The position numbers and the translations under genes are program-made. A stretch of DNA of 64,000 nucleotides, from assembly GCA_002282015.1 (NCBI GenBank), contig NCIJ01000001.1, forward strand, positions 372,001-436,000. Reading direction: 5' to 3'. Position 1 is the stretch's first letter; every line of letters begins with the position of its first letter. This stretch comes from Sulfuricurvum sp. 17-40-25 (GTDB taxonomy: Bacteria; Campylobacterota; Campylobacteria; Campylobacterales; Sulfurimonadaceae). This document shows, piece by piece, positions 1 through 64,000 of the stretch. Below the pieces are notes generated by a model that saw only the letters and a program-made list of their open reading frames with translations, ran no database searches and had not been told where the DNA came from.

Positions 1-1
1 A

Positions 2-487
2 ATCGCGATTAAAGCCGCACTTACAGGACATATGGTTATCTCGACCCTGCATACCAATGATGCAATCAGTGCAATTACCCGTATGTCCGATATGGGGATA
101 CAACCCTATCTTATCAGTGGGGCAGTCGTAGCCATACAAGCGCAGCGGTTGGTTCGAAAGATTTGTCACTTCTGTAAAAAAGAAGCAGATATCCCCACAT
201 CATTAAGAGAAGAATACGCTGCCATTATCCCTGCTGGTACTGTTTTTTATACAGGGGCTGGCTGTAAAGAGTGTAATGGTTCCGGATATATGGGACGTGA
301 AATGATTTGTGAAGTATTGGTTATTTCGGAAGAAATATCAAGCATGATCGCTCGTGAAGCAGCTAAAGACGATATTTTTAAGCAAGCAAGAGAAGAAGGC
401 TTTATGGGAATGTTTGAAAACGGGATGAATAAAGCCATAGAAGGTATCACAACAATAGATGAAATATTAAAGGTGGCCAAAGGATGA
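2..487 (+). CDS. Type II secretion / type IV pilus assembly ATPase (GspE/PilB family), 5'-truncated
   Basis: C-terminal part of a hexameric secretion or pilus ATPase; the gene starts left of the window and the frame is open from base 2. The segment reading AIKAALTGH followed by STLHTNDA is the family's conserved Asp/His box region just after Walker B. A tetracysteine zinc element follows (CHFC ... GCKEC), as in GspE and PilB C-terminal domains. These ATPases power pseudopilus or pilus assembly at the cytoplasmic face and act with a GspF/PilC platform protein. That partner is encoded directly downstream and overlaps by 4 bases, so the two are co-transcribed. Whether the system secretes proteins or builds pili cannot be told from this fragment. 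Confidence 0.93.
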
Positions 488-1731
488 AGTACTTTCTCGT
501 AACCGTTCTAAGTAAAGGTAAAAAAACCGATCATGGCGTGTATGCTGAAAATAAAAAAGAGGCACAATATCTTGCCAAAATAAAACACTCTGGCATGATT
601 TTAAAAGCCGTTGAAACAGCCGCTCCCCTCGAGGATCAATTCAAAGCCTTTAAAGACAATTTGTTGGCAAATTTTAAAAAACGAAAATTAAAACCCGATA
701 GCCTTATCGCCGCCATACGTCAATTAGCCGTTATGACGAATGCCGGTATTTCTATTCATGATTCGATGCATGAAATTGCAGATGCAACCAATGATGAAAC
801 ACTCAAAGCTGTTTTAGATGGAATGGCAGAAGATATTAACTCTGGACTTAGTCTCTCCCATACAGCTGCTAAATACAGTTTTGAACTAGGAACACTCTCT
901 CTAGCCATGATCGAACTGGGAGAAAAAACCGGTAATATGGCAGAAGCCCTGCATAAACTCGCTGACATGCTTGAAGAGATTCGACGTAATATCATCAAGT
1001 TTAAAAAAGCAATGGCCTATCCTCGAAACGTCATGATCGCGATGGCAGTTGCATTTACGATTTTGATTTCGTACGTTGTTCCACAGTTTAAAACTATTTT
1101 TGAACAGCTTGGGGCAGAACTTCCAATGCCTACTTTGATTCTCCTCTTCTTAGAACATCTATTTAATACCTATGGTTTGTATGTGCTGGCAGGATTATTC
1201 GCGTTTTTCATGGCATTTCGCTACATGTTAGATCACAACCAAGAATTTAAGTACAAATGGCATCAAACGCTTCTAAAACTCTACTTGATCAAAAACATCA
1301 TTATGTTTTCCACTCTGAGTCGTTTTACCCTTGTATTCTCAGAACTCGTACGCGCTGGTATCCCAATTGCCGAAGCACTAGAAACATCTGTCGCTATGAT
1401 CGACAACCTCCCCTTACGAGAACGGTTACTTATCGTCCGTTCAACCGTTGAAAAGGGAGGGTCATTGCATTCGGGACTTAAAGAAACAAAGCTCTTTGAA
1501 AACATGATTATCCAAATGATATCGGCCGGAGAATCAAGCGGTTCTCTGGATGCCATGCTTGAGAAAGTCATGGAGTATTACAAAATGCGCTTTGATGCTA
1601 TTATTGACGGTCTATCCGAAGCAATCGAGCCAATTATGCTCTTTATGATCGCGGGTATGGTTATTTTGCTGGCACTGGGAATTTTCTTACCGATGTGGTC
1701 CATGGGAGATGCCGTTCAAGGGCGGCATTAA
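484..1731 (+). CDS. Type II secretion / type IV pilus inner-membrane platform protein (GspF/PilC family)
   Basis: 415 aa, normal for GspF/PilC. It has two repeated T2SF domains, each helical and followed by hydrophobic segments. Segments near residues 180-200 and 235-255 and at the C terminus (about 385-405) are the three expected membrane spans. Family hallmarks are visible: a GELSG/G-E-K-T-G type motif ([13 protein letters not shown], with [12 protein letters not shown] in the second repeat) and MAYPR before the first span. It anchors the assembly ATPase and the growing pseudopilus or pilus. The start overlaps the ATPase stop (ATGA). A rho-independent terminator follows the stop codon. Confidence 0.93.
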
Positions 1732-1739
1732 AAAGAAGA

Positions 1740-1763
1740 AGGTTTATTCAACCTCTTTTTTTT
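1740..1763 (+). terminator. Rho-independent terminator of the gspE-gspF operon
   Basis: Five-base stem AGGTT / AACCT with a TATTC loop, followed by a run of T (CTTTTTTTT) on the plus strand, nine bases after the gspF stop. It lies over the last codons of the convergent helicase gene. The short stem makes this moderate evidence. Confidence 0.5.
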
Positions 1764-3816
1764 CAATCATCTTCGTATACGCTTCATCTGGTGGAATCAA
1801 GCCAGCTTCGTAAATAAATTGTGAGGGGACAAAACTCGTTTGCTTGATCTTATCGTATTTTGCGTAACTCAAAAACAAACGGTCTTTTGCTCTGGTCACT
1901 GCCACATAAAAAAGCCGTCTCTCCTCTTCGATACTGCCACTACGGCTCATTAGCTTTCGATTTGGAAATCGTCCATCCATGAGGTCAATGACATATACTT
2001 CTTCGTATTCCAATCCTTTGGATGCATGAATACTCAGAAGATGTACCCCTTCTCCTTGCGTTAGATCCTGAGAACCCAACACCATCGCATTCAAAAATCG
2101 CTCAAGCTCTTTATAGGGTCTGGAAAGCTCAAATAAAAGAGTACATTTACGACGAATCCGTTCTTTGGACTCTTCTTTTACTTTTTCGTCTACTGAACCA
2201 TTTTCCGTCATGGCACGTCGATGCGATAGTGATTCGATAACATGTGCGTACAAGGATGACACTGCAATTTTTTGCACAGCTTCTTTGGGCTCTTTAACAT
2301 CTCTCAATTTTCGAAAAAGGATAAAGAGATCGTGTAAAAAGGATGCCGATTCTTTGGTTAGTTTTGCATGTTTTAAGATCGGATTAGACATAAAGTTCGG
2401 ATCTAATCCAAGTTTTGCAAATCTTCCGGCACTTCCCAACTCCGAATAATCATCAAACAATCCTAACTGATGGTTCAGCCGTCGTTTTTCAAATGGATTC
2501 GTAATCGATGTATCAGGATTATAAAGCCCTCGTAAAAATGATCCATTACCCAGCTTTTGCAGTGCGATAAAGAGTTCTTTGGCGATGGCGCTTCCGATTC
2601 CTTTTGCGTAATCGAACAGGTGGATAAACGCCATCATGTCAGATTCATTGACGATCAGGGTGAAAATATCCAAAAGCGCTTTGATCTCTTTGGAATCAAA
2701 AAAACTCACGCCGCCTCGTCTTCGACATGCGATTCCAAGCTCCCGTAACGTCGCCTCTATTCCATCTGCAGAAGCATTATTACGAAAAATAACGGCTATT
2801 TCTTCTCGATTGGTGGACGAATCACCAATAGCACGTGCAATACCGTGATATTGATCAAATAGTTCTTCATAGATTAACAAGGCAGGGCTTTGCGCCTCTT
2901 GGGTCCGTGTGACTTCCAATGCCTTTGGATAAATACGCTCATTATACGCAATGACTTTATTGGCTAAAGAAAGAATTGGTATCGTTGAGCGGTAGTTTTT
3001 ATTGAGAGTATACACTTGTGCATCAGGATGTTTTTTACTAAATGAGCCAATGATAGAGATATCCGCTCCGTTAAATGCATAGATACTTTGATCGTAATCC
3101 CCCACACAAAACAAAGAGGGTGGCTTCATCGCTTCAACCAACGTCCCTTGAAGGGCATTGGTATCTTGATATTCATCAATCAAAATTTCTTTATAGCCTA
3201 AATCATTTTCCGAAGCCAACGTACGCATCAACAAAAGAAGATCATTAAAATTGACAAAACCGTACTCTTTTTTAAGAGCTTCAAATTCATCAATGATATC
3301 TGCATAAATGGCCGCATATACAGCATGCTCATCTTGTCGGGTAAGTATCCATTCCTCAAAATTAGTCGCTATCTCTGTATTTTGATAATACGAATAAACG
3401 TCATAGAGATAATTCGCCCCATAGGCAGGCGTTGCACAATCTATATGGGTAAAAATTCTTTTTTCATAGACACTTCGAAAAAGAGTTTTAAGCTCTCGCG
3501 GCTGTTTAAGAACAACCTTCCCTTCTTTACGCTTTAACCACCGATAGCTAATCGCATGAAAGGTCCCTGCATCAATCTTTGAGGCAACCTCTTTACCAAA
3601 AATAGCTGCCACACGTTCTACCATTTCTGCCGCTGCTTTATTGGTGAATGTCAGCAGCATAATTTCTTCGGGTTTAACGTCTTGAGAAAGGAGATAACCT
3701 ATACGGCCTACGATTGTGGATGTTTTACCTGTGCCTGCAGAGGCGATAATGAGATTATGGCCATAGGAAGCGGTTGCAGCAGTATATTGCTGCGGATTGA
3801 GGCGAGAGAGAGGCAA
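1744..3816 (-). CDS. ATP-dependent DNA helicase, UvrD/Rep/PcrA family (superfamily 1A)
   Basis: 690 aa, usual size for UvrD/Rep. SF1 helicase motifs occur in order: Walker A ASAGTGKTSTI near residue 30, motif Ia TFTNKAAAEM, motif II DEYQDT near 220, motif III GDYDQSIYAFNGAD, motif IV NYRST, motif V SIHASKGLEYEEVY and motif VI FYVAVTRAKDRL. Such 3'-5' translocases act in mismatch or excision repair and at stalled forks. The sequence alone does not say whether this is UvrD, Rep or PcrA. The start codon is TTG (leading to MPLSRLNPQQ), chosen because an AAGGAA Shine-Dalgarno lies just upstream and the protein begins right at the family's N-terminal LNPQQ motif. It lies downstream of fliW in the same orientation. 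Confidence 0.92.
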   Translation of the reverse strand: MPLSRLNPQQYTAATASYGHNLIIASAGTGKTSTIVGRIGYLLSQDVKPEEIMLLTFTNKAAAEMVERVAAIFGKEVASKIDAGTFHAISYRWLKRKEGKVVLKQPRELKTLFRSVYEKRIFTHIDCATPAYGANYLYDVYSYYQNTEIATNFEEWILTRQDEHAVYAAIYADIIDEFEALKKEYGFVNFNDLLLLMRTLASENDLGYKEILIDEYQDTNALQGTLVEAMKPPSLFCVGDYDQSIYAFNGADISIIGSFSKKHPDAQVYTLNKNYRSTIPILSLANKVIAYNERIYPKALEVTRTQEAQSPALLIYEELFDQYHGIARAIGDSSTNREEIAVIFRNNASADGIEATLRELGIACRRRGGVSFFDSKEIKALLDIFTLIVNESDMMAFIHLFDYAKGIGSAIAKELFIALQKLGNGSFLRGLYNPDTSITNPFEKRRLNHQLGLFDDYSELGSAGRFAKLGLDPNFMSNPILKHAKLTKESASFLHDLFILFRKLRDVKEPKEAVQKIAVSSLYAHVIESLSHRRAMTENGSVDEKVKEESKERIRRKCTLLFELSRPYKELERFLNAMVLGSQDLTQGEGVHLLSIHASKGLEYEEVYVIDLMDGRFPNRKLMSRSGSIEEERRLFYVAVTRAKDRLFLSYAKYDKIKQTSFVPSQFIYEAGLIPPDEAYTKMIEKKEVE

Positions 3817-3848
3817 AGTTTTCCTTATACCTCGTTATGGAGGCGATA

Positions 3849-4232
3849 TTATGGTCGAAATGTCTTTAACGAAACAGCCACACCAAACTCACTGTGGACA
3901 TCCGAATCTAAAACGGCTTGTGCCATTGACCCATTGCCTTGATTAAAGATCAACGGTGCCATAAAATTAATACGTGATTCATCAAGCGGATCTTGAACGA
4001 TCATCATATTATATACAACCACTTTTGAATCCTCGTTGATGTCCAACAACTCACGAATATCTTTGGGTACATCAAAAGAATATTCACGAAGCATATACGG
4101 ATTTACGACTGTGAAGCTCGTCTTCTCATCATCACAACTCTTTAAGGTTGAAAAAAGCTCATCAATTTCACTCAATTCTACCTTTGAAATTTTGTCAAAG
4201 CCTAAAATTGTAGATTTTACATTGTATTGCAT
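3849..4232 (-). CDS. fliW: Flagellar assembly factor FliW
   Basis: 127 aa, typical FliW length. The order of conserved segments matches FliW: GFDKISKVELSEID near the N terminus, the central NPYMLREYSFDVP and the C-terminal NFMAPLIFNQ. In Campylobacter and Bacillus, FliW binds flagellin and also antagonises CsrA, linking flagellin translation to filament assembly; that role is inferred here by homology. A good Shine-Dalgarno (AAAGGAT) precedes the ATG. It stands alone upstream of the helicase gene and is divergent from valS, not inside a flagellar cluster. Confidence 0.88.
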   Translation of the reverse strand: MQYNVKSTILGFDKISKVELSEIDELFSTLKSCDDEKTSFTVVNPYMLREYSFDVPKDIRELLDINEDSKVVVYNMMIVQDPLDESRINFMAPLIFNQGNGSMAQAVLDSDVHSEFGVAVSLKTFRP

Positions 4233-4288
4233 GGTGGTATCCTTTACCTGAATTAGATATTTCTAGCAAATTCTATTCCTCTAAATTT

Positions 4289-4297
4289 TGGTATAAT
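4289..4297 (+). promoter_or_regulatory. Probable sigma-70 promoter of valS (extended -10)
   Basis: TTGGTATAAT, a near-perfect extended -10, sits 29 bases before the valS start in the fliW/valS divergent gap. No convincing -35 is visible, which is normal for Campylobacterota promoters. Confidence 0.6.
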
Positions 4298-4325
4298 TGC
4301 AAACATTTTTGCTCAAGGCTCCTTT

Positions 4326-6944
4326 ATGTCATCTACTCATTACGATCCCAAGAATATCGAAGAAACTTTTTACCCACTGTGGGAGAATCGCGGACTTTTT
4401 GAAGTGGATGGTAACAAAGCCATCGTAAAACCCAACAAACATTTTGCCATCATGATGCCTCCACCCAATGTCACAGGACGTTTACACATCGGTCACGGTC
4501 TTACCTTTACCCTCCAAGACATCATCGTCCGCTACAAACGTATGGATGGGTATGCAACTCTATGGCAGCCGGGAACCGATCATGCCGGTATTGCGACTCA
4601 AAACGTTGTTGAAAAGCAACTCCTTGCTGAGGGAAAGACCAAAGAAGAACTCGGACGTGACGCTTTCCTAAAACGTGTTTGGGAATGGAAAGAAGAAAGC
4701 GGCGGGATCATGGTCTCTCAACTAAGAAAGCTAGGAGTATCTCCTGCATGGAGCCGTGAACGTTTCACGATGGATGAGGGGCTTAAAACCTCAGTCAAAG
4801 AAGCATTTGTCCATCTCTACAACCAAAACCTTATTATCCGTGGAAACTACATGGTCAACTGGTGTACACACGATGGTGCACTCAGTGATATCGAAGTGGA
4901 GCACGAAGAGCATCAAGGCCATTTTTACCATATGCGCTACGCCTTCAGCGATGGCAGCGGCCACATTACGGTAGCTACAACGCGTCCTGAGACCTATTTT
5001 GGGGATACGGCTATCATGGTTCACCCTGATGATGAGCGCTATACCCACCTCATCGGGAAAAGTGTCACATTGCCTCTCATCAACCGTGATATCAAGATCA
5101 TCGCAGATACCCACGTAGATAAAGAGTTCGGAACCGGTGTGGTCAAAGTAACCCCAGCGCATGATACTAATGACTACGAAGTCGGAAAACGTCACGATCT
5201 AGAGTTCATCACTGTATTTGACGAAAAAGGAATACTGAATCAGCATGCAGGTGAGTTTGAAGGACTAGAGCGTCTTGCAGCACGTGAGGTCATCGTAAAA
5301 CGTCTCACCGAAACAGGATTTATTGAAAAAGTCGAAGATCACGTCCACCAAGTAGGACACTGTTATCGCTGTAAAAACATCGTAGAGCCTTATATCTCAA
5401 AACAATGGTTTGTCCGTAACGAGATCGCACGCGGTTCTATTGATAAAACCAATGAAGGGCTAGCACAGTTTTTCCCTCCTCATTGGATAAACAGCTACAA
5501 CTCGTGGATGGGAGAACTACGTGATTGGTGTATTTCTCGCCAGCTGTGGTGGGGACATCGTATCCCGGTTTTTTACTGCAACGATTGCGATCACGAATGG
5601 GCAAGTCTTGAAGAACACCCGGGTACATGTCCACATTGTGCGAGCACCTCATTTACCCAAGACCCTGATGTTTTGGACACCTGGTTCAGTTCCGCTCTAT
5701 GGCCATTTTCAACATTAGGCTGGGGAAATGGTGACGTTACTGCCGATGCCCTTTTCCAAAGCGAAGACATGGCGAAGTTTTATCCTAACAGTCTTTTGAT
5801 TACCGGATTTGACATCCTCTTTTTCTGGGTAGCGCGTATGATGATGATGGGAGAGACCTTTACGGGTGAACTGCCGTTTAAACACATCTATTTGCATGCG
5901 CTTGTTCGTGATGAAAACGGTCAAAAGATGTCCAAGTCCAAGGGCAATGTCATCGACCCTCTGGATATGATCGAAAAATACAGTGCGGATGCATTACGAT
6001 TTACCCTCGCCGTCCTTGCAGCACAAGGACGCGACATCCGTCTAAGTAACGATCGATTGGAACAAAGCCGCAATTTCACCAACAAACTGTTCAATGCCAG
6101 CAAGTTTTTACAGATGAATACTCCGACATTCAAAGACCTAAAAGATCAAGAGATCACAACACCGTTGGGTCGCTACATGCTCAGTCGCTTCCATGCGGCC
6201 ACTGCTGAGACACGCGCCTTTTTAGACGAATACCGCTTTAACGATGCCGCTACGGTCCTCTACCGCTTCTTGTGGAATGAGTTTTGTGACTGGGGCATTG
6301 AGCTTGGGAAAGCGAGCAAAGACAGCGTAGAGGAGCTGGGAAGTATCTTTAAAGAGTCTATGAAGCTCCTACACCCGTTTATGCCGTTTATCACCGAATA
6401 CCTCTATCATGAGCTCTCAGGAACAACGCTTGAAGCGGGTGAGTCTATCATGGTCATGCAATACCCAGAAAACACGACTACGGATGAGGGAATCGAAGCC
6501 GAGTTTGCCATTATCATGGATGCGATCATAACCATTCGCCGTGCGAAAACACTCGTGGACCTTGGGAATCAAAAAATCCCTCTGGCGTATGTCAAATGCA
6601 GCGGTGACCACTCTATGATGGAACCGTTCATCGCACGACTTGGAAAAGTTGAAGCGCTCAAATTCACCGATGTCAAAGTAAACAACTCCATCAGTGACAT
6701 AGGCGAATGCGTCGAAGTGTACCTACCAACCGATGCCATTGACCTAAGCCCGATCATTGACCGCTTGACAAAACAGCGTGAAAAACTGCAAAAAGAAGCC
6801 GATAAACTCACAGGTATGCTTTCCAATGAGCGTTTTGTTGCCAATGCACCTGAAGCCGTTATCACTGAAAATCGTAATGGTTTAGCGGATGCGCAAGACA
6901 AAATTGAAAAAATAACCGTTCAACTCTCCTCTTTGGAAAACTAA
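4326..6944 (+). CDS. valS: Valyl-tRNA synthetase
   Basis: 872 aa class I aminoacyl-tRNA synthetase. The HIGH motif occurs as HIGHGLTFT near residue 55, preceded by the PPPNVTG signature of the ValRS/IleRS/LeuRS group. The KMSKS motif occurs as QKMSKSKGNVIDP near 530. The editing (CP1) domain lies between, with TTRPETYFGDTA near 215, and there is an internal zinc-type cysteine cluster (CNDCDHEW ... CPHC). The C-terminal 60 residues are a coiled coil, the ValRS-specific tRNA-binding arm. It charges tRNA-Val and hydrolyses Thr-tRNA-Val. The following gene overlaps its last base. Confidence 0.97.
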   Translation: MSSTHYDPKNIEETFYPLWENRGLFEVDGNKAIVKPNKHFAIMMPPPNVTGRLHIGHGLTFTLQDIIVRYKRMDGYATLWQPGTDHAGIATQNVVEKQLLAEGKTKEELGRDAFLKRVWEWKEESGGIMVSQLRKLGVSPAWSRERFTMDEGLKTSVKEAFVHLYNQNLIIRGNYMVNWCTHDGALSDIEVEHEEHQGHFYHMRYAFSDGSGHITVATTRPETYFGDTAIMVHPDDERYTHLIGKSVTLPLINRDIKIIADTHVDKEFGTGVVKVTPAHDTNDYEVGKRHDLEFITVFDEKGILNQHAGEFEGLERLAAREVIVKRLTETGFIEKVEDHVHQVGHCYRCKNIVEPYISKQWFVRNEIARGSIDKTNEGLAQFFPPHWINSYNSWMGELRDWCISRQLWWGHRIPVFYCNDCDHEWASLEEHPGTCPHCASTSFTQDPDVLDTWFSSALWPFSTLGWGNGDVTADALFQSEDMAKFYPNSLLITGFDILFFWVARMMMMGETFTGELPFKHIYLHALVRDENGQKMSKSKGNVIDPLDMIEKYSADALRFTLAVLAAQGRDIRLSNDRLEQSRNFTNKLFNASKFLQMNTPTFKDLKDQEITTPLGRYMLSRFHAATAETRAFLDEYRFNDAATVLYRFLWNEFCDWGIELGKASKDSVEELGSIFKESMKLLHPFMPFITEYLYHELSGTTLEAGESIMVMQYPENTTTDEGIEAEFAIIMDAIITIRRAKTLVDLGNQKIPLAYVKCSGDHSMMEPFIARLGKVEALKFTDVKVNNSISDIGECVEVYLPTDAIDLSPIIDRLTKQREKLQKEADKLTGMLSNERFVANAPEAVITENRNGLADAQDKIEKITVQLSSLEN

Positions 6945-7345
6945 TGCAATTTCGTGAACTCTCCTCCAGTGAACTCGAGGGGGGTTATCACCTTCTTACC
7001 ACCCTTCGTATCGATTTAACTGAAGACGATTTTTTGACCTATATTACGGCACAGCATCCTCAAACCTATCGACCTATTGGTGCATACCAGCGAGGGGAAC
7101 TCGCCGTTTATGCAGGAGTCAGCATTCATGAGAATCTCGAACTCGGACGTTACTTACTGATCGATGATCTAGTAGCAAGCGATAATCATACCCATTATGT
7201 TCGTGAAATGATCGACTACCTATGCGACTACGCAAAAATGCACAAATGCACTTCCATCATTTCATGGGGAAAACAAAGAGGGTTACAATTAAGTGATCTA
7301 ATAGAATTCCGTCCCAAAAGAGATGGATTTATAAAAGTATTGTAA
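6944..7345 (+). CDS. GNAT-family-like protein, possible N-acetyltransferase
   Basis: 133 aa. The start overlaps the valS stop by one base, so it is translated from the same message. Size and fold pattern resemble GNAT acetyltransferases: an N-terminal helix pair, strands ending in LGRYLLIDDLVA, which fits the beta-4 strand where acetyl-CoA binds, then a long helix and a final strand with WGKQRGLQLSDL. The usual acetyl-CoA signature (Q/RxxGxG/A) is not clear, so activity is uncertain. The substrate is unknown. No membrane segment or signal peptide is present. Confidence 0.6.
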   Translation: MQFRELSSSELEGGYHLLTTLRIDLTEDDFLTYITAQHPQTYRPIGAYQRGELAVYAGVSIHENLELGRYLLIDDLVASDNHTHYVREMIDYLCDYAKMHKCTSIISWGKQRGLQLSDLIEFRPKRDGFIKVL

Positions 7346-7423
7346 ATAAAACTAAAAACACTTTTATTATCTTCTTAACAATGAGCCTCTGATATACTTT
7401 TACACTCAGATTAAAGGGATAGT

Positions 7424-8107
7424 ATGGAACTTTGTGTCGCACTTGATTTACCTTCGATGGACGAAAACTTGGCTCTTATTGAAAAGATAAAAGCGTATCC
7501 GATATGGTTAAAAGTAGGTCTTCGCTCTTACATACGCGATGGAGAACCGTTCATTCATGCGATCAAATCTATCAATCCCGACTTTAAGATCTTTTTGGAT
7601 CTTAAGCTCTACGATATTCCCAACACCATGGCCGATGCCGCTGAATCCATCATGGGGCTAGGTGTGAATATGTTTAACATCCATGCTTCTGCAGGTCCAA
7701 AAGCAATGCGTGAAGTAATGGCACGAATAGCATCCTACAAGAACCGTCCATTGGTTCTAGCCGTAACCGCCCTCACCTCTTTTGAAGAAAATGAGTTTAC
7801 CCACGTTTATGAAAAAGGAATTGCTGCCAAAGCTGATCAGTTCGCACAAGATGCTCACCAAGCAGGACTTGATGGTGTTGTATGCAGTGCCTATGAAAGT
7901 AAATCGATTAAATCCCTTACCGCTGCTGGCTTTATAACACTTACTCCCGGTATCCGTCCTTTTGGTGAAGATGCAGGAGATCAGCAACGTGTGGCAACCA
8001 TCCAAACGGCTCACGATGAAAAAGTGGATTTTATCGTTGTAGGACGCCCAATCTATAAAGCTCAAAACCCAGCCCAAGTAGTAGAATCTATCCTAAGAGA
8101 ACTTTAA
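7424..8107 (+). CDS. pyrF: Orotidine 5'-phosphate decarboxylase
   Basis: 227 aa, the typical bacterial length. It decarboxylates OMP to UMP, the last step of de novo pyrimidine synthesis. The catalytic DxKxxDI tetrad is visible as DLKLYDIPNTMADA near residues 58-71. The phosphate-binding loops near the C terminus (TPGIRPFG and VGRPIYKA) are intact. An AAAGGGA Shine-Dalgarno precedes the ATG, and a GATATACT-like -10 lies about 35 bases upstream. It is the last protein gene before the two tRNA genes. Confidence 0.95.
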   Translation: MELCVALDLPSMDENLALIEKIKAYPIWLKVGLRSYIRDGEPFIHAIKSINPDFKIFLDLKLYDIPNTMADAAESIMGLGVNMFNIHASAGPKAMREVMARIASYKNRPLVLAVTALTSFEENEFTHVYEKGIAAKADQFAQDAHQAGLDGVVCSAYESKSIKSLTAAGFITLTPGIRPFGEDAGDQQRVATIQTAHDEKVDFIVVGRPIYKAQNPAQVVESILREL

Positions 8108-8147
8108 AAAAACCCCTACTTTAAGGTACTTGTTATTTATACGTCAG

Positions 8148-8153
8148 TATAAT
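8148..8153 (+). promoter_or_regulatory. Probable -10 element of the tRNA-Ser/tRNA-Gly transcript
   Basis: Perfect TATAAT 17 bases before the mature 5' end of tRNA-Ser, in an AT-rich gap after pyrF. A -35 hexamer at proper spacing is not evident. Confidence 0.55.
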
Positions 8154-8170
8154 TGCGACCTACTACAAAT

Positions 8171-8260
8171 GGACGAGTAGGAAAGCGGCTGAATCCACCT
8201 CCCTGCTAAGGAGACGTACTGGCAACGGTACCGAGAGTTCGAATCTCTCCTCGTCCGCCA
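8171..8260 (+). tRNA. tRNA-Ser (anticodon GCU)
   Basis: 90-base class II tRNA with a long variable arm. The acceptor stem GGACGAG pairs with CTCGTCC, followed by discriminator G and an encoded CCA. The anticodon loop CTGCTAA gives GCU at 8205-8207, reading AGC/AGU codons. The T arm GAGAGTTCGAATCTCTC is intact. Confidence 0.95.
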
Positions 8261-8284
8261 CCAATCATAAATTATGTTTTTTAC

Positions 8285-8363
<79 letters not shown>

Positions 8364-8470
8364 TTTTAGTTCAATGCAAACACCTATTCAACAAATTAAC
8401 TGTAATCATATAATTTTTATTACGCCATTTTTTCCCTTGAACCTTATCAAGAGAATCATCGTGATGATGT

Positions 8471-8917
8471 TTAGTTTTGAAGGACCTGTGAAGTTAATGC
8501 TTCAAGGATATATTTTAACTGATCAATGGTTTTACATTGGTCGAGGCCAAAATCATGTTTAAATGATTCAGGATTTCTGTACGCAATCCATGTGCGATGA
8601 TCACTGTCTTCATAGACCACTACTCTCAAGGGCAAATCAAGTCCTGCAGCAGGGTCCATCAGCATGATATTTGTTCCTACTTGAGGTTTTCCGAATACAA
8701 TCACACTATTCTCATTCATCTGCATACCCACTTCTGTGGCATTAGCCTTGTGATCAATTCTAGCGAATATCTCCATACCTTTGCTCTTCAACAACAATTC
8801 GAAACGATTCATTGTCGTCTCAACATCGTATTTACTAGCTTTTTTTACAATTTCTCCGGCTAGACTAGTTGCTGGCATTACTAATGCCAAACCGATGATA
8901 AGTGAGATAAGCTTCAA
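8471..8917 (-). CDS. Exported DUF302-family protein
   Basis: 148 aa. A signal peptide is evident (MKLISLIIGLALVMPATSLAGE; cleavage probably after SLA). The mature part has the DUF302 pattern: an N-terminal segment with ETTMNRFELLLKSKGMEIFARIDHKANA, then FGKPQVGTNIMLMDPAAGLDLP and a closing VAYRNP-like segment (IAYRNPESF). DUF302 proteins are small soluble proteins of unknown function, often periplasmic in sulfur-metabolising bacteria. The gene lies between the two tRNA-Gly repeat copies and may be cargo of a decayed element. AT-rich sequence surrounds it, and there is a GGAG Shine-Dalgarno. Confidence 0.8.
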   Translation of the reverse strand: MKLISLIIGLALVMPATSLAGEIVKKASKYDVETTMNRFELLLKSKGMEIFARIDHKANATEVGMQMNENSVIVFGKPQVGTNIMLMDPAAGLDLPLRVVVYEDSDHRTWIAYRNPESFKHDFGLDQCKTIDQLKYILEALTSQVLQN

Positions 8918-9165
8918 TGGAGACTCCTTATTTTAATGTAATGATATCGTATGTGAATCCAAATTTCTAGTTGAAGGTTGTCTGTCTAAATCTGTATGAA
9001 ATTGCTATGCAAGCATATCGATACTTAAACCGCCTGCGATTGAAAATACTTACCATAATTTTTAGATTTTGCATAAATTTATTTGTATAAATTTTAATCA
9101 ATACTATATTAAATTTACTTTTTTTTAGCTACACTTACGTTCATATTTAAATTGGAGTAATGATA

Positions 9166-9378
9166 ATGAACTATATGCCTTATGCCCAACTCAGAACAAT
9201 TGATGGTGAAGAGGTCAAAATGTATACAAAACCGGAGTTTGAAACCATTTTATTAACTATTAAAACAAAAAAATCTATGAAAAACAATCGACTATTTTAT
9301 ACTATAGAAGAAACTATAAAAAGTAATGGACTACATCTCTTTAAAGATGATTATTTTGAAGTCTCATCTAAGGACTAA
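9166..9378 (+). CDS. Small hypothetical protein inside the tRNA-Gly-bounded segment
   Basis: 70 aa, not recognised. The ATG at 9166 is preferred over the in-frame ATG at 9160 because a GGAG at 9154-9157 is 8 bases from the former and only 2 from the latter. The protein is soluble, lysine-rich and mixed alpha/beta, with no signal peptide, membrane span or cysteine. It ends 10 bases before the second tRNA-Gly repeat copy. The 240 bases upstream, back to the DUF302 start, are very AT-rich and show no other gene. It could be a remnant cargo gene of an integrated element. Confidence 0.5.
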   Translation: MNYMPYAQLRTIDGEEVKMYTKPEFETILLTIKTKKSMKNNRLFYTIEETIKSNGLHLFKDDYFEVSSKD

Positions 9379-9387
9379 ATACCGTTT

Positions 9388-9448
<61 letters not shown>

Positions 9449-9481
9449 ATTATTTACTTCAATAATCACAAATGCCGTAAA

Positions 9482-10051
9482 TTAGAATTTATAGATCAAA
9501 CCAAGCTGTAGACTGTCACCACGTGCACTTTTGATTTCCGAACCTTCATATTCAAATGAAACTTCTACATGCGGGTTAAATGAATACTCAACACCAGCAG
9601 TCCAGTTGGCACCATGATCCGAACCTTTGATACCCAATTTTCCAAGATCTTCATGTTCATAGCCGTAACCGAGTTTTCCAAGAATAATAAAATGTTTGTG
9701 CAGAGGATAGCTTAGAGCAGCATTCACGCCATAGGTATAAAACGATGCTCTATCAGTTTGTGTATCGCCTATCGAGTCAGTTTCTTTAACATCCGATTTT
9801 GAATAGGTCCCGTCAAGTTCCAGTGCAAAGTTTTCGGTAAATGAATAGCCTAAGTCATAACCGATACCATAACCTGTGTCTCCGCTCAAGGTTGACTCGC
9901 CATGTGAAATTGTATCACCCAGAGTCATAATGAGCTTAGGCTCAAAATAGGGGCCCGTATGTACTCCCAACTTAGTATGATGCAGTTCTTCTGCTTGCGT
10001 ATTAAATGCCAAAGTTGCCATGACCAAACAAAGTAAAAATGATCTTCTCAT
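9482..10051 (-). CDS. Outer-membrane beta-barrel protein (OmpA/OmpW-like small porin fold)
   Basis: 189 aa from the ATG at 10051. The longer in-frame start at 10063 is unlikely because its own ATGGAG supplies the GGAG Shine-Dalgarno, six bases before 10051. Signal peptide MRRSFLLCLVMATLAFNTQA, then alternating amphipathic strands with aromatic girdles, and a C-terminal strand ending LQLGLIYKF with terminal Phe, the usual outer-membrane insertion signal. About eight strands fit the length. The function is not predictable; small barrels serve in adhesion, transport or stability. It lies just beyond the tRNA-Gly fragment. Confidence 0.8.
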   Translation of the reverse strand: MRRSFLLCLVMATLAFNTQAEELHHTKLGVHTGPYFEPKLIMTLGDTISHGESTLSGDTGYGIGYDLGYSFTENFALELDGTYSKSDVKETDSIGDTQTDRASFYTYGVNAALSYPLHKHFIILGKLGYGYEHEDLGKLGIKGSDHGANWTAGVEYSFNPHVEVSFEYEGSEIKSARGDSLQLGLIYKF

Positions 10052-10111
10052 AAGATTCTCCATTAAAAAGTAAGATATATTTTATCCTATCTAACAAAAG
10101 AAATTCCTATA

Positions 10112-11389
10112 TTATTCGATACGATTACGCCCATTTTTTTTAGCCAGATACATTTTTCCATCAACTTTATTGAGATAACTCTTAAGAAGATTCTCATTAA
10201 TCTCTAGTGAGCTATCATAAGGTATAAACAATACCCCTGCACTAAGTGTATAATGAATTATTGTACCCTCAGAGTTTACTTCTCGTAATCTGGTAGCTTC
10301 ACACAAATTATTGGCCAAAGCATAGCCGGCATCTTCACTCGTAGATGGAAGAAGAATCAAAAACTCTTCTCCACCAAAACGAAATAGATAATCAGATTGA
10401 CGAAATGTTTCACGTAATAAGTTTGCAAAATCTTTTAAAACGTTATCCCCTGCAAGGTGACCATAGGTATCATTAATGTATTTGAAATGATCTAGATCAC
10501 ACAGTATCAGCGTAAAATCTTTATTTGCAGCATGACTACTTTCAAGTTGATTAGTAAAAATCTTATCAAACAAGCGTCTTGAGAGCAGATCTGTCAGTGA
10601 ATCTTTTGAGCTGACTTCTATTTCACTTAAAATTGCAATTTCATTACCGATTTCAAGCGAAGTATAATCGATCCTCTGAATAAAATGTATAAGGGTAGCA
10701 GATTGTAAATCTTGCTTTTGAGCGTACTTAACCACATTGGCTGCCAAATCATGTAAATTAACATGCAAGTTTTCAATGATTTTATAATGAGAAGTTGTTA
10801 TTAAATACGAAAGGGTAGTAGAATGCAGCCACTTTCCAAATTCACAATTAGTGTGGCAAAGTTCAGGATAATTTGCATCTTTAGAATGTTCTACATAAGT
10901 TATGAGTCTTTTCATCCATTGTAAATGATCTTCATAATGAATCATCAGCTTTTTATCTTCAAGCTGTAAAACATGAGATATACGAAGATCATATTTATGG
11001 TGCATCTGTTCTAAATATTTTGATAGGTAAAGTGTTGCAATACGTTCTTCATGAGCTACAAAATGGCGATTGATTAATGTTAGATCATCACAATTATTTT
11101 CTTCTATGAGCTTGCCAAGCAATGAACGGGCAAGAGTGATTAGCTCTCCGTATATAAACATATATAAAATATTATGATCAATTGCATAGCTGATCATTGC
11201 TTCTGTTTTGAAGTTTATTTCATCTTCAGAGGTACAGAACATCAAATCTATAAAAAGTTTTTTATGCTCAGTAATAGCATCCGTATAAAGATCATGATGG
11301 GTATTGGTCAGTTCTGATGGATCAATATTAATACAAAACTTTTGAATACATGCTTGGATATCTTCTATATAATAGTCAATGCTATTCAT
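10112..11389 (-). CDS. Diguanylate cyclase with CZB zinc-sensing domain (DgcZ-like)
   Basis: 425 aa, soluble. The C-terminal GGDEF domain has the active-site GGEEF at residues 339-343 and an allosteric I-site RQSD at 330-333, so it should make cyclic di-GMP and be product-inhibited. The middle region matches a chemoreceptor zinc-binding (CZB) domain: a His at 151 or 155, Cys182 in the TNCEFGKWLH motif, and His209/His213 in LHVNLHDLA. The Cys-to-His spacing agrees with E. coli DgcZ, where zinc binding inhibits the enzyme. Residues 1-140 are an additional all-helical region that I do not recognise. The gene is notably AT-rich compared with the core genes to its right, suggesting accessory origin. 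Confidence 0.87.
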   Translation of the reverse strand: MNSIDYYIEDIQACIQKFCINIDPSELTNTHHDLYTDAITEHKKLFIDLMFCTSEDEINFKTEAMISYAIDHNILYMFIYGELITLARSLLGKLIEENNCDDLTLINRHFVAHEERIATLYLSKYLEQMHHKYDLRISHVLQLEDKKLMIHYEDHLQWMKRLITYVEHSKDANYPELCHTNCEFGKWLHSTTLSYLITTSHYKIIENLHVNLHDLAANVVKYAQKQDLQSATLIHFIQRIDYTSLEIGNEIAILSEIEVSSKDSLTDLLSRRLFDKIFTNQLESSHAANKDFTLILCDLDHFKYINDTYGHLAGDNVLKDFANLLRETFRQSDYLFRFGGEEFLILLPSTSEDAGYALANNLCEATRLREVNSEGTIIHYTLSAGVLFIPYDSSLEINENLLKSYLNKVDGKMYLAKKNGRNRIE

Positions 11390-11503
11390 CCTATATCCTA
11401 ATAAATCAATATTTAGTACATTCTAGCATAAAAAATTATTATACTATAGCTTTTAGCCCAAGGAAATCGCAGTTGATTGTAATAAGAAATATTGTCAGTA
11501 TAC

Positions 11504-13108
11504 CTATAGATTGTTCGCAAAGTAATGTTTAACCCCGTCAATCATCCCCTCGACCATCCATTTTTGATACTTATTATCAGCTATACGAGCAGACTCTTCT
11601 GGATTACTGATATAACCTACTTCCAAAAGAATAGCAGGCATTTGCGCTCCTACTAAGACCCAAAAAGGGGCTTCTCTCACACTGTTGTCTTTAACATTTG
11701 GATACAGTTTGCGTAAGTTGTTTAAAACACCTTTTTGAATATCAATCGCGAGTTTATTGGAGGCAATGATTTTTTCGGTATTGAGTACGTTTAAGAAGCT
11801 GAGTTTTCCAAAAGCACCCATCTCTCCCATGTCTTCAGAATTTTCCAAAGCAGCAACCCGCATAGCACGTTCACTGCGTCCAGGAGAGAGAAAATAAGTT
11901 TCAATACCGTAAGCAGCATTGACATCAGAAGTTTTTGGAATAGAATTGGCATGCACGGATAAAAATAGATCTGCCATTTTGTCATTAGCAAATTTTGTAC
12001 GGTCTTTGAGCTCGATAAACGTATCATTAGAACGAGTCATGTACACCGTATAGCCCATCGCTTTTAGCTGTTCATTGAGTTCAAGTGATATTTGCAACAC
12101 AATGTCTTTTTCCATGTAGCCATTTCCAACAGCACCGCTGTCCTTACCGCCATGTCCCGGATCAATTACGATTATCTTTTTACTACGATCGTGAGGTGTA
12201 ATATTTACCAATGGAGGCAGTGCCGCAATCAATGGCGGTAGGTCAGAAGCCGGTGGCTTTAAAATCGAAGCAGGAGGAGTAATCGGTTGTTCTTTGGTGA
12301 TAGCTTGCAATGACAAATCAATATAAATAGAAGAACCTGTAGCAACCGGCTTAATCATGATAGCTTGATTGTGTTCAATAACCATGCGCAGTGTTTTGGA
12401 ATCGTATTGGGCTATACGAATTTGATTAATATTTTTATGTTCCAGTATTTTTGTTTGAGACAAGGTTGCTGAATCAATATCAATAATATAACGAAAACGT
12501 TGTTTGTCCGCTTCGATTATTTTTGAAAGTTGTATCTCTTTGACATCTACCGGAGCATCAAAAACCAACTCCAATCCGGTATCTTTCCATTTTGTATCCA
12601 ATAAACGGTGACGCGTTGCAGGTTCGCTATCTACAGCTTTCGTCGGTTCCGCAAGCTTAAACAACTGAGCAGAAGTAGGTTTTAAGAAACTATTAGAGGC
12701 TTCCTTCGTCTGTACAGTGGGTACTTTCATAAAATTTTTGGGAAATACAAGCGGTTTTTGCAATGTTTCCGAAGGTTTTATCACCGCAACTGGAACAATA
12801 GAAACCGGTGCTATAGGAGTTGCAGGTTGCAGCTTTGCAAGTTCTGCTTTGTACTTTGATACATCAATACCCAGTACTTCACCACCCTTGACAATTCCGC
12901 CAAGGGCATCTCGTGCCAAATTTGTATCTTTGTTTAAATTCGCACGTAAATAGATCGTTTTACATTCATTGTAACCACGAAACTGCTCAATTTCGTCATT
13001 ACTTTGAAGCGCTTTTTTAGCCACTTCAAGACGTGAAACATCATCTGCCGCTAAAAGGTTGAAAGATAACAATAGTAAAATAAGAAATAAAAGATGGCCC
13101 AACTTCAA
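11504..13108 (-). CDS. N-acetylmuramoyl-L-alanine amidase (AmiC type, AMIN + Amidase_3)
   Basis: 534 aa. Signal peptide MKLGHLLFLILLLLSFNLLA. After a low-complexity linker an AMIN domain (about residues 165-275) provides septal or peptidoglycan targeting. The C-terminal catalytic domain (about 310-530) has zinc ligands in DPGHGGKD, YMEKD and SVHAN, and the catalytic Glu in LLEVGYISNPEE. It cleaves the amide between MurNAc and L-Ala to separate daughter cells. It is the last gene of the pyrH-rpoZ-spoT-tyrS-monooxygenase run, three bases after its neighbour. From memory C. jejuni has the same order. Confidence 0.93.
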   Translation of the reverse strand: MKLGHLLFLILLLLSFNLLAADDVSRLEVAKKALQSNDEIEQFRGYNECKTIYLRANLNKDTNLARDALGGIVKGGEVLGIDVSKYKAELAKLQPATPIAPVSIVPVAVIKPSETLQKPLVFPKNFMKVPTVQTKEASNSFLKPTSAQLFKLAEPTKAVDSEPATRHRLLDTKWKDTGLELVFDAPVDVKEIQLSKIIEADKQRFRYIIDIDSATLSQTKILEHKNINQIRIAQYDSKTLRMVIEHNQAIMIKPVATGSSIYIDLSLQAITKEQPITPPASILKPPASDLPPLIAALPPLVNITPHDRSKKIIVIDPGHGGKDSGAVGNGYMEKDIVLQISLELNEQLKAMGYTVYMTRSNDTFIELKDRTKFANDKMADLFLSVHANSIPKTSDVNAAYGIETYFLSPGRSERAMRVAALENSEDMGEMGAFGKLSFLNVLNTEKIIASNKLAIDIQKGVLNNLRKLYPNVKDNSVREAPFWVLVGAQMPAILLEVGYISNPEESARIADNKYQKWMVEGMIDGVKHYFANNL

Positions 13109-13111
13109 AAC

Positions 13112-14203
13112 TTATTCGCCTTGTGTCAATTTCTCCATCAACTCTTTGACGGAGATGATTTTGTCAATACGGTATCCATTACTCCCTGAGAAAAATAATC
13201 CTAGCTCAAGATCTCCAAAATACGCATCACTAAGACGGTCTGCAACACAATAGCCCACTTCTTTAGCCTCAACACCTCGATTACATGGAGCAACACAGTT
13301 AGAGATACATTTAATGGCGGGACCCGTGCGTGTATCGATGAGACCGTGAAGATTGGTACGTACACCGCGTGCGGGATACCCAACAGGTGACTTCATCAAC
13401 GTAATATCCTCTTCACCTGCATCTAATAATACTTGCTTGAAATTTTGGTGCGCATCACATTCAAAAGTACCGATAAATCGTGTCCCCATTTGAACCCCTG
13501 CAGCTCCCAGCGTCATCATTTCATCAATGTCATTTTTATCCCAAATACCGCCAGCAGCAATAACGGGAATTCCACCCCACAATGCCGCTTCTTCGACAAC
13601 CGGTCTCACTAAATTTTCAAGCTGATATTCATCCATTCCGCACTGCTCATAGGTAAATCCCTGATGTCCACCACTCTTTGGCCCCTCTAGGATAACGGCA
13701 TCCGGCAAGCGGTTATAGCGCTTTTGCCATCGTTTGCAAATAATAGAAAGAGCTTTTGGAGAAGAGACGATAGGGACCAATGCTACGTCCGGAAAATCTA
13801 CTGTAAATTCAGGCATATTGGTTGGCAATCCCGCACCTGTTATAATAATATTTGCTCCAGCTTCACATGCATCACGAACAACACGTCCATAATCGTTAAT
13901 GGCATGTAAGACATTACATGCCAAAGGTGCATCGCCACAGATTTTACGAGCATTTTCAAAAATAGCAAACAGCGCTTTTTTAGAATAAAAATTTTCAACC
14001 TCTAATGGTCTATTAGCAACCAATCTATCGGAATACGATTTATTATCATAGTTACCGGTTCCCACGGAACTAATAACTCCAAGACCACCCTCTTTGGAAA
14101 CACTTCCAGCAAGCTGATCCCAACTGATACCAACACCCATTCCACCTTGAACGATAGGAACAGGAATAGTATATTTACCGATTTTAAGTGGCTTAAAACT
14201 CAT
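13112..14203 (-). CDS. Nitronate monooxygenase / 2-nitropropane dioxygenase family FMN enzyme
   Basis: 363 aa TIM-barrel flavoprotein. Family features: [17 protein letters not shown] at the N terminus, SGGHQGF for the phosphate/FMN loop, AAGGIWDK and AGVQMGTRF near the C-terminal FMN phosphate site. Some homologues are FabK-type enoyl-ACP reductases, others oxidise alkyl nitronates; the sequence does not decide. A late cysteine group ([12 protein letters not shown] and CVADRL) is unusual for nitronate monooxygenases and could bind a metal or a [4Fe-4S] cluster; this is inference. The start overlaps the tyrS stop (ATGA), so it is translationally coupled. Confidence 0.85.
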
Positions 14204-15402
14204 TTGGATACCTTTATTCTGGCAAATTTTCGCTTACCGATTTGCAAGACGTATTCGCCCGCTTCTAGTTGCAACTGATCATCACTCAGTTTATTTTGAT
14301 CAATTTTAACAGAGCCTTGCTTAATCTCTCGACGTGCTTGAGAAGTAGATGGACTTAGCTTTGAATCCACTAATAATTTCGCAATCCAAACAGGCCCCTC
14401 AAAACTAAATTCGTCCATCTCTGTGGGAATTTCGCTTTGTGCGTGGACTCTTTGAAACTCGTTGGCTGCTTCTTGCGCCTGAGCTTCAGAATGAAAACGC
14501 TGCGTAATCTCGAGAGCTAATGCTTCTTTTACTTTTTTAGGATGAAGCGTCCCATCCTCCACACCCTTTCGAAGTGATTCTATTTCTACGAGAGTCTTAG
14601 CACTTAAAAGTTCATAATATCGCCACATCAGAGTGTCACTGATGCTCAAGATTTTACCGTACATATCGTTAGGCTCATCGGCTACCGCGATGTAATTACC
14701 TAGACTCTTCGACATCTTTTGAACCCCATCAAGCCCTTCTAAAATCGGCATCATCAATACCGCTTGCTCTTTTCCCACTTCATAGGCACGCTGTAAATGA
14801 CGCCCCATCAATAGGTTGAATTTCTGATCCGTTCCGCCAATCTCAACATCACTTTTAAGATGAACACTGTCATAGCCTTGAAGTAATGGGTATAAAAACT
14901 CACTAATTGAAATTGATACATTATTTTTATACCGTTTTTCAAAATCATCACGCTCAAGCATACGTGCAACATTGAAAGTAGTCGTAAGCTCTAACATCCC
15001 TGCAGCCCCAAGAGCATTGATCCATTCAGAATTAAAGACGACTGTTGTCTTATTAGGATCCAGTATTTTAAACACTTGATCTCTGTAGCTTTGTGCATTT
15101 TGGGCAATTTGTGCCGGAAGCAATTTTTTACGGGTTTCACTTTTTCCGGTCGGATCACCGATCTGTGCTGTAAAATCACCAATCAAAAACTGTACGTGTC
15201 CGCCGTATTTTTGAAAGGTTGCCAATTTATGCAATAATACCGTATGCCCTAAATGCAAATCAGGTGCGGTGGGATCAAATCCGGCTTTAACCGTATAGCT
15301 TGTCCCCTTTTCATAATAGGCTTTTAACAGTGTTTCAATACGGGCATCGTCAATAATCTCCGCCGTTCCTCGTTTAATCTCTCTTAGTGCTTCTTCTATC
15401 AT
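14200..15402 (-). CDS. tyrS: Tyrosyl-tRNA synthetase
   Basis: 400 aa class I synthetase of the TyrRS type 2 (TyrZ-like) pattern. The HIGH-like motif is [14 protein letters not shown] near residue 50, the KMSKS motif is [11 protein letters not shown] near 230, and tyrosine-binding residues lie in QGYDS and GGTDQKFN. The C-terminal 60 residues form an S4 RNA-binding domain ([15 protein letters not shown]). Three bases separate it from spoT upstream, and it overlaps the monooxygenase gene downstream. Confidence 0.96.
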
Positions 15403-15405
15403 CTT

Positions 15406-17568
15406 TTATCCTTGGCTTCGGTACGCATCGTCGGTCCGAAAAAATTGTATGATTTTTCCTTTTTTTTCCAGCTTTGATTTCAATCGGTTTAAATCATTTT
15501 CCAATGTTTGAAATTCCATCTCACAATATTGGGTGTGTTCAGATTTTTCTTTTCCAAGCTCAATACTGTTGATATCAGCACCCATTTTTGCTATATACGT
15601 TAGCAATTCTGCTAAGGAACCTTGGGCATTTGGCATACTAATAATGAGATGATAACGATTGAATTGCTGCTGCATCCATCGTACAAATACCATCGGCTCA
15701 TGCTTCTCAATCATCGTAGCCGCATTTTTACACATTTTATGATGAATATGTGCTTTACTATCAATCATAAAGCCCACAATCTCATCTCCCGATTTAGGAT
15801 GACAACAATAATCAAATACCGCGTCCGAAGTATTTTGATTTGAAAGCACCTCTATTGAAGCATATACAAAAGATTTAAGTCTAAAGCGTTTTCGACTCCA
15901 AAAGGTTCCAAAACGGCTGGTCTCACGCAATCCATCTTCAATGCGATGGATGACCTCTTTTAAAAAGTCAAACTCTCTTGGGATTCGGTAACATTGATCA
16001 TCTAACCCCTCATCTTGTAAAATTTCACTTATTTTTTCAGGAGTTAGTTTAAAGATCAGGCTAAGAATATTGATCCCGCTTTGGGCGTCCACTGTACGGA
16101 TACGATGATTGCAGTTTGCACGCATATTTGACTTTGCCCGCGATGTCTTCACGGTATCAATCCAGCTACACCGTGTTATCTTTTTTTGACTGCCTGAGGT
16201 CACAATTTTAACGATATCACCATTGTGAAGTTCACTCAGTAGGCTCGCTTTTTCTTTATTAACCAAGCAACCCTCAGCACCATCTCCCACAGCGGTATGA
16301 ACCGCATAGGCAAAATCAAGCGCAACGGCCCCACGAGGCAACGTAAACGCTTTACCTTTTGGTGAAAATACGCTGATGTCCTCACTGTATAAGTCATTTT
16401 TGATCAGCTCATAAAATGCCTCTACCGACTCATTTTGATATTGAAGATTATGCAGCCAATCTAAACTAATAGCATTGTTCCCGCCACTTTTGTATTTCCA
16501 ATGCGCGGCAACACCCAATTCAGCAGTCGCATGCATATCGTTCGTACGGATCTGAATCTCGAAAATAGCGCTTTCATCAAATACCGTCGTATGGATTGTT
16601 TGATAGCCGTTTTCTTTTGGAATAGCGATGTAGTCTTTGAAGCGCGCATTGAGCGGTTGAAAATGCAAATGAACCATTCCCAAAACACGATAACAGTCAA
16701 TCGGTTTTTGAACCAAGATACGAACGGCTAAAAGATCAAGAATCTCATCAATTCCAATCCCTTTACGCTGCATTTTTAAATAAATAGAATAATCATGCTT
16801 GACACGGCTCAGGATTTCGAAATCGTCACTGCATAACCCCTCAGAGAGCATGATCTGAGAGAGCTTGGTGCAAAACTCATTGAGTCGCCCTTGGATAGAG
16901 CGATAGTTATCTTGTAAATACTTTTGAATAGCCGCTTGGTCTTCTTTAAAAAGATATTTGAAACTCAAATCTTCAAGAAGGTTTTTGAGAAAAGATATCC
17001 CTAAGCGATGTGCGATAGGAGCATAAACGACCAATGTTTCTTCGGCTATTCGGTGCTGTTTGGCTTCAGGTAAAGCATCCAGTGTCAGCATATTATGCAG
17101 ACGATCACATAGTTTTACGACGAGGACACGGACATCTTCAATCGACGCCAGCAGCATTTTACGAAACGTTAACGCAGATACGACCAGCTTTTGATCTGAA
17201 TGAGAAGGGATGAGCTCGGAATCACGGATCATATCGATCTTCGTCAACCCTTCTACGAGGTGGGCGACATCATTGCCGTAATCCTCTTTGATAGCCTCGA
17301 TACCGGTTTGTGTGTCTTCAACGACGTCATGCAGTAATCCAGCAACTACCATCGCTTCATCCCCGGTCAATTCAGCGACAAGTGCTGCTACTAATACAGG
17401 GTGGACGACATATGCTTCACCGCTTTTACGCAGCTGGCCTTCATGTGCGGTACTGGAAAGTGCGAAAGCGCGTTCAACGGCGGGAGAAGTTATAAAGGAA
17501 CGCAGGTGTGCAATAGCACGTTCCACATCATTAATCTGTTTGACTTTCTCAATATCGATTTGATTCAA
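15406..17568 (-). CDS. spoT: Bifunctional (p)ppGpp synthetase/hydrolase (RelA/SpoT)
   Basis: 720 aa, full length for a long RSH protein. The HD hydrolase domain (1-200) shows LLHDVVEDT and KLCDRLHNM. The synthetase domain (240-350) shows KDYIAIPKENGYQTIHT. TGS follows (SVFSPKGKAFTLPRGAVALDFAYA), then a conserved Cys region (FDYCCHPKSGDEIVG) and a C-terminal ACT domain. It is expected to be the single stringent-response enzyme, as in other Campylobacterota. The only in-frame start is a TTG at 17568, because a stop lies eight codons upstream; no strong Shine-Dalgarno is seen, so expression may be low. The gene sits 21 bases after rpoZ. Confidence 0.95.
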   Translation of the reverse strand: MNQIDIEKVKQINDVERAIAHLRSFITSPAVERAFALSSTAHEGQLRKSGEAYVVHPVLVAALVAELTGDEAMVVAGLLHDVVEDTQTGIEAIKEDYGNDVAHLVEGLTKIDMIRDSELIPSHSDQKLVVSALTFRKMLLASIEDVRVLVVKLCDRLHNMLTLDALPEAKQHRIAEETLVVYAPIAHRLGISFLKNLLEDLSFKYLFKEDQAAIQKYLQDNYRSIQGRLNEFCTKLSQIMLSEGLCSDDFEILSRVKHDYSIYLKMQRKGIGIDEILDLLAVRILVQKPIDCYRVLGMVHLHFQPLNARFKDYIAIPKENGYQTIHTTVFDESAIFEIQIRTNDMHATAELGVAAHWKYKSGGNNAISLDWLHNLQYQNESVEAFYELIKNDLYSEDISVFSPKGKAFTLPRGAVALDFAYAVHTAVGDGAEGCLVNKEKASLLSELHNGDIVKIVTSGSQKKITRCSWIDTVKTSRAKSNMRANCNHRIRTVDAQSGINILSLIFKLTPEKISEILQDEGLDDQCYRIPREFDFLKEVIHRIEDGLRETSRFGTFWSRKRFRLKSFVYASIEVLSNQNTSDAVFDYCCHPKSGDEIVGFMIDSKAHIHHKMCKNAATMIEKHEPMVFVRWMQQQFNRYHLIISMPNAQGSLAELLTYIAKMGADINSIELGKEKSEHTQYCEMEFQTLENDLNRLKSKLEKKGKIIQFFRTDDAYRSQG

Positions 17569-17589
17569 CGATGTAGCTTTAGTAAAAAA

Positions 17590-17805
17590 TTACGCGTTAT
17601 CTGTAAAACCTTTGATAGAGATATGCCCCTCAGCAATCTCCATCAAAGCAACATCAGCAGCTTTCATCTTTTTCAAATCAACATTTAACTTTGATGATGC
17701 ACCGTTTTGAAGTTGCTCTGAACGCTTAGCGACAGCAAGTGCCAATTGGTAACGGTCTATATTTGCAGTTTCAAGTGCTTTTGCAGTTAGTTTTTCGAGT
17801 CTCAT
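17590..17805 (-). CDS. rpoZ: RNA polymerase omega subunit
   Basis: 71 aa beginning MRLEKLTAKALE. This ATG is chosen because an AAAGGGAAA Shine-Dalgarno lies immediately upstream; a longer reading would overlap pyrH and lacks a site. The segment DRYQLALAVAKRSEQL matches the omega helix that wraps the beta-prime C terminus. The central ADVALMEIAEGHI is also family-typical. It helps assemble RNA polymerase and in many bacteria is needed for ppGpp response, which fits its place directly upstream of spoT. Confidence 0.9.
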   Translation of the reverse strand: MRLEKLTAKALETANIDRYQLALAVAKRSEQLQNGASSKLNVDLKKMKAADVALMEIAEGHISIKGFTDNA

Positions 17806-17824
17806 GTTTTCCCTTTGTGTATGG

Positions 17825-18544
<720 letters not shown>

Positions 18545-18560
18545 TCATGATATTGCGCGT

Positions 18561-18566
18561 ATTATA
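18561..18566 (-). promoter_or_regulatory. Probable -10 element of the pyrH operon
   Basis: TATAAT on the minus strand 26 bases before the pyrH ATG, with a GAGGGGG ribosome-binding site between. No -35 match at 16-18 bases spacing. Confidence 0.5.
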
Positions 18567-18633
18567 ATTTATTGTCGCTTTAAGGTTGCTTTGACTACAC
18601 TTAATCCATTAAAATTTACACAAAAGGAACGGT

Positions 18634-19953
18634 GTGGAGTTTTTTTCACAATTGCACGATTGGATATACCCTCCAGCTACTCCTTATGTGCCCCATTATG
18701 GGCGGGGGGTACATTCTCTTCCCAATCCTGAGGAGCATGAACTTTTTGAAACAGCTTCCAAAGCATTTGTCCAAGGAGAGCGGTTAAAAGGATATGAATA
18801 TTTTCTCTCCTCACTGACGCATATAGGCGATTCAAAGCATCTTACGTACACGGTACACGATGATAAGATTATCTTTGAACTCTTGCAAGGATGTGCCATT
18901 ATCCGTGGAATCGTCACAGAAGAACTGTTTACCGCTACCGCGCTTATCGCCAAATCTGCAGATTTGCATGTAGCGCTTAAAAGACGTTTTTTAGAACGGA
19001 ATTTTCAGCTCACCTATGTACGATTTTGTAATCAAAACGGGATTTTAACCCTCAAGCTTCACTTAGACAATGCCACGATCACTCCGCATAAAGTCTTTTT
19101 TCCTCTTCGTGAAATCGCCCTTAATGCTGATTTTGAAAAAGAGATGATTGCCGGTGATTTTAAAGAGATCACCTTACTTGAAAATGATCATGTCCGCTAT
19201 TTAACCCACGACCAATACATACATCTTCATGGCTGGATGCTTAGATGGATCGATCAAACCAAAAAAAGCCTTGAGGGATTGTTGGCCAACGACAATACTG
19301 GAATGGTCTCTTTTAGCTACCTCGCATTATTGCTAAAGCTCGATTATCTTCTCATACCACGTAAAAAGATGGCGAAGGATATCGCGGAAAAAGTCGGCAG
19401 TTACTTTATGAATGATGAAAAATCCACTGAAGATAAGAATGCCGATTTACACACCTATTTATCCGAGCTTGGAACGATGACTCTTGAAACCTTTTCAACT
19501 CAGGTTTACCGTGCAGACTATACGTTTTCACCCTTTGATCAGGCAATGCACGAAGAGATCACCTCATTTATAGAAGAGTCTCTCCTCAAAGTAAAATGGT
19601 ACAAAAGCAACCATTCCAGCTATGTTATCGGTGCGATCTATCGCTATGTTGCTTTGTATATTTTATACAACTATGGACTTCATCCGACGCTTCGTACCCT
19701 TATGCACTTGCACGTTCAAGTATACGAATCTGATTTTTTTGAGGATATGGGAGAAGAACGTCTCTATACCCCTTCTACTAACCAGTTCAATACGGCACGT
19801 ATTCACGACTGCATTGATAGCGCGATTGTCCCCTATAAAAAACGGTATAAAGGGCTTAAAAATTTTAGTGACCTCTTAAACTACACGGACTTGGACAATT
19901 TTAGTCAAAGTTTTTACTTTCAAATCAAAAATTTAGATTTTTTGGAGTCCTAG
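18634..19953 (+). CDS. Unrecognised 439-aa protein, partner of an HtrA-like protease
   Basis: I do not recognise this family. The start is GTG at 18634, supported by an AAAGGA Shine-Dalgarno seven bases upstream. The protein is soluble, without signal peptide or clear membrane segments, rich in aromatic residues and helix-forming stretches, and lacks obvious nucleotide-binding motifs. The N-terminal third (HDWIYPPATPYVPHYGRG...) and a tyrosine-rich late region (IGAIYRYVALYILYNYG) stand out. One base separates its stop from the next ATG, a cytoplasmic trypsin-like protease, so the two are almost certainly co-expressed and may act together as substrate, regulator or scaffold. The pair lies divergent from the pyrH operon. 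Confidence 0.75.
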   Translation: MEFFSQLHDWIYPPATPYVPHYGRGVHSLPNPEEHELFETASKAFVQGERLKGYEYFLSSLTHIGDSKHLTYTVHDDKIIFELLQGCAIIRGIVTEELFTATALIAKSADLHVALKRRFLERNFQLTYVRFCNQNGILTLKLHLDNATITPHKVFFPLREIALNADFEKEMIAGDFKEITLLENDHVRYLTHDQYIHLHGWMLRWIDQTKKSLEGLLANDNTGMVSFSYLALLLKLDYLLIPRKKMAKDIAEKVGSYFMNDEKSTEDKNADLHTYLSELGTMTLETFSTQVYRADYTFSPFDQAMHEEITSFIEESLLKVKWYKSNHSSYVIGAIYRYVALYILYNYGLHPTLRTLMHLHVQVYESDFFEDMGEERLYTPSTNQFNTARIHDCIDSAIVPYKKRYKGLKNFSDLLNYTDLDNFSQSFYFQIKNLDFLES

Positions 19954-19954
19954 G

Positions 19955-21052
19955 ATGAGCGTTTCTACTCAAAAAATACTCGATCATGCCATGGAAAACA
20001 TTATCCAAGTATCCACTCCATATGGCACAGGAAGCGGCTTTTTGCTGGGGGATTTAATCGTTACCAATTCTCATGTTGTGGGGGGACTAAAAGAGGTCAT
20101 CGTCAGTGCCAAACATCTACCCCGATGTATCGGTAGCGTTGTGTATGATGATGTGTCCTATGATTTGGCATTTATCCGTCCTCCTACGAAGATAATCACC
20201 CATCACCCTCTCAAGATATGTTCTTCAGTCGTCCAAGATGGAGACATCGTAATCGCGATTGGGCACCCGTATGGATTAAACTATTCCACAACAGAGGGGA
20301 TTGTCTCAAAAGCATCGCGACTTCAGGGAGAAATTGAATACATACAGTTCGATGCGGCTATTAACCCAGGAAACAGTGGAGGCCCTCTTCTAAATGAAAA
20401 AAAAGAAGTTGTCGGGGTCAATACGTTTATCATACAAAACTCCAATAATCTCGGTTTTGCGTTGCCTTATTACTATTTGAGTGAAGTCATGGAAAAATTC
20501 ATCGCTTTGGACCATGACGCAATTATCCGATGTAACTCGTGTAAGAACATGATCGATGAGGCATTAATAATCAACGATTATTGCCCCCAATGTGGGGTAA
20601 AACTTGATGTTGCTAAACGCAGAAGAGAAGGCTACAAGCCCTCAGGAGTCGTCCATCTAATCGAAAAGATCTTAGACTCTTTAAAACTCAATGTCCCGCT
20701 CTCTCGTAGGAGTCAGCGCAATTGGAAATTTGACTCAAAAAACATCAAAATAGAGATCAATTACTATGATAACGGAGTCATAATTTCAGATTGTGCCCTC
20801 TGTAGAATTCCTCAAGACAATATTGAATCTCTTTATGATTTTTTACTCAGCGAGAATGATAAATTTGATCGCTTGCAATTTTCGATCAATGAAAACACGA
20901 TTTATCTCTCTTATGTGATTGTTGATTCGTCATTGACGTATGAACTGGGGTTCAAAGCGCTTAAACGTCTCTTTCATGAGGCACCGCAATACTCACAAAA
21001 GCTCATGCGTGACTTTGGGGCGTTGGAACCTAAGTACGATGAGTTTGATTAA
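19955..21052 (+). CDS. Cytoplasmic trypsin-like (HtrA/Do-type) serine protease with zinc ribbon and YbjN-like C terminus
   Basis: 365 aa. Protease domain residues 15-185 with catalytic His40 (VTNSHVV), Asp70 (SYDLAFI) and Ser141 (NPGNSGGPL), all in standard spacing. There is no signal peptide or membrane anchor, unlike normal periplasmic DegP/HtrA, and no PDZ domain. Instead a four-cysteine zinc ribbon (C193, C196, C210, C213) follows, then about 110 residues resembling a YbjN/type III chaperone-like alpha-beta fold (WKFDSKNIKIEINYYDNGVI onwards). The fold assignment of the C terminus is by eye. The gene is coupled to the preceding unknown protein with a one-base gap. Confidence 0.82.
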   Translation: MSVSTQKILDHAMENIIQVSTPYGTGSGFLLGDLIVTNSHVVGGLKEVIVSAKHLPRCIGSVVYDDVSYDLAFIRPPTKIITHHPLKICSSVVQDGDIVIAIGHPYGLNYSTTEGIVSKASRLQGEIEYIQFDAAINPGNSGGPLLNEKKEVVGVNTFIIQNSNNLGFALPYYYLSEVMEKFIALDHDAIIRCNSCKNMIDEALIINDYCPQCGVKLDVAKRRREGYKPSGVVHLIEKILDSLKLNVPLSRRSQRNWKFDSKNIKIEINYYDNGVIISDCALCRIPQDNIESLYDFLLSENDKFDRLQFSINENTIYLSYVIVDSSLTYELGFKALKRLFHEAPQYSQKLMRDFGALEPKYDEFD

Positions 21053-21651
21053 TTAGCGGTAGGAATCAAGTCTACGATCTCTTCTCTACGTGGAAAATCA
21101 GCACCCATGCTGATAATAAAAGATGATGCTTCTTGGAGGGTAAGCGTCGTCTTTTTGATCAGCGACTCATCTACGAGTACCGTATAACCGCTTGTTGGAT
21201 TAGGCGATGTTGGGATAAATAGTACGCAAATATTTTTATGACGATTGAGCAAATACGCGGGCACCCACAAGTTTTCTTTTGGGTATTCCACCAAAACAAC
21301 CTCTTTTTTCGTACCCTCTTCACCACCTGAGAGCATTGAGGCTAATTTTTTGGATACTGAATAGACCGATCGTATCGCAGGAATCTTTTCAAAAGCACGA
21401 TCAATGACTGCTACAAAAACAGAACGACCGTATTTCTCAATGGAATAGCCCAAAATGGCAAATAAAGCAACAACCGCTACCATGAGTGCAATAGTAATTT
21501 CAAAAGAATTCGTGTAGTCATGTAATGAAAGATACGCGCTTACCCCTAAACCTTCGAGATAATTGACAACCATCAACACCATAATGAGAGGTAATAAGGA
21601 AAGGGCCCCTACAAAGATATAACGCAGTAATAATTTAATTATCGAACTCAT
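21049..21651 (-). CDS. DUF502 family inner-membrane protein
   Basis: 200 aa from the ATG at 21651 (MSSIIKLLLRYIFVG); a longer reading from an upstream TTG has no better ribosome site. Two N-terminal transmembrane segments lie at about residues 10-32 and 48-72. A soluble part follows with the DUF502 features SIEKYGRSVFVAVIDRAFEKIPAIRSVYSVSKKL (a stretch at about 72-105), VLVEYPKENLW and FIPTSPNPTSGYT. The function is unknown in bacteria; a plant relative (COV) affects vascular patterning. The stop overlaps the convergent protease gene by four bases. Confidence 0.88.
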   Translation of the reverse strand: MSSIIKLLLRYIFVGALSLLPLIMVLMVVNYLEGLGVSAYLSLHDYTNSFEITIALMVAVVALFAILGYSIEKYGRSVFVAVIDRAFEKIPAIRSVYSVSKKLASMLSGGEEGTKKEVVLVEYPKENLWVPAYLLNRHKNICVLFIPTSPNPTSGYTVLVDESLIKKTTLTLQEASSFIISMGADFPRREEIVDLIPTAN

Positions 21652-21715
21652 GATGACAAAACCTTTTTTGTATAACAAATTGCAAAATTATAGGGTAAAT
21701 TTTCCTACACTTTAC

Positions 21716-21721
21716 TACAAT
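21716..21721 (+). promoter_or_regulatory. Probable -10 element of the M3 peptidase gene
   Basis: TACAAT 21 bases before the ATG at 21743, with AGGAG between as ribosome-binding site. It lies in the divergent gap with the DUF502 gene. Confidence 0.45.
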
Positions 21722-21742
21722 AACATATTTACAGGAGAAATT

Positions 21743-23698
21743 ATGAACCAATTTGCCGATTTTACCCTCAACTTAGAGACTTTTATCCCCGATCTTGAAA
21801 CTTTGATCGAGAACAATCATAAGACAATTGATCTTTTGTTAGCCATACCTCACAAAACGTACGTCAATTTTGTCAGACCCTTTGATTTTATAGAAGAGGA
21901 GATGGAGCTTTTATTTACCCCCTTATCGCATATTAATGCGGTTAAAAATACGGAAGAAACGCAAAAAATCTATGCGGATGCGTTACCTATATTGACCGAT
22001 TACTCAAACTTTATTGGACAGAATCTTGCAATCTATGATGCTTTCAAACAAATCAAAAGCAACGAATATGATACGCTGAACATTGAACAACAACGTATTC
22101 TTGATCTCAATATTTTAGGTTTTGAGCTTTCAGGTGCCCATTTGGATGACGCCAGTAAAAAAAGACTCTCAGAGATCAATTTACGTAAAAGTACTCTGAC
22201 GAATGATTTTTCTCAAAATGTCCTCGATGCCACGAATGCCTATGAAAAAATTATTACGGATGAAGCAGATATTACAGGTGTCCCCCAAGGTGATTTAGAA
22301 GATGCCCGTTTTGAAGAAAATGGGGTTACGAAATACCGCTTTACATTACAGATGCCTTCGTATATTGCCTACATGACCTATGGTCCTAATCGCACCATTC
22401 GCCAAGAACTGTATAAAGCTTATACGACTCGTGCACCTCAAAATGCAGCCATCATTGATGAGTTAATGAAGTTGCGTCAAGAGATGGCACAGCTTTTAGG
22501 ATACGAAAGTTATACCGAATATTCTCTCGCTTCTAAAATGGCACCCTCTACACACAGTGTTCTAAACTTTTTGAATGAACTTGCCCAAACTTCTCAAGCA
22601 CAAGCGAAACAAGAAATATCTGAACTGCGCAATATTGCAAAAGGAATCGATCTGCAAAGCTACGATTCAGCCTATTATGGGGAAATCCTCAAAAAAGCAC
22701 AATACGATATCGATGAAGAAGAGTACCGCCCCTATTTTGAGCAAAATAGTGTTATCCAAGGGATGTTTGAATTTTTACATAAAATGTTCGGTATTCGATT
22801 TGAGCACGTTGACGCTGTCCTGTGGGATAAGAAAGCCAGTGCATATGATGTATACGACGATGATGTATTACGTGCCCGTATTTATTTTGATCTTGAAGCG
22901 CGTAAAGGAAAACGCGGCGGTGCATGGATGCACAATTTTCAATCTCACTGTGAAGATACAAAAGGGTGCACCCATCTTTCCAGCGCCTTTGTAGTGTGTA
23001 ATTTTCCACCATCTTCAGAAACTTCACCTTCACTGCTTCGTCATGACGATGTAGTCACCCTGTTTCATGAGATGGGACACACATTGCATCACGTTTTAAG
23101 TCGTGTTCGAGAGCATGGTGTCAGTGGGGTCAATGGTGTGGAGTGGGATGCCGTAGAGTTCCCATCGCAATTTCTCGAAAACTTTGCGTATGAACCAAAA
23201 GTTCTAAAGCTATTTGCCAAACATCATGCGACGAGTGAAGTACTCAGTGATGAGATGATCGCTAAACTCATCCGAGCCAAAAACTTTCAAAGTGCCCTCT
23301 TTATGTTACGCCAGCTTGAATTTTCACTGTTTGATCTTACCCTTCACTCCAAACTGTACCAAGGTGATGAAATACAAACTTTACTTGATTCCATCCGAGA
23401 GAAAACTGCACTCATCAAACCCCCTGCGTATAATAAATTTCAAAACGGGTTTTCCCATATCTTCAGCGGTGGGTACAGTGCTGGATATTATAGTTACAAG
23501 TGGGCTGAAGTGCTTAGTGCCGATGCGTATTATGCCATTGTCGATGAAGGGATATTTGATTCTGATCTTGCACGTAAATACAAAGAGGTTGTTTTGGCAA
23601 AAGGTGGAAGCCAGAGTATGCAAGAACTTTTTGTAGAGATGATGGGACGTGAGTGTGAGACCAAACATCTACTACGTCTTAACGGTATCAATGGATGA
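21743..23698 (+). CDS. M3 family zinc oligopeptidase (oligopeptidase A / PrlC type)
   Basis: 651 aa. The ATG at 21743 is chosen for its AGGAGAAATT ribosome site; in-frame upstream codons lack one. The zinc motif HEMGH is at residues 442-446 (TLFHEMGHTLHHVLS), with the third ligand Glu expected in the following NGVEWDAVEFPSQFLENF, which matches the M3 signature. Such enzymes degrade short cytosolic peptides and signal-peptide fragments. There is no signal peptide. The next gene starts four bases before this stop (ATGA), so the two are coupled. Confidence 0.93.
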   Translation: MNQFADFTLNLETFIPDLETLIENNHKTIDLLLAIPHKTYVNFVRPFDFIEEEMELLFTPLSHINAVKNTEETQKIYADALPILTDYSNFIGQNLAIYDAFKQIKSNEYDTLNIEQQRILDLNILGFELSGAHLDDASKKRLSEINLRKSTLTNDFSQNVLDATNAYEKIITDEADITGVPQGDLEDARFEENGVTKYRFTLQMPSYIAYMTYGPNRTIRQELYKAYTTRAPQNAAIIDELMKLRQEMAQLLGYESYTEYSLASKMAPSTHSVLNFLNELAQTSQAQAKQEISELRNIAKGIDLQSYDSAYYGEILKKAQYDIDEEEYRPYFEQNSVIQGMFEFLHKMFGIRFEHVDAVLWDKKASAYDVYDDDVLRARIYFDLEARKGKRGGAWMHNFQSHCEDTKGCTHLSSAFVVCNFPPSSETSPSLLRHDDVVTLFHEMGHTLHHVLSRVREHGVSGVNGVEWDAVEFPSQFLENFAYEPKVLKLFAKHHATSEVLSDEMIAKLIRAKNFQSALFMLRQLEFSLFDLTLHSKLYQGDEIQTLLDSIREKTALIKPPAYNKFQNGFSHIFSGGYSAGYYSYKWAEVLSADAYYAIVDEGIFDSDLARKYKEVVLAKGGSQSMQELFVEMMGRECETKHLLRLNGING

Positions 23699-24705
23699 AG
23701 TTCATCTGGGTACTGATGACTGTATTTACACTGCTGGGAGGTACTGAAGTGACAATAGCAACCTATAATGTTGAAAACCTGTTTGATATGAACGATGATG
23801 GAAACGAGTATGAAGAATACATCCCCAATACCTCATGGGGCTGGAATGATGCCATGTATCGTATCAAATTACGCAATACCGCCAAAGTCATCCATGACAT
23901 TAATGCAGACATCATCGGTTTGCAAGAAATCGAATCTGAAACTGCCCTCAAAGACCTAAAAGCGCAACTTAACCGACAGGGATTGTATTACCCTCACTAC
24001 GCCTTTGCCCGTGCCAAAAACACCACCGTTGCCGTTGCATTACTGAGCCGTTATCCCATCGTCAGTGCCCTGAGTCGTTCAGTAGGTGCCCATAGATCAT
24101 ACCGAGATATTTTGGAAGTAAAAGTGGACATACAGGGTAAGCCGTTGCGTCTCTTCGTCAACCACTGGAAATCCAAAAGCGGTCCTGAGAGTATGCGAAT
24201 ACAAAGTGCTAAAGTACTCAAAAAACGGCTTAATGAACTGGATACGAATGAACCCTATGTCCTCATGGGGGATTTTAATTCCCATTATGAGGAGTACCGT
24301 ACTTTTGTAAAAAGCAGAAAACACAATGATACAGATGGTATTACAGGTATAAACCATATTCTACAAACCATCGATGACGACCAAAATCCAATCACTTATT
24401 CATCTCTAAAATCCAATAAGGATGTGCTCTATAACCTATGGTACGAACTCCCTGAAGATCAACGATGGAGTCATCAATACAAACAATTCAAAGAGGGTCT
24501 AGACAATATCATAATATCTCCAGCACTTGCAGATGGAAAAGGTTTGGAATACGTACACGGAAGCTTCACAAGATTCGAAGAACCTTATCTTTTTTACAAG
24601 GGGAAAATGTACCGTTGGCAACAGTCACGTAAACATCCAAAACACCATTTAGGCGAGGGATATTCGGATCACTTACCTCTTAGTGCCAAGATCAACATAC
24701 GCTAA
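23695..24705 (+). CDS. Exported endonuclease/exonuclease/phosphatase-fold protein
   Basis: 336 aa. A hydrophobic N-terminal segment (MKFIWVLMTVFTLLGG) suggests export. The EEP fold signature is complete: ATYNVENLFD for strand 1, GLQEIES with the metal-binding Glu, LMGDFNSHYEEY with the catalytic Asp/Asn pair, and the final YSDHLPL with Asp-His. Members hydrolyse phosphodiester bonds in nucleic acids, inositol phosphates or sphingomyelin; the substrate here is unknown, and an extracellular nuclease is plausible. The start overlaps the peptidase stop and the end overlaps the convergent DUF1643 gene by 14 bases. Confidence 0.88.
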   Translation: MKFIWVLMTVFTLLGGTEVTIATYNVENLFDMNDDGNEYEEYIPNTSWGWNDAMYRIKLRNTAKVIHDINADIIGLQEIESETALKDLKAQLNRQGLYYPHYAFARAKNTTVAVALLSRYPIVSALSRSVGAHRSYRDILEVKVDIQGKPLRLFVNHWKSKSGPESMRIQSAKVLKKRLNELDTNEPYVLMGDFNSHYEEYRTFVKSRKHNDTDGITGINHILQTIDDDQNPITYSSLKSNKDVLYNLWYELPEDQRWSHQYKQFKEGLDNIIISPALADGKGLEYVHGSFTRFEEPYLFYKGKMYRWQQSRKHPKHHLGEGYSDHLPLSAKINIR

Positions 24706-25273
24706 AGTCTGTGTTATCAGGCCAATAGCATGCATGAAAAGGGTACTTTTCCGAACCTTTTTCTTTTTTTCTGTAAATCTTACCTGACAACGTTGGTATC
24801 TGAATCATCGTCAACACATTCTCTACGCGTGAATCATACACTGAACTGCGTATCGGAGAAGCACCGCCCCAGGCAATAACAATATAATCACTTTGCATAA
24901 GGGCATGAGAAAAAGCACTGTTATTTTCCGAACCTATTATGTCAATACCGTTCAAATAGGATTCCATGACGTCTTTGGGGTACGTACCGCGTAGCGCAAA
25001 CAGGTTTAACACTTCAACATGCCCAACATCAGTAAAAGATTTATAGACCACTTTTTCTACATTTTGCACCGTCTTATCGGCTTTTATAGCATCTGCAGAC
25101 GAAGGATTTTTGAGGATAACGGTCAGAGTTTTTGTTCTGGCTGGTTCGTTTATAAAAGGGATACTCAAGCGATACCTGTATTTCATATCGTCTGAAAATA
25201 CAGCCTTAATACCCTCAACATTGACACGATTAAAATGAGCTACTTGCCGACCAATATGGGGTTGCTGTTTCAA
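24692..25273 (-). CDS. DUF1643 family protein in the hspR operon
   Basis: 193 aa from a TTG at 25273, four bases after the hspR stop; an ATG at 25186 would shorten it but lose AVFSDD, which looks like part of the domain. DUF1643 features: DDMKYRYRLSIPF, LKNPSSADAIKADKTVQNVEKV near residue 60, LNLFALRGTYP and IVIAWGG. The function is unknown; such proteins often occur near mobile elements or as single orphans. Here it is the last gene of the cbpA-hspR operon and so probably heat-shock regulated. Confidence 0.8.
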   Translation of the reverse strand: MKQQPHIGRQVAHFNRVNVEGIKAVFSDDMKYRYRLSIPFINEPARTKTLTVILKNPSSADAIKADKTVQNVEKVVYKSFTDVGHVEVLNLFALRGTYPKDVMESYLNGIDIIGSENNSAFSHALMQSDYIVIAWGGASPIRSSVYDSRVENVLTMIQIPTLSGKIYRKKEKGSEKYPFHACYWPDNTDFSVC

Positions 25274-25277
25274 ATAC

Positions 25278-25667
25278 TTATTTCTTTAAAAAATCGTCTT
25301 CGAAAATAACCATTTCATACACACTGCGTGTTGCTACCAATGATTTTGCCAAAGGGACACCGGAGCTGTTACGCACACGTTCCATCTCTGCACGAAGCTC
25401 TATGAGTTCTTGCTCCATAGCCTCCATCTTGGTCTTAAGACGCATCACGACATCAACCCCAGCTAGATTAACACCCAGCTCACGAGTAAGACGCAAAATT
25501 GTTTTGATCTTCTCAATGTCACGCTGTGAGTACAGACGAATACGTCCATCCGAACGTGAGGGTGATATCAAGTTTTCACGCTCGTACTGACGAAGTGTCT
25601 GCGGATGGATTTCCAGGATCTTTGCCACGATACTGATCATATAGACCGGTTCATCAAAATGGTGCAT
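25278..25667 (-). CDS. hspR: HspR, MerR-family heat-shock repressor
   Basis: 129 aa. The N-terminal MerR-type winged helix-turn-helix is clear: VYMISIVAKILEIHPQTLRQYERENLISP, followed by the wing RIRLYSQRDIEKI. A coiled-coil segment follows (LKTKMEAMEQELIELRAEME). HspR represses heat-shock genes at HAIR inverted repeats, usually with a DnaK/chaperone partner. One such repeat lies upstream of the operon. An AAGGAG Shine-Dalgarno overlaps the end of cbpA, giving tight coupling. Confidence 0.92.
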   Translation of the reverse strand: MHHFDEPVYMISIVAKILEIHPQTLRQYERENLISPSRSDGRIRLYSQRDIEKIKTILRLTRELGVNLAGVDVVMRLKTKMEAMEQELIELRAEMERVRNSSGVPLAKSLVATRSVYEMVIFEDDFLKK

Positions 25668-25670
25668 ACG

Positions 25671-26543
25671 CTACTCTCCTTGCGGAAGATTTTTTTTCAT
25701 TTGGTCAACCAAATCGGCATCAATGCTCGATACACTTGGTAAAACAATGTTGGCTTTGAGATACAGATCACCTCTAACGCCCGATTGACGATTCACCCCA
25801 CCCATCTCTTTGAGTCGGAATCGCTGACCATTTTTGGTGTCTTCTGGAACTTTGAGTGTCACCTCTTTTTCAAGAGTCTGAATAATTACTTTTCCCCCAA
25901 ACAGCGCTGCATAAAGCGGGACATTGAACGTTTTTACCAAAGTATCGCCCTCACGCTCATATTCAGGATTAGGAGAGATCTCAATACGAAGGTATAAGTC
26001 ACCGACCTGAGACCCCTGACGTTTACCCTTACCACGAACACGCAGTTTTTCACCGCTTTTTATCCCCGCAGGAATCTTGATGTCAAAGCTATCGCCGCTG
26101 AGATTAATCGTGTGTTTTCCACCCAAGACAGCTACGCTAAAAGGAACGGTCACATTCGCATCGATATCGAGGTTTACCATACCTCCAAATCCGCCAAATC
26201 CGCCGCCTCCACCGAAACCGCCACCAAAGCCACCGCCGCCGCCTTGGGAGAACATATTACGTAGAATCTCATCCAAATCAACGTTACCGCCTTGCGCGCG
26301 TGAAAAATCATGGAAATTTTGACCGCCGAACATCGAGTCCCCATATTGATCGTACTTCGCACGCTTCTCTTTATCGCTTAACACTTCGTATGCCGCATTG
26401 ATCTCTTTGAACTTTTCTTCGGCTTTTGGGTCTTTATTCACATCGGGATGGTATTGACGTGCGAGTTTTCGATAGGCTTTTTTGATTTCAGCCTCGCTTG
26501 CACCTGCTGCTATTTCTAGAGTTGTATATAAACTTTTTGACAT
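25671..26543 (-). CDS. cbpA: DnaJ-class co-chaperone (CbpA type)
   Basis: 290 aa. The N-terminal J domain has the HPD motif at residues 32-34 (QYHPDVNKD). A Gly/Phe-rich linker of repeated G and F follows (about 95-120), then two beta-barrel substrate-binding domains (CTD I/II) with [19 protein letters not shown]. The cysteine-rich zinc domain of true DnaJ is absent, so it is the CbpA type. It stimulates DnaK ATPase. It is the first gene of the operon with hspR; the upstream HAIR repeat overlaps its promoter. Confidence 0.93.
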
Positions 26544-26584
26544 TTTTAAATCCTATTAAAATTACTATTACTTTATGTGTTAAA

Positions 26585-26619
26585 AGTATAACACAAAAGT
26601 TGAGTCAAAATCAATCAAG
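26585..26619 (-). promoter_or_regulatory. HAIR operator and promoter of the cbpA-hspR operon
   Basis: The inverted repeat GTTGAGT-N7-AATCAAG at 26599-26619 matches the HspR consensus CTTGAGT-N7-ACTCAAG with one mismatch in each arm. On the minus strand a TTGATT -35 (26614-26609) and TATACT -10 (26590-26585) are spaced 18 bases, so the operator covers the -35. Binding would block RNA polymerase, giving autorepression released by heat. Confidence 0.72.
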
Positions 26620-26690
26620 GTTAAAAAAAAGAGTCGTATAATTGGGAGAACATGAAGGTTTAAAGTTGCGCCAAAGAGACGCAAGGACTG

Positions 26691-28226
26691 TTAGTGTAAA
26701 AAGTGACGAATACCTGTCATATACAACGCAATCCCATACTCATTAGCAGCCGCAATGACTTCTTCATCGCGCACGGAACCACCCGGCTGAATAACAGTTT
26801 TAACCCCCGCGCCCGCAGCCGCATCGATTGAATCACGAAACGGGAAAAATGCTTCAGAAGCCAATGCTGCACCGCTAACATCCAGACCCATCTCTTCCGC
26901 TTTTTTAAGCGCACAACGGGCTGCATCAACACGTGACGTCATCCCCATACCAACAGCAACCATCGCCGAATTTTTGACATAGACAACGCAGTTTGACTTG
27001 GTTAATGAGGCTACTTTATACGCGATCTCTGCATCTTTTAGCTCCTGCGCACTTGCCGTATGGGTTGTGACCAATTTGGCATTTTTGACCTCATCAGCAC
27101 CCACACGATCTGCGTCTTGGAATACAAATCCGCCATCGATATGTTTAAAATCAATCGCATCATTGCTAAGAACAATATGATCACTGCCATAGGCAAACAA
27201 CTTAAGACGTTTTTTGGATTCAAATACCGCTAAAGCTTCCTCATCAAAACGTCCGGCAATTACTACTTCCAAAAACATCTCATTCATCTTCATCGCAAGT
27301 TCTTTAGTCACGATACCGTTTACTGCAACGACTCCACCAAATGCTGAAATTGGATCACACTTCAGTGCTTCAGTATATGCATCCATCAAATTCTCACGAA
27401 TCGCAAACCCACATGGATTACCATGTTTTACGATACAAATCGCATTTTCATCACCAAATGCAGCTGCGATTTTTACCGCTCCGCTGATGTCTGTTAGGTT
27501 ATTGAAACTCGCTTCCCCTTTGAGGGTTTTGAAGTTTTTACTAAAGAACGTGTCGAACTCATACAATCCACCCATTTGGTGAGGGTTTTCGCCATAACGG
27601 GTATCCATAACCTTGTTTCCGACGATAAACTGCTTCTCGCCCATGCCGTTGTTAAAACGCTTGTTCATGTAGTTAGCGATCATGCTGTCATACGCCGCAG
27701 TATGCTCGTATGCTTTGATCATCAAGCTACGACGAAACTCGACACTGTCTGTACCGTTTTTGATAGCATTTAATAGTACCGAGTAATCACTAGGATCGGT
27801 AATGATATGAACATCGCTAAAGTTCTTCGCCGCAGAACGCACCATAGCAGGTCCGCCGATATCGATGTTCTCTATAATCTCTTCAAAATCATCGGTGCGC
27901 TCAATCGTTGCTTTAAACGGATACAAATTCACACATACCAGATCGATTTCAACGATACCGTATTCCATCGCTGTATTCACATGAGAATCCAAATCACGAC
28001 GGAACAAGATACCACCATGAATGTACGGGTTAAGTGTTTTAACACGACCATCAAACATCTCAGGAAATCCTGTCACATCATCAATCTCGATAGCGTCAAC
28101 TCCTGCCTCGCGAAGCATTTTAAATGTCCCGCCCGTAGAGACGATCTCGTAGTCTAATCCGCTAAGAGATTTGGCAAATTCTACAATATTACTTTTGTCG
28201 CTGACGCTGAGCAGTGCACGCTTCAT
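26691..28226 (-). CDS. purH: Bifunctional AICAR transformylase / IMP cyclohydrolase
   Basis: 511 aa from [11 protein letters not shown]; a longer in-frame reading adds ten non-conserved residues. It performs the last two steps of purine synthesis. The N-terminal MGS-like cyclohydrolase domain shows [14 protein letters not shown] and DGRVKTLNP. The transformylase domain shows RYGENPHQ, the catalytic KHGNPCGFA with its His, and the C-terminal [12 protein letters not shown]. It is a single gene with a 150-base gap to cbpA downstream. That gap shows no further gene, only the cbpA control region and a weak hairpin. Confidence 0.97.
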
Positions 28227-28322
28227 GCAGTTCCTTTTGGTGGGTTCTATACCCATGAATTAATGGCGGAATTGTAGCAAATGGTGGTTTAGGGGAAGGT
28301 AAATTTAGCTAGAGTATTTGTT

Positions 28323-28817
28323 ATGAATTCCTATGCACATCCTTTTGCTCCCATCATCGATCACCATACTCGTATCTTGTTTTTAGGCAGTTTCCCCAGC
28401 ATCGCCTCTTTTGAAGACGCTTTTTATTATGCCCATAAGCGTAATGCCTTTTGGCCCATCATGGAGACTATTTTTCACATAACCCTTTTGGATAATGAAG
28501 CCAAGATAGCATTTTGTAGGACACATCAAATCGGCTTATGGGATGTTATTGGTGCTTGTGAAAGAGAAAATTCAAGTGACAGTAATCTAAAAGGGATTGT
28601 CCCAAATGATTTTGATGCTTTATTGCAAACGTATCCCAATATTATTGCCATTGGGTTTACGGGCAAGAAAGCCTATGAGTTGTTTGAAAAATATTTTAAA
28701 CACATGTCTATAAAAAAAGTATTGCTTCCCTCTACTTCACCAGCCCATGCATCTATGACACGAGAAGACAAAGCCGAATTTTATAAAGCTTTTATAGAGA
28801 AACATTTAACTGTTTAA
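28323..28817 (+). CDS. DNA-deoxyinosine glycosylase (UDG superfamily, family 6-like)
   Basis: 164 aa, size and fold of small uracil-DNA-glycosylase superfamily members. The N-terminal FLGSFPSIASFEDAFYYAHKRNAFWPIM (about 20-48) matches the hypoxanthine-DNA glycosylase group, where the GSFPS loop replaces the usual GQDPYH active-site motif and an Asn in HKRNAFW is thought catalytic. The C-terminal LLPSTSPAHA is the second active-site loop. It removes hypoxanthine from deaminated adenine sites. It is not linked to other repair genes and overlaps the convergent carboxypeptidase gene by 12 bases. Confidence 0.82.
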   Translation: MNSYAHPFAPIIDHHTRILFLGSFPSIASFEDAFYYAHKRNAFWPIMETIFHITLLDNEAKIAFCRTHQIGLWDVIGACERENSSDSNLKGIVPNDFDALLQTYPNIIAIGFTGKKAYELFEKYFKHMSIKKVLLPSTSPAHASMTREDKAEFYKAFIEKHLTV

Positions 28818-29615
28818 CACCTGCTCAAAAATCACTTTTGCGGTTTTCCAACGATCTACCTTTGAGTTCATCATCACAATCAAACAATCTTTCCCGTCTT
28901 TTTTAGCACGAGCGATCAAACAAGGACCTGCTTTGTTGGTAAATCCCGTTTTAATCCCTACTGCATACTCATAGCGGTTAAGGAGACGATTATGGGTATA
29001 TGCTGTGAATTGTTTGAGTTTACCTTTGTTAAGTGCATAATAGGTGTGCGTATTAAGCTTGCTGATCGCGTTAAATTTTGGGCTTTTAATGGCATATTCG
29101 GCCATTTTCAACAAATCGGTAGATGATGAATAATGATCTTTTCCATCATACCCGCACGGATTGCTAAAATGAGTGTTTCTCATCCCTATTTGTCGAGCTT
29201 TACTGTTCATCATTGCCACAAAGTGTTTTTCGTCTCCACCTACCGTAATCGCAATCGCTTTTGCGGCATCATTATCGGATTTTATCATCGCGGCTTTCAC
29301 CAAATCTGCCATCAACACAACATCCCCGCGCTTGTATCCTGCGATCGTTGGCTTGACATTGACCATTTCTCTCGTAATCGTAACGGCATCGTTCATCTTA
29401 CCGCTTTGTATTGCTAAAATAACGGTCATCACTTTCGTTAAACTCGCAGGGCTGACCTTCTTTTGAGCATCTTTTGAATACAAAACGTGCTTAGTTTTTA
29501 AATCTTTGATCAGCAGTGCCCCGATTTTGAGTTTATCAAGTTCCTGCTTGTTAATACCGGCGAATACCGTAATAGAGAGGGCTAAACATAATCCTATAGT
29601 TTTTACGAGTATCAT
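28806..29615 (-). CDS. D-alanyl-D-alanine carboxypeptidase (S11 family, DacA-like)
   Basis: 269 aa. Signal peptide MILVKTIGLCLALSITVFAG. The three penicillin-binding motifs are SLTK (SPASLTKVMT, residues about 56-60), SDN (KSDNDAAK) and KTG (GIKTGFTNKAG). It removes the terminal D-Ala from peptidoglycan stem peptides and so limits cross-linking. It lacks the long C-terminal amphipathic anchor domain of E. coli PBP5, ending shortly after the catalytic domain, so it may be periplasmic. It is divergent from the mla operon. Confidence 0.9.
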   Translation of the reverse strand: MILVKTIGLCLALSITVFAGINKQELDKLKIGALLIKDLKTKHVLYSKDAQKKVSPASLTKVMTVILAIQSGKMNDAVTITREMVNVKPTIAGYKRGDVVLMADLVKAAMIKSDNDAAKAIAITVGGDEKHFVAMMNSKARQIGMRNTHFSNPCGYDGKDHYSSSTDLLKMAEYAIKSPKFNAISKLNTHTYYALNKGKLKQFTAYTHNRLLNRYEYAVGIKTGFTNKAGPCLIARAKKDGKDCLIVMMNSKVDRWKTAKVIFEQVLNS

Positions 29616-29732
29616 AATTGTTTCCTTAATTCGTAGTCATCACTATGCTTAAAGCAATACACAGTCCACATTGTACAGTTACTAAACACCTCAAAGTGTC
29701 TAAAATTCGATCTCCTTATGTTACAATAACCC

Positions 29733-30851
29733 ATGAAAAGCTTATTGAATGCTACCATTACAATTATACAGGATTCTTCTCAGACTCTCATAGTGTGTGG
29801 CGGAGAGTGGACTATCCATCATCTCGCCAAAATTGCCGATACGCTTGAATCCTACAGTGTTCATACCCCTATTCAATGGGATATGAGCAGTGTGACACAG
29901 CTTGATTCTGCTGGAGTAGCCCTTGTCCATTTATACTCTAAACAGTTTAATGCACTCGGTTTTCCCTCCAAAATCATAGGAAGAAGCGAAGAACACCTCC
30001 AGCTCTATAATCTGCTTTACAACCAACCACTCCAAGATATATCTGCTGTTAAAGCTAGAGGATGGCTGTACTCTTTAGGGTATGAAACACACCAATGGTT
30101 TCAGGGAATAAATGCATTTTTAGCATTTTTAGGAGAAGTCTTTATCGTCTTGCTCTACAGTCTCAGTCGCCCTTGGCTGATTCGTTACCGCGCGATAAGT
30201 TCTCACATTATCACTGCAGGATTTAATGCCTTGCCTATTATTGCCGTTAGCTCTTTTTTAATCGGTATTGTCGTCGCGTTTCAAAGTATCGTACAACTGC
30301 AAAAGTTCGGTGCAGACATCCTCATCGTTGATATGATCGGTATATCTCTCACTCGTGAACTTGCCCCTTTAATCACCGCAATCGTTATCGCCGGACGCAG
30401 TGCTTCCGCATTCACAGCACAAATCGGTGCCATGAAAATGACCCAAGAAATAGATGCTATGAAGACCATGGGATTTCATCCCTATCTTTTTTTAGTTTGG
30501 CCTCGCATTATTGCCTTGATGATTGTTTTACCTTTACTGATATTTTTCGCAGACATTGTTGGGATTTTTGGAGGTATGGTCATCGCAAAGACTCAAGCCA
30601 ATCTTTCTTATACCGAATTCATCAACCGTTTACAAGGCGTATTACCCCTTAAGCATTATGTTATAGGGATTTCAAAAGGACCGTTTTTTGCCATTTTGAT
30701 TGCTTTGGTTGGTACCTATCGAGGTTTCCAAGTCTCTATGAATACCGAGAGCATTGGATTGTATACGACTAAAAGTGTTGTGAATGCTATTTTCTTGGTT
30801 ATCGCGTGCGATGCTCTTTTCTCAATTCTCTTGACAGAGCTAAAACTATGA
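29733..30851 (+). CDS. mlaE: MlaE-type lipid ABC transporter permease with N-terminal STAS domain
   Basis: 372 aa. Residues 1-100 form a STAS domain (MlaB-like; IQWDMSSVTQLDSAGVALVH), fused to an MlaE permease with about five membrane helices and the family segment ELAPLITAIVIAGRSASAFTAQIG. The fusion replaces the separate MlaB of E. coli. It works with MlaF and MlaD to move phospholipids between inner and outer membrane. No Shine-Dalgarno is visible, and a TACAAT lies only five bases before the ATG, so the message may be leaderless. The next gene overlaps by four bases. The related C. jejuni locus was called iamB, as I recall. Confidence 0.92.
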   Translation: MKSLLNATITIIQDSSQTLIVCGGEWTIHHLAKIADTLESYSVHTPIQWDMSSVTQLDSAGVALVHLYSKQFNALGFPSKIIGRSEEHLQLYNLLYNQPLQDISAVKARGWLYSLGYETHQWFQGINAFLAFLGEVFIVLLYSLSRPWLIRYRAISSHIITAGFNALPIIAVSSFLIGIVVAFQSIVQLQKFGADILIVDMIGISLTRELAPLITAIVIAGRSASAFTAQIGAMKMTQEIDAMKTMGFHPYLFLVWPRIIALMIVLPLLIFFADIVGIFGGMVIAKTQANLSYTEFINRLQGVLPLKHYVIGISKGPFFAILIALVGTYRGFQVSMNTESIGLYTTKSVVNAIFLVIACDALFSILLTELKL

Positions 30852-31600
30852 ACCCCATCATCGAAGCACGCGAGATTGTCACCGCATTTGGGGAAAACCT
30901 CATCCATGATTCCATCAGCTGTACTGTTTATGAAAATGAGATCTATGCACTACTAGGAGGCAGTGGGTCGGGAAAATCAACCTTGCTGCGAGAAATGATA
31001 ATGCTCGAGACCCCCAACAGCGGTTCCATACATATATTTGGCGACAATATTGCGAATCTCTCCCTACAAGAAGCTCAAATACTGCGCCAAAAATGGGGTG
31101 TTCTTTTTCAATCAGGCGCGTTATACTCTTCCCTTACAGTAGGTGAAAACATCGCTTTACTTTACCAAGAATATACCAATCTACCCCCAAAACTGATTCA
31201 AGAACTCATTAGACTCAAGATCGATCTTGTCGGATTACCCGCGCACGCCATTCATCTCTATCCAAATCAACTAAGCGGAGGAATGATCAAGCGAGCCGCT
31301 CTCGCCCGTGCCCTAGCACTTGATCCAAAACTACTCTTTTTAGATGAGCCAACTTCTGGACTTGACCCCTTTAGTTCTCGTCAATTTGATGCACTGATCC
31401 AACAACTTCGTGACCTATTAGGGCTTACTGTGGTGATGGTGACTCATGATTTAGATACCATACACACTATCGTTGATCGATTTTTATTGCTGGAGGATAC
31501 AAAAGCAATTGCGCAAGGGACCCTAGCCGAAGTGCTTGCAATTAATCACCCAAGTATCGATTATTTTTTTCAAAAGGAGACTCATGGAATCCAAAGTTAA
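30848..31600 (+). CDS. mlaF: MlaF-type lipid ABC transporter ATPase
   Basis: 250 aa starting MNPIIEAREIV at the ATGA overlap with the permease; a longer in-frame reading would run deep into it. Walker A GGSGSGKSTLL near residue 38, Q-loop FQSGALYSSLTV, ABC signature LSGGMIKRAALARALA near 140, Walker B LLFLDEPTSGLDP near 160 and H-loop MVTHDLD are all intact. It energises the MlaE permease. The stop overlaps the start of the MCE protein by 17 bases. Confidence 0.94.
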   Translation: MNPIIEAREIVTAFGENLIHDSISCTVYENEIYALLGGSGSGKSTLLREMIMLETPNSGSIHIFGDNIANLSLQEAQILRQKWGVLFQSGALYSSLTVGENIALLYQEYTNLPPKLIQELIRLKIDLVGLPAHAIHLYPNQLSGGMIKRAALARALALDPKLLFLDEPTSGLDPFSSRQFDALIQQLRDLLGLTVVMVTHDLDTIHTIVDRFLLLEDTKAIAQGTLAEVLAINHPSIDYFFQKETHGIQS

Positions 31601-32552
31601 TTACACACTAGTAGGACTGTTCGTACTACTCTTATCCACTATGCTCATCGCCTTCGCATTTTGGCTTGGAAAACACAATGACGATGAGAGCCACTACCGA
31701 CATTACAAGGTCTATATCAGTGAGTCCATCTCAGGGCTTGCTCCAGAAGCCGCCGTAAAGTTTAATGGTGTTGATGTCGGATTGGTTGAATCAATACAAA
31801 TCAATCCAAACAACAGCGAAGAAGTAGAACTGGTCCTAAAAATCCAAAAAGAGACCCCGATTCGTACAGACTCCACCGCAACTCTTAAGTTTTTTGGTAT
31901 CACAGGACTTGCCTTTATTGAAATAAATGGCGGAAATAAAAATTCTCCCCTTATGATTACTTCCGATACTGACCTGGCTGTTATCCCCACCGCTCCATCA
32001 CTGATAAAGCGTCTTGATGAAACGCTCAGTACGGTCATCACCAAACTTTCAAAAACCCTCGACCATACCAATGCCATCATGAGTGACGAAAATACGCAAA
32101 ACTTCTCTCAAACCCTAAAGACTTTGAAAATACTCACCCAACGTATCAACAGCTATCAAGATGAAATCGATCTACTCCTAAAAAACTCCATTCAAACAGG
32201 TCAAAACATTGATCAAGCAATGCTAAAAGTAGGTGATTCTGCCAGCAGCGTTAAATCCTCTATGGATACCTTTAAAGTAACGATGAGTGAGCGATTATCC
32301 CCTACCATGAAATCATGGGAAGCAACCTCTAAAAAGACCAATGCCCTCCTAGAAAAAATCGAATCCTCCATGGAGCGTGGCGATTATGATCTCAAATCCA
32401 TCGCTACACAGTCCACCGTTGAGCTAAACGAACGTTTGGTTCAATCTCGTATCTTACAAAACGAGATGGAAATCACCCTTAAATCATTGAGGGAAAGTCC
32501 TTCTGATCTGCTCTTTAAACAATCCAAACCTAATCTGGGACCAGGAGAATAA
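31584..32552 (+). CDS. mlaD: MCE-domain substrate-binding protein (MlaD-like)
   Basis: 322 aa from MESKVNYTLVGLFVLL, supported by an AAAAGGAG ribosome site. One N-terminal membrane helix (residues 7-29) anchors it in the inner membrane. An MCE domain follows at about 38-120 (ISGLAPEAAVKFNGVDVGLV ... LKFFGITGLAFIEINGG), then a long helical coiled-coil tail of about 180 residues. MCE proteins form hexameric rings that channel lipid across the periplasm. The extended tail makes it longer than E. coli MlaD (about 180 aa) and closer to tunnel-forming MCE proteins; that comparison is inference. Confidence 0.92.
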   Translation: MESKVNYTLVGLFVLLLSTMLIAFAFWLGKHNDDESHYRHYKVYISESISGLAPEAAVKFNGVDVGLVESIQINPNNSEEVELVLKIQKETPIRTDSTATLKFFGITGLAFIEINGGNKNSPLMITSDTDLAVIPTAPSLIKRLDETLSTVITKLSKTLDHTNAIMSDENTQNFSQTLKTLKILTQRINSYQDEIDLLLKNSIQTGQNIDQAMLKVGDSASSVKSSMDTFKVTMSERLSPTMKSWEATSKKTNALLEKIESSMERGDYDLKSIATQSTVELNERLVQSRILQNEMEITLKSLRESPSDLLFKQSKPNLGPGE

Positions 32553-32554
32553 CC

Positions 32555-33166
32555 ATGAAGTTTTTTATTACAACTATTTCTATATCTGTACTTTTGACAG
32601 GATGTTTTACGATGCATCCTAGCACACATGAATACACGATTCTTCCATCTTACATACCAAGCAAGCAAGTAACTCAGTCCGTCAACGCAACACTAAAGCT
32701 CTCTAGCACGCGAAGTATTACGTCTCTGGCTTCCACACAATTTTATTATCTCAAAGGAACCTCAACTATTGGGGCTTACGTTTACAGTAGATGGGCAGAT
32801 ACACCTTCTGCTATGATTGACCGCGCAGTGTATTCCTCCTTGCAAAATCAGGAACTCTTTAGTACCCTTGTTTCGAGTACATCAAACGTTACAGCTGACC
32901 TGCTCTTGGAATCCGACTTAAATGCATTTTACCATCGCTTTCATGACGACTCTACAAGCGAAGGCTTTATCGATATTACCTATCGACTCATTAACCCAAA
33001 AACCAAAACAACCATTGCTACAAAACGCTTTATTATCATTGAGCCCTCCCCTTCCAAAGATGCAAAGGGTGGAGTTATCGCGCTCAATCAAGCAACCCAT
33101 GAACTCTCAAATCAATGCATTGCATGGCTTAATACAAGCATAAAGGACAGCACATGGAAAAAATAG
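32555..33166 (+). CDS. ABC-transport auxiliary lipoprotein (PqiC-like)
   Basis: 203 aa. A lipobox is evident: LLTGC with Cys17 as lipidation site. The mature part (EYTILPSYIPSKQVTQSV, STQFYYLKGTSTIGAYVYSRWADTPSAMIDRAVYSSL) fits the ABC_trans_aux family that accompanies MCE systems, similar to E. coli PqiC. It probably forms an outer-membrane docking ring for the MCE tube. The operon has this lipoprotein where E. coli mla has the soluble carrier MlaC. Two bases separate it from mlaD, and its end overlaps pfkA by 13 bases. Confidence 0.82.
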   Translation: MKFFITTISISVLLTGCFTMHPSTHEYTILPSYIPSKQVTQSVNATLKLSSTRSITSLASTQFYYLKGTSTIGAYVYSRWADTPSAMIDRAVYSSLQNQELFSTLVSSTSNVTADLLLESDLNAFYHRFHDDSTSEGFIDITYRLINPKTKTTIATKRFIIIEPSPSKDAKGGVIALNQATHELSNQCIAWLNTSIKDSTWKK

Positions 33167-34134
33167 CCATCCTTTGTTCTGGTGGTGATGTCTCTGGAAT
33201 GAACCCTGCACTCAAACGCTTTGTTGAATATTCGTATGCCAAAGGGATGCAACCTTTTTTTGTCTATAACGGCTACGAGGGGCTCATCGATAACACTATA
33301 AGCATAGCTAACTACCAAGACGTTGCAGGGATCATGATACGCGGTGGAACTAAAATCCGCTCTGCGCGCTCTGCACGATTTTCAGAAGCGTCTTATCGAG
33401 CCATTGCCGCTGAAAACTTACGTCAAAAAGGGATCTCAAAACTGGTTGTCCTTGGCGGGGATGGTAGTTTTCGCGGGATGGAACGTTTTCATGATGAAAC
33501 CGGTATTGCCTTTTGCGGTATCCCCTCGACCATTGATAATGATATTAATGGCACGGATTACTGCCTAGGTGTTGATACCGCACTCAATGTCATAAAAAAT
33601 GCCATTGATTCTATCCGTGACACTGCTTCTTCATTTCGACGTGCTTTTGTAATCGAGACCATGGGACGCGATTGCGGCTACTTAGCCCTTGTATCCGCCA
33701 TCACATCAGGAGCAGAAGTGTGCCTTATCCCCGAAATTCCTATCGATATCCATGAGTACAAAGGATGTTTTGAGTCTCAAATCCGCAATGGACGTGATTA
33801 TTTTATCGCAATCGTATCTGAGGGGCTTAAAAATGCCCAGGAAGTGTCTCAATGGTTTGAAGAAGAGCTAGGGTTTGAATCACGTGTCAGCGTCTTGGGG
33901 CACATCCAACGAGGGGGGAATCCAAGCGTGTACGATAGACTCATGGCCTATCAATTTGTCACCCATGCAATTGATACTCTGCTGAAGGGCAATAATAACT
34001 CCGTAGTCTGCTACACTAAAAGCCATTTTGAGTTTAAAAGCATTAGTGAAGTCGCACTAAATCCTTATCATTTGGATCAAGCACTTCTTACGCTCGGTCG
34101 TGAACAATTTGCTCCATCGCACTGTCAAATGTAG
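33154..34134 (+). CDS. pfkA: 6-phosphofructokinase
   Basis: 326 aa, bacterial PfkA length. It phosphorylates fructose 6-phosphate, the committed step of glycolysis. The ATP-site GGDGS is at 101-105 (Gly at the position that is Asp in PPi enzymes) and the catalytic TIDND at 126-130. The residue equivalent to E. coli Gly124 (Lys in PPi enzymes) is Ser125, so phosphoryl donor use is ATP by the first criterion and unclear by the second. ETMGRDCGYLAL and HIQRGGNPSVYDR for substrate binding are intact. The start lies within the lipoprotein gene, so it is coupled to the mla operon; the 3' end overlaps the opposite-strand epimerase gene by 47 bases. Confidence 0.92.
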   Translation: MEKIAILCSGGDVSGMNPALKRFVEYSYAKGMQPFFVYNGYEGLIDNTISIANYQDVAGIMIRGGTKIRSARSARFSEASYRAIAAENLRQKGISKLVVLGGDGSFRGMERFHDETGIAFCGIPSTIDNDINGTDYCLGVDTALNVIKNAIDSIRDTASSFRRAFVIETMGRDCGYLALVSAITSGAEVCLIPEIPIDIHEYKGCFESQIRNGRDYFIAIVSEGLKNAQEVSQWFEEELGFESRVSVLGHIQRGGNPSVYDRLMAYQFVTHAIDTLLKGNNNSVVCYTKSHFEFKSISEVALNPYHLDQALLTLGREQFAPSHCQM

Positions 34135-34951
34135 GGTATTTGAATACAAATCCAGCTTCCTCAAGACGTCTTGGATACACCTCTTTGGAATCGAGCATCA
34201 CGCACGATCCCTCACCGAAGATCAACTTTACAAGCCATGAGGGCATACTCATAAAGGTCGGACGATGAAGAATTTCTCCCATCTTCTTAGTCTGCTGAAC
34301 ATTGGAAATGGGTTGAGGAGCGGTCAGATTAAAGATACCTTCCATCTCTTGATTCTCAATTAAAAACAAACATCCACGCACCAAGTCTTGCACATGAATC
34401 CATGAGATCATTTGGGATCCATCTCCCATTTTTCCACCCAAACCTAGCACAAAGGGCGGAAGCATTTTTGCCATCGCACCCCCCTCTTTTCCATACACAA
34501 CCCCAAAACGCATAATGCATACACGTGTTCCTAACGTCTTAGCACCTAGTGCCGCTTCTTCCCAATCTTGGACTAAAGAAGCTAAAAAATCATCTCCAAG
34601 ATGACGTGAGTGCTCATCATGCTGATGATAGGAATCGTATACCCCTACTGCAGAAGCATTTATCAGTGTATGCGGAGGATGAACACAATGGGTCAATGCA
34701 TGCGTCAAAGAAGCTGTCGTATCCAATCGGCTTGAACGTAAGACCTTCTTATACTCGGCACTCCAACGACCTAAAATATTGGCCCCTGCAAGATTGATAA
34801 TAACATCAGACCCATCCAAGATTTTGACAATTGCTTCCAATGCAGTACTTGAACGTATGCTCAAAGCAACAACCTCATGATGCTGTAAACTCAAAAAATC
34901 AAACAAAGCAGAACCTACAAATCCGCTCATACCGCAAATCACTATCTTCAT
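34088..34951 (-). CDS. TIGR01777-type NAD-dependent epimerase (YfcH-like)
   Basis: 287 aa. The N-terminal Rossmann motif GMSGFVGSALFDFL binds NAD(P). INLAGANILGRWSAEYKKVLRSSR (about 53-76), INASAVGVYD, MRFGVVYGKEGGAM and the C-terminal DUF1731 segment (YPRRLEEAGFVFKYP) mark the YfcH/SULA family. The canonical YxxxK of short-chain epimerases is altered, as is common in this family. The substrate is unknown; in plants a relative affects plastid division. No operon partner is seen. Confidence 0.88.
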   Translation of the reverse strand: MKIVICGMSGFVGSALFDFLSLQHHEVVALSIRSSTALEAIVKILDGSDVIINLAGANILGRWSAEYKKVLRSSRLDTTASLTHALTHCVHPPHTLINASAVGVYDSYHQHDEHSRHLGDDFLASLVQDWEEAALGAKTLGTRVCIMRFGVVYGKEGGAMAKMLPPFVLGLGGKMGDGSQMISWIHVQDLVRGCLFLIENQEMEGIFNLTAPQPISNVQQTKKMGEILHRPTFMSMPSWLVKLIFGEGSCVMLDSKEVYPRRLEEAGFVFKYPTFDSAMEQIVHDRA

Positions 34952-35064
34952 TGAAACCCTTCAATTATAGACTCTAATAAATAGATTGTAGCATGTTCAT
35001 TAATTAGGAAGTGTTAAAGTATAGAAAAAATCAGGGCAAGAATATCAAAGAGAGAGGGAAGAGA

Positions 35065-35086
35065 TCATCTCTCCTAAGAGAGATGA
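35065..35086 (-). terminator. Possible transcription terminator hairpin after the cytochrome gene
   Basis: Perfect nine-base stem TCATCTCTC / GAGAGATGA with a four-base loop, nine bases past the cytochrome c stop. On the minus strand it is not followed by a T run, so it may instead protect the mRNA 3' end. Confidence 0.35.
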
Positions 35087-35094
35087 AATAGGAT

Positions 35095-35427
35095 TTAGCC
35101 GCAAGAAGGAACGTTGCCCGAATCATTACCGTATTCGAATAAGAAGTCACGAAGGTCTTGTGCAGAATTTTCAAAACCTTTTCCAGTAAAAAAGCCCTCA
35201 GCTTTTGAGCCAGCATGTTGTTTAACAATATTTTCACCACCATTAGCAAATAGTGACTCCCATTCAGCTTGTGTATGCATAGCAGCACCTTTAGTACCGT
35301 TACCATGACATGTTTTACACGTTTTTAAATACGTCTTTTGACCTTTTCTGATATCAGCAGAGGCAGTTGTAGCCATCATACCAAAAGCGATAACCGTTGC
35401 AAGTAATAGTGAAGTTGACTTTGTCAT
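35095..35427 (-). CDS. Small periplasmic c-type cytochrome
   Basis: 110 aa. Signal peptide MTKSTSLLLATVIAFGMMATTASA. One haem-attachment motif CKTCH at residues 37-41. Met49 or another residue in the following loop could be the distal ligand. Similar single-haem cytochromes carry electrons in Campylobacterota respiratory or sulfur-oxidation chains; the partner cannot be named. The gene stands alone, with an AAGGA ribosome site, an AT-rich upstream region with TATAAT-like sequence, and a stem-loop after the stop. Confidence 0.85.
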   Translation of the reverse strand: MTKSTSLLLATVIAFGMMATTASADIRKGQKTYLKTCKTCHGNGTKGAAMHTQAEWESLFANGGENIVKQHAGSKAEGFFTGKGFENSAQDLRDFLFEYGNDSGNVPSCG

Positions 35428-35535
35428 GTCATTCCTTTTTAATTATAATTTAGAATAATTCTATATAAATTCTTAATGAAACTCATTTCCATTGAGTTCA
35501 AAAAAAGAGCATGTTATTATATCAAAATGTGACAG

Positions 35536-35877
35536 TTATTCTTCGCTTTCTGCTTCTACAACCACTTCAGTTTGTGGCCCTGCTTTTACATCATGACGGA
35601 TTTTTTCTTGACGGATTTTTCGATAGGCTTTGTACTGTGCTTTTTTCAGTTCAGCCGTATTCATCCCCACTTCAGCCGCTATTTCATCAGCGCCAACTTC
35701 GGCTTCATTCATGATAATCATACGAAGTTCTTTTTTAGTCAAATGACGCTTTAAAGAAGCATATAAAATACGCTCATCGTCATTGATTTCAACAGCACTG
35801 CATTCATAAATACGGGCTAATACTTCACGCATTGTTTTAGTAGGGTTATAGCGTAACCACAGAGAGTTCTCAAGCAT
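35536..35877 (-). CDS. Small protein with sigma-region-4-like helix-turn-helix
   Basis: 113 aa, no named family recognised. Residues 45-95 read LTKKELRMIIMNEAEVGADEIAAEVGMN and then KLKKAQYKAYRKIRQEKIR-like helices, resembling sigma-70 region 4 or LuxR-type helix-turn-helix. The last 15 residues are acidic (VVVEAESEE). It starts within the last codons of serB (eight-base overlap), so the two are co-transcribed. It may bind DNA or RNA polymerase; this is inference from pattern only. Confidence 0.65.
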   Translation of the reverse strand: MLENSLWLRYNPTKTMREVLARIYECSAVEINDDERILYASLKRHLTKKELRMIIMNEAEVGADEIAAEVGMNTAELKKAQYKAYRKIRQEKIRHDVKAGPQTEVVVEAESEE

Positions 35878-36499
35878 TAAATACCTTTGTAATAATTTGG
35901 GTTAGATCTTTTGTTTCGATGATAATATTGGCCTCTTTTTTGAGTATCTCTTTGGCACAAAATGCAACACGAGTACCTGCGTGCGCAAACATTGACCGAT
36001 CATTGGCACCATCACCGACAACAATCGTTTGCTCTTGCGTAACGCCCAACAATGATTGTAAACGAAGCAGCATATCTCCCTTGGAGTAATCAAACATCAT
36101 ATCTCCGCCCACTAATCCCGTAAGCTTTCCCTCTTTTGAATGCAATACATTTGAAAAATCAGCATCGTATCCCAGAATATTCTTTGCAAAGGATGTCGCA
36201 GTGCGAAATCCTCCACTAAAACAGATCACTTTCAATCCACGCGCCTTAAGATCAGCGATCGTTTCTATAGCGCCACTCATATAGGGAAGATGATGACAAA
36301 TTTCCTCGACTTTGGAAAATTCAAGCCCCTTGAGCAATCCTACACGCTGTTGCAAACTTTCAAAAAAATCGAGTTCACCGTTCATCGCTCGCTCAGTAAT
36401 AGCAGAGACTTCAGCCCCTATTCCCATCGCTTGCGCAAAAAAATCGATTGTTTCCCCATCCATTAACGTAGAATCGAAATCAAATACACATAGTTTCAT
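35870..36499 (-). CDS. serB: Phosphoserine phosphatase
   Basis: 209 aa from the ATG at 36499 (MKLCVFDFDSTL). HAD-family motifs: DFDSTLMDGE with the nucleophile Asp and acid Asp/Ser near residues 7-10, SGGFRT for motif II, the Lys of motif III in DYSKGDML, and VGDGANDRSM for motif IV. ETIDFFAQAMG matches SerB cap residues. It performs the last step of serine synthesis. It is divergent from the MetF-like gene across a 55-base gap and overlaps the sigma-4-like gene downstream. Confidence 0.92.
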   Translation of the reverse strand: MKLCVFDFDSTLMDGETIDFFAQAMGIGAEVSAITERAMNGELDFFESLQQRVGLLKGLEFSKVEEICHHLPYMSGAIETIADLKARGLKVICFSGGFRTATSFAKNILGYDADFSNVLHSKEGKLTGLVGGDMMFDYSKGDMLLRLQSLLGVTQEQTIVVGDGANDRSMFAHAGTRVAFCAKEILKKEANIIIETKDLTQIITKVFNA

Positions 36500-36521
36500 C
36501 AAAACACATATCCTAGTTTGT

Positions 36522-36527
36522 TATAAT
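36522..36527 (+). promoter_or_regulatory. Probable -10 element of the MetF-like gene
   Basis: TTGTTATAAT with perfect TATAAT on the plus strand, 27 bases before the TTG start, in the divergent gap with serB. Confidence 0.5.
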
Positions 36528-36553
36528 AAGGCAATTATATCTAAGGGCACCTT

Positions 36554-37462
36554 TTGTTCGAATCATTTATCCAGAAACTTCGCCACGGCACGTTCATCAC
36601 ACTAGAAACAACACCATCACGCTCTGCCCAGTTTGCACCCACTATTGAAAAAATTGCAGCCCTTGGCCTTGACTCGCTCGTCGATGGGTTTAGTACCACC
36701 GACAATCCACTTGCAAAACTCAAATACAATGCCCTATTTGCGGCCATGAAGCTCCAAGACCGTTTTGGAAAACCAACCTTAGCTACCATGAGTATGCGTG
36801 ATCGTAATCGTATTGGCTTGCAAAGTGATTTATTGGGTTCCAACGAATCAGGTGTGCGTGCGATTTTAGCGCTCACAGGTGATAGCGCTCACTATTCCGA
36901 TCAACCGCATTCCAAAGGGGTATTCGAGGGAAACAGTAATCTTTTACTGGATATTATCACCACCCTCAATAGCGGTACCGATATGGCGGAACAAAAGCTT
37001 ATCGCTCCCGTCCAAGAGATCTATCCCTTTGCCGTCATCGACTCGTATTCCAAGAATACCAATGCTTTGCAGAAAAAAATGGTCAAAAAAGTATCCCATG
37101 GGGCGATTGCTCTGGTCACACAACCTGTGTACGATACTGCCATCGCACAACAATTGTTAACCATGATGGAAGAAGCCAACGCTCTAAACCCTGAGCGCGA
37201 AAAATGCATCCTAGTTCTGGGCTATTTCCCGATTACCAAACTGCGTACTGCCAAATTTTTAGATGAAAATGTCCCAGGAATCCATGTTCCCTCCTCATGG
37301 GTAGAAGCACTAGAAAAAGCCTCTTTAGTAAGTGTTGAAGAAGAATATAAAGTTGGATTTGAACTCAGTAAAAAACTCTTTGAAGATCTCAAAGCACTGC
37401 ATCCAAAAATACACATCATGACGGCCAATCAGTTTGAACTGGCCAAGGCTATTTTGAGCTAA
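36554..37462 (+). CDS. Methylenetetrahydrofolate reductase-family protein (divergent)
   Basis: 302 aa, a TIM-barrel of MetF size. The start is TTG at 36554 behind an AAGGG ribosome site. The N-terminal FITLETTPSRS aligns with the usual SFEFFPPR and keeps the catalytic Glu. ILALTGDSAH aligns with ILALRGD and keeps the Asp. However, the GAGGSTRERT segment is replaced by GFSTTDNP, and the overall resemblance is weak, so this may be a paralogue with another folate or methyl-transfer role. It lies divergent from serB and upstream of serS. Confidence 0.75.
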   Translation: MFESFIQKLRHGTFITLETTPSRSAQFAPTIEKIAALGLDSLVDGFSTTDNPLAKLKYNALFAAMKLQDRFGKPTLATMSMRDRNRIGLQSDLLGSNESGVRAILALTGDSAHYSDQPHSKGVFEGNSNLLLDIITTLNSGTDMAEQKLIAPVQEIYPFAVIDSYSKNTNALQKKMVKKVSHGAIALVTQPVYDTAIAQQLLTMMEEANALNPEREKCILVLGYFPITKLRTAKFLDENVPGIHVPSSWVEALEKASLVSVEEEYKVGFELSKKLFEDLKALHPKIHIMTANQFELAKAILS

Positions 37463-37479
37463 TTTCAGCCTCTTTTGGC

Positions 37480-37485
37480 TATAAT
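37480..37485 (+). promoter_or_regulatory. Probable -10 element of serS
   Basis: TTGGCTATAAT with perfect TATAAT, 33 bases before the serS ATG and just after the preceding stop. An AGGAATA ribosome site lies between. Confidence 0.55.
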
Positions 37486-37517
37486 AGATCATAATCTAAT
37501 CGCAGGAATAAGCCTAT

Positions 37518-38762
37518 ATGATCGATGTAAAACTACTCCAGAAAAATTTTGACGAAACCGCAACAGCGCTTATGCGCAAAAAAGTATCTGCCCAAATGAT
37601 AGCAGAACTCAAAACTGCCAATGAAAACCTCAAAACCGCCAAATTAGCCTTCGAAACAATGCAGGCAAGACAAAATGAACTCAGTGATCTTTTTGGTCAC
37701 TATAAAAGAACGGGGAAAAATTTAGATGATCTCAAAACAGAGGTTGATGCTAACAAAATTACCCTTAATGAGTTACTGAATACTCAACGGGTTGCAGAAG
37801 AAAACCTTGATTCTATTATCATGCGTGTTCCAAACATTCCCGATGCAAATGTTCCTGATGGAGCAGATGAAGACGACAATATTGAGATTAAAAAAGTATT
37901 GACCCCTCCTGAATTTACCTTTACTCCAAAAGAGCATTGGGAACTCGCGGAAGCCAACGGTTGGATTGACTTTGAAAAAGGGGTTAAGCTTGCCAAGAGT
38001 CGTTTTTCGGTTGTTTTAGGCATGGGTGCACGTTTAGAGCGTGCACTTATTAACTTTATGCTGGACTTCAACCGCGAGCGTGGATTTATGGAAGTGAGTG
38101 TTCCAATGCTCGTCAATCGCCGCGCATTAGAGGGAACAGGTCAACTCCCTAAATTTGAAGATGACCTGTTCAAAATCGAAGAGGAAGAACTCTATTTAAT
38201 CCCAACAGCTGAAGTACCAATCACCAACCTTTACCAAGATGAGATCATCCCCTCTGCAGAGCTGCCTATTAAGATGAGTGGTTATACCTCATGTTTTCGT
38301 AAAGAAGCAGGTTCAGGCGGACGTGACGTACGTGGGATGATCCGTCAGCACCAATTTCATAAAGTAGAGCTTGTCGCTATCACACGCGCCGATCAAAGTG
38401 ATGCTGTATTTGATGAGATGGTAGCCTGTGCTTCTGATTTGTTAAGTGCATTAGGACTTCCTCATCGTTTGGTCACTCTTTGTACGGGAGACTTGGGCTT
38501 TGGTGCAGCAAAAACAGTGGATCTAGAAGTGTGGCTCCCGGGTCAAAATACCTACCGTGAAATCAGTTCTGTCTCTAATACTAGAGATTTCCAAGCCCGT
38601 CGTGCAAAGATTCGCTATAAAGAAGAAGGTAAAAATCTACTAGCTCACACACTCAACGGTTCAAGTTTAGCCGTCGGTCGGACGATGGTAGCTATTATGG
38701 AAAACTTTCAACAAGAAGACGGATCAATTACGATCCCTGCCGTATTGCAAAAATATTTATAA
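37518..38762 (+). CDS. serS: Seryl-tRNA synthetase
   Basis: 414 aa class II synthetase. The N-terminal 110 residues form the long antiparallel coiled-coil arm that holds tRNA-Ser. The catalytic core shows motif 1 ([23 protein letters not shown], about 175-198), motif 2 ([24 protein letters not shown]) and motif 3 ([18 protein letters not shown]). The serine-binding TAEVP is intact. The TPR protein gene follows after 16 bases and may share the transcript. Confidence 0.97.
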
Positions 38763-38778
38763 ATCATAAAGTGGACTC

Positions 38779-41148
38779 ATGGCTGAAGAGCAAGAAACAC
38801 AAGCAGTAATAGAAGCACAAGAAGAGATCATCATCATTGAAGAGTCCGATGCCGCAGGTATCGAATCTAACAGTACACCTGATGAATCTACACAATCTGC
38901 TCCCTCATCGCCACAAAGTAAAAAGAAAATTATTATTTTGGCAAGTGTTCTAAGTGCCTTATTGCTGGGAGGAGGAGTCATCTTCGCGTTACTGTCTCAT
39001 TCTGGGGAGAAGACAACTACCCATGGAGAAAACCTTATTCCCTCCGCCAATCCTCAAGACCCAAAAATTGAGCCAAGTGAACTTGAGCATATGATTGAGC
39101 GAGCCAATTTTATGTATGCCAATGGAAATCAAGCCCAGGCCCTAAAGCTTTATGAAAAAATCGCACTCTACTCTGAAGCCATCTCTCAATACAACCTGGG
39201 TGTTGTACAACTCAAAGAGCAAGAGTACGAAGGAGCTTTGGAAAACTTTAAACGTTCCATTGCTAACAGTGATAATCGCTGTGTCAGTGCTATCAATGCT
39301 GCTGTGTGCTGTTTGCATTTAAATCAAGAGGAAAATTTTAATTATTACATTGATTTAGCCCATGCGTATTTGAGCTCAGAGACCAATTCTCAGCTGTACT
39401 CGTATTACTATGCCCTTATAAACTACTACAAAGGGCATTATTTAGAAGCACTAAGTGCACTCAATCATCCAACAAGCGATGACTACAAAATTACGCAAAA
39501 TAAGCTCAAAGCAAAAATAAATACCTTATATGGAAACTATACAGCTGCTATAGAGGCTCTTGAAAACCCTAAGCAGGCAGTTGACTCTTTTACCTTGGGA
39601 GCACTGTACGCTAACACAGGAGACTTATCCAAAGCACGAAAATATTTGAATATCGCGGTTCTACAAAATAAAAAGCCGATAGAAGAAAGCCTTTCTTTGG
39701 TTTACGTTGACCTAAAATTAGGCCTACATGAAGAAGCATCTGGGATATTAAAAAAAATATCCGAAGAGTACCCTGATGATGTTTATACTCCCTATCCCGT
39801 TAAAATATTACTCAAACCGGGATTATTTCATCCAGATGCTGTTCAAAGTGCCTACCGAACCGTAAACGCTAAATTTCACCCGCAAACGTATCAAAAACTT
39901 TTTGCTTTTGCTCCCTATAAAGTTTTCAATGCAACTCAAACTATAGGCTTGCTGCAACAAGGAAATGCCAATCTCTATATCGACGATGCAACCTCTGCAA
40001 AAGAGTATCTAACGAAGAGTGCTAATACCTCAGACATAGACTATGGTATCGCAATGGGGATACACAAGGCCCTCAACTATCGTCTTCGAGATGCCAATGA
40101 ACAGTTCAATAAATTGGTTCTTAAAAATCCACAGCACTCCATACTCAATTATAATCTTGCTCTTACCTATGCACAACTGGGTGATTATACCAAGGCGTAT
40201 GATTATTTTTTACGTTCTTACCATTTGGATGCAGACAATTATCTCTCCGGTATTTTTGCCATTATGACAGCTGAACTCATCAATAAACCCAATCCGAAGC
40301 TTATTACCGTGATAACTGAAAACCTATCCCAAGAGCCTGCGACTGAAGAGTTTGATCTTTATCGTACCCTGTCATCCATGCGAGAAAACAACTATGCTGC
40401 TGCTGGACGTTGGCTCGAAAATCATTATAAAGATCGCCCAATGTATCTTGGCATGAAAATTATAATCGCATCAGAATTAGGGATGGATTCTAAGGCACGC
40501 ATAGCTTCCGAAAAGTTAATTGCACTACAACCACACGATATTTTGCCTCACTTACTTTACATTGATACCCATTACAATGATAATCCGCCAAAGTCTTATG
40601 CCCGATCGTGTATTAACTATTTAAAAAATCAAAAATTTACGTACGATGACTTTGATTTTGGCCCACAAATCACTCGTGACCGATATGTTTTAATGGCCGC
40701 ACTCACAGGTTCTTTAACTCCAATGATTGAAAGATTGGAAGCAAAAATTCAGACCACACCGGATAATCGTGCCAGTCTTACTAGCGCTTTAGCCCTTGCT
40801 CATTTTTACAATCAAGATTTTGAAAAATCTTACGCAATGTACAATAATGCGATCGATAAATTTGGTATTAAAGATGAGAAAACATTTTACATGGGGGCAT
40901 TAGCATCCATTGCCGCAGAACATTATCAAAATGCCATTTCTTTGTTTCAACTCTCCAAAATAACCAATCCAAATTACATGGAAAGCCGTTATGCATTGGG
41001 ACTGCTTTATTTGCAGATCCAAAATAATCAAGCGGCAATGGTTCAGTTTAGTAAAATGGGGGATAAGGGGTTTAAATCACGAACATTTGATTTTAAAATT
41101 GACACCGATAAGCTCGTAACTGAACCTCAACAATATCATCCCCTCTAA
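38779..41148 (+). CDS. Membrane-anchored tetratricopeptide-repeat protein
   Basis: 789 aa. An acidic cytoplasmic N terminus (EEQETQAVIEAQEEIIIIEE) precedes one transmembrane helix at about residues 53-73. The rest is a long periplasmic or extracytoplasmic solenoid of TPR-like helix pairs: NGNQAQALKLYEKIALYSEAI near 115, EQEYEGALENFKRSI near 150, and further repeats to the C terminus. No enzyme domain is visible. Such proteins scaffold envelope complexes. From memory it is present in related genomes next to serS; no direct function is known. Confidence 0.82.
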   Translation: MAEEQETQAVIEAQEEIIIIEESDAAGIESNSTPDESTQSAPSSPQSKKKIIILASVLSALLLGGGVIFALLSHSGEKTTTHGENLIPSANPQDPKIEPSELEHMIERANFMYANGNQAQALKLYEKIALYSEAISQYNLGVVQLKEQEYEGALENFKRSIANSDNRCVSAINAAVCCLHLNQEENFNYYIDLAHAYLSSETNSQLYSYYYALINYYKGHYLEALSALNHPTSDDYKITQNKLKAKINTLYGNYTAAIEALENPKQAVDSFTLGALYANTGDLSKARKYLNIAVLQNKKPIEESLSLVYVDLKLGLHEEASGILKKISEEYPDDVYTPYPVKILLKPGLFHPDAVQSAYRTVNAKFHPQTYQKLFAFAPYKVFNATQTIGLLQQGNANLYIDDATSAKEYLTKSANTSDIDYGIAMGIHKALNYRLRDANEQFNKLVLKNPQHSILNYNLALTYAQLGDYTKAYDYFLRSYHLDADNYLSGIFAIMTAELINKPNPKLITVITENLSQEPATEEFDLYRTLSSMRENNYAAAGRWLENHYKDRPMYLGMKIIIASELGMDSKARIASEKLIALQPHDILPHLLYIDTHYNDNPPKSYARSCINYLKNQKFTYDDFDFGPQITRDRYVLMAALTGSLTPMIERLEAKIQTTPDNRASLTSALALAHFYNQDFEKSYAMYNNAIDKFGIKDEKTFYMGALASIAAEHYQNAISLFQLSKITNPNYMESRYALGLLYLQIQNNQAAMVQFSKMGDKGFKSRTFDFKIDTDKLVTEPQQYHPL

Positions 41149-41173
41149 AGCAAGAGACTGTTTACAGTAATAC

Positions 41174-41815
41174 TTATGCGAATTGACCAATAACACTTTC
41201 ACCGGCACGAACATTACTGCCTGGATGAATACTAATCGTTACATTATGGGGAAGATAAAGAATCGTTCTCCCCTTGGCTAAAAAGCCATAACGGCTCCCC
41301 TCTTTCATTTTTTGACCTTCTTCGGCTTCCACCTCTATTGGAAAACAACTTTGATCACTCATATGCTCAATAAAAATTTCTTCACCACAAGCAGCACGAA
41401 AGGATAGTAGTGCTTTTTCATTCAGCGTATCTGAAAGTGGATTATAAAGAGGAAGAGAAATACCATGCCGAACTTTGTATGCTTCTACCACACCATCAAA
41501 AGGAGCTCGTAACATTGATACATCCCACAATCCATTGAGCACAGTTATTTTTTTCATCATCTTTTCATCAATAAGCGCATCTTCAACCCCAAGTACAACG
41601 CCATCAACACTACTCAATATTGAATTAGCCTCGTTTATGGTCGTTGTTCGCTCTGGATTGCGATAGATAAGCAGTAATGCGATCAAAAGAGCACCACTTA
41701 TAAATTGAAATAAATGCAAAGTAGTCATGGTGAAAAAAAGAAAAAAAGTAGCTACCAACATACTAGGTAGCCACCCGCGCTTTGAGAGGATAAAGGTATC
41801 ATTTTGAATTATCAT
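41174..41815 (-). CDS. Phosphatidylserine decarboxylase-like protein lacking the autocleavage serine
   Basis: 213 aa, the size of short (type II) Psd. Two hydrophobic segments lie at about residues 18-50. The fold pattern fits Psd: SSVDGVVLGVE, NGLWDVSMLRAPFDGVVE and a late KMKEGSRYGFLAKGRTILYLP. In true short Psd the last segment reads FGSRVD, where the GS bond self-cleaves to make the pyruvoyl cofactor; here one residue is deleted and Gly is followed by Arg, so the serine is missing. It may therefore be inactive or act in another way. It is the last gene of cheY-prmA-ftsH and starts ten bases after ftsH, with an AAGGAAG ribosome site. C. jejuni has a related gene at this position, as I recall. 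Confidence 0.8.
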   Translation of the reverse strand: MIIQNDTFILSKRGWLPSMLVATFFLFFTMTTLHLFQFISGALLIALLLIYRNPERTTTINEANSILSSVDGVVLGVEDALIDEKMMKKITVLNGLWDVSMLRAPFDGVVEAYKVRHGISLPLYNPLSDTLNEKALLSFRAACGEEIFIEHMSDQSCFPIEVEAEEGQKMKEGSRYGFLAKGRTILYLPHNVTISIHPGSNVRAGESVIGQFA

Positions 41816-41824
41816 AATTCTTCC

Positions 41825-43783
41825 TTACTCGCCAGTTTCTTTAGGTGTTTCATCTTTGGCTATTATTTCTTTACGAGGTTCTAGTTTGGTCTCTATTTCA
41901 TTATCGATTTCAAATTTCTGGATAATCTCACGTACTTGATCACCAGTGATATTTTCATGCTCATATAACAATTCAACCATCTTCTCAATAGCACCACGAT
42001 ATTCTTCAAGACGTGCTTTAACCGCAATATAATGTTCATTCAGAGAGACTTTGATAAAACTGTCCATGTCTTCTGCCATTTTTTCGCTGTACTCTCGTGG
42101 CTGTGCCATTCCACTGCCCAAGAAGCTACTACGCTGTTTTTCAAGTACCATAAGACCTGCAACATCACTCATCCCATACACTTGAACCATCGCTTTTATA
42201 ATATCTGTACTGCGCTCTAAATCATTAGCGGCACCCGTACTGATCTCACCAATAAAGACCTCTTCAGCCGCACGGCCTCCCAATAGGACATCCACTTCAG
42301 CCCAAAGTTCATGACTTTGCATTAGGTATTTATTTTCTTCAGGCGTATTAAGCGTGTACCCAAGAGCCGCAAGACCGCGTGGAACAATCGAAACTTTAGA
42401 AACTTTTTTAGCTCCCTTAATTGTTTCAGCCAAAAGTGCATGCCCACTCTCATGATACGCAACAATCCGCTTTTCTTTTTCATCAATACGCCGACTCTTT
42501 TTAGACAATCCTGCTATTGCACGCTCTACAGCCTCTCGTAAATCTTCTTGACGGACTGTTTTTTGGCTTTTACGACCTGCCAATAATGCAGCTTCATTGA
42601 TAATATTGGCTAAATCTGCACCTGCAAGACCTGCAGTTAGACGAGCAATCTCTTCTACGTCGGTATCTGAATCTCTTTTGATGGCTTTGATATGTACGTT
42701 CAAAATATCAATACGCCCTTGGAAATCAGGTTTATCTACCAATACTTGACGATCAAATCGGCCCGGACGTAACAATGCAGGATCTAAGATTTCAGGTCTA
42801 TTCGTCGCTGCAAGGATAATAATAGGGATATCTGATCCGAATCCATCCATCTCTGCTAATAATTGATTGAGGGTCTGTTCACGCTCATCATTACCACCCA
42901 TCATACCACCCGCAGCACGACTTTTACCAATGGCATCAATCTCATCAATAAAGATAATCGAAGGTGCATCTTTTTTCGCCTGTTCAAACAAATCACGAAC
43001 TCTTGCTGCACCAACACCCACAAACATCTCTATAAAGCTTGAACCCGATACGGAGAAGAAAGGAACTTCTGCCTCACCGGCAACTGCTTTTGCTAGTAAT
43101 GTCTTACCCGTACCAGGGCTTCCTACAAGGAGTACTCCCTTAGGGATTTTTGCACCCAATTCCACATAACGATCCGGAAAACGTAAGAAATCGACGATTT
43201 CCAATACTTCTTCTTTTGCTTCTTGAACGCCCGCAACATCTGAAAACTTAGTTTTTGGCTTTTCTGAATTAACGAGCTTTTTAGAGCTACCCATACCTAA
43301 AATACCGCCACCCATACTTTTTTGCATACGTCCGGCAAAAAACATCCAAATAGCGATAATGATCAAAAATGGAAATAACCATCCGAACATCTCGGTAAAC
43401 CAATTACTCTCGCTAAAACCAGTATAGTCAATACCTTGTGCATCTAATAAAGGAATAAGTGTTTGATCAGGTCCAATAATACGAGTGGTATAAGCTACCT
43501 TCCCATTACTGTCATCACCAATCGCACGTATATACGATTGACCGATCGATACTTTTTGAACTTGCTTATTATTAATCAGTCCTTTAAGTTCTGCGTAACT
43601 TACCTCTTGGCTTCGAGTAACCGATTGCCCATTTAATTTGCCGGCTAGATTACTTTCATCACCAACAAATGCCTTGAACAGCATAATAACCACAACCGAA
43701 AATATGGCAAAAGTGATCAGCGGATTTTTATTGAAAAAATTGTCATTCTTTTCAGGGGGAGTATTTTGATCTGGACTAGCCAT
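41825..43783 (-). CDS. ftsH: Membrane AAA+ zinc protease FtsH
   Basis: 652 aa. Two transmembrane helices (about 22-42 and 135-155) flank a periplasmic domain. The AAA+ module has Walker [14 protein letters not shown] near 210, Walker [10 protein letters not shown] near 270 and the second-region arginines in [19 protein letters not shown]. The zinc motif HESGH ([12 protein letters not shown]) is near 430. It degrades membrane and short-lived cytosolic proteins. It starts inside the end of prmA (eight-base overlap), and an acidic/basic tail closes the protein. Confidence 0.96.
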
Positions 43784-44618
43784 TGATAATTTCCTTCTTA
43801 CTTAATACTAACGTAACCCACTCATTTTCAACAATACGCTCTTCTAGCGTACAGCTCTTATAGGCGCGCAACACTTTATCCTCATATTTATCCATAATAC
43901 CTGATAAGATCAAGATGCCATTATCTCGTAAGCGTTTTTTGAGGTCACTGGCAATAAAGACCAGAACATCAGCAACTATATTGGCAACAATCACATCGTA
44001 TATTTCATTGGTCTCTTGAACAGGGCCTTCCCATAATCGTCTGTATGAGAGATGATTGCTAGTCGCATTTTGTGCCGCATTCTCAACGGACAAAGGATCC
44101 GTATCGCATGCATCCACAATTGCCCCTTGCTTAAGCGCTGCCATGGCTAAAATGCCACTTCCGCATCCAACATCCATAACCACATCACCTGAATGTACGT
44201 ACGAAGAAAGTGCCCGTAAACACGATGCTGTCGTAGGGTGGTGCCCTGTTCCAAATGCTAAAGCCGGATCAATCGCAATGTTTAACATCCCGTCTTTTGG
44301 AGACTCCCATGTTGGATGAATGTAAAAAGGGGGTATTTCGATAGGGGTAATAGCGCTTTGATACTGGCTAATCCAGTCTTCATTTTTTTCTTTGGTTAAG
44401 GTAAGTTCTAGATCAATGACTTCGCCCGTTGCTTTTTGAAGCGCTTCACTGAACTGTTCAATACCCCAACTAATGGTTTCTAAATCTTCTTCACTTCGAA
44501 TGACGAATCCACCCTCGATTTCTTCAAAACCGACGGGAATAACATCTACTAAAAAATCACTGAATAATTCTAAATGCGATGATGGCTTCACCACCAGCAT
44601 ATAATAGCTATCTTGCAT
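43776..44618 (-). CDS. prmA: Ribosomal protein L11 methyltransferase
   Basis: 280 aa. The SAM-binding motif VMDVGCGSGILAMAAL is near residue 145, preceded by the PrmA-specific DPALAFGTGHHPTTASCL and followed by DPLSVENA and VANIVADVL. It trimethylates L11. The start shares the TAATG with the cheY stop, so the two are coupled. The N-terminal 100 residues form the L11-recognition domain. Confidence 0.93.
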   Translation of the reverse strand: MQDSYYMLVVKPSSHLELFSDFLVDVIPVGFEEIEGGFVIRSEEDLETISWGIEQFSEALQKATGEVIDLELTLTKEKNEDWISQYQSAITPIEIPPFYIHPTWESPKDGMLNIAIDPALAFGTGHHPTTASCLRALSSYVHSGDVVMDVGCGSGILAMAALKQGAIVDACDTDPLSVENAAQNATSNHLSYRRLWEGPVQETNEIYDVIVANIVADVLVFIASDLKKRLRDNGILILSGIMDKYEDKVLRAYKSCTLEERIVENEWVTLVLSKKEIING

Positions 44619-44992
44619 TAACCCTCGGTGCCAAGAACGGCTGCAAGCTTTTCTTTAAGTACCTGAGGAGTAAATGGTTTGACAATATAATTATTAACTC
44701 CCGCTTTTAATGCGGTGATAACCTCAGTTTTTCCACCCTCAGTTGTAACCATAATGATAGGGAGATCATTAAATCGTCCGTCTGCACGAACTTTTTTAAC
44801 CAATTCCAGTCCATTCATTTCCGGCATGTTCCAATCCGTTATGAGCATCCCCATATCTGCATTCTCATTCAAAACAGTCCATCCCTGAACGCCGTCTTCT
44901 CCTTCTAAAACATCTTCATATCCAAGACGTGAAAGAGTATTTTTAATAATACGGCGCATCGTCGAACTATCATCTACAACCAGTAATTTCAA
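44618..44992 (-). CDS. cheY: Chemotaxis response regulator CheY
   Basis: 124 aa single receiver domain. Acidic pocket VVDDSSTMRRI, phosphoacceptor Asp in ITDWNMPEMNG near residue 57, Thr in MVTTEGGK and Lys in NYIVKPFTP are all present, and no output domain follows. It resembles CheY of Campylobacterota: it switches flagellar rotation by binding FliM. It is first in the cheY-prmA-ftsH-psd-like operon. Confidence 0.94.
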   Translation of the reverse strand: MKLLVVDDSSTMRRIIKNTLSRLGYEDVLEGEDGVQGWTVLNENADMGMLITDWNMPEMNGLELVKKVRADGRFNDLPIIMVTTEGGKTEVITALKAGVNNYIVKPFTPQVLKEKLAAVLGTEG

Positions 44993-45066
44993 GGTGAGTC
45001 CTTTACAATTTATATAATTCTTTAGAATAACTATCCAATGATAGCCAAACGAACTTTGTGCGAAGT

Positions 45067-45765
45067 TTAAAAAAAGCGTTTTAAATCAATTGTCCCCTCA
45101 TAAAATGCTTTTCCAACAATAACACCGGCTACCTCTCCTGTTTTCAAAAGAGCCTCAATGTCACTATCATCCTTCACTCCGCCACTCGCAATGGTCGGGA
45201 TTCCACACGCTCGTGCAATCTCAAGTGTAAAATCGACATTTACACCAGAAAGTGTACCGTCACGTCCAACATCCGTACAGATGATGGCTTGTACCCCCAC
45301 ATCCGCGAACATACGAGCCAAATCAGTTGCTCTCATGGAACTCACTTCACCCCATCCTTCAACCGCAACATATCCATCGATGGCATCAATACCAACAACA
45401 ATCGGGTATTTTGCCGCCATTTCTTTTACAAACTCAGGATCACGCAATGCAATCGATCCTAATATGAGTCGGTCAATACCCAAATCAAGATAACGTTTAA
45501 TCGTCGCCTCATCACGGATTCCACCACCTAGCTGAAGCTTTACTTTACAGTTCTCACGAATGGCACGAATTTGTTCCAAATTCTTTGGTTCACCTGCAAA
45601 TGCTCCGTTTAGGTCCACCAAGTGCACCCATTGTGCACCCATCTCTTCAAATGTTTTTACCAGTTCCCATGGTGTATCTGAGTAGATTTTTGCACTTTCC
45701 ATCAACCCTTTGGTCAAACGAACTGCTTTACCGTCTTTGAGATCGATTGCTGGAAAAATAATCAT
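45067..45765 (-). CDS. hisA: Phosphoribosylformimino-AICAR ribotide isomerase
   Basis: 232 aa half-barrel-repeat enzyme. The catalytic Asp near the N terminus ([13 protein letters not shown]) and the second in [11 protein letters not shown], plus [11 protein letters not shown] and [14 protein letters not shown] phosphate loops, are intact. It performs the Amadori isomerisation in histidine synthesis. It follows hisH after 12 bases and has a start within AUG-rich context in the same operon. Confidence 0.95.
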
Positions 45766-45777
45766 TATGTATGTCCT

Positions 45778-46389
45778 TTAGAGAGTAATAAAATTTTTAA
45801 GTAGTTGTAGCCCATTTTGGTGGCTTTTTTCAGGGTGGGGCTGAATTCCCATAACATTACCACGTGCGACTGCACTCGTAAACTCGTATCCATACATAGT
45901 TTCACCGATACTGTCTTCTTTACGTTCACACAACGCATGATAGGAGTGAACAAAATACAAATAATGACCATCATCAAGTCCCTCAAAGAGAGGATGACCA
46001 TGAGTTGCCATTCGGTTCCATCCCATGTGAGGCACTTTAAGTGGCGTATGAAAACGGCTTGAATCAAAAGCGACCACTCGGCCCTCAATTAATCCCAAGC
46101 CTGAAGTAATTCCAAATTCTTCACTCGAATCAAACAAAAGTTGCATCCCCAAACAAATCCCTAAGACGTATTTACCGCTTTTCGCGTATTGCGTAACGGC
46201 TTCATCCATTCCATTGCTTTTCAAGTGTTGCATGGCATCGCCAAAAGCACCTACTCCCGGCAAGATGATTCGATCGTATTGAGACAATTTATCAGGGTTG
46301 GATTCAATGACTACTTCTTCACCCAATACATTAAAGGCATTGCGTACACTCGCTAAGTTACCCATATTATAGTCAACAATAGCGATCAA
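45778..46389 (-). CDS. hisH: Imidazole glycerol phosphate synthase, glutamine amidotransferase subunit
   Basis: 203 aa class I glutaminase. Nucleophile Cys in GICLGMQLLFDSSEE near residue 80, the His-Glu pair in GIQPHPEKSH near 185, and the HisH-specific GAFGDAMQHLK are visible. It supplies ammonia to HisF, which is not in the window. The start overlaps the stop of the PDC-sensor gene (ATGA), and hisA follows. Confidence 0.95.
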   Translation of the reverse strand: MIAIVDYNMGNLASVRNAFNVLGEEVVIESNPDKLSQYDRIILPGVGAFGDAMQHLKSNGMDEAVTQYAKSGKYVLGICLGMQLLFDSSEEFGITSGLGLIEGRVVAFDSSRFHTPLKVPHMGWNRMATHGHPLFEGLDDGHYLYFVHSYHALCERKEDSIGETMYGYEFTSAVARGNVMGIQPHPEKSHQNGLQLLKNFITL

Positions 46390-47297
46390 TGGCGCTCTCC
46401 CAAATTTGTAAAGCGAATGTAAACAGCAAGTCCGATCAATAACAGCGCTACTCCTCCAATAATATAAATAGCATTGACCAGCATTGCAGGTTCCGTCATT
46501 GCAAACTTAAAGACCAACATCAATGCTTCAATAGAAAGTGCAATAATAATAGAACCTAAAAAACGGACCATTGTTTTATGGATACTGGAAGTATTGTCAT
46601 TTTTAAGCCGCCCAAGGACCTCTTCTTCAAAAAGAGTCTTCACCAAGTCAAAGATAGCAAGAGAGAGTGTGAGCAAAATCGTCGATTCAAAAATATCTTT
46701 GATCTCAATACTCTCAACATGACCAAACCCGTAGGATAAAAATCCTTCAATACCTTTCACAAAAAGGAGCAATGATACAAAAGCAAGAACAACCGTAAAT
46801 CCTGCATACCCTAATCGAAAAAAGCGCCCTGCTGATGATTCCAATGCCATAGGATGAGCGATTTTAAGAACTTCATTCAGCGGCATATCCAGACAGGCGA
46901 CATAGATAATCTCACCATGCTCATCAAAAATAGGTTGCGAAGCCGTTACCGTCAAATCATCTGTGATTAATGAAGGATACGGATCAGTGATAGTACACCG
47001 ATGCTCATGCATCGCACGGTAATAATACGCACGAGTAGAACGACTCTTGCCATCATCTTCTTCTTTCTTCTTTCCATCTTTAAGATACGTGGGTCCTACC
47101 TGATTACCCTTAGCATCCAGTAGATACATCGCATCGACACCCTCTAAATCGCCTCGAATCTTAAGCATACGCGCCATAATTGACTCAACAGAAACTGAAG
47201 GAAGATGATTCGGAAGGTTTTTATGAAAGAGATAGCAAAAATAAGCCCTTGCTTTTGGGCGGACTTCGGCATATTGTTGTATTTCTTGAATAACCAT
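46386..47297 (-). CDS. PDC/Cache-type sensor membrane protein
   Basis: 303 aa from the ATG at 47297, which has AAGG/GGAAG ribosome-site choice; an in-frame TTG three codons earlier is weaker. The N-terminal 165 residues form a PDC/Cache-like sensor (DAMYLLDAKGNQVGPTYL, RAYYYRAMHEHRCTITDPYPS, VTASQPIFDEHGEIIYVACL), then four hydrophobic helices at about 172-195, 205-228, 243-262 and 272-297. There is no kinase, GGDEF or MCP output domain. The function is unknown. It is coupled to hisH by an ATGA overlap. A link between a small-molecule sensor and histidine synthesis is possible but unproven. Confidence 0.8.
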   Translation of the reverse strand: MVIQEIQQYAEVRPKARAYFCYLFHKNLPNHLPSVSVESIMARMLKIRGDLEGVDAMYLLDAKGNQVGPTYLKDGKKKEEDDGKSRSTRAYYYRAMHEHRCTITDPYPSLITDDLTVTASQPIFDEHGEIIYVACLDMPLNEVLKIAHPMALESSAGRFFRLGYAGFTVVLAFVSLLLFVKGIEGFLSYGFGHVESIEIKDIFESTILLTLSLAIFDLVKTLFEEEVLGRLKNDNTSSIHKTMVRFLGSIIIALSIEALMLVFKFAMTEPAMLVNAIYIIGGVALLLIGLAVYIRFTNLGERH

Positions 47298-47363
47298 TAC
47301 TTCCAACCTTGTTCATATATCTAAATTAAAAAATTGTAGCTTGTTTGCGCTATAGTTACGCTT

Positions 47364-48347
47364 ATGAATGATTCTGTTTCTCGTATTGCTATTGTTCGAC
47401 TCAGTGCACTAGGTGACATCGTCAATACCGCGGTTGTATTGCAAATAATCCACGATTATTACCCCAATACTATTATTCATTGGTATGTAGAAGAAGCGTT
47501 TGCCCCTATTTTAAAAGATCATCCGCTCATTGATCAAGTCATCGCTATTCCACTTAAAAAAATGAAAAAACAAAAAAGTCTCTCTTTACTACGCACCACC
47601 ATTCAATCACTGCGAATAGCTCAACCTTATGATCAGATTATTGACGCGCAGGGACTTTTAAAATCCGCTATTGTCGCATCATTATTACCGGGACCCGTGC
47701 ACGGCTTTGACCGTAACAGTGCACGGGAAGGTATTGCTTCATGGTTTTATCAAACCACTTCTACTCTCCCTTATGAGATGAATATTATCAAGCGTAATGT
47801 AATGGTAATCACACAGGCATTAGACATCCCCTATTCCGATGCCTTGATAGAATACAAAGCTCCTGTTTTTTTAGTAGATCCCCTTCTAGAAGTGGAGAAA
47901 AAGATTGCACTTGTCATCGGTGCATCATGGCCTAGTAAATGCTATCCTAAAGAGCACTTCGCAGTTCTTTGTGACTTACTCCCTTTTCCTTGTCATCTTA
48001 TTTGGGGCAGCCAGTCCGAATTCCAAGATGCCCAATGGATAGCGCAACACTCCACTAATGCCATAATTACAGATAAAATGTCTCTTCCACAACTCGTTAG
48101 CTTCATTGCTCACTGCGAGCTCACCATAGGTAATGACACGGGGCCTACTCATATGGCTTGGGCCATGAATCGCCCCTCTATCACGCTCTTTGGGCCGACA
48201 ACTGAAAGAATGATTTATCCAACATCTATCAATATAGGCATAAAGTCACCTTCGATTGTCGATATTTACCATATCAATCGCAATGATTTTTCAATAAAAC
48301 AAATTGAGCCACAATATATCGCAGACAAAGCGATTACACTTTTATGA
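47364..48347 (+). CDS. waaC: Lipopolysaccharide heptosyltransferase I
   Basis: 327 aa GT9-family glycosyltransferase. The N-terminal IAIVRLSALGDIVNTAVVL is diagnostic, with the acceptor-binding IIDAQGLLKSA and the ADP-heptose-binding GNDTGPTHMAWAMNRPSITLFGPT near 255. It adds the first heptose to Kdo in the LPS inner core. A TATAGT lies eight bases before the ATG and no Shine-Dalgarno is seen, so the transcript may be leaderless. It overlaps the acyltransferase gene (ATGA). Confidence 0.93.
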   Translation: MNDSVSRIAIVRLSALGDIVNTAVVLQIIHDYYPNTIIHWYVEEAFAPILKDHPLIDQVIAIPLKKMKKQKSLSLLRTTIQSLRIAQPYDQIIDAQGLLKSAIVASLLPGPVHGFDRNSAREGIASWFYQTTSTLPYEMNIIKRNVMVITQALDIPYSDALIEYKAPVFLVDPLLEVEKKIALVIGASWPSKCYPKEHFAVLCDLLPFPCHLIWGSQSEFQDAQWIAQHSTNAIITDKMSLPQLVSFIAHCELTIGNDTGPTHMAWAMNRPSITLFGPTTERMIYPTSINIGIKSPSIVDIYHINRNDFSIKQIEPQYIADKAITLL

Positions 48348-49228
48348 TAGGTTTTTATCTCTTTTTACTTTTTGATTGGCTCGTCATGCAGCTGCCTCGC
48401 AGTTGGAGAAAGAAACTTTTTTTTGCCCTTGCAACACTTGCGCATTTACTAGCAGGAAAACGTAACCATATTATTCAAGCAAATCTCAACTTTGCATTTG
48501 GTGATGACCTAAGTTTCCATGAAAAAAAAGAAATTGAGCGCTATTGCTATCGAAACCTAGCCCTCAATTTACTACAGGTGATGGAAAATAAACGAAATAC
48601 ACCCCAAGATTTGGCCCGACAGGTCACGTTTGAGAACAGAGAAATGGTAGATCTGTATTTAAGCCAAAACCGTCCCATTATTTTCATCTCAGCTCATCAT
48701 GGAAATTGGGAAATTGGTGCGGCTTCTCTAGCGGCATTAATCACCCCTATAACTTCCATATATAAAGGATTGGACAATGATGCCTTCAATCCCTATTTAC
48801 TCGAAGCCAGAAGCCGTCATCGTCTCAATCTTGTGGAAAAAAATGGGGCAATCAAACATCTGGCACGGGCTTTGAAAAACAACCAATGCGTATCCCTTTT
48901 AATCGATCAATCCAGTAATGTAAAGTCTGGTGTAAAAGTTAATTTTTTCAATCACCCAACCTATCACACCTCTGCCGCAGCACAACTTTCTCGAAAATAT
49001 AAGGCACCTATTATCGGTTTGTATATTTATACGGATGATGAGGAAAATTATACAATTCGCTTTGTGGAACCTATTGAAGTACACACAGAGGATGAAGCGT
49101 CCATACTAGATGCGACACAGCGCCAAGTGGATGATTTAGAAAAAGTCATTCGTGAGCACCCAAAGTATTGGTTTTGGTGCCACAAACGGTGGAAAAGTGA
49201 ATATCAAGAAATATATTCTGCCCGCTAG
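48344..49228 (+). CDS. Lipid A biosynthesis lauroyl/myristoyl acyltransferase (LpxL/HtrB family)
   Basis: 294 aa. One N-terminal hydrophobic segment anchors it in the inner membrane. The catalytic HX4E motif is H118-H119-G-N-W-E123 (SAHHGNWEIG), and the second family block is VSLLIDQSSNVKSGVKVNFF followed by the Pro/Thr acyl-binding region. The C terminus has HPKYWFWCHKRWKSE, typical of this family. It adds a secondary acyl chain to lipid A. It is translationally coupled to waaC. Confidence 0.91.
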   Translation: MIGFYLFLLFDWLVMQLPRSWRKKLFFALATLAHLLAGKRNHIIQANLNFAFGDDLSFHEKKEIERYCYRNLALNLLQVMENKRNTPQDLARQVTFENREMVDLYLSQNRPIIFISAHHGNWEIGAASLAALITPITSIYKGLDNDAFNPYLLEARSRHRLNLVEKNGAIKHLARALKNNQCVSLLIDQSSNVKSGVKVNFFNHPTYHTSAAAQLSRKYKAPIIGLYIYTDDEENYTIRFVEPIEVHTEDEASILDATQRQVDDLEKVIREHPKYWFWCHKRWKSEYQEIYSAR

Positions 49229-49269
49229 GCCAAGCTTTAGTGCCTCAGGGGCTAACATAGTAAAGTGTT

Positions 49270-49956
49270 TTACGCAGGATAAGCGGATTTAAGCGCATCG
49301 TATAATTGTGTCGGAGTCATATCAGGATTCTCATTCCAAGCACGCTTCATTACGACATTGTCTTCTTCACCGTTCCAGACTTTGATGTAGCTTCCCTCTT
49401 TGTATCCATGATCTTGACGGAATTGATTCAGAATGTTTTTTCCGACATAGAGACGATACAGCTGTGTCGCATTAAGTGCTCCCAAATAGGTCAATTCAAA
49501 AAACTCTTCGATTAACGCACCGATCATTTCTGGCGAGACCGGGATAAGAGAGAGTCGCATTACATTTTCTATGCGAAACATCAGAAGGTCGTCATTCCCA
49601 AAGTTTAATTCCGCGTCCTGACTTATCTTTTGATACTCAGGAGTTTGCGCTATTCTTGCAACCAGTTCAGGAATAGTTTCTGTCCCAGTCTTTTGCGCAA
49701 ACTCCAAAACCAAACTCATCACAAAATGCCATACATCGATGATTTCAATTTGTAAATTAGCATAGTCCGTCTCTTGTGCAATACTTTTCCAATGTTTCCA
49801 ACCAAACGAATCAATCATTTCAGCAGATTCCATCGTAATACATCGACGCCAATTGATCTTTTTGCCGTTTTTGGTTGTCCCGTTTTCCCACCCTTTTCCA
49901 TTGGTAGCATCATTGAGTTCTTGCTGCAGTTCAAACATACAAAGTAATTTATTCAT
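49270..49956 (-). CDS. Dimeric dUTP diphosphatase
   Basis: 228 aa from MNKLLCMFELQQELND, chosen for its AAAGGG ribosome site; the in-frame ATG five codons upstream is poorer. It belongs to the all-alpha dimeric dUTPase/MazG superfamily found in Campylobacter, with metal-binding Glu/Asp in ITMESAEMIDSFGWKHWK and IEIIDVWHFVM (EXXED-like pattern). It hydrolyses dUTP to dUMP and limits uracil in DNA. It is divergent from the 58-aa gene with a 42-base gap. Confidence 0.9.
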   Translation of the reverse strand: MNKLLCMFELQQELNDATNGKGWENGTTKNGKKINWRRCITMESAEMIDSFGWKHWKSIAQETDYANLQIEIIDVWHFVMSLVLEFAQKTGTETIPELVARIAQTPEYQKISQDAELNFGNDDLLMFRIENVMRLSLIPVSPEMIGALIEEFFELTYLGALNATQLYRLYVGKNILNQFRQDHGYKEGSYIKVWNGEEDNVVMKRAWNENPDMTPTQLYDALKSAYPA

Positions 49957-49998
49957 TTTTTCCCTTTTCAAAGTGTGAAATTATAGGTAAAATTCCCT

Positions 49999-50175
49999 AT
50001 GCAAAAAATCAATTGTCACAAATGTACCTATTATTTTGTCACATGGGAAGCCCATCAACCCCACGGGTGCAAAGCATATGGGTTTAAAAGTAAATTTCTT
50101 CCCTCACAAGTCGTTTTGAGTTCCAGCGGAAAGCCCTGCAGTTTTTTTACCTCTAAATTTCCCGATTCCAAATAA
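49999..50175 (+). CDS. Small cysteine-containing protein of 58 aa
   Basis: Short gene with ATG at 49999 and TAA at 50173-50175. It reads MQKINCHKCTYYFVTWEAHQ ... PHGCKAYGFKSKF ... GKPCSFF and ends SKFPDSK. Four Cys (C6, C9, C24 and a late one) suggest a small zinc or metal site. From memory similar proteins occur widely in Campylobacterota and are sometimes named as uracil-DNA glycosylases, which this length excludes. The next gene to the right is on the opposite strand and overlaps by 23 bases. The function is unknown. Confidence 0.7.
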   Translation: MQKINCHKCTYYFVTWEAHQPHGCKAYGFKSKFLPSQVVLSSSGKPCSFFTSKFPDSK

Positions 50176-50569
50176 GCTTTTTTCCAAATCCTAACGTATT
50201 GTCGGTCATTTTGACCCGATACAGTTGAATCTTCCACAACTTCGGGTTCATAGCAAGCGCATACGGAAACCGTTTGAGATAAAGAGTTCTTTGAGCTTCA
50301 TCTTCTACGGCAGATATCTCTCCCGCAAACTGTATCCCTTGAATTTTTCCCACAATTTTTGTCTCTTGCGCTATAGTCCCTGCCACACGTTTATCCATAT
50401 TGGTATTTTGGATATGGAGTGTTTGCTCATCCGATGCTATGATAAATGCATCCGACTCTTTATCAAAAGCATAAAACGCCGAGCAACACCATAAGGAATC
50501 TCCAAACGTTGCCAGGGAGAGTAGGTGATGTTTGGAAATAAATTTCCCTATAGGCTCATCCATAGCCAT
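50153..50569 (-). CDS. PNPOx-fold (pyridoxamine phosphate oxidase-like) protein, YhbP type
   Basis: 138 aa from ATG at 50569, favoured by a GGAAAAA ribosome site; ATG at 50563 and GTG at 50584 are alternatives. The segment HLLSLATFGDSLWCCSAFYAFDKESDAFIIASDEQT fits the split-barrel flavin fold, with AGTIAQETKIVGKIQGIQFAGE in the second half. Such proteins bind FMN, F420 or haem; the cofactor is not clear. It begins 14 bases inside the end of the PatB-like lyase gene, so it belongs to the same operon as that lyase and the OvoA-like gene. Confidence 0.8.
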   Translation of the reverse strand: MAMDEPIGKFISKHHLLSLATFGDSLWCCSAFYAFDKESDAFIIASDEQTLHIQNTNMDKRVAGTIAQETKIVGKIQGIQFAGEISAVEDEAQRTLYLKRFPYALAMNPKLWKIQLYRVKMTDNTLGFGKKLIWNREI

Positions 50570-51731
50570 TTTTTTCCAAGGCACGTGACAGCTGCTCCAA
50601 TGCCCTCACCAATACTTCACGCGCAACTGCAAAGTTCAGACGCATAAACCCCGATCCCTCTTTGCCAAAACTAAGCCCGGCACTTAATCCAAGCCCCGCT
50701 TCATTTACAAAAAAGTTCCGTAATTCTCGATCACCCATTTTCAATGCGCGACAATCCAACCATGCCAAATAGGTACCTTCTGGCTTGCGAAATCCGATGA
50801 CAGGATGTCCAGCACACCATTGCTCAATCATCCTTCTGTTTGCATTCAAATGCTCCATCAAATTCTTATGCCACGTATGCCCTTGCGCATATGCCGCTTC
50901 AAAAGCTACATGCGATAGCACTGCTCCATCTCCAAAATGCATTTTATGCTGTTCGCTCCGATAACGTTCACGTAATACGGATGATGCGATGATTACCGTA
51001 GAGATTGAAAATCCAGCCATGTTAAACGTCTTTCCAGGTCCTATCAGCGTCACTGTACTTTCACTCAGTTTTTGCGATAGTGAGGCCAAAGGAATATGCT
51101 TATTTTCACTAAATACAATATCACAATGTACCTCATCACTGATTATGATAATACCCTTTTGAGTACACAACTCTCCAAGAGAAAGTAACTCTTCACGTGA
51201 CCAAACACGGCCCACCGGATTATGAGGAGAACATAATAATAAAAGTTTTGTGTTAGGAGTAATCTTCGCCTTTAAGTCTTCCAAATCGAAGCGATACTCT
51301 CCCTGATCATCGTGAACCAGAGGATTAAGAACCAGCTTTCGATTATTATTGCGAACCATGTCATAAAACGGCGGGTAAACGGGACTTTGCACAATGACTT
51401 CATCCCCTTCATCGCTAAACGCTCTAATAGCGCATCCGATCGATGCCACGACCGAGGGAGAATAACTCAACCAATCTACCTCAATTTTCCACGCATGATT
51501 ATGCTCTACCCAGTCGCACTGTGCTTTATAGGCTTGTTCACGCATGATTTCATAGCCTATGATCGGATGTTCTAGTCGATGACGTACCGCATCCAAAATG
51601 CACGAAGGTGTTGCAATATCCATATCCGCAACCCACATCGGCATAACATCATTCGTGCCAAAAAGCTTTTGTTTCAGGGTATGCTTTTCGGCATTACTGT
51701 CTGTACGATCTATAAAACCGAATTCATCCAT
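50556..51731 (-). CDS. PatB/MalY-type PLP-dependent C-S lyase, candidate OvoB
   Basis: 391 aa fold-type I aminotransferase-like lyase. PLP Lys234 lies in GPGKTFNMAGFS. The DEVH (199-202) Asp contacts PLP nitrogen, and CSPHNPVGRVW holds the substrate-binding Asn. The N-terminal MPMWVADMD is typical of cystathionine beta-lyase PatB/MalY. It probably cleaves C-S bonds of cysteine conjugates to pyruvate, ammonia and thiol. Its start overlaps the OvoA-like stop (TAATG), so it is translationally coupled. This makes it a good candidate for the sulfoxide lyase (OvoB) that converts the OvoA product to 5-thiohistidine; that role is inference. Confidence 0.87.
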   Translation of the reverse strand: MDEFGFIDRTDSNAEKHTLKQKLFGTNDVMPMWVADMDIATPSCILDAVRHRLEHPIIGYEIMREQAYKAQCDWVEHNHAWKIEVDWLSYSPSVVASIGCAIRAFSDEGDEVIVQSPVYPPFYDMVRNNNRKLVLNPLVHDDQGEYRFDLEDLKAKITPNTKLLLLCSPHNPVGRVWSREELLSLGELCTQKGIIIISDEVHCDIVFSENKHIPLASLSQKLSESTVTLIGPGKTFNMAGFSISTVIIASSVLRERYRSEQHKMHFGDGAVLSHVAFEAAYAQGHTWHKNLMEHLNANRRMIEQWCAGHPVIGFRKPEGTYLAWLDCRALKMGDRELRNFFVNEAGLGLSAGLSFGKEGSGFMRLNFAVAREVLVRALEQLSRALEKNGYG

Positions 51732-53077
51732 TAATCAACCACATAGCGAAACCCTGCATGCTGTATGAAATGGCGTCTAAACGCATAGCGTGAAGCTCTC
51801 ACAACTTCATTTCCTGTTGAGATCCAAGAGCCCCCTTTGAGCATATTATGTTTTGTATCAAAAGTAGGAGTTGAAAAATCATCATACAGTGGATGCGGTG
51901 CGAACCCTTCAAAACCATCCATAGGGCTACTCGTCCATTGCCACACATTTCCAACAGCATCGTAAACTTTACCATGAAAGAATGTATCCACAGGCACAGA
52001 TGATGCAAAATGCGCCAAATTGATGTTTGCAGTCATATCGTCAAATATATCACTCACTATGCCACATTGATCAAGTAAAACTCCATATTCCGCTTCCGTT
52101 GGAAGACGAATGTTCATCCCATCTTGAGCACTTTTCCATCGACAAAAAGCCTGCGCTTCCAGAGCATTTACCTCTACAGGCCAATTGTACGGCATCGCTA
52201 TTTCCTGAGTTAGAGAACGGTACGTGTAACTGCCATCTTCTTTAGGTATCCAGAAGGGAGGGCATGTCGCATTACGAATGGATAAGTATTTTAATCCCTC
52301 ATCATCCCACCAACGTTGTATCCCATATCCATTAGCATTAACAAAGTCCAAGTATTCCCCGTTACTTACCAGATAAAGGGATGCTTCAAAATCATCTACG
52401 TTATACGTAGCAGTTCCGTACTCATTATCCCACCCATATAACCCTTTGTCCGTATCACCTTTCCCCAGCGTAATGGTTGCACCCGCAATCGCTACCAACG
52501 TATTTTTAAGTCCATCACCGCTTAGTGGGCACAAGGGAAAGTTATCGTGGCTTTGAATCAACTCCAGAGGCATCTGACGATGTAAAACACTGGACGTTTC
52601 TATATGTATACGCTCATGTTCACAGCCCATGAGTATTGCCCAAAAAGGATCAGTCTGTCTAATCGGGAGGGTAAGTGGTAGCTTCATAATAAGTTCATCT
52701 ACACAGATACGAACTGCTTTACGATACTCACGTACCGTATCAACCCCAAAACCTTCAAAGTACTCATTCATATTATCCCAGATCATCTCATCAACCCCCA
52801 CCGCAAAAAGCGCTTCAAAACGTGGGTTGATTCCCTCATTTAATGCACCGCTTAAAACAAGTTTGTTGATATAAAAAACAGCGGTATGCCCAAAATAAAA
52901 AATCATAGGATGACGTGTGGGTTCAGGTTGTTCATAAAAAACTGCATCCGATTCAAACAGTTCAAACAATGACTCAAAAAGATCAAAGCCTTGATGAAAA
53001 TAGCGACGTATTTCACTGCGCTTCTCTTCTACATTCAACCCCTCTAAATTGATGGATCGCATCTGTCTTATATTCAC
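51731..53077 (-). CDS. ovoA: 5-histidylcysteine sulfoxide synthase (OvoA), without the methyltransferase domain
   Basis: 448 aa from a GTG start (SD GAGG eight bases upstream). It matches the OvoA core: DinB-like N-terminal domain with YFHQGFDLFESLFELF, HPMIFYFGHTAVFYINKL (His64), GVDEMIWDNMNE and the iron ligands in EHERIHIETSS (His154, His158), then the formylglycine-generating-enzyme-like domain ending SRYAFRRHFIQHAGFRYV. Such non-haem iron enzymes join cysteine to C5 of histidine with O2. The usual C-terminal methyltransferase (about 250 aa, makes ovothiol) is absent, and no such gene is in the window. The downstream PLP lyase is coupled. EgtB is the main alternative, but the sequence follows OvoA. 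Confidence 0.87.
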   Translation of the reverse strand: MNIRQMRSINLEGLNVEEKRSEIRRYFHQGFDLFESLFELFESDAVFYEQPEPTRHPMIFYFGHTAVFYINKLVLSGALNEGINPRFEALFAVGVDEMIWDNMNEYFEGFGVDTVREYRKAVRICVDELIMKLPLTLPIRQTDPFWAILMGCEHERIHIETSSVLHRQMPLELIQSHDNFPLCPLSGDGLKNTLVAIAGATITLGKGDTDKGLYGWDNEYGTATYNVDDFEASLYLVSNGEYLDFVNANGYGIQRWWDDEGLKYLSIRNATCPPFWIPKEDGSYTYRSLTQEIAMPYNWPVEVNALEAQAFCRWKSAQDGMNIRLPTEAEYGVLLDQCGIVSDIFDDMTANINLAHFASSVPVDTFFHGKVYDAVGNVWQWTSSPMDGFEGFAPHPLYDDFSTPTFDTKHNMLKGGSWISTGNEVVRASRYAFRRHFIQHAGFRYVVD

Positions 53078-53172
53078 TTAAAAATCCTCACAACCATATT
53101 AGGCGATAATTGTATCCAACTACCCTTACTCAAGATTAATAAAATTTTACTGCATTATTACAAAAATGTGAT

Positions 53173-53178
53173 TATAAT
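53173..53178 (+). promoter_or_regulatory. Probable -10 element of the CZB chemoreceptor gene
   Basis: Perfect TATAAT 42 bases before the ATG at 53220, in the divergent gap with ovoA. On the minus strand a TACAAT at 53114-53109 may serve ovoA. Otherwise the 140-base gap holds no gene. Confidence 0.5.
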
Positions 53179-53219
53179 GACGATTATGCCATTTGACATT
53201 CACCCAAAAAGGTAACTAT

Positions 53220-55127
53220 ATGTTTGAAAAAGCACTGCACAAGAAAAGTATTAAACAAAAAATGAATTATCTAGTAGGGGCAGCAACTATTTCAGTTGTT
53301 GGTGCCTCTATTTTTGTATTTTTTGCAATGAGCAGTATTGAGAATCAATACGATCAACTTCAGAATAAAACCATAAAAGGTGCACTAACTGCATTAGAGA
53401 TTGAAAAAGAACTCAACTATATCAGTCGTACCAGCCGAGATATTATGCTCGGAGGTGATTACACAAAGAATATTGCAAAACTCGAAGAGCACACCGCAAC
53501 GATTAATGAATCATTTTTAGTATTAGAAACAACGGTCATGCACCCGAATGAAAAACAGATGGTTACCGATGCAAAAGAGAGCACAACGCTTTTCTTGAAC
53601 AATACTATAAAAATGATGAAGGCTTTGGATCCAGCTACTATTGCCGCTAATACTTCCTCCCTTTATGGCGCGTATAAACTTCAAATGACTCCGTATGCAG
53701 ATGCTTCACGCGATAGTTTTGAAAAAGTTGTGAAGATCAAACGTGAAGTACTTGTAAATGCGTCAAAAAGTTTACGTACTGAAATTGAATTCTACAAATT
53801 TTTTGTACTCATCACCGGTGTGGCTGTAGCCATTGTAATCTTCCTATTTGCAAGTATGGTTAGACGCTCCATTACGGTTGCACTAGAGACCTTTACTCAA
53901 GTGATCAAACGAGTATCTGAAGGAAACTTTAGCAATAGTGCTATCGATGCACATCCTGGCACTGAGCTTGGTATCATGGGAAGCGCATTGCAAAAACTTA
54001 TCGCTCAGATCCAAACTTTCATTCATCAAATCAATACTTCTATTTCAGGTGCAACGACAGGTGACTTCTCACATGTTCTCACCAGTGAGGGAATGCATGG
54101 AGAATTTGTCGATGCTATCGAGAACGTGGACAAAAGTATCCGTATTATGAAAGAACAAGAACTTAAAAAACGTCGAGATATGCTCAACTCTGAGCTAAGT
54201 CAACTTAGCGTAAAAGTCACCGAAAGTCTCAGCGTTATTCAAGATGACCTTCATAACAATATTCAAGATCTTAAAGAAGTTACAAGCGCTACGACCAATG
54301 CAGCTAATCTTGCTAATGACAGCCGCGATACGATCTCTATCATTATCAATGAACTCAATATGCTTAACGAAAAAGTCAGCAATAACAATGATGCAATCGG
54401 ACACATCACCTCTCGTACCAAAGAGATCAATTCCGTCATCCAACTCATCACCGACATTGCCGATCAAACCAATCTTCTTGCCCTTAATGCCGCCATCGAA
54501 GCCGCCCGTGCAGGTGAACATGGTCGTGGATTTGCCGTTGTTGCCGATGAAGTACGTAAACTAGCAGAGCGCACGCATAAAGCAACAGGAGAGATTTCAG
54601 TTTCCATTAACTCATTACAGCAAGATATGAGTGAGATACAGTCCAGTGCAGAAGAGATGAATGAAGTCGTTGAACGCTCAAGTTCAAGTATCATTAACTT
54701 CGAGGGTACTCTTGTAAGCCTCAATGAAGGTTCTTCCCAAATTGTTAATTCATCCCATCACATGGAAAACAGTACCTTTATTATTTTGGCAAAAATTGAT
54801 CATATTCTCTATAAGGCACGTGCATACAACAGCGTTATGCAATGTGAGCAACACCTTGATGTCATTGATTCCCATCAGTGCCGTATGGGAAAATGGTACG
54901 ACAATGAGGGCAAGGAGCGCTTTGGCCGAACCAACAGCTATGACCTCATGAAAGACCCTCATGCACTTGTTCACCAAAATGCAAATAAAAATCTCAGCTA
55001 CATTGAACATGGGCAAGATCGTATGCTTGAAAATGGCAAGGAGATTGTGAATAATTTCAAAGAGATGGAAAAAGCGAGCGATCGTCTCTTTGTCCTACTG
55101 GATAATATGTTAGCCGAAAATCCGTAA
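53220..55127 (+). CDS. Methyl-accepting chemotaxis protein with C-terminal CZB domain
   Basis: 635 aa from the ATG at 53220, with AAAAGG ribosome site; an upstream in-frame ATG lacks one. TM1 lies at about residues 17-38 and TM2 at about 190-212, enclosing a helical (four-helix-bundle type) periplasmic domain. A HAMP-like linker follows. The signalling hairpin is intact: [44 protein letters not shown] (about 420-463). The C-terminal 120 residues form a CZB domain with a His in [18 protein letters not shown] and HALVHQN, the zinc His/Cys set. It should relay a periplasmic and a zinc or redox signal to CheA. Confidence 0.92.
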
Positions 55128-55148
55128 CGGGTTTTCGCTGCACGTTTT

Positions 55149-55916
55149 ATGACCCTACTCCCGTCAGTTCTTCTCTCTGTACATTTACCTCTAAGTGCTC
55201 ATTTTACCACTCGACATGGTGGTATCTCTTATACTCCCTATGATGCACTTAACCTTGCGTTTCATGTAGGAGACAACCCACAAGATGTACTCAAAAATCA
55301 TTCTATTTTAGCACATACCCTTGGATATGATTCTCAAAAACTTATCCATATGCGTCAGATTCACTCCGATATAGTCATGGTTGTAACTGCAAATATGAGC
55401 TTTGACACACCTCCCCAATGTGATGCTTTGATTACCAATCGTATCGATATTCCCCTCATGGTTATGAGTGCTGATTGCACGCCCATACTGCTTTATGATC
55501 CTATCAATCAGGCCATTGGGGCCGTTCATGCAGGACGTGCTGGAGCACTCAATGGCATATTACCAAAAACCCTAAAAGCTATGCAAAAAAACTATGGGAC
55601 TTCTTTATCTGATATTCAGATTGTATTAGGGCCTGCGATACAGGGATGCTGTTATGAAATTAATGAGAATATTGCACGTGAAGTAAAAGAAAAAGGCTTT
55701 CAAAAAGCATTGATACGTACAGAGAAAAAAGTTTCTTTGGATGTTAATACGATTTTGCAGATACAGCTGGAAGCACTAGGCATCGTCTCAGAGCAAATAG
55801 AAACCATAAATCAATGTACCTCATGCAACTGCCATGACTATTTCTCTTACAGAGCTAACAGACAGCATACAGGACGAATTGCGGGAGTTATTCTTTTGCG
55901 TCCATTACCTTCTTAG
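55149..55916 (+). CDS. pgeF: PgeF/LACC1-family (YfiH) protein, purine nucleoside phosphorylase-like
   Basis: 255 aa. The metal-binding residues are a His in TTRHGGIS/QIHSD, the Cys in MSADCTPILLYD and the His in AVHAGRAGA, matching the YfiH family. E. coli PgeF removes L-Ala-containing errors from peptidoglycan; family members also show purine nucleoside phosphorylase or adenosine deaminase activity. Near the C terminus NQCTSCNCHDYFSYRAN is conserved-looking. The end overlaps the convergent dxs gene by 29 bases. It lies 21 bases after the chemoreceptor gene and may share its transcript. Confidence 0.88.
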   Translation: MTLLPSVLLSVHLPLSAHFTTRHGGISYTPYDALNLAFHVGDNPQDVLKNHSILAHTLGYDSQKLIHMRQIHSDIVMVVTANMSFDTPPQCDALITNRIDIPLMVMSADCTPILLYDPINQAIGAVHAGRAGALNGILPKTLKAMQKNYGTSLSDIQIVLGPAIQGCCYEINENIAREVKEKGFQKALIRTEKKVSLDVNTILQIQLEALGIVSEQIETINQCTSCNCHDYFSYRANRQHTGRIAGVILLRPLPS

Positions 55917-57711
55917 CCAACTGTGCAGGGAGTATCCCTAAATATTCTTCAACAAGCGATGTCTTACCATGCTTTATAAAGCCATCGTCATATTCAAAAC
56001 TAACAACGGTAACATCTAAAATATTGGCTTCGCTTAACCACTCCAATAATGCACTTCCAACGCCACCTGATCGTGCTGAGTCACTAAAGACATACCATCG
56101 CTTGTGCAAGGAAGCCATTTGATGCAGCATCTCACCATCCAGCGGCTTTACAAAACGTAAATCCAATAAAGCAGGCTTCTCATCCATAAGTTCCATACTC
56201 TGCGCGGCACGTCCAACGCCATTTCCATATCCAATAAATAATACATCGCTTTGGCTTGCAGATAAAAGCTGTGACTTTCCAAGTTCAAAAGGAACTGATT
56301 CCGGAAGATCTGCTTGTAAAAATGCCCCTCGAGGATAACGAATTGCACACGGATGGTCATACCCTGCCGCAAAATCCACAATATGATGAAAGGATTTTTC
56401 ATCGCGTGGAGCGCACAGTGTCATATTCGGTAACACTCGTAAAAAACTGATGTCAAAAGCACCCTGATGTGTTTCACCATCTTCCCCTACGATACCCGCA
56501 CGATCGAGTGCAAATACAACAGGAAGATCCATCAGACAAACATCATGTATTACTTGATCGTATCCACGCTGTAAAAAAGTCGAATAAATTGTACAAAATG
56601 GTTTAAATCCCTCTTTAGCCATAGCCGCCATAGATGTAACAGCATGCTGTTCCGCAATCGCCACATCCCAAAAGCGATCAGGATATTTTTCCATGACGGC
56701 ACTTAATCCGGTTCCACTAGGCATTGCGGCAGTTACTCCAACAATCTTTGGATTCGTGTCTGCTTGATCCATCAGCGCGTCCGCATAAATCTGAGTTGCA
56801 TTCTTAGCAGTACTTTTAGAATTTGCAGTGCCACTTTTTAAGTCAAAAGGGGAAACACCATGCCATTTTTCATGTTTGCCCTCAGCAATCTCATAGCCCT
56901 TACCCTTGATGGTTTGTACGTGTACCAAAACAGGTTTTCCCATTCCTTTGGCGACCGAAAGAATATCAATCAATGATTTCAGATCATGTCCATCAATAGG
57001 ACCAATATACTCAATCCCCATCTCTTCAAATAAGATTCCAGGGGTAATGAGTTTCAATGACTCTTCAAATCGCTTGGCAAGATAATGGGCACCTTCCCCA
57101 AAATTATCCACAAATTGTTCTGTTTTCTTTTTAAATCGTTGATATAACGGGCTTGCCATCGCAGAACTGAGCATCCGACTAATTGCGCCGATTGGTTTTG
57201 CAATACTCATCTCATTGTCGTTTAGAATAATAACCATAGGGTATTTAAGATCACCCAGTTCATTGAGTGCTTCATACACCATACCAGCACTCATCGCACC
57301 ATCCCCGATCAATACCACCGGAATACGCGTCGATGTTTCGCCCTTAAGCGCTATGGCCTTTGCAGCTCCTACCCCCAATGAAATCGACGTAGAACTGTGC
57401 CCGGCGATAAAATAATCACATGGTGATTCACTGGGCTTTGTGTATCCACTCATCCCGCCAAACTGACGTAAAGTATCAAACTCATCCCATCTATCGGTTA
57501 ATAATTTATGGGCGTATGCCTGATGAGAAACATCAAAGATAAAGGGATCTTGCTTCGCATCAAATACTTTGTGCATTGCAATAATAATTTCAGTTGCTCC
57601 AAGAGTAGAACTCAGATGTCCGCCGTTACGGCTAACAACTTCCAATATTCGATCTCGAATTTTTTGAGAAAGCTCTTTGAGCTGTTCTTGTGTATAGTGT
57701 TTTATATTCAT
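55888..57711 (-). CDS. dxs: 1-deoxy-D-xylulose 5-phosphate synthase
   Basis: 607 aa thiamine-diphosphate enzyme. N-terminal HLSSTLGATEIIIAMH and DVSHQAYAHKLLTDR, GDGAMSAGMVYEALNELG with the thiamine diphosphate Mg-binding Asp/Asn near residue 152, and the catalytic Glu in IAEQHAVT near 360. DRAGIVGEDGETHQGAFD and RYPRG follow. It makes DXP for isoprenoids, thiamine and pyridoxal. It is the last gene after fliH in the reverse operon; from memory fliF-fliG-fliH-dxs is the order in Helicobacter and Campylobacter too. Confidence 0.96.
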   Translation of the reverse strand: MNIKHYTQEQLKELSQKIRDRILEVVSRNGGHLSSTLGATEIIIAMHKVFDAKQDPFIFDVSHQAYAHKLLTDRWDEFDTLRQFGGMSGYTKPSESPCDYFIAGHSSTSISLGVGAAKAIALKGETSTRIPVVLIGDGAMSAGMVYEALNELGDLKYPMVIILNDNEMSIAKPIGAISRMLSSAMASPLYQRFKKKTEQFVDNFGEGAHYLAKRFEESLKLITPGILFEEMGIEYIGPIDGHDLKSLIDILSVAKGMGKPVLVHVQTIKGKGYEIAEGKHEKWHGVSPFDLKSGTANSKSTAKNATQIYADALMDQADTNPKIVGVTAAMPSGTGLSAVMEKYPDRFWDVAIAEQHAVTSMAAMAKEGFKPFCTIYSTFLQRGYDQVIHDVCLMDLPVVFALDRAGIVGEDGETHQGAFDISFLRVLPNMTLCAPRDEKSFHHIVDFAAGYDHPCAIRYPRGAFLQADLPESVPFELGKSQLLSASQSDVLFIGYGNGVGRAAQSMELMDEKPALLDLRFVKPLDGEMLHQMASLHKRWYVFSDSARSGGVGSALLEWLSEANILDVTVVSFEYDDGFIKHGKTSLVEEYLGILPAQLAKKVMDAKE

Positions 57712-57723
57712 ACCAAACCTAAC

Positions 57724-58521
57724 TTAAGACTCTAATAATAATGATCGTTTTAATCGCTCGAACCGTTTTTTAATTTGTGAATCTATATTACCCAAATCAC
57801 TGATCGCGACCACACCACCTTGGCTTATCGCACGGTCAGACAATACTTCAACATGAGCAAGAGAACCTACTTTTTCCGAAATAAAACCATGATCCAAAGG
57901 GTTCACCCGTAAAACTATTTTGGAAGCCTCACCCAACTCTTCGATCAGATCCGCTGAAAGTTTTGCAGCGATCTTAGCCCCATTTTCTTGCGTTTCAACC
58001 CCTATGACTTCACGCGCAATTTCAAGTGCGGTGTGGGTCAACTCTTTTTGAATGGAGTCCAAAGAACTCTTAAACTGTTCTGCCGCATTTTCAAGTGTTT
58101 TAACAGAGCTTGAAAGCTGCTCTTGTGCTTGTTCTTTGCGCTTTGAGTCCTGCGATTGCTCACCCAATATTCCTGCTGCAAATCCCTCGTCATAGCTTGC
58201 TTTTTTAGCCATTTCTAATATCTCTGTATGCTCTTCTTGTAGCGTTTCCAATTTCATTTGCATCTTAATAAAATTGGAACTCATCTCATCCGCTTTTTTC
58301 AATAACGACTCAATAAGCTCATCTTTGTTTGAGTTAGTACTCTGCGGTGTTTCCTGATAAGCTTGTACTTCTTGGGTGTCCGCTAGAGTATGCTCCATCC
58401 CAAGTTCTTCAGCTGCTTCATGAACACTTGCCCCATTTAAGCCCGAAAGAATTTTAAACTGATACTTCCCGACCGTATGGTCATCTAAATTTTCTTTCGT
58501 AATAATAACATCTTCTGTCAT
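57724..58521 (-). CDS. fliH: Flagellar export assembly protein FliH
   Basis: 265 aa, rich in charged coiled coil (residues about 80-160: KADEMSSNFIKMQMKLETLQEEHTEIL and following), with a C-terminal FliH/HrpE-type domain (ALEIAREVIGVETQENGAKIAAKL). FliH regulates the export ATPase FliI at the C ring. Low sequence conservation makes this call rest on domain pattern and on position three bases after fliG. The end lies 12 bases before dxs. Confidence 0.87.
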   Translation of the reverse strand: MTEDVIITKENLDDHTVGKYQFKILSGLNGASVHEAAEELGMEHTLADTQEVQAYQETPQSTNSNKDELIESLLKKADEMSSNFIKMQMKLETLQEEHTEILEMAKKASYDEGFAAGILGEQSQDSKRKEQAQEQLSSSVKTLENAAEQFKSSLDSIQKELTHTALEIAREVIGVETQENGAKIAAKLSADLIEELGEASKIVLRVNPLDHGFISEKVGSLAHVEVLSDRAISQGGVVAISDLGNIDSQIKKRFERLKRSLLLES

Positions 58522-58524
58522 GGC

Positions 58525-59550
58525 TTAGTCAATCATCTCTTCAGTTCCACCCAACTGAACCAAACCTTGTTCAGCAAGTCCTTGAACAGCATCTACAATC
58601 TTACGCTGTGCACTTTCAACCTCTTTCATCTTAACGGCGCCCAAAAATTGTAATTCTTCCACAAAGGTATCTTTAGCACGCTGAGACATATTCGCATAAA
58701 ACTTCTCTTTAAGCTCTTCAGGTGCACTTTTAAGTGCCAGCATAAGATCATTTTTATCCACTGCTTTAAGAATTTCTCGCACACTGTTGACATCCAATGC
58801 AGATATATCTTCAAACGTAAACATCATCTCTTTAATCGATGCTGCAAGCTCTTGATCAAGCTGTTCGATTTGTGACAACGTCGCCTTGGATGCAGTAGCA
58901 CCCAAGCGGTTAAAGACATCCGCCACTGCACGCGGTCCACCCACTTCGACTTTGTAGGTTGCCAGTGCTTCTAGCTTGGATTCCAGTACAGCACTCACCC
59001 GCTTAATGATCGATGGTGAGATATCCCCCAATTTGGCCATACGCATAGCTACTTCAGCGCGTAAATCATCCGTAAATAAATACAATGTTTCAGCTGCGGC
59101 AGTAGGTTCCATATGAGCTAAAATCAGAGCTACCGTTTGAGGATGCTCTGTTGCGATAAAATCAGCGAGCTGTTGCGGTTTTATTTTTGCAAGATAGGCA
59201 AAGTTTTGAGCTCCTTGTGACATTTTCGAGAGACGATCCAAAACTTTTTTAGCCTCATCAGCTCCAAGAGCTTTGTATAGGATTTCACGAGCAAATTCAA
59301 TACCACCGTTATTTAAATATTGATTTGATTGAATAATGGCATAAAATTCTTCCAATACCGCCGATCCAAGACTTTTTTCAATAGAACGATTTTGCGCAAT
59401 ATACTTTGAAACTTCCGTAATAGATTCAACGCTTAATCGTCCAAAAATTTGAGCAGTACTATCTTCACCAAGCTGAATCAATAAAATGGCTACTTTTTCT
59501 GCCATACTCATTTCATCAAACTGAGACTGTTGCGTTGGTGTTAATGTCAT
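58525..59550 (-). CDS. fliG: Flagellar motor switch protein FliG
   Basis: 341 aa, standard FliG size. The N-terminal domain begins QFDEMSMAEKVAILLIQLGED; the middle domain contains the EHPQT motif in IATEHPQTVALILAHM; the C-terminal domain keeps charged torque residues (DINSVREILKAVDKNDLMLALKSAP-like segment near 245-270 and ERAKDTF variants). It couples the MS ring (FliF) to the stator. It lies 15 bases after fliF and upstream of fliH. Confidence 0.95.
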   Translation of the reverse strand: MTLTPTQQSQFDEMSMAEKVAILLIQLGEDSTAQIFGRLSVESITEVSKYIAQNRSIEKSLGSAVLEEFYAIIQSNQYLNNGGIEFAREILYKALGADEAKKVLDRLSKMSQGAQNFAYLAKIKPQQLADFIATEHPQTVALILAHMEPTAAAETLYLFTDDLRAEVAMRMAKLGDISPSIIKRVSAVLESKLEALATYKVEVGGPRAVADVFNRLGATASKATLSQIEQLDQELAASIKEMMFTFEDISALDVNSVREILKAVDKNDLMLALKSAPEELKEKFYANMSQRAKDTFVEELQFLGAVKMKEVESAQRKIVDAVQGLAEQGLVQLGGTEEMID

Positions 59551-59565
59551 TTTATCATCCCTTTT

Positions 59566-61272
59566 CTAGGCTCGAGTAGGCGCTTCTTCATCAATCAACG
59601 TTTGAATCAAAGAAGCAATTTCTTCAGGGCGGTCTTCTGTCATTTCACGTATCTTTTCAAGTACAACGTCGTATTTGAGATCATCTTCACTGAAGTTATC
59701 TCCAATGCCCAGTTGTCCTTCTACTTTTTTACGCATTTGCTCTACTTTTGCAATCAAGTCTTCGCTTTCATCCTCGGATATATCTAAAACGGGACGTTCA
59801 AACTCTTCTTCCTCTCTGCTAAACTCAAGCATTCGATCAGCAAACGGAAGAATCACTTTTCTATACGCTACAAACAAGATTATACCTACAAGTATGTATT
59901 TTAAAAGAGGCATAAGTGGTTTAATGTATGTGGTAAAAAACTCGGTTGTTTTCGAAGCTGCATTCTTCGGCGATAACGCATCTTTTGAATTTTGAAATTC
60001 AAAATTTCTAACCGTGACTAAATCACCTCGTACATCATCAACTCCAATCGATTGCTTTACCAGTGACGTAATCGCATCAATTTGTGTTTGATCTAATGGA
60101 ATGTAGGCAACTTCATCCCCTGTTAATCCATTAGTGTCTTTTTTAAGCTCATACTTACCGTCAACGACCACTGCTGCCGTTATTCTCTTGATACGTGCAA
60201 ACTCCATCTTGGTCGTAGAGACCGTTTTAGAGATCTCATAATTGGTGGTCCCTTGCGTCTTTTCGTATTTTTCTCCTGCCCCTTGCGCGTTTAATCCCTC
60301 AACGGGACCAATGTTACTAACAGCACCAGGAACGCCTCCTACTTGCGGAGGCGTTTGACCCTCACGTTTTTCTTCCAAAGTCTGTTCGCTGCGCACCACA
60401 TTCTCTGGGTCGTATTTCTCAGATGTCGAGCTTTGTTCCGAAAAATCATATTCAATCGTTACCTTCGCAACGACTCGATCTTTTCCTCCGATAAATGGAG
60501 AAAGGACATTGAGTATCTTTTCTTCTTGCTTTTTTTCTTCTCGTGTTTTATACTGCTGCTGCATGGATGAGAGTTCACCCATCATCGATTCCGCATCATT
60601 GTCCCCCAGACTTTCCCCATCTGAATTAATCAGGGTTACGTTCTCGACTGTCAACTTTGGAACAGCAGAAGCCACAAGTTTTTTAATTCCGCGAATTTGC
60701 TTTGATGTTAGCTTACGATCAGCATACAATTGAACCATTACCGATGCAGATGGAGCTACCGCTTCTGAAACGAAAAGCGTCTCTTTGGGAAGTGCAAGCG
60801 AAACACTTGATTTTTCAACGGGAGCTAATGAGTCGATTGAACGAGCCAATTCTCCTTCAAGTGCACGTCGAAATTTTACTTCTTGGTCAAAATTGGTTGC
60901 TCCAAACTCTTGTTTATCAAACAGCTCAAAACCAACATGCCCTTCTTTTGGAATCCCCATTGAGGCAATAGTAATACGCTCTTTATAGACTACTTCCTTA
61001 GGAACTTCGATGACATTATCACGTGGTATTTTATAGGGGATTTTGTCTTTTTCAAGCTGTGCCACTACTTGGGCAGCATCTTGTGGTGTCAATTGTTCAA
61101 AAAGAACTTGATATCCTTCCTCACTGCTTCCTTTTGGGTCAGACGTAAAAAGCACCAAAAACAAAAGAAATCCAATAATGGTGGCGATGGCTACGCCAAT
61201 AATTATTTTTTGGGCTTGCGTTAATTTTCCAAATAAAACAACAAGTTGCGAAAAAAGAGCTTTAAAATCCAT
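59566..61272 (-). CDS. fliF: Flagellar MS-ring protein FliF
   Basis: 568 aa. Two membrane helices at about residues 23-45 and 460-480 flank a large periplasmic part with the YscJ/FliF ring-building domains (LFEQLTPQDAAQVVAQLEKDKIPYKI near 55-80, and VEKSSVSLALPKE). The C-terminal cytoplasmic tail includes the FliG-binding segment near 550-568 (PEEIASLIQTLIDEE). FliF starts the basal body assembly. It follows hisC by 17 bases. Confidence 0.95.
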   Translation of the reverse strand: MDFKALFSQLVVLFGKLTQAQKIIIGVAIATIIGFLLFLVLFTSDPKGSSEEGYQVLFEQLTPQDAAQVVAQLEKDKIPYKIPRDNVIEVPKEVVYKERITIASMGIPKEGHVGFELFDKQEFGATNFDQEVKFRRALEGELARSIDSLAPVEKSSVSLALPKETLFVSEAVAPSASVMVQLYADRKLTSKQIRGIKKLVASAVPKLTVENVTLINSDGESLGDNDAESMMGELSSMQQQYKTREEKKQEEKILNVLSPFIGGKDRVVAKVTIEYDFSEQSSTSEKYDPENVVRSEQTLEEKREGQTPPQVGGVPGAVSNIGPVEGLNAQGAGEKYEKTQGTTNYEISKTVSTTKMEFARIKRITAAVVVDGKYELKKDTNGLTGDEVAYIPLDQTQIDAITSLVKQSIGVDDVRGDLVTVRNFEFQNSKDALSPKNAASKTTEFFTTYIKPLMPLLKYILVGIILFVAYRKVILPFADRMLEFSREEEEFERPVLDISEDESEDLIAKVEQMRKKVEGQLGIGDNFSEDDLKYDVVLEKIREMTEDRPEEIASLIQTLIDEEAPTRA

Positions 61273-61289
61273 TGGTACCTAAATAATTG

Positions 61290-62384
61290 TTATAATAACG
61301 GCTCAGCGAGCTCGAAGAATCGACTATTTTGTACTTGCGTACCAATCGTCACACGAATTGCATTCAATCCATAACTGCTTAAATCACGTATAATCATACC
61401 CTTTTTTAACAATGCTTGTGCTATTTCAGATGAATTTTGTCCTTGCAAAAGCGATAATGTGACAAAATTGGTATAACTATCGATTATTTGAATCCCTTTT
61501 TTATGGGCGAATGCTTCATAGCGCTTCATTTCTTTAAAATTATCCGCAATACATTCTGTAACAAATGCTTCATCTTCTAACGCAACTGAGGCTGCTTCCA
61601 AAGATAAAGTCGTAATATTAAACGGTGGGCGTACTTTGTAAAGAGCTTTGATGATAGGAGCAGCTGCGATTCCATACCCAACCCGCATTCCCCCTAGCCC
61701 ATAAGCTTTTGAGAAAGTCCCCAAAAATAACACATTATCAAATTTTTGTATTAAATCCTTAGGTTCTACTGCCTTGGATGGATCTTTAAAACGAGCATAT
61801 TCCATATAAGCACCATCTACAATAACCAAGGTATCTTTATCCACTTTTTCGATAAAAGAGATCATCTCTTGCGCATCCAAAGCATCCCCTGTCGGATTAT
61901 TAGGCGTACACAAAAAGATAATCGAAGGCTTATGCTCTTGATACAATGCATAAAATTCCTCCATATTGTGTTCGCGTGAAGCGGTACGGACGATTATGGC
62001 ACCCACTTGTTTTGCATAGATCTCATACATCGCAAAAGTCACACTGTTCATCAATACCTTCGAGCCACTGTGTGCTTTGGCGTGAATGGCAAATTCGATC
62101 ACCTGATCACTCCCTGCCCCGATTACCAATTCATCTGAGCTGATATCGTACTTTTTTACCAGAGCACTCTTCAATTTGACCATTGAGTCATCGGGATATA
62201 ACGACATATTATCGATGATAGTACGAACAGCATCTTTGACTTTTGGAGAACATCCAAAAGGGTTTTCATTACTTGCTAATTTGACGATATGATCTTTATC
62301 GATACCGTATTCTCTTACCACCAGCTCGATAGGTTTACCCGCTTCATAGCTTTTAATATTTTCTAATGCACTGTTAAAATTCAT
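61290..62384 (-). CDS. hisC: Histidinol-phosphate aminotransferase
   Basis: 364 aa fold-type I PLP enzyme. [14 protein letters not shown] for substrate, [10 protein letters not shown] with the PLP Asn, the DGAYMEYA with Asp, and the PLP Lys in [17 protein letters not shown] near residue 220 are visible. It transaminates imidazole-acetol phosphate in histidine synthesis and may also act on aromatic keto acids, which would fit its overlap (ATGA) with pheA upstream. fliF follows in the same direction. Confidence 0.95.
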
Positions 62385-63463
62385 AATTCTCCCTTTACGT
62401 AGCTACCAAGCCAAGTCACTTCGTCCACATGTTTTTCCATCATCTTCTCGACTCTAGGTTCATCAATATGACCAAAAAAGTCTATGAAAAACCAATAGCC
62501 AAAACCATCATTGTCTCTTGAAGGTCGACTCTCAATTTTACTCAAGTTGATTTCTGCTGTATCAAAGTCCTCTAAGAAATGAACCAATGCTCCTGCTTTT
62601 TGAGCATCTTTTAAGCGTACTAATATCGATGTTTTATCTTCACCGCTAGCAGCATTTTTAAAATCACTGAGAATAAAAAATCGAGTCGCATTGTTATGTG
62701 CATCTTCAATATTTTCAAACAACGTCGGTACCCCGTACAACTTTGCCGCAATATGAGAGCATATAGCTGCTGCTTCAGGATCTTTGGATGCCAATACGGC
62801 AGCTTTCGCCGTTGATTCCACAGGAATATGTTCGATCCCTTCAAAACCATGCTCCAGTAAAAATTCTCGACATTGCCCAAAGCCTTTATCTTTTGAATAA
62901 ATGCGTTTGATCTGATGAAGTTTTTCAGCTTTGGAAGCAAATGCCATGTGTATGGGCATATACAATTCTGCCACGATCTTAACACTTCCTTTACCCAGTA
63001 GATCAAGTGTTTCACCAACAACACCATCACGGCTGTTTTCGATTGGAACCACGCCAAATTTTGCACGCCCTGCTTCAAGTGTTTTAAAAACGGCTTCAAT
63101 AGAACCTAAAGAAAGATAATCGCTCATAGCACCAAAACGTGATTCCGCCGCTTGATGCGTAAAACTTCCTTCAGGTCCCAAATACGCTATACGCTCTGGT
63201 AACTCCAAGTTACGAGCAACCGCAAAGATCTCGAGAAAAATAGCTTCGATTGCCGGACGATTTAACAGACCATCGCTTTTGGCACTTAACTGAGTCAAGC
63301 GATCGATAATCGATTTTTCCCTCTCAGGACGATATATCGCACCCTTGCTCTCATGCTTTATTTCACCTACGCGTCGTACAACTTCCATACGGCGATTCAA
63401 TAATGCTATGACTTCATTGTCCAATGTATCAATCAGGGTTCGGCATTCTTCTAATGTATTCAT
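62381..63463 (-). CDS. pheA: Bifunctional chorismate mutase / prephenate dehydratase
   Basis: 360 aa P-protein. Residues 1-90 form the AroQ chorismate mutase ([27 protein letters not shown]). The dehydratase domain has [14 protein letters not shown] near 95, [19 protein letters not shown], and the catalytic Thr region NNATRFFIL near 255. The C-terminal ACT domain ([24 protein letters not shown] and ESRPSR) gives phenylalanine feedback inhibition. It makes phenylpyruvate for Phe. It overlaps hisC downstream and the HAD gene upstream by four bases each. Confidence 0.96.
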
Positions 63464-64000
63464 AAACTCTCCAATACCTCTTGCATATCTTCGTACACGG
63501 TATAAGGCTGCTGATGTAAACTCAATTGAGGCAGTATCTCATCTCTAGTACGATATTTACCGCTTAAAACGAATATACCCTTCATCCCAAGCTCCTGTGC
63601 ACCTATAATATCTCCGCTCATATCATCGCTGATGATACTAATGTCTTCAAAACAGACACTCTCATCTTGTTTTTGGATACACGCCAATGCTTCGTCAAAA
63701 AAAGGCTTACTTGGCTTACCGACTACCACATAGGGACAAGAGGTCGCAAACTCCAACATCTTCAAGATTGCTCCTACTCCAGGATAGCGTTTATTATTTT
63801 TGGCGTACAAGGAGGTTTCATGCATCCCAATCAGACGGGATCCTGATAAAATAAAGGCTATCATCTGTGCGTACTCATTACTGGTGAAATCTTCTTTGAT
63901 AGCCAATAATACACAGTCGGGTTTAGTATACTCAAGTGTGTACCCCATAGTCACCAATACATCACAAAAAGCCTTTGAACCGTATGCTGCTATTGTTTCG
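63460..64000 (-). CDS. HAD-IIA family (NagD-like) phosphatase, 5'-truncated
   Basis: The frame stays open to the right edge, so the true start lies outside. The visible C-terminal 180 residues are ETIAAYGSKAFCDVLVTMGYTLEY, PDCVLLAIKEDFTSNEYAQMI and NNKRYPGVGAILKMLEFAT (in place of NPD..), then VGKPSKPFFDEAL for the HAD-IIA motif III and ISDDMSGDIIGAQELGMKGIFVLSGK for motif IV. HAD-IIA enzymes dephosphorylate small metabolites such as UMP, glycerol phosphate or pyridoxal phosphate; the substrate is not predictable. It overlaps pheA (ATGA) and leads the reverse operon seen here. Confidence 0.86.
   Translation of the reverse strand, partial: ETIAAYGSKAFCDVLVTMGYTLEYTKPDCVLLAIKEDFTSNEYAQMIAFILSGSRLIGMHETSLYAKNNKRYPGVGAILKMLEFATSCPYVVVGKPSKPFFDEALACIQKQDESVCFEDISIISDDMSGDIIGAQELGMKGIFVLSGKYRTRDEILPQLSLHQQPYTVYEDMQEVLESL

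Follow-up and report, generated by a model that had tools for sequence, protein, structure and literature searches.

Three overlapping genes at the ovoA locus

The window analysed here (64,000 nucleotides of the Sulfuricurvum sp. 17-40-25 genome) carries a unit of three genes, which encode an OvoA-type protein, a PLP-dependent C-S lyase and a YhbP-like protein (Table 1). The ovoA reading frame opens with a GTG codon, and its TAA stop shares base 51731 with the ATG start of the lyase gene, which bears out the TAATG junction noted previously. In profile searches, the OvoA protein matched positions 2-444 of the 444 positions of the TIGR04344 model with 615.5 bits (cut-off 400), whereas the EgtB and SenA models scored 150 and 144 bits, under their respective cut-offs of 360 and 420; its nearest structure in the PDB is the fused OvoA 8khq (511 bits). 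The initial annotation had described an OvoA rather than an EgtB, ending at residue 448 without a methyltransferase and with its iron ligands present. This description held: the chain stops two residues past the end of the TIGR04344 match, Pfam returned DinB_2 and FGE-sulfatase and no C-terminal methyltransferase domain, and four histidines of the DinB domain (H56, H64, H154 and H158), which are candidate iron ligands, are invariant in the alignment rows of 44 relatives. The protein differs from a canonical bifunctional OvoA, in which the methyltransferase is fused in the same chain, as this domain is here encoded by a separate gene. By homology, it would be a 5-histidylcysteine sulfoxide synthase.

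Table 1. Positions of the genes of the ovoA unit and of the stand-alone methyltransferase gene
Feature	Position	Strand or location	Supporting matches
ovoA core, 448 aa	51731..53077	-	TIGR04344 615 bits; DinB_2 + FGE-sulfatase (Pfam); 8khq best in PDB
PatB/MalY-family PLP C-S lyase, probable OvoB	50556..51731	-	TIGR04350 548 bits, cut-off 340; synteny
YhbP-like PNPOx split-barrel protein	50153..50584	-	NF002900 143 bits, under cut-off 176; fold matches
ovoM, stand-alone, 251 aa	G000:C35:4198-4953	other contig than operon	TIGR04345 312.8 bits
ADP-ribosylglycohydrolase-family gene (PF03747)	G000:C35:4966-6039	same strand as ovoM, directly upstream	

The PDB matches of the lyase are PatB and cystathionine beta-lyases. 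Because lyases of the PatB family act on many substrates, a role as OvoB rests on the linkage to ovoA; judged from family and operon together, the enzyme would release 5-thiohistidine, in line with its earlier description as an OvoB-like lyase. The third gene had been reported to overlap the lyase gene. The overlap is real; its extent is 29 nt from the annotated GTG start (50584) and probably 8-14 nt in fact, since relatives of the protein begin at its residue 6 or 8, which would place the true start at 50569 or 50563. Although the score of the protein against the YhbP equivalog model (NF002900) is too low to assign it to that family, its proposed PNPOx-like fold was recovered: PNPOx_N was detected in 23 of 24 relatives, and Foldseek matched its AlphaFold model (pLDDT 87) to heme, flavin and F420 proteins of the PNPOx fold.

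The co-occurrence of the three genes was then surveyed. Nearly every Sulfuricurvum locus of sufficient length shows the order ovoA-patB-yhbP, which is also found in sister genera; such an arrangement is not expected by chance. A few Sulfuricurvum loci have an extra gene between the lyase and yhbP; this is a DUF4010 membrane protein gene in one locus (L122:8622-9896) and at the same place in L111, L117, L123 and L106. In another genome, G401, the OvoA core and the PatB lyase lie in one 795-aa frame (L109:574-2961) from which about the first 44 lyase residues are missing, so that a deletion or a misassembly is likelier than a true OvoA-OvoB fusion.

The YhbP-like protein, earlier suggested to be an extra reductase or sensor, might be devoted to the redox chemistry of thiohistidine. 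The gene adjoins ovoA-patB in Sulfuricurvum and in most of the sister-genus loci inspected, and solved relatives of its fold bind flavin, heme or F420; however, no such gene adjoins ovoA in the other families examined, and in several congeners the DUF4010 gene separates it from the lyase. A search of one collection of papers turned up none on YhbP or on OvoM. We regard this role, which concerns the third gene only and is compatible with an assignment of the first two to ovothiol synthesis with methylation in trans, as rather unlikely.

A stand-alone OvoM encoded elsewhere in the genome

Two end points had been envisaged for a unit devoid of a methyltransferase: either the pathway stops at 5-thiohistidine, or a separate methyltransferase completes it. 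A profile search of the whole genome of the window organism (2.3 Mb in 50 contigs, 99.99% complete) found no second OvoA, fused or otherwise, which rules out a fused enzyme elsewhere. The same genome yielded one strong match to the OvoA methyltransferase model TIGR04345 (G000:C35:4204-4929; 312.8 bits, cut-off 170), which is full length (model positions 1-242 of 242). The best PDB match of the corresponding protein is 9bxl (384 bits), titled 5-thiohistidine N-methyltransferase OvoM. Over 247 residues, this solved protein and the stand-alone protein of another Sulfuricurvum, G417, are 100% identical; the copy of the window organism belongs to the same family as the OvoM structures (PDB 9BXL, 9BXM and 9BXN) and has the same length, and the one difference found is in sequence, with 67.6% identity to 9bxl.

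The second of the two end points is therefore the one supported for this organism, and the first is contradicted. A pathway stopping at unmethylated 5-thiohistidine would agree with the composition of the operon itself, which contains no methyltransferase, and with the many congeners that have none at all; yet the genome encodes a full-length OvoM, in which 66 of the 67 positions conserved across the intact methyltransferase domains of OvoA type are kept. With this gene present, we reject the idea that the window organism has lost methylation, and we consider it most improbable that its pathway ends at 5-thiohistidine.

The ovoM gene is unlinked to the ovoA-patB-yhbP operon and converges on dnaX. 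The arrangement dnaX-ovoM-ADP-ribosylglycohydrolase is found at the same spot in most OvoM-bearing congeners. Within Sulfuricurvum, the ADP-ribosylglycohydrolase is present in 16 of 20 OvoM-bearing genomes and in none of the 21 OvoM-less ones. The dnaX gene is present in these 21 genomes, in G403 as a fragment only, and in G409 (81% complete) the match is weak and probably unrelated; the pair was absent from the dnaX site in the OvoM-less genomes inspected. At dnaX, ovoM and the ADP-ribosylglycohydrolase gene behave much as a cassette would. In G176, the two proteins are encoded by one open frame of 613 aa (L139:3377-5218), which is possibly a fusion, or else reflects a stop codon lost in the draft genome.

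Fused, truncated and separate methyltransferase domains

In the sister genera within the Sulfurimonadaceae, the operon is the same; it includes patB and often yhbP and adjoins the same yfiH and dxs genes. Their OvoA, like 8KHQ, shares the sulfoxide-synthase core of the window protein and differs from it in carrying a fused and intact methyltransferase domain, which the window organism would supply in trans; between this fused C-terminal domain and the OvoM of the window organism, identity is 55-58%. The OvoA core of Sulfuricurvum ends in one of three ways: without a tail, with a 24-residue tail, or with a truncated domain. The form without a tail defines the clade of the window organism, seven genomes, all of which carry OvoM. 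The proteins with a truncated domain, of about 640-675 aa, have kept the SAM motif and 26-29 of the 67 conserved positions and have lost the conserved block at the C-terminus. One genome, G419, combines a truncated fused domain with a stand-alone OvoM, and is plausibly an intermediate state.

In a tree of methyltransferase domains built from Campylobacterota sequences only, the OvoM proteins of Sulfuricurvum group in a single clade (100/99), which lies nearest to the fused domains of the family with moderate support (91/88 and 82/78). The presence of OvoM maps on the OvoA-core tree as five changes. Because the OvoM and OvoA trees conflict on some placements, for example those of G421 and G406, ovoM may have been exchanged within the genus. 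Two arrangements were observed in further genomes. G299, from another family, has a truncated fused OvoA domain (G299:C5:173496-174818) and a separate intact methyltransferase of 250 aa (G299:C4:164942-165655), and is a second, independent case of the split outside Sulfuricurvum. In G392 (L133), the methyltransferase domain of a fused OvoA is missing its middle SAM-binding segment through an internal deletion.

OvoA, an OvoB-type lyase and N-methylation constitute the three steps in the synthesis of the antioxidant ovothiol (PMC12631010). In the window organism, OvoA would join cysteine to the C5 of histidine as a sulfoxide, the PatB-type lyase would act as OvoB and free 5-thiohistidine, and OvoM, by homology to the solved enzyme of the same genus, would methylate the imidazole nitrogen in trans to yield ovothiol A. 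The fused domain would have decayed and then been lost in Sulfuricurvum, while methylation moved to, or stayed with, the stand-alone ovoM. We give this reading, that the window genes form the core of an ovothiol A pathway with OvoM in trans after loss of the fused domain in the genus, a probability of roughly 0.87. It agrees with the consistent presence of OvoM in the clade without a tail, with the orthologous operons of sister genera and with the intermediate G419; the distance of ovoM from the operon, the conflicting placements of some near relatives and the broad substrate range of PatB-family lyases speak against it. It is very unlikely that the OvoA core now makes something else, such as a C2 thiol or a seleno compound, with the methyltransferase acting on another substrate. 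EgtB-IV and SenA are indeed distant relatives of the same fold, but the OvoA model scores far above those of EgtB and SenA, both far under cut-off, and the nearest solved structure is by a wide margin an OvoA.

Bacterial OvoA-like proteins without the methyltransferase domain are on record (Brancaccio et al. 2021, as cited in the review PMC9103826); they have the same architecture as the window OvoA, and the summary in that review is silent on the whereabouts of the methyltransferase. As such proteins have been reported and a Sulfuricurvum OvoM structure is already available, the window case is of a known type, the ovothiol pathway with its methyltransferase in trans.

Relatives that lack OvoM

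Among 41 Sulfuricurvum genomes, TIGR04345 scored over its cut-off in 20 and not in the other 21. The latter comprise 17 genomes in which OvoA consists of the core alone or of core fragments and four with a truncated fused domain; as they include the near-closed G362 and G308, in 5 and 2 contigs respectively and each 100% complete, missing data are no general explanation. About half of the close relatives thus seem, from their gene content, to have dropped the methylation step. Across 397 Campylobacterota genomes, OvoA was over cut-off in 119 and TIGR04345 in 103 (three of these, G297, G346 and G392, match part of the model only). The 16 genomes that have OvoA but no intact methyltransferase, obtained as 119 - 103 on the assumption, consistent with the lists, that all TIGR04345 genomes carry OvoA, belong to seven genera: seven are Sulfuricurvum and nine fall in six others. 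An OvoB-type lyase gene lies beside every core-only or truncated OvoA inspected in the genus, and beside the four truncated ones inspected outside it.

An unrelated methyltransferase may serve the OvoM-less genomes. No alternative methyltransferase was seen beside OvoA in these congeners, and the gene inserted between the lyase and yhbP, considered as a substitute, encodes the DUF4010 membrane protein instead. The 5-thiohistidine end point, contradicted for the window organism, may hold for congeners without OvoM. That the OvoA core persists where methylation has gone suggests a use for 5-thiohistidine, or for another derivative, in its own right, and a 5-thiohistidine N-acetyltransferase route (PMC12631010) provides a precedent for a product other than ovothiol; no acetyltransferase gene was seen within the ovoA-patB-yhbP unit. 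We propose tentatively, at slightly less than even odds, that N-methylation was lost and the OvoA core kept in part of Sulfuricurvum and repeatedly elsewhere in Campylobacterota, with 5-thiohistidine or another derivative as the working metabolite.

Taken alone, the window organism would carry out ordinary ovothiol biosynthesis, and what merits further attention is that OvoM is kept so unevenly. Comparison within Sulfuricurvum makes it possible to ask why 5-thiohistidine is N-methylated at all, when many relatives seem to keep the first two enzymes and to drop or erode the third, and highlights an ADP-ribosylglycohydrolase gene that is gained or lost together with OvoM. If the loss of methylation is true, Sulfuricurvum would offer a natural setting in which to compare thiohistidine with and without the methyl group among close relatives.
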